NCBI GenBank assembly: GCA_003222555.1
Contig: QHWL01000300.1
Span: 1 to 11,241 of the forward strand
DNA from: Acidobacteriota bacterium
GTDB taxonomy: Bacteria; Acidobacteriota; Vicinamibacteria; Vicinamibacterales; CAVVIG01
DNA length: 11,241 bases
Direction: 5' to 3'
The notes beneath the pieces are model-generated. The model ran no database searches and was not told where the DNA came from. It saw only the letters and a list, made by a program, of their open reading frames with translations. The position numbers and the translations under genes were made by a program. Shown in pieces: positions 1 to 11,241 of this stretch (position 1 is the stretch's first letter; the number at the start of each line of letters is the position of its first letter).

Positions 1-1211
1 AACTTTGCGACGACGGTCATCGCCGGCGACTCGAGCCCGGTTTTCGCCGTCGATTCGACGAACGAGAGCGCGCGCATGCCCTCGAGCTTCGCCAGGAGGG
101 CGGCCACTTTGTCGTTGTCGACGTCGCCGGCATTCGGACTGACACGGCGCCACTTGTCCGGCGCGGTGCCGGCGTCCTTCCCGGCGGCCTTCGTCTTTTC
201 GAACGCAACTGTCTGACCGTTCCGCGTCATCTCCATCCGGTTCGCCGTGTAGGCGCGGAACGCGAAGATGTCCTTGCGGCGATACTCCTCGGCGTTCTTC
301 CTGAGATCGTCGGCGAGGGTCTTGTCCATTGTCATCACTGCCGGCTTGGACGCGTCGCGCGCGTACACCGTGTTGTCGTCGGCCTTCCCACCGACGAGCA
401 ACGTGGCCTTTGCGCTTCCAACGTTCACCTGCAGCGTGACGTCGGGTTTATCGAGGCCGTACTTTTTCAGATCGGCAGCGCTGGGTTCGTTGGAGACGAA
501 GGATTTCATCCGCGCCGTCTGCACGCGCCCGATGAATCCCTCAACGGATCCAAGATCCGCGAGGGCCTTCAGCGGTTTGGCGATCTTCCACTCGCCGCCA
601 TCTTTCGCGAGCTGCAGGCTCTGCCCCCCGGCGTTCACCTCGAAGCCGTCGACTTTGTCGCGATCGAACTTGATTAGTGTCTTGTCCCGAAGATCGAAGG
701 TCGACCGGTTGAAGGTCTGCTCCTGGAAGGCGGCGATGAGGAAGACGCGCTTCTCGTCGTTGCGCTTTGCGAACAGATCCGCGCCTGTGGGCGATTTGTC
801 GCCGATGAGCAGGCGGCGGGAGTCTTTGTCGCCGGTGGCCTTGAAATCGACCTCGATACGCGGCCCGGCGAGGCCGTAATCCTTCAAATCCGCCGGATTC
901 TCGTCGACGACGCGGACGATCTCGACCTGTGCCAGGGCGCTCGTGACGCCGGACACTTCGGATTCGTCGGCAGGAACGGCCGCCGGTTCGACGAGCTGCC
1001 ATCCGGCGTCGCCCTTCTTGAGCGCCGTCGTGGCGCCCGACTCCGACTTAATCCGCAGGTCGCCGATCTTGTCGGCCTGGACCGAAGCGAACACCTTTTC
1101 CTGCTTCGGTCCGGTGCCGCTCTCCGGTTGCTTCGACGTGACAAAATAAATGTAGGCACTCAGACCGGCCAGGACAACGATGAGCGCGATGGTGGACCAC
1201 AAACCCCGCAT
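1..1211 (-). CDS. DUF4340 domain-containing protein (3' end outside window)
   Basis: Reading leftward from the ATG at 1211 gives an unbroken frame of 403 codons that leaves the window without a stop. The N-terminus (MRGLWSTIALIVVLAGLSAY) has one hydrophobic membrane anchor at about residues 4-23, so the rest is probably periplasmic. Two similar modules carry the DUF4340 hallmark of a short acidic/Ala stretch followed by Tyr-Gly-Leu-x-x-Pro: NPADLKDYGLAGP at about residue 105 and SAADLKKYGLDKP at about residue 229. Each is followed by a beta-rich stretch with a Leu-Leu-(Ile/Val)-Gly-(Asp/Gly)-Lys motif. The ATG directly abuts the TAA of the upstream GldG-like gene, with GGAGG about 7 nt before it, so the two are translationally linked. 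DUF4340 has no established biochemical role; its repeated position after GldG-like genes suggests a partner of the ABC complex. Family call is confident, function unknown. Confidence 0.85.
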   Translation of the reverse strand, partial: MRGLWSTIALIVVLAGLSAYIYFVTSKQPESGTGPKQEKVFASVQADKIGDLRIKSESGATTALKKGDAGWQLVEPAAVPADESEVSGVTSALAQVEIVRVVDENPADLKDYGLAGPRIEVDFKATGDKDSRRLLIGDKSPTGADLFAKRNDEKRVFLIAAFQEQTFNRSTFDLRDKTLIKFDRDKVDGFEVNAGGQSLQLAKDGGEWKIAKPLKALADLGSVEGFIGRVQTARMKSFVSNEPSAADLKKYGLDKPDVTLQVNVGSAKATLLVGGKADDNTVYARDASKPAVMTMDKTLADDLRKNAEEYRRKDIFAFRAYTANRMEMTRNGQTVAFEKTKAAGKDAGTAPDKWRRVSPNAGDVDNDKVAALLAKLEGMRALSFVESTAKTGLESPAMTVVAK

Positions 1212-2789
1212 TTACCGCCTCCGCCACCAGGAATACACGCCGGAACCGAAGATGAAGGCAGGAATGATGAGCAGCGACAGCAACATGATGTTGGTCTGCT
1301 GCGTCGCCGTCAGTGTGATCCGGCTGTCGTTGGGGCTCTTCGGGCGGATCGAAATCAGGTTTTCCTGCTGCGACAGCCAGCCGACGGTATTCAGGAACAG
1401 ATCCCGATTACCTTGAATGCCCAGCCCCGAAGTGGCGACGAAATCGGAATCCCCGAACACGACAACGCGCGTCTCCGGCTTCGGGCCGTCGGCGGCCTCG
1501 CCCGGTTTGGCTGGCTCGGTGGACGGAGCCGACACGGCGGCGGCGATCGACACCGGGCCTTTCTTGTCGCCCTTCGCCTCGTCGAGCGACACCTGGCCCG
1601 ACGTCAACAGCGCCTTCACATCAGATTCCGCCCAGCTCTTCGGGCTCGTCTCGACGAAGGTTTGCGCGATGTGACCGTTGACGCCGCCCATCACTGGCGT
1701 GGCCGAGCGCGCCAGAGGAAAAGCGGTGAGAAAGTTGAACCGCTGGGTAATCGGGTGCGAGGGATAGTTCGCTGCCACCGGCACCGACGCGTCGGTGCCG
1801 ATGAGACGTCCCATCCCGCTGACGTCGACGACGACGTTGTCGGCGACCTCGATGCCCCAGTCGTGCGCCAATGCGATGAGGTTGGTCAGCGGCGGGCTGG
1901 TCGGCTTCTCTGGAGGATCCAATTCCAGCAAGAGCTTCCCGGCCTTGCCGAGATACTTCTTGAGCGCTTCGATCTCGTTCGGGAAGAAATCAATCCGCGG
2001 GCCCGCAACGACAATCACCGACGCATCGTCGGGCACCGAGCCGGTTTGCGCGAGCACGATCTTGTCGACGGTGTAGTTTTCGCCCTTGAGCGCCGTGGCG
2101 ATGTCGTTGTAGCCCTCGCGCTCCGACGATGTCGTGTCTTTTTCGCCGTGCCCTTGCGTGAAATAGACCTTCTTCTGCTGGCCGGTCACGACTTTGATGA
2201 TGCCGTTGGTGATGTCCTGCTCGGCGTCCGACGTCACGCGCTCGGTGCGGCCTTTGTAGTTGAACACGATCGTACCGTACTGCTGAACCTGGTTCTGCTT
2301 GGCGATGGCCGGTTTCTTGTCGGGATCGATGTATTCGGCCGAGACCCTCTTCGATGCATACTCGTATTCCTTGAGCTTGTCCTGGTAACGCTGGAACTCC
2401 GGCTCCTGCGCGAACACGAGAATCTGCAGCGGCGCATCCAGCTTGGCCGTTACGTTGCGGCTCTGATCGGACAAGCTGAACTGCTTGTTCACCGTCAGAT
2501 CCCACCGCTTGTTTTGACGCGAGCCGATGTAGTTGATGGCGATGAGAATGCCGAGCACCACGAGGACGCTCGTCGCCGCCAGCGTGCCATAGCGCGCCTG
2601 ACGGCCCGCGAACGCTTTCCCGATCTCCCGCCATTGCCCGAGCGTGTACGCCAGCACGCATACCAGGCCCGCCCATGCGAGGTAGAAGGCGTATTGCTCT
2701 TTCGCCGGCAGACCGAAGCGGATGGCAACGGCTGCAAAGACCAGCGCCGTGCCGAGCCAGCCGATGAGACTGAGAATTCGATTGACCAT
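1212..2789 (-). CDS. GldG-like ABC transporter auxiliary protein
   Basis: This 525-residue membrane protein resembles the GldG / ABC_transp_aux family, the extracytoplasmic subunit found beside GldF-type permeases. Three hydrophobic segments lie near the N-terminus (about 4-25, 33-50 and 69-90). The segment ending in INYIGSRQNKRWDLT is followed by a family-like stretch, NKQFSLSDQSRNV, then a large soluble alpha/beta domain with TQGHGEKD and VVVFGDSDF. A final membrane helix and a basic tail (SWWRRR) close the protein. I chose ATG 2789 because AGGA lies about 5 nt upstream, it starts cleanly at MVNRILSLIGWLG, and it sits 20 bp after the permease stop. A GTG at 2822 would add 11 unremarkable residues and overlap the permease. 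GldG is known from Bacteroidota gliding motility, but homologues are widespread in non-gliding bacteria, so gliding should not be inferred. A long Pro/Ala/Lys-rich insertion before GDSDF (roughly 410-445) looks like a flexible linker. Confidence 0.85.
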   Translation of the reverse strand: MVNRILSLIGWLGTALVFAAVAIRFGLPAKEQYAFYLAWAGLVCVLAYTLGQWREIGKAFAGRQARYGTLAATSVLVVLGILIAINYIGSRQNKRWDLTVNKQFSLSDQSRNVTAKLDAPLQILVFAQEPEFQRYQDKLKEYEYASKRVSAEYIDPDKKPAIAKQNQVQQYGTIVFNYKGRTERVTSDAEQDITNGIIKVVTGQQKKVYFTQGHGEKDTTSSEREGYNDIATALKGENYTVDKIVLAQTGSVPDDASVIVVAGPRIDFFPNEIEALKKYLGKAGKLLLELDPPEKPTSPPLTNLIALAHDWGIEVADNVVVDVSGMGRLIGTDASVPVAANYPSHPITQRFNFLTAFPLARSATPVMGGVNGHIAQTFVETSPKSWAESDVKALLTSGQVSLDEAKGDKKGPVSIAAAVSAPSTEPAKPGEAADGPKPETRVVVFGDSDFVATSGLGIQGNRDLFLNTVGWLSQQENLISIRPKSPNDSRITLTATQQTNIMLLSLLIIPAFIFGSGVYSWWRRR

Positions 2790-2809
2790 GGTGATCCTAC
2801 CCGTCGGGG

Positions 2810-3580
2810 CTACGCGCGCCACCGCTCGCTATCGACCGACTTGGCGGTCAGGAAGAGCCCGAACGTAATGAAGCTCACGTAATAGATGACGTGCGTCGTG
2901 TCGATGACGCCTTTGCCGAAATCGTCGAAGTGGTCGATGATCGAGAGGTACTGGGTCAGGCTGTCGACCGTCGGCCCCGCGAAGCTGCCGATCCAGGTGA
3001 TGATCCAGAGGAACAGGAACACGGTGAACGTGAGCATGAACGCGACGACCTGATTCTTCGTCAGCGTCGAGATGAAGAGCCCCACCGAGAGGAAGCAGCC
3101 GCCGAGCAGCAGCAGACCCAGGTAGGCGGTCAGGAGCGGCTTCCACTCGCGGCCGTACACGAACAAAATCGCGAGGTGAATCATCGACACCAGGAGCATG
3201 ATGCCCCACAGCGCCAGCGCGCCTAGGAACTTGCCCATGATGATCTGAAAATCGGTGAGCGGAGAGGTGAGCAGCAGCTCGATGGTTCCCGACCGTTTTT
3301 CCTCCGAATACGTCCGCATCGTCACCATCGGCATGACGAACAGCACGAGAATGGTGACGTTCGTCATGAGCGGCCGGATCAACTGCTGGTTGATGTCCAT
3401 CGCCTGCGGTCCCTGCCCGCCGAACTCGCTCATCTGCAGGCTCTGGCGGACGAAGTAGGCGAGGATGGCGACGTAGAAGTAGCCGTACAACAACGCGAAA
3501 AGCCCGATCACGATGTAGGCAATGGGTGACGCAAAGTACGACTTCAGCTCTTTGTGTGCAATCGCAAGGATGTTACTCAT
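2810..3580 (-). CDS. ABC-2 type transporter permease, GldF-like
   Basis: This 256-residue integral membrane protein is the channel-forming partner of the ATPase encoded just upstream. It starts MSNILAIAHKELKSYFASPI, the usual amphipathic 'K/R-EL-x-x-YF-x-SP' opening of ABC-2 permeases. It then shows about six hydrophobic helices, with the short conserved cytoplasmic loop TYSEEKRSGTIELLLTSPLT after the second. That loop (EEK..GTxExLLxxP) is diagnostic of the NatB/GldF/Nos-type ABC-2 class. The length is typical. The ATG overlaps the last 8 bp of the ATPase frame and is preceded by GGAGAG at a good distance, so the two subunits are translationally coupled. The substrate cannot be read from the sequence. 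Confidence 0.9.
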   Translation of the reverse strand: MSNILAIAHKELKSYFASPIAYIVIGLFALLYGYFYVAILAYFVRQSLQMSEFGGQGPQAMDINQQLIRPLMTNVTILVLFVMPMVTMRTYSEEKRSGTIELLLTSPLTDFQIIMGKFLGALALWGIMLLVSMIHLAILFVYGREWKPLLTAYLGLLLLGGCFLSVGLFISTLTKNQVVAFMLTFTVFLFLWIITWIGSFAGPTVDSLTQYLSIIDHFDDFGKGVIDTTHVIYYVSFITFGLFLTAKSVDSERWRA

Positions 3581-4553
3581 GCACGGGCTCTCCTTCGGTG
3601 ATCGCCGGCATCGGCGTCGGTGTTTCTTCCGTCGTGAGCGAGAGGAAGATCTCCTCGAGGCTCATGCGCATCGGCCGCAGCTCGAGCAATCCCCATCCGT
3701 TGCTGACCACCGCCCGCGCCAGGTCGCGGCGCACGTCGCGCCCGTGCTGGCTCTCGATCTCGTACCCGACGAGGCCGTCGCGGCGGTCGGACTCGGCGAC
3801 GCGCGTGACGCCCGCGATGCGCTGGAGGGCGCCCGCGGCGTCGAGCCCGTTGGTATCCACCTGCACGTACATCGTCTCCGACCCGCGCAGCCGCGCCGTG
3901 AGGTTGTCGGGCGTGTCGAGCGCCACCACGTGACCCTTGTTGATGATGACGACCCGCTGACAGGTCTGCGACACCTCGGGAAGGATGTGCGTGCTCAGGA
4001 TGATCGTGTGATCGCCGGCCAGCTCTTTGATGAGCTCCCGCGTTTCGATAATCTGCTTGGGGTCGAGGCCTGCGGTCGGCTCGTCGAGAATCAGCACGTC
4101 CGGGTTGTGAACGATCGCCTGCGCGAGCCCGACCCGCTGGCGGTAGCCTTTGGATAGTTTCGAGCACAACCGGTCGGCCATGTCGTCGATTCGAGTGCGC
4201 TCCATTACCGCCTGAATCCGCTGCCGACGTTCCGCGGTCGGCACCCCTTTGATCTTCGCCACAAAGGTGAGGTATTCGATCACGCTCATGTCGGGATAAA
4301 GAGGCGGCGTTTCCGGCAAATACCCGGTCCGGCGTTTGGCCTCGATTGGCTGATCGAAAACGTCGAAGCCGGCGACAATCGCCTTGCCCTCGGTTGGCGG
4401 GATAAAGCCGGTGAGGATGCGCATCGTCGTCGTCTTGCCGGCGCCGTTGGGCCCCAGGAAGCCGAAGATTTCGCCGCGCTCCACGCGGAAGCTGACGTCC
4501 TCGACGGCCGTCACGCGCCCGTAGCGCTTCGTGAGGTGTTGAACCTCTATCAC
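3573..4553 (-). CDS. ABC transporter ATP-binding protein, GldA/CcmA-like
   Basis: This 326-residue cytoplasmic ATPase powers the ABC-2 complex. Motifs appear in order: Walker A GPNGAGKTT (34-42), a Q-loop region reading GYLPETPPLYPDMSV with Glu at the usual Gln position, as is common in this subclass (77-91), ABC signature LSKGYRQRVGLAQ (133-145), Walker B VLILDEP (153-159), D-loop GLDP and switch His in STHIL (H189). About 100 residues after the nucleotide-binding domain form the extra C-terminal domain seen in GldA-type ATPases. It begins with GTG, preceded by AGGAG about 7 nt upstream; no in-frame ATG gives a better start. It is the first gene of a minus-strand operon with permease, GldG-like and DUF4340 genes. 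All catalytic residues are intact. Confidence 0.93.
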   Translation of the reverse strand: MIEVQHLTKRYGRVTAVEDVSFRVERGEIFGFLGPNGAGKTTTMRILTGFIPPTEGKAIVAGFDVFDQPIEAKRRTGYLPETPPLYPDMSVIEYLTFVAKIKGVPTAERRQRIQAVMERTRIDDMADRLCSKLSKGYRQRVGLAQAIVHNPDVLILDEPTAGLDPKQIIETRELIKELAGDHTIILSTHILPEVSQTCQRVVIINKGHVVALDTPDNLTARLRGSETMYVQVDTNGLDAAGALQRIAGVTRVAESDRRDGLVGYEIESQHGRDVRRDLARAVVSNGWGLLELRPMRMSLEEIFLSLTTEETPTPMPAITEGEPVHE

Positions 4554-4570
4554 GAGGAACTCCTAATGTG

Positions 4571-4712
4571 TGCAGGACGAAAGTCCTGCGCGACTACGGT
4601 AGCCAGACCCAAAGTCCCTGCGCTACGAACCCTGCGCTGCCGGCCGCAACGGTCCTGCGTGATGTGCAGGGGGCCTGCGTCTCGCGCAGGAAGGCGCCGC
4701 CCGGCCGGCGCC
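4571..4712. repeat. Cluster of CCTGC/GCAGG-core palindromes in the divergent intergenic region
   Basis: The 233-bp gap between the divergent ATPase and peroxiredoxin genes contains at least four hairpins. Hairpin 1 is a perfect 7-bp stem, GCAGGAC (4572-4578) with GTCCTGC (4583-4589), closed by a GAAA tetraloop. Hairpin 2 is a degenerate version: GTAGC (4599-4603) pairs with GCTAC (4622-4626) around CAGAC...GTCCCTG. Hairpin 3 is CCTGCG (4674-4679) with CGCAGG (4685-4690). Hairpin 4 is GGCGCCG (4693-4699) with CGGCGCC (4706-4712). Further CCTGCG copies lie at about 4631 and 4654. Hairpins 1 and 2 share the layout CAGGAC-AAAGTCCTGCGC, as expected of an interspersed REP-like element inserted in tandem. 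None is followed by a T-run, so they do not look like terminators. Confidence 0.6.
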
Positions 4713-4721
4713 CAACCGAAA

Positions 4722-4751
4722 ATGCTACCCGAACCGCCCGAAATAGGGCAA
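4722..4751 (-). promoter_or_regulatory. Possible sigma-70-type promoter for the ABC operon
   Basis: On the minus strand TTGCCC (4751-4746) and TAGCAT (4727-4722) are 18 bp apart, each matching four of six consensus bases. It points toward the ATPase gene and would give a leader of about 160 nt running through the hairpin cluster. The match is modest and other promoters are possible. Confidence 0.22.
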
Positions 4752-4786
4752 GTTATCAGGAAAGCCCAAGCGAGGGCGGAGGCCCC

Positions 4787-5245
4787 ATGTCAGTAGACGT
4801 CGGATCGGTAGCGCCGGACTTCACCCTTCCCGATCAGGATCGGCACCCCGTGACGCTCAGCGCCCAGCGCGGCCGGCCGGTCGTGCTCGCGTTTTTTCCC
4901 GCCGCGTTCAGCTCGGTCTGCACCAAAGAACTCTGCACCTTTCGCGATCAGCTGGCGCGGCTCAATAGCGCCAGCGCCCAGGTGTACGGGCTCAGTGTGG
5001 ATACGTTCTTTGCCCTCAAGGCGTTTCACACCGACCAGAAGCTGTCGTTTCCCCTGTTGAGCGACTTCAACAAGCAGGTCATTCGCGACTACGGCGTGTT
5101 CAACGAGGACATGATCGGCCTCAAAGGCATCGCCAAACGCGCCGTCTTCGTGCTCGACAAGGACGGCGTCGTCCGCCATCGCGAAGTGCTCGACGATGCG
5201 CGGAACGAGCCGGATTATCAGAAGGTCTTCGACGCGCTCGCCTGA
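4787..5245 (+). CDS. Peroxiredoxin, PrxQ/AhpE-like
   Basis: This 152-residue thiol peroxidase has a thioredoxin fold and probably reduces hydrogen peroxide or organic hydroperoxides in the cytoplasm, as no signal peptide is present. The N-terminus SVDVGSVAPDFTLPDQD is the family opening. The active-site stretch FFPAAFSSVCTKELCTFRD holds the peroxidatic Cys45 and a second Cys50 five residues later, the CP-x4-CR spacing typical of PrxQ/Bcp enzymes that resolve through an intramolecular disulfide. RAVFVLDKDGVVRH is the usual late strand pair. ATG 4787 is preferred because GGAGG lies 4-5 nt upstream and the protein begins at the family's normal point; a longer in-frame reading from 4568 would add about 73 residues across the hairpin repeats. 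It stands alone, divergent from the ABC operon and 76 bp before the porin-like gene. Confidence 0.9.
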   Translation: MSVDVGSVAPDFTLPDQDRHPVTLSAQRGRPVVLAFFPAAFSSVCTKELCTFRDQLARLNSASAQVYGLSVDTFFALKAFHTDQKLSFPLLSDFNKQVIRDYGVFNEDMIGLKGIAKRAVFVLDKDGVVRHREVLDDARNEPDYQKVFDALA

Positions 5246-5249
5246 CCGC

Positions 5250-5296
5250 GGTTCGCGCCGAGCCTAGCTCATCTTTGCGACGACAGCGCGCGAACC
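5250..5296. repeat. 9-bp inverted repeat upstream of the porin-like gene
   Basis: GGTTCGCGC (5250-5258) and its exact complement GCGCGAACC (5288-5296) flank a 29-bp spacer between the peroxiredoxin stop and a TATAAT box. With no T-run after it, it is more likely an operator or mRNA structure than a clean terminator, though a weak terminator for the peroxiredoxin is possible. Confidence 0.4.
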
Positions 5297-5303
5297 CCAA
5301 GGC

Positions 5304-5309
5304 TATAAT
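5304..5309 (+). promoter_or_regulatory. -10 box TATAAT giving a possible near-leaderless transcript
   Basis: A perfect TATAAT ends 12 bp before ATG 5322. Transcription would start about 7 nt downstream, leaving a leader of only about 5-6 nt. No Shine-Dalgarno sequence precedes the ATG, which agrees with leaderless initiation. No good -35 is seen at 17 bp (CGACAG); TTGCGA at 5275-5280 is 23 bp away, too far. Confidence 0.4.
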
Positions 5310-5321
5310 TTGTCCCCACGC

Positions 5322-6548
5322 ATGAAACCTGGGACGACCAAGACGAAGTGGAAGGCGATCGCCTGCGCGCTTGCGCTGTGCGGGAGCGTCCCGGCGCGCG
5401 CCCAGACGCTGCCCTCCGAACCCATCGTCTTTGCCGACGGCCGGGTCACGTTCGGCGGCGACGTCTCGGCGTCCTTCGCGCCCAAAGATACGGGCTATTT
5501 CAACTACACGGACTACCAGCATTCGGCGCTCCGGCTGCTGCGCATCGACTTCACGGGATCGCTCAAAGCGGGCGACCATCTCGCGGTGCTCGGAGAAGTG
5601 CGAAGCGAAAACGTCGGGAGCCCGCGGCCCTACGCACTATTCCTTCGGATCCGGCCGTGGACGGCGCGGCAGTTCGACATTCAGGTCGGCCGGGTGCCGC
5701 CCACCTTCGGCGCCTTCGCGCGGCGCACGTATGCGGCCGACAATCCGCTCATCGGCTACCCGCTTGCCTATCAGTACCTGACGTCGCTTCGTCCCGACTC
5801 GCTACCTGGCAGCGCTGACGAGCTGTTGAGAATGCGCGGCCGGGGATGGCTGTCGAGCTTCTCGCTCGCCAACCCGACGCCCGACCACGGCCTGCCGGTC
5901 GCGAGCGCATTCAGCTGGGACACCGGCGTGCAGATGCACGTGACGAGCGACTTCATCGAGGCGACGGCGTCGGTGACGGCCGGTACGATCTCCGATCCGC
6001 TCGTCACCGATGACAATTCCGGAAAACAGATCGCCGGCCGCGTGGCCGTCCGCCCGATCGTAGGCCTCATTTTGGGCGCGTCGGCGGCCCGCGGACCGTT
6101 CCTGACCGAGACGGCGTCGCAGAGCGCGATGGGCGAGGGTCGCAACGGCGATTTCACGCAGACCGCGTGGGGCGGCGACCTCGAATACTCGCGCGGCTAC
6201 TATCTCGTGCGGTTCGAGACGATCGTCAGCGACTGGACCGTGCCGGCCGTGAGGGCTCCGCTGATTGACGGACCGCTCCGCGCGCTGGCGACTTCGGTCG
6301 AAGGCCGGTACAAGATCGCTCCCGGTCTCTACGCGGCCGCCCGCCTCGATCATCTCGGGTTCAGCGAGATCGTCGGCACGGCCAGGCGCGACACGTGGGA
6401 CGCGCCGGTCACCCGGCTCGAGATCGGTGGCGGCTACTCCATCCAGCGAAATCTCATTTTCAAGGTCTCCTACCAACACAACACGCGCGAGGGCGGTCGC
6501 GTGCGGACGTTGAACCTGCCAGCGGCGCAGCTTGTGTTCTGGTTTTGA
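5322..6548 (+). CDS. Outer-membrane beta-barrel (porin-like) protein
   Basis: This 408-residue protein starts with a signal peptide: basic MKPGTTKTKWK, hydrophobic AIACALALCGSV, and a likely cleavage after ARA before QTLPSEP. The mature part alternates polar and hydrophobic residues with repeated amphipathic strands such as LRIDFTGSLKAGDHLAVLGEVRSE, FDIQVGRVPPTFG, YYLVRFETIVSDW and LIFKVSYQHN. It ends in Val-Phe-Trp-Phe, and a C-terminal Phe is the classic outer-membrane barrel targeting signal. I see no recognised motif for a named porin family. ATG 5322 is preferred over the in-frame TTG 5310, which lies next to the TATAAT box. It is the first gene of a run with the cupredoxin-like gene, kinase and regulator. 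It may be a channel or a cell-surface anchor; substrate unknown. Confidence 0.72.
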   Translation: MKPGTTKTKWKAIACALALCGSVPARAQTLPSEPIVFADGRVTFGGDVSASFAPKDTGYFNYTDYQHSALRLLRIDFTGSLKAGDHLAVLGEVRSENVGSPRPYALFLRIRPWTARQFDIQVGRVPPTFGAFARRTYAADNPLIGYPLAYQYLTSLRPDSLPGSADELLRMRGRGWLSSFSLANPTPDHGLPVASAFSWDTGVQMHVTSDFIEATASVTAGTISDPLVTDDNSGKQIAGRVAVRPIVGLILGASAARGPFLTETASQSAMGEGRNGDFTQTAWGGDLEYSRGYYLVRFETIVSDWTVPAVRAPLIDGPLRALATSVEGRYKIAPGLYAAARLDHLGFSEIVGTARRDTWDAPVTRLEIGGGYSIQRNLIFKVSYQHNTREGGRVRTLNLPAAQLVFWF

Positions 6549-6557
6549 TGGAAACTC

Positions 6558-6667
6558 AAAGGACACAAAGGGGACGAAGGACACAAAGGAGCAGGCCTGT
6601 GCGAGCGCTGCTCCTGTCTGTTGCTTCGCTTGTTTCCTTCGTGTCCTTCGTGCCCTTGGTGTCCTTT
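6558..6667. repeat. Long imperfect palindrome with 9-bp internal repeats
   Basis: A left arm (6558-6590) and a right arm (6635-6667) of 33 nt pair at 30 of 33 positions around a 44-nt loop. Within the left arm a 9-bp unit repeats three times (GGACACAAA, GGGGACGAA, GGACACAAA). The loop contains a second perfect stem, GGAGCAG (6588-6594) with CTGCTCC (6608-6614). I recall similar GGACACAAAGG-type palindromes scattered in environmental bacterial genomes, but copy number cannot be checked here. It begins just after the porin-like stop, and the right arm lies inside the next gene's signal peptide. Confidence 0.75.
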
Positions 6668-7288
6668 TTCCCACCCGCCGGGGTCCTGGCCGCTGGGGGT
6701 GGGACGATTCGCGGCCGCGTGGAGCTTCGCCGCGTCGCGCCGCCCGTCGAGCGCCGCCCGACCGTGTCGGAGCTCGGCGCGCCGGCCGCGCGCGATGTGT
6801 CGGACCGCCTGCGATCGGTCGTCTATCTGGAGTCGGCGCCACGGGGCGCCTTCGAGCAGAGCCGCCCGGGCCGCGCGGTGCTCAACCAGCGCGAGGAGCG
6901 TTTCGTTCCGCACGTGCTGGCGATCACGGCCGGGACGATCGTGGATTTCCCCAACAGCGATCGCATCTATCACAACGTGTTCTCGCTCTCGAAAGCCGCC
7001 CGGTTCGATCTCGGCCGATACGCCGCGGGCCACTCGGAGTCGCGCCGCTTCGATCAGCCCGGCATCGTGCGCGTGTTTTGCGACATCCACTCGCACATGA
7101 ACGCGTTCGTCCTCGTGTTCAGTCATCCCTTTTTCGCGGTCACCGACGACGAGGGACGCTATCGCATCGAGAACGTGCCGGCGGGCACCTACAGCGTCAT
7201 CGCCTGGAACGAAGGCGTCTCGTCCGAGCCGAGGCCGGCGACGATTTCCGATGGCGGAGCCGCCGAACTGGACTTCACGCTGCGATGA
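6599..7288 (+). CDS. Secreted cupredoxin (plastocyanin-like) protein with regulatory-like C-terminal domain
   Basis: This 229-residue exported protein probably binds one type-1 copper and carries electrons. The start GTG 6599 is preferred: AAGGAG (6586-6591) lies 7 nt upstream and it yields a normal signal peptide (MRALLLSVASLVSFVSF..., likely cut near LAAGGG). An ATG at 6548 overlapping the porin stop (TGATG) would prepend 17 Arg/Gln-rich residues. The cupredoxin part has VLAITAGTIVDFPNSDRIYHNVF with candidate ligand His125, then FCDIHSHMNAFV with Cys161, His164 (or His166) and Met167, a His-Cys-His-Met set. The tail (VTDDEGRYRIENVPAGTYSVIAWNE, about 181-205) is the signature of a carboxypeptidase regulatory-like beta-sandwich. 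Its stop overlaps the kinase start by 4 bp (ATGA). Family call good; partner not known. Confidence 0.8.
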   Translation: MRALLLSVASLVSFVSFVPLVSFFPPAGVLAAGGGTIRGRVELRRVAPPVERRPTVSELGAPAARDVSDRLRSVVYLESAPRGAFEQSRPGRAVLNQREERFVPHVLAITAGTIVDFPNSDRIYHNVFSLSKAARFDLGRYAAGHSESRRFDQPGIVRVFCDIHSHMNAFVLVFSHPFFAVTDDEGRYRIENVPAGTYSVIAWNEGVSSEPRPATISDGGAAELDFTLR

Positions 7289-9120
7289 CGCTCCTCTCCT
7301 CGCTGCGGGGCCGGATCTTTCTCGCGAGCGCGCTGCTTGCGGTCCTGTCGATTGGCGTCGCCATCTATCTCGTCAACGTCCGCGTGACGAACGAAGCCGA
7401 AGGCGCGCTGCAGCGCGAGATTCTCTCGACCGGCGCCCTCGTCGACCAGCTCCGCGCGACCCGCACGCAAACGTTCACGGTCATGGCCCGGCTCATCGCC
7501 GACCTGCCCAAGCTCAAAGCCGCCGTCGAAACCGACGACCCGCCAACCGTTCAAGACATCGCGGTCGGCTATCAGGAGCAGCTCAAGTCGCTATCAGGAC
7601 CAGCTCAAGTCGAACCTCTTGCTCATCCAGAACGGCTCGGGCCAGGTGCTCGCCACCGTCGGCCCATCTCCGCGCGCCGCGAAGCGGGTCGCGGACCAGC
7701 CGGCCGTTGGTGAGGCGCTCGGCGGCCTGGAGAGGGTGAGCCTGCTGCCGCAGCCCGACGGCATCCTGCAGGTGGTGACCGTGCCGATCGCGATTGGACT
7801 CACGCAGCCGCAAATGCTCGGCACGCTCAGCGTCGGCTTTCTGCTCGATGATGTGTTCGCCTCCCAGCTCAAGGCAATCACCGGCAGCGACATCGCCTTC
7901 GGTATGGAGGGTCGAATTCTGGCGGCCACGCGGCCGCGCGAGGATTACGCCGCCCTGGCGGATCGACTGCACACGAGCGGCATCTCGACCGTCAAGCTCG
8001 GGGCGCAGGAGTACCTGGCGCTGCCGCGGCCGCTGGCGTCCATCGAGGGCCCGACGACAGGTGGTGGCGCGGTGGCCCTCATTCTGCGCTCGCGCACCGA
8101 GCAGCTGCAGCTTCTCGAGGCCATCCACACAGGGCTGGCGGCAACGGCTGTCTTCGCCGTGCTCCTCGCAACCCTTCTCAGCTTCGCCGTGGCGCGGACG
8201 ATCACGCGCCCGCTGGCGGCCATTACCGACGTGATGCGCGAGGTCGCGGCGACCGGCGACCTCACGAGGAAGATTGCCGTGCGGGAGGCACGGCGCTGGG
8301 AAGACGAAGACGCGCGGCTCCTGGCCACGACGTTCAACACGCTGACCGATTCGATCGCGCGGTTTCAGCGCGAGATGTCGCAGAAAGAGCGCCTGTCGTC
8401 GCTCGGCCGGCTGTCGACCGTCATCGCGCACGAAGTACGGAACCCGCTGATGATCATCAAGGCGTCGCTTCACACGCTCGGTCGGCCTGACGTGAGCCCG
8501 GCGGCCATTGGCGACGCCGTCGCCGACATCGACGACGAAGTGGCGCGTCTGAACCGGATCGTCAACGAAGTGCTCGACTTCGCGCGTCCGATTCGCTTCG
8601 AGCTCGTGCCGACCGATGTCAACGCCCTCTGCCGCGAATCGGCGGCCGCGTCGCAGGCCACGGTCCCAGGTCCGCCGGTCCAATTCGATCTCGATCCCGC
8701 CGCGCCAGTCCTCAACACCGATCCCGAGCGGTTGCGCATCGCGCTCGTGAACATGCTCGTCAACGCCCGGCATGCGGTGAACGCCGCACACGGCGCAGCA
8801 GGGCGGATCCTTCCGGCCCCGCCGGAACTTTCCGACCCGAGGGAGCCGCTCATCTCCCTGAAGACGCGCGCGAATGCGAGCCACGTGACGATCGTCATCG
8901 CCGACCGCGGCGTCGGCATCGACGCGGCCGACCTGCCCCGCGTGTTCGATCCCTACTTCACGACCAAGCGTGGAGGCACCGGCCTCGGCCTCGCCATCGC
9001 CAAGAACATCGTCGAGGGCCTGAGCGGCACCCTTGCTGTCGCGAGCACGCCGGGGCGCGGCACGGAGATCCGCATCGACCTGTCGACCACATCCGTCGCG
9101 GGGGCCGACCGGCGCCGCTA

Positions 9121-9121
<1 letters not shown>
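7285..9121 (+). CDS. Membrane sensor histidine kinase, frame broken by a 22-bp tandem duplication
   Basis: ATG 7285 overlaps the cupredoxin stop. The frame is good to about 7590, where a duplicated 22-bp unit shifts it by +1; the remainder continues in the other frame to TAA at 9119-9121. With one copy removed the protein is 604 residues and reads smoothly through VGYQEQLKSNLLLIQNGSG. Order: TM1 (about 8-30), an extracytoplasmic sensor of about 240 residues resembling Cache-type sensors, TM2 (about 276-298), HAMP (about 298-350), HisKA with phosphoacceptor His375 in IAHEVRNPL, then HATPase_c with NMLVNARHAV (Asn482/Asn486), DRGVGI (Asp533), FDPYFTTK and GTGLGLAIA. All catalytic boxes are intact. 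This is the NtrB/AtoS-like class that pairs with sigma-54 regulators, and the next gene is one. As written, only a truncated sensor or, from an internal start such as TTG 7619, a kinase lacking TM1 could be made. The signal sensed is unknown; neighbours hint at redox or copper. Confidence 0.88.
7569..7612 (+). repeat. 22-bp near-perfect tandem duplication breaking the kinase frame
   Basis: Positions 7569-7590 and 7591-7612 are 22-bp copies beginning CTATCAGGA and ending CAGCTCAAGTCG, differing only at the tenth base (G in copy 1, C in copy 2). Copy 1 encodes YQEQLKS and copy 2 would encode YQDQLKS. The insertion adds 22 bp (one modulo three). Confidence 0.95.
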
Positions 9122-10494
<1,373 letters not shown>

Positions 10495-10519
10495 CGGTCC
10501 AAACAGATTTCACCTCCCA

Positions 10520-10553
10520 TTACGCGAACCGTAACGACTTACCGCCCCGGTAA
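10520..10553. promoter_or_regulatory. Two tandem 15-bp palindromes, probable enhancer sites for the NtrC-type regulator
   Basis: Site 1 (10520-10534) reads TTACG-CGAAC-CGTAA. Site 2 (10539-10553) reads TTACC-GCCCC-GGTAA. Both are perfect in their 5-bp arms with a 5-bp spacer and share TTACS-N5-SGTAA. Their centres are 19 bp apart, so they lie on nearly the same face of the helix. They sit about 60-80 bp upstream of the sigma-54 -24 element, right for an enhancer-binding protein. Which protein binds is inferred from adjacency. Confidence 0.65.
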
Positions 10554-10605
10554 TTTCGGTCACGGCAATCCCCTGGAATTCACGGCCGGATGTGTGTTGG
10601 AATGT

Positions 10606-10620
10606 TGGCACCTTGGTTGC
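10606..10620 (+). promoter_or_regulatory. Sigma-54 (RpoN) promoter upstream of the cytochrome gene
   Basis: TGGCAC (10606-10611), a 5-bp spacer CTTGG, and TTGC (10617-10620) match the -24/-12 consensus exactly, including the GG and GC at the invariant positions. Transcription would begin about 12 bp beyond the -12 element, near 10631, leaving an untranslated leader of about 19 nt containing the AAAGGAGG ribosome binding site at 10638-10645. Confidence 0.85.
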
Positions 10621-10649
10621 CTCGGCGCGGGCGAACTAAAGGAGGTTCG

Positions 10650-11127
10650 ATGCGTATTCGCGTGCTTCTGTTGTTGCTCCTGGCGGGGCTCACCGCCACG
10701 GCCTGTGATGAAAGCCTCTCGAAGTTGGCTGGGCCCACGCCCAATCTGGAGCCGACCTTCGCCAGCGTGCAGAGGGAGATCTTCGAAACCACCGACGCGG
10801 CGGGACGAGTCGCTCGAATCCACCGACACGGCGGGACGAGTCGCTTGCGTCAACTGCCACACGAGTACGGGCCGCAATCCGTCAGCCGGCATGAACCTGA
10901 ATCACGATGTGGCCTACGATCAGATCGTCAACGTGTCGAGCTCGAGAAAGCCGGGAGCGATACGCGTGATTCCCGGCGATCCGGAGAACAGCTATCTCGT
11001 TCACAAGATCGAAGGACTGTCCGACATCGTCGGCGTCCGGATGCCCTTTAGCGGGCCGCCGTACCTGACCGACGGCCAGATTCTGATTCTCAAGCGCTGG
11101 ATCGCGAACGGCGCGCCTCGCAACTAA
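10650..11127 (+). CDS. Lipoprotein mono-haem cytochrome c, frame broken by a 31-bp tandem duplication
   Basis: ATG 10650 follows AAAGGAGG at 4 nt. The N-terminus MRIRVLLLLLLAGLTATAC is a lipoprotein signal with lipidated Cys19. A 31-bp tandem duplication at 10784-10845 then shifts the frame by +1. With one copy removed the protein is 148 residues: after FASVQREIFETTDAAGRVA comes the haem c motif CVNCH (Cys56, Cys59, His60), and a candidate axial Met in VRMPFSGP. The C-terminus DGQILILKRWIANGAPRN is typical of small cytochrome c domains. It would be a periplasm-facing, lipid-anchored electron carrier. As written, translation from the proper start gives a protein without the haem site. It is the first gene after the sigma-54 promoter, and the next gene follows after 17 bp. 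Confidence 0.85.
10784..10845 (+). repeat. 31-bp near-perfect tandem duplication breaking the cytochrome frame
   Basis: Positions 10784-10814 and 10815-10845 are 31-bp copies that match at 29 positions, differing at base 5 (A/T) and base 14 (G/A). Copy 1 encodes ETTDAAG and copy 2 ESTDTAG in the corresponding frame. The insertion adds 31 bp (one modulo three) just before the haem motif. Confidence 0.95.
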
Positions 11128-11144
11128 TCGATAAAGGAGCACAT

Positions 11145-11241
11145 GTGAGACGTTCATTGACGATTCATGTACTGGCCGCGCTCGCCGCGGTCCTCATGTC
11201 AGCGTCTGTCGTTGTCGCGCAGGATGAAGACGATGCGGTGC
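11145..11241 (+). CDS. Exported protein, 5' end only
   Basis: GTG 11145 is preceded by AAAGGAG (11133-11139) with a 5-nt gap. The overlapping ATG at 11143 is followed at once by TGA and cannot be the start. The 32 codons seen give a signal peptide (MRRSLTIHVLAALAAVLMSA, cleavage probably after VVVA before QDEDDAV) and then an acidic mature N-terminus. It begins 17 bp after the cytochrome stop, so it is probably its operon partner under the same sigma-54 promoter. Too little is visible to name a family; an outer-membrane barrel protein would be a plausible guess but is not shown. Confidence 0.7.
   Translation, partial: MRRSLTIHVLAALAAVLMSASVVVAQDEDDAV

Follow-up and report, generated by a model that had tools for sequence, protein, structure and literature searches.

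A predicted sigma-54-dependent regulon of exported redox proteins with helically phased palindromes in an acidobacterial class

In the stretch of DNA analysed here (the window, 11,241 nucleotides that make up a whole contig of an Acidobacteriota bacterium), the gene for an NtrC-type response regulator is followed by two palindromes and a consensus sigma-54 promoter. This element is very probably the enhancer and sigma-54 promoter of a small regulon, with the NtrC-type regulator acting on the putative twin sites. As NtrC-type activators and sigma-54 are known, the regulon would be new and its kind familiar. On balance we also favour a broader reading, in which an undescribed two-component system, widespread in the class, drives an extracytoplasmic electron-transfer regulon, with cytochromes, cupredoxins, CuA-like proteins, barrels and quinone-type polyketides under one palindrome, and in which selection holds the distance between palindrome and promoter to whole helical turns. 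As far as our searches show, both regulon and motif are new: TTACS-N5-SGTAA gave no match in published text (motifs shown in figures alone would escape such a search), and the literature searched yielded neither a described sigma-54 regulon for this mostly uncultured soil group nor a paper on DUF5777 barrels.

Results

Enhancer palindromes, promoter and leader in the window

The first predicted upstream activator site, TTACGCGAACCGTAA (TTACG-CGAAC-CGTAA, 10520..10534, + strand), and the second, TTACCGCCCCGGTAA (TTACC-GCCCC-GGTAA, 10539..10553, + strand), are perfect 5-bp inverted repeats placed directly after a stop codon. An earlier note on this DNA had described twin palindromes 19 bp apart, and this description is exact when the figure is taken as the start-to-start distance, which equals the centre-to-centre distance; the actual gap is 4 bp. 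The pattern TTACSN5SGTAA occurs twice in the window and in none of 200 dinucleotide shuffles, and across the organism's own genome (4.79 Mb, 82% complete) it is found solely at these two places, against 8 places for the backwards pattern. Together with the reversed-pattern control in relatives given below, these counts rule out a chance origin of the palindromes.

The consensus TGGCAC-N5-TTGC promoter named in the same note was located by a window search at 10606..10620 (+ strand) as TGGCACCTTGGTTGC (TGGCAC-CTTGG-TTGC), without mismatch and with the GG and GC dinucleotides of the -24 and -12 elements at their fixed spacing; the letters around the searched promoter core were examined across 103 such promoters. 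Since shuffles of the window average 0.61 promoter matches at one mismatch or fewer, the match alone is modest evidence. The end of the second site lies 53 bp from the GG of the -24 element, the commonest distance class among relatives. With the usual sigma-54 numbering, which we take to apply here, transcription would start at about 10632 and the centres of the two sites would fall at about -105 and -86. A Shine-Dalgarno sequence, AAAGGAGG (10638..10645, + strand), can be read directly ahead of an ATG at 10650, and a profile search identified a sigma-54 gene in the organism's own genome (PF04552, 219.6 bits, G000:C147).

Genes of the locus

The regulator gene (9121..10494, + strand) encodes a receiver, an AAA+ domain and a Fis-type helix-turn-helix (PF00072, PF00158 and PF02954, over cut-off), and the GAFTGA loop is seen in its translation. 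Its best NCBIfam matches are to the AtoC, NtrC and ZraR families, with scores of 456.7, 417 and 395 bits that fall below the curated cut-offs of 714, 558.6 and 760, which rules it out as an equivalog of any of the three; among the best 25 of 107 matches no NCBIfam cut-off was passed. The adjoining sensor histidine kinase gene (7285..9121, + strand) is frameshifted in its sensor domain by a 22-bp imperfect tandem duplication with 1 difference (7568-7611), and the open frame 7619-9121 carries HAMP, HisKA and HATPase domains.

Behind the leader, a gene does begin at the ATG where the earlier note had placed a cytochrome gene (10650..11127, + strand), predicted to encode a monohaem cytochrome c-like lipoprotein; it is, contrary to that description, frameshifted by a 31-bp imperfect tandem duplication with 2 differences (10783..10844, + strand). 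The ATG frame stops at 11051 without a CxxCH motif, which lies instead in the frame ending at 11127. The counterpart in the related locus L035 is an open frame whose match to PSCyt1 is weak (E 0.0011) and falls short of the Pfam cut-off, followed there by a DUF5777 gene (E 6.5e-31). At the same place the window holds the GTG start of a DUF5777-type outer-membrane barrel gene (11145..11241, + strand), named by eye from relatives and cut by the contig end. Because the relatives' kinase frames and the L035 cytochrome frame are open at these places, the 22- and 31-bp duplications are likely an assembly artefact from mixed strains; possibly they are real.

Upstream in the same cluster lie a gene for a protein with a carboxypeptidase-regulatory-like domain (6539..7288, + strand) and one for a protein that has no Pfam match and is porin-like by eye (5310..6548, + strand), at whose place open reading frames of 405-467 aa are found in 6 relatives. 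The start of the 6539-7288 gene contains two short arrays, of CAAAGGACA and TCCTTCGTG (6557-6590 and 6635-6666), which by eye are roughly reverse complements of one another.

Regulator orthologues and the sites behind them

The regulator was searched for in 198 related genomes, and reading of the match list gave an orthologue in 86, at 62-93% identity. Three genomes (G015, G046 and G049) carry extra copies at 62-72% identity; fragments and extra copies aside, the other matches reach at most 52% among those listed. We took 93 loci, 5 of them as paralogue controls; with the window, 89 orthologue loci met our limits, and the 85 that have at least 100 bp downstream form the count. A perfect TTACN7GTAA lies within about 230 bp downstream at 57 of these 85 loci, GGCAYN5TTGC within 300 bp at 59, and both at 52, and the conservation beside orthologues that the earlier note had asked for is thus borne out. 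The pairing seen in the window recurs: a partner with at least 6 of the 8 core letters was found at exactly +19 in 22 cases and -19 in 17, and few pairs are spaced otherwise (four at 20 bp, two at 22 bp and four single cases).

Among the 28 loci without a perfect site, 9 retain a site with 7 of 8 letters and 19 do not. In the window's own family, 19 usable loci from 18 genomes divide into 9 with a perfect site, 3 with a 7-of-8 site and 7 with neither, one of the last being the second copy in G015. At L038, L041 and L071 (and, by eye, L033 and L042) a cupredoxin-like gene lies directly behind the regulator instead.

The recognition helix ISQRALSYYL is kept with few changes in the 86 orthologues. 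The five paralogues (L121-L125) have an unlike, MSFRSFRYYV-like helix, and no palindrome was found downstream of any of them within up to 400 bp (just 166 bp at L122). Four of these five sister-clade loci have a TGGC-N7-TTGC promoter downstream, and their regions show by eye TGTCA/TGACA-like boxes in place of the TTAC palindrome.

In nine relatives, the promoter is followed by varying sets drawn from three kinds of gene, which encode a CxxCH lipoprotein or CuA-like cupredoxin, a barrel and a cupredoxin-like lipoprotein. By eye, the barrel is present in all nine (DUF5777 was confirmed by Pfam in the two scanned) and the cupredoxin-like lipoprotein in seven.

A composite pattern across genomes

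Allowing up to 2 mismatches, the twin pattern occurs in 80 of the 198 genomes, at about 137 places against 27 for its reverse, and often distant from the regulator. Forty twin sites were chosen as distal from the printed part of the match list, and on one side of half of them (20/40) a strict promoter lies no more than 160 bp away; the background of the promoter string is 29 in 2.32 Mb with both strands counted, which amounts to 0.002 per 160 bp. When no more than 1 mismatch is allowed in the twin site, the strict promoter is present in 15 of 23. One site, L156, later seen beside a regulator fragment, is counted among these 40 and among the 47 distal distances considered below.

We then defined a composite pattern as a perfect palindrome followed, after 38-68 bp, by GGCAYN5TTGC. 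It gives 79 matches in 51 of the 198 genomes, the reversed control giving a single match; the 79 matches correspond to 74 distinct promoters, five being reached from both sites of a pair. Forty-four of the 51 composite-bearing genomes are among the 86 with an orthologue, and a 45th, G103, has the C-terminus of an orthologue beside the site, so that the composite is found in 45 of 87 genomes with the regulator and 6 of 111 without (Fisher p 5e-14); the strict composite is absent from 42 of the 87. The six genomes in which the composite stands without a detected orthologue (G067, G089, G099, G106, G176 and G188) may be explained by gaps in the assemblies, by chance or by another regulator that shares the motif.

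Over 396 genomes of the phylum, the composite is present in 15 of the 46 that belong to the class. Outside it, 350 genomes give 9 matches against 7 for the reversed control, which is at chance level; the signal is therefore confined to the class, and a spread of the pattern beyond it is not supported. Among the best 80 of 511 named relatives of the regulator, 27 are 68-93% identical and the other 53 at most 48%. The records of the 27 bear the title Acidobacteria (several with gp6 or Vicinamibacterales) or that of a phylum member, bar two: the orthologues L229 (81%) and L238 (71%) come from records labelled Bifidobacterium breve and Acidimicrobiia MAGs, which are probably misnamed acidobacterial bins.

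Helical phasing of the palindrome and promoter

The collected loci contain 134 distinct promoters, and upstream of 105 of them a perfect palindrome lies within 160 bp. Distance was measured between the -24 element and the proximal site, for which the 19-bp downstream partner was used wherever it had at least 5 of the 8 core letters and matched better than its upstream counterpart, a rule that may sharpen the phasing. The distances gather in groups at 40-44, 50-55, 62-67 and 73-76 bp, and then at 83 bp. Between 38 and 78 bp, 89 of 95 distances fall within 2.5 bp of 42.5, 53, 63.5 or 74, positions that were set after seeing the data; the remaining six measure 47, 50 (two), 57 and 67 (two). Ten distances exceed 78 bp; 83 (three), 114 and 117 fit a 10.5-bp series and 88, 98, 100, 101 and 102 do not.

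For all 105 distances the Rayleigh R is 0.62 at 10.5 bp, a value reached by none of 20000 smoothed nulls, with a formal significance that is inflated because sites from related genomes are not independent. Periods of 10 to 11.5 bp fit about equally well. The 47 distances from distal loci give an R of 0.58, again higher than any of the nulls, with 40 of 42 in phase, and the same distance classes recur at unrelated target genes; the 53 bp of the window belongs to one of the phased classes. At most promoters, the spacing appears to preserve a constant rotational setting of palindrome and promoter around the helix.

Target genes

Our unedited target set comprises 42 first genes from 57 promoters, 14 promoters having no called gene and 1 having failed a reading check; by reading, 8 of the 42 adjoin the regulator. 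The families found, in categories that may overlap, are DUF5777 (10), Cupredoxin_1 (8), COX2 (5), Copper-bind (5) and CHRD (4), followed by GSDH, galactose-oxidase-like, type III polyketide synthase and PSCyt1 (2 each). As background we drew 80 of 269 proteins encoded at the same loci, a set in which some regulators, and probably also downstream genes of target operons, remain. It contains 4 DUF5777 and 4 Cupredoxin_1 proteins, and CHRD, COX2 and Copper-bind do not appear in the best 25 of its 105 families, a list whose final entries have 2 members. A handful of first genes fall outside the target families, with one each of DUF503, lactamase-type, radical SAM and CDP-alcohol transferase, and part of the sites may therefore be chance matches. 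Other candidate targets are YceI and TIGR03118 proteins, the latter with just a weak promoter.

Judged by family, the predicted targets share a theme of exported redox and copper-type proteins, and the cupredoxins, CuA-like proteins and cytochromes among them fit the 'redox-related' system that the earlier note had in mind. At two loci, L126 (G181) and L131 (G167), genes for a type III polyketide synthase and a methyltransferase stand behind perfect twin palindromes and a sigma-54 promoter, with an FAD oxidoreductase gene also behind them at L131; such an operon suggests a quinone-like product.

Discussion

We propose the following mechanism for the element. The dCache_3-type kinase (7285-9121) would detect a signal outside the cytoplasm and phosphorylate the NtrC-type regulator (9121-10494), dimers of which would then bind both TTACS-N5-SGTAA palindromes. 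With its position fixed to one face of the helix, the bound hexamer would contact by looping the sigma-54 polymerase about five turns downstream and remodel it, so that transcription starts near 10632. The product of the operon would be a set of exported redox proteins, namely the cytochrome and the DUF5777 barrel and, in relatives, a cupredoxin lipoprotein in addition. In related species the same sites elsewhere may drive cupredoxins, CuA-like, CHRD, YceI, sorbosone-dehydrogenase-like and galactose-oxidase-like proteins, and also the type III polyketide synthase operon. Binding of the palindromes by the regulator is supported, at the level of sequence, by their co-occurrence, the 19-bp pairing, the helical phasing and the regulator's own recognition helix. 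Gene order suggests that the regulator responds to the adjacent kinase, and we infer likewise that regulation is by activation and what the targets do.

It is conceivable, though we think it unlikely, that this is a copper-responsive system of the CorSR type, in which the kinase senses copper and the targets handle it. Many of the targets are cupredoxins, CuA-like or copper-oxidase-like, and the M. xanthus CorSR pair, as described in the part of PMC3707914 available to us, likewise joins a HAMP/HisKA/HATPase kinase to a receiver/sigma-54 AAA+/HTH_8 regulator that drives a cupredoxin and copper-oxidase operon, with adjoining exported redox proteins that include a Cupredoxin_1 protein and a cytochrome-type protein. 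For CorSR, copper is the signal and the operon encodes CopA together with a multicopper oxidase (PMC3707914), whereas the system described here has a dCache_3 sensor, cytochrome, DUF5777 and cupredoxin targets, and further predicted targets in trans; neither 'palindrom' nor 'binding site' occurs in the main text of PMC3707914. The dCache_3 domain was assigned by Pfam in the kinase of L034, and over 81 loci the start Met is the sole His, Cys or Met among the first 300 residues of the kinase to reach 70% conservation. With no conserved metal ligand there, direct sensing of metal by the kinase is unlikely and copper sensing is unsupported, a small organic ligand or a redox partner being the more likely signal. 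Moreover, the best 25 of 32 families among the 42 first genes include no copper ATPase or multicopper oxidase, and none was recognised among the genes of the window, whose operon is cut by the contig end, or the relatives' operon genes scanned. We know of no copper role for CHRD, DUF5777 or polyketide synthase proteins.

Less probable still is that the palindromes serve some other regulator, be it a second NtrC-type protein or a repressor, and that the neighbouring regulator is a bystander. This would account for the 28 of 85 orthologue loci that have no perfect site next door, for the six motif-bearing genomes that show no orthologue and for the 42 of 87 regulator-bearing genomes that do not have the strict composite. 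It sits poorly with the strong association between composite and orthologue, and 8 of the 19 site-less loci belong to genomes that have the composite elsewhere (G008, G013, G042, G078, G150, G152, G180 and G186); furthermore, the one other clade checked (L121-L125) has both a different helix and no such palindrome downstream. The idea that the inverted repeats are RNA hairpins, as part of a terminator or leader structure, has next to no credibility, since perfect 5-bp repeats immediately past a stop codon might invite it but the repeats also occur distant from the regulator, half of the 40 distal twins precede a strict promoter, the repeat-promoter distance is phased, one palindrome at L089 sits between two divergent promoters and, in the window, the repeats are not followed by a long T-run; position and phasing rule it out.

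The enhancer and sigma-54 promoter that we favour can be compared with two further known systems. The sigma-54-dependent regulators of Desulfovibrio vulgaris are also NtrC-type response regulators (PMC4641369, PMC3333781); in the parts of these sources seen by us, their sites are mostly palindromic, with arms of 4-6 bp that are 3-8 bp apart (PMC3333781), and most of their regulons comprise one to four operons (PMC4641369). TTAC/GTAA strings are absent from the main text of both papers, where motifs are given in figures and a similar logo is possible. The Klebsiella nifLA promoter, activated by NtrC, resembles the present element in having two activator sites and a dependence on the face of the helix (Minchin 1989, cited in PMC7408454); that face-of-the-helix dependence is, in the portion of PMC7408454 that we consulted, reported for one promoter, whereas here phasing emerges from about 100 natural promoters.

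The analysis offers an assignment of regulator to motif to target for a mostly uncultured soil group, and finding DUF5777 barrels, CHRD proteins and cupredoxins under one switch would provide a handle on their function. The phased distances form a natural data set on the constraints of enhancer and sigma-54 promoter geometry and, if our reading is true, about a hundred natural promoters would be a ready-made test of activator-promoter phasing. At L089, about 630-810 bp past the stop codon of the regulator, one palindrome stands between divergent sigma-54 promoters at distances of 53 and 74 bp, both in phase.
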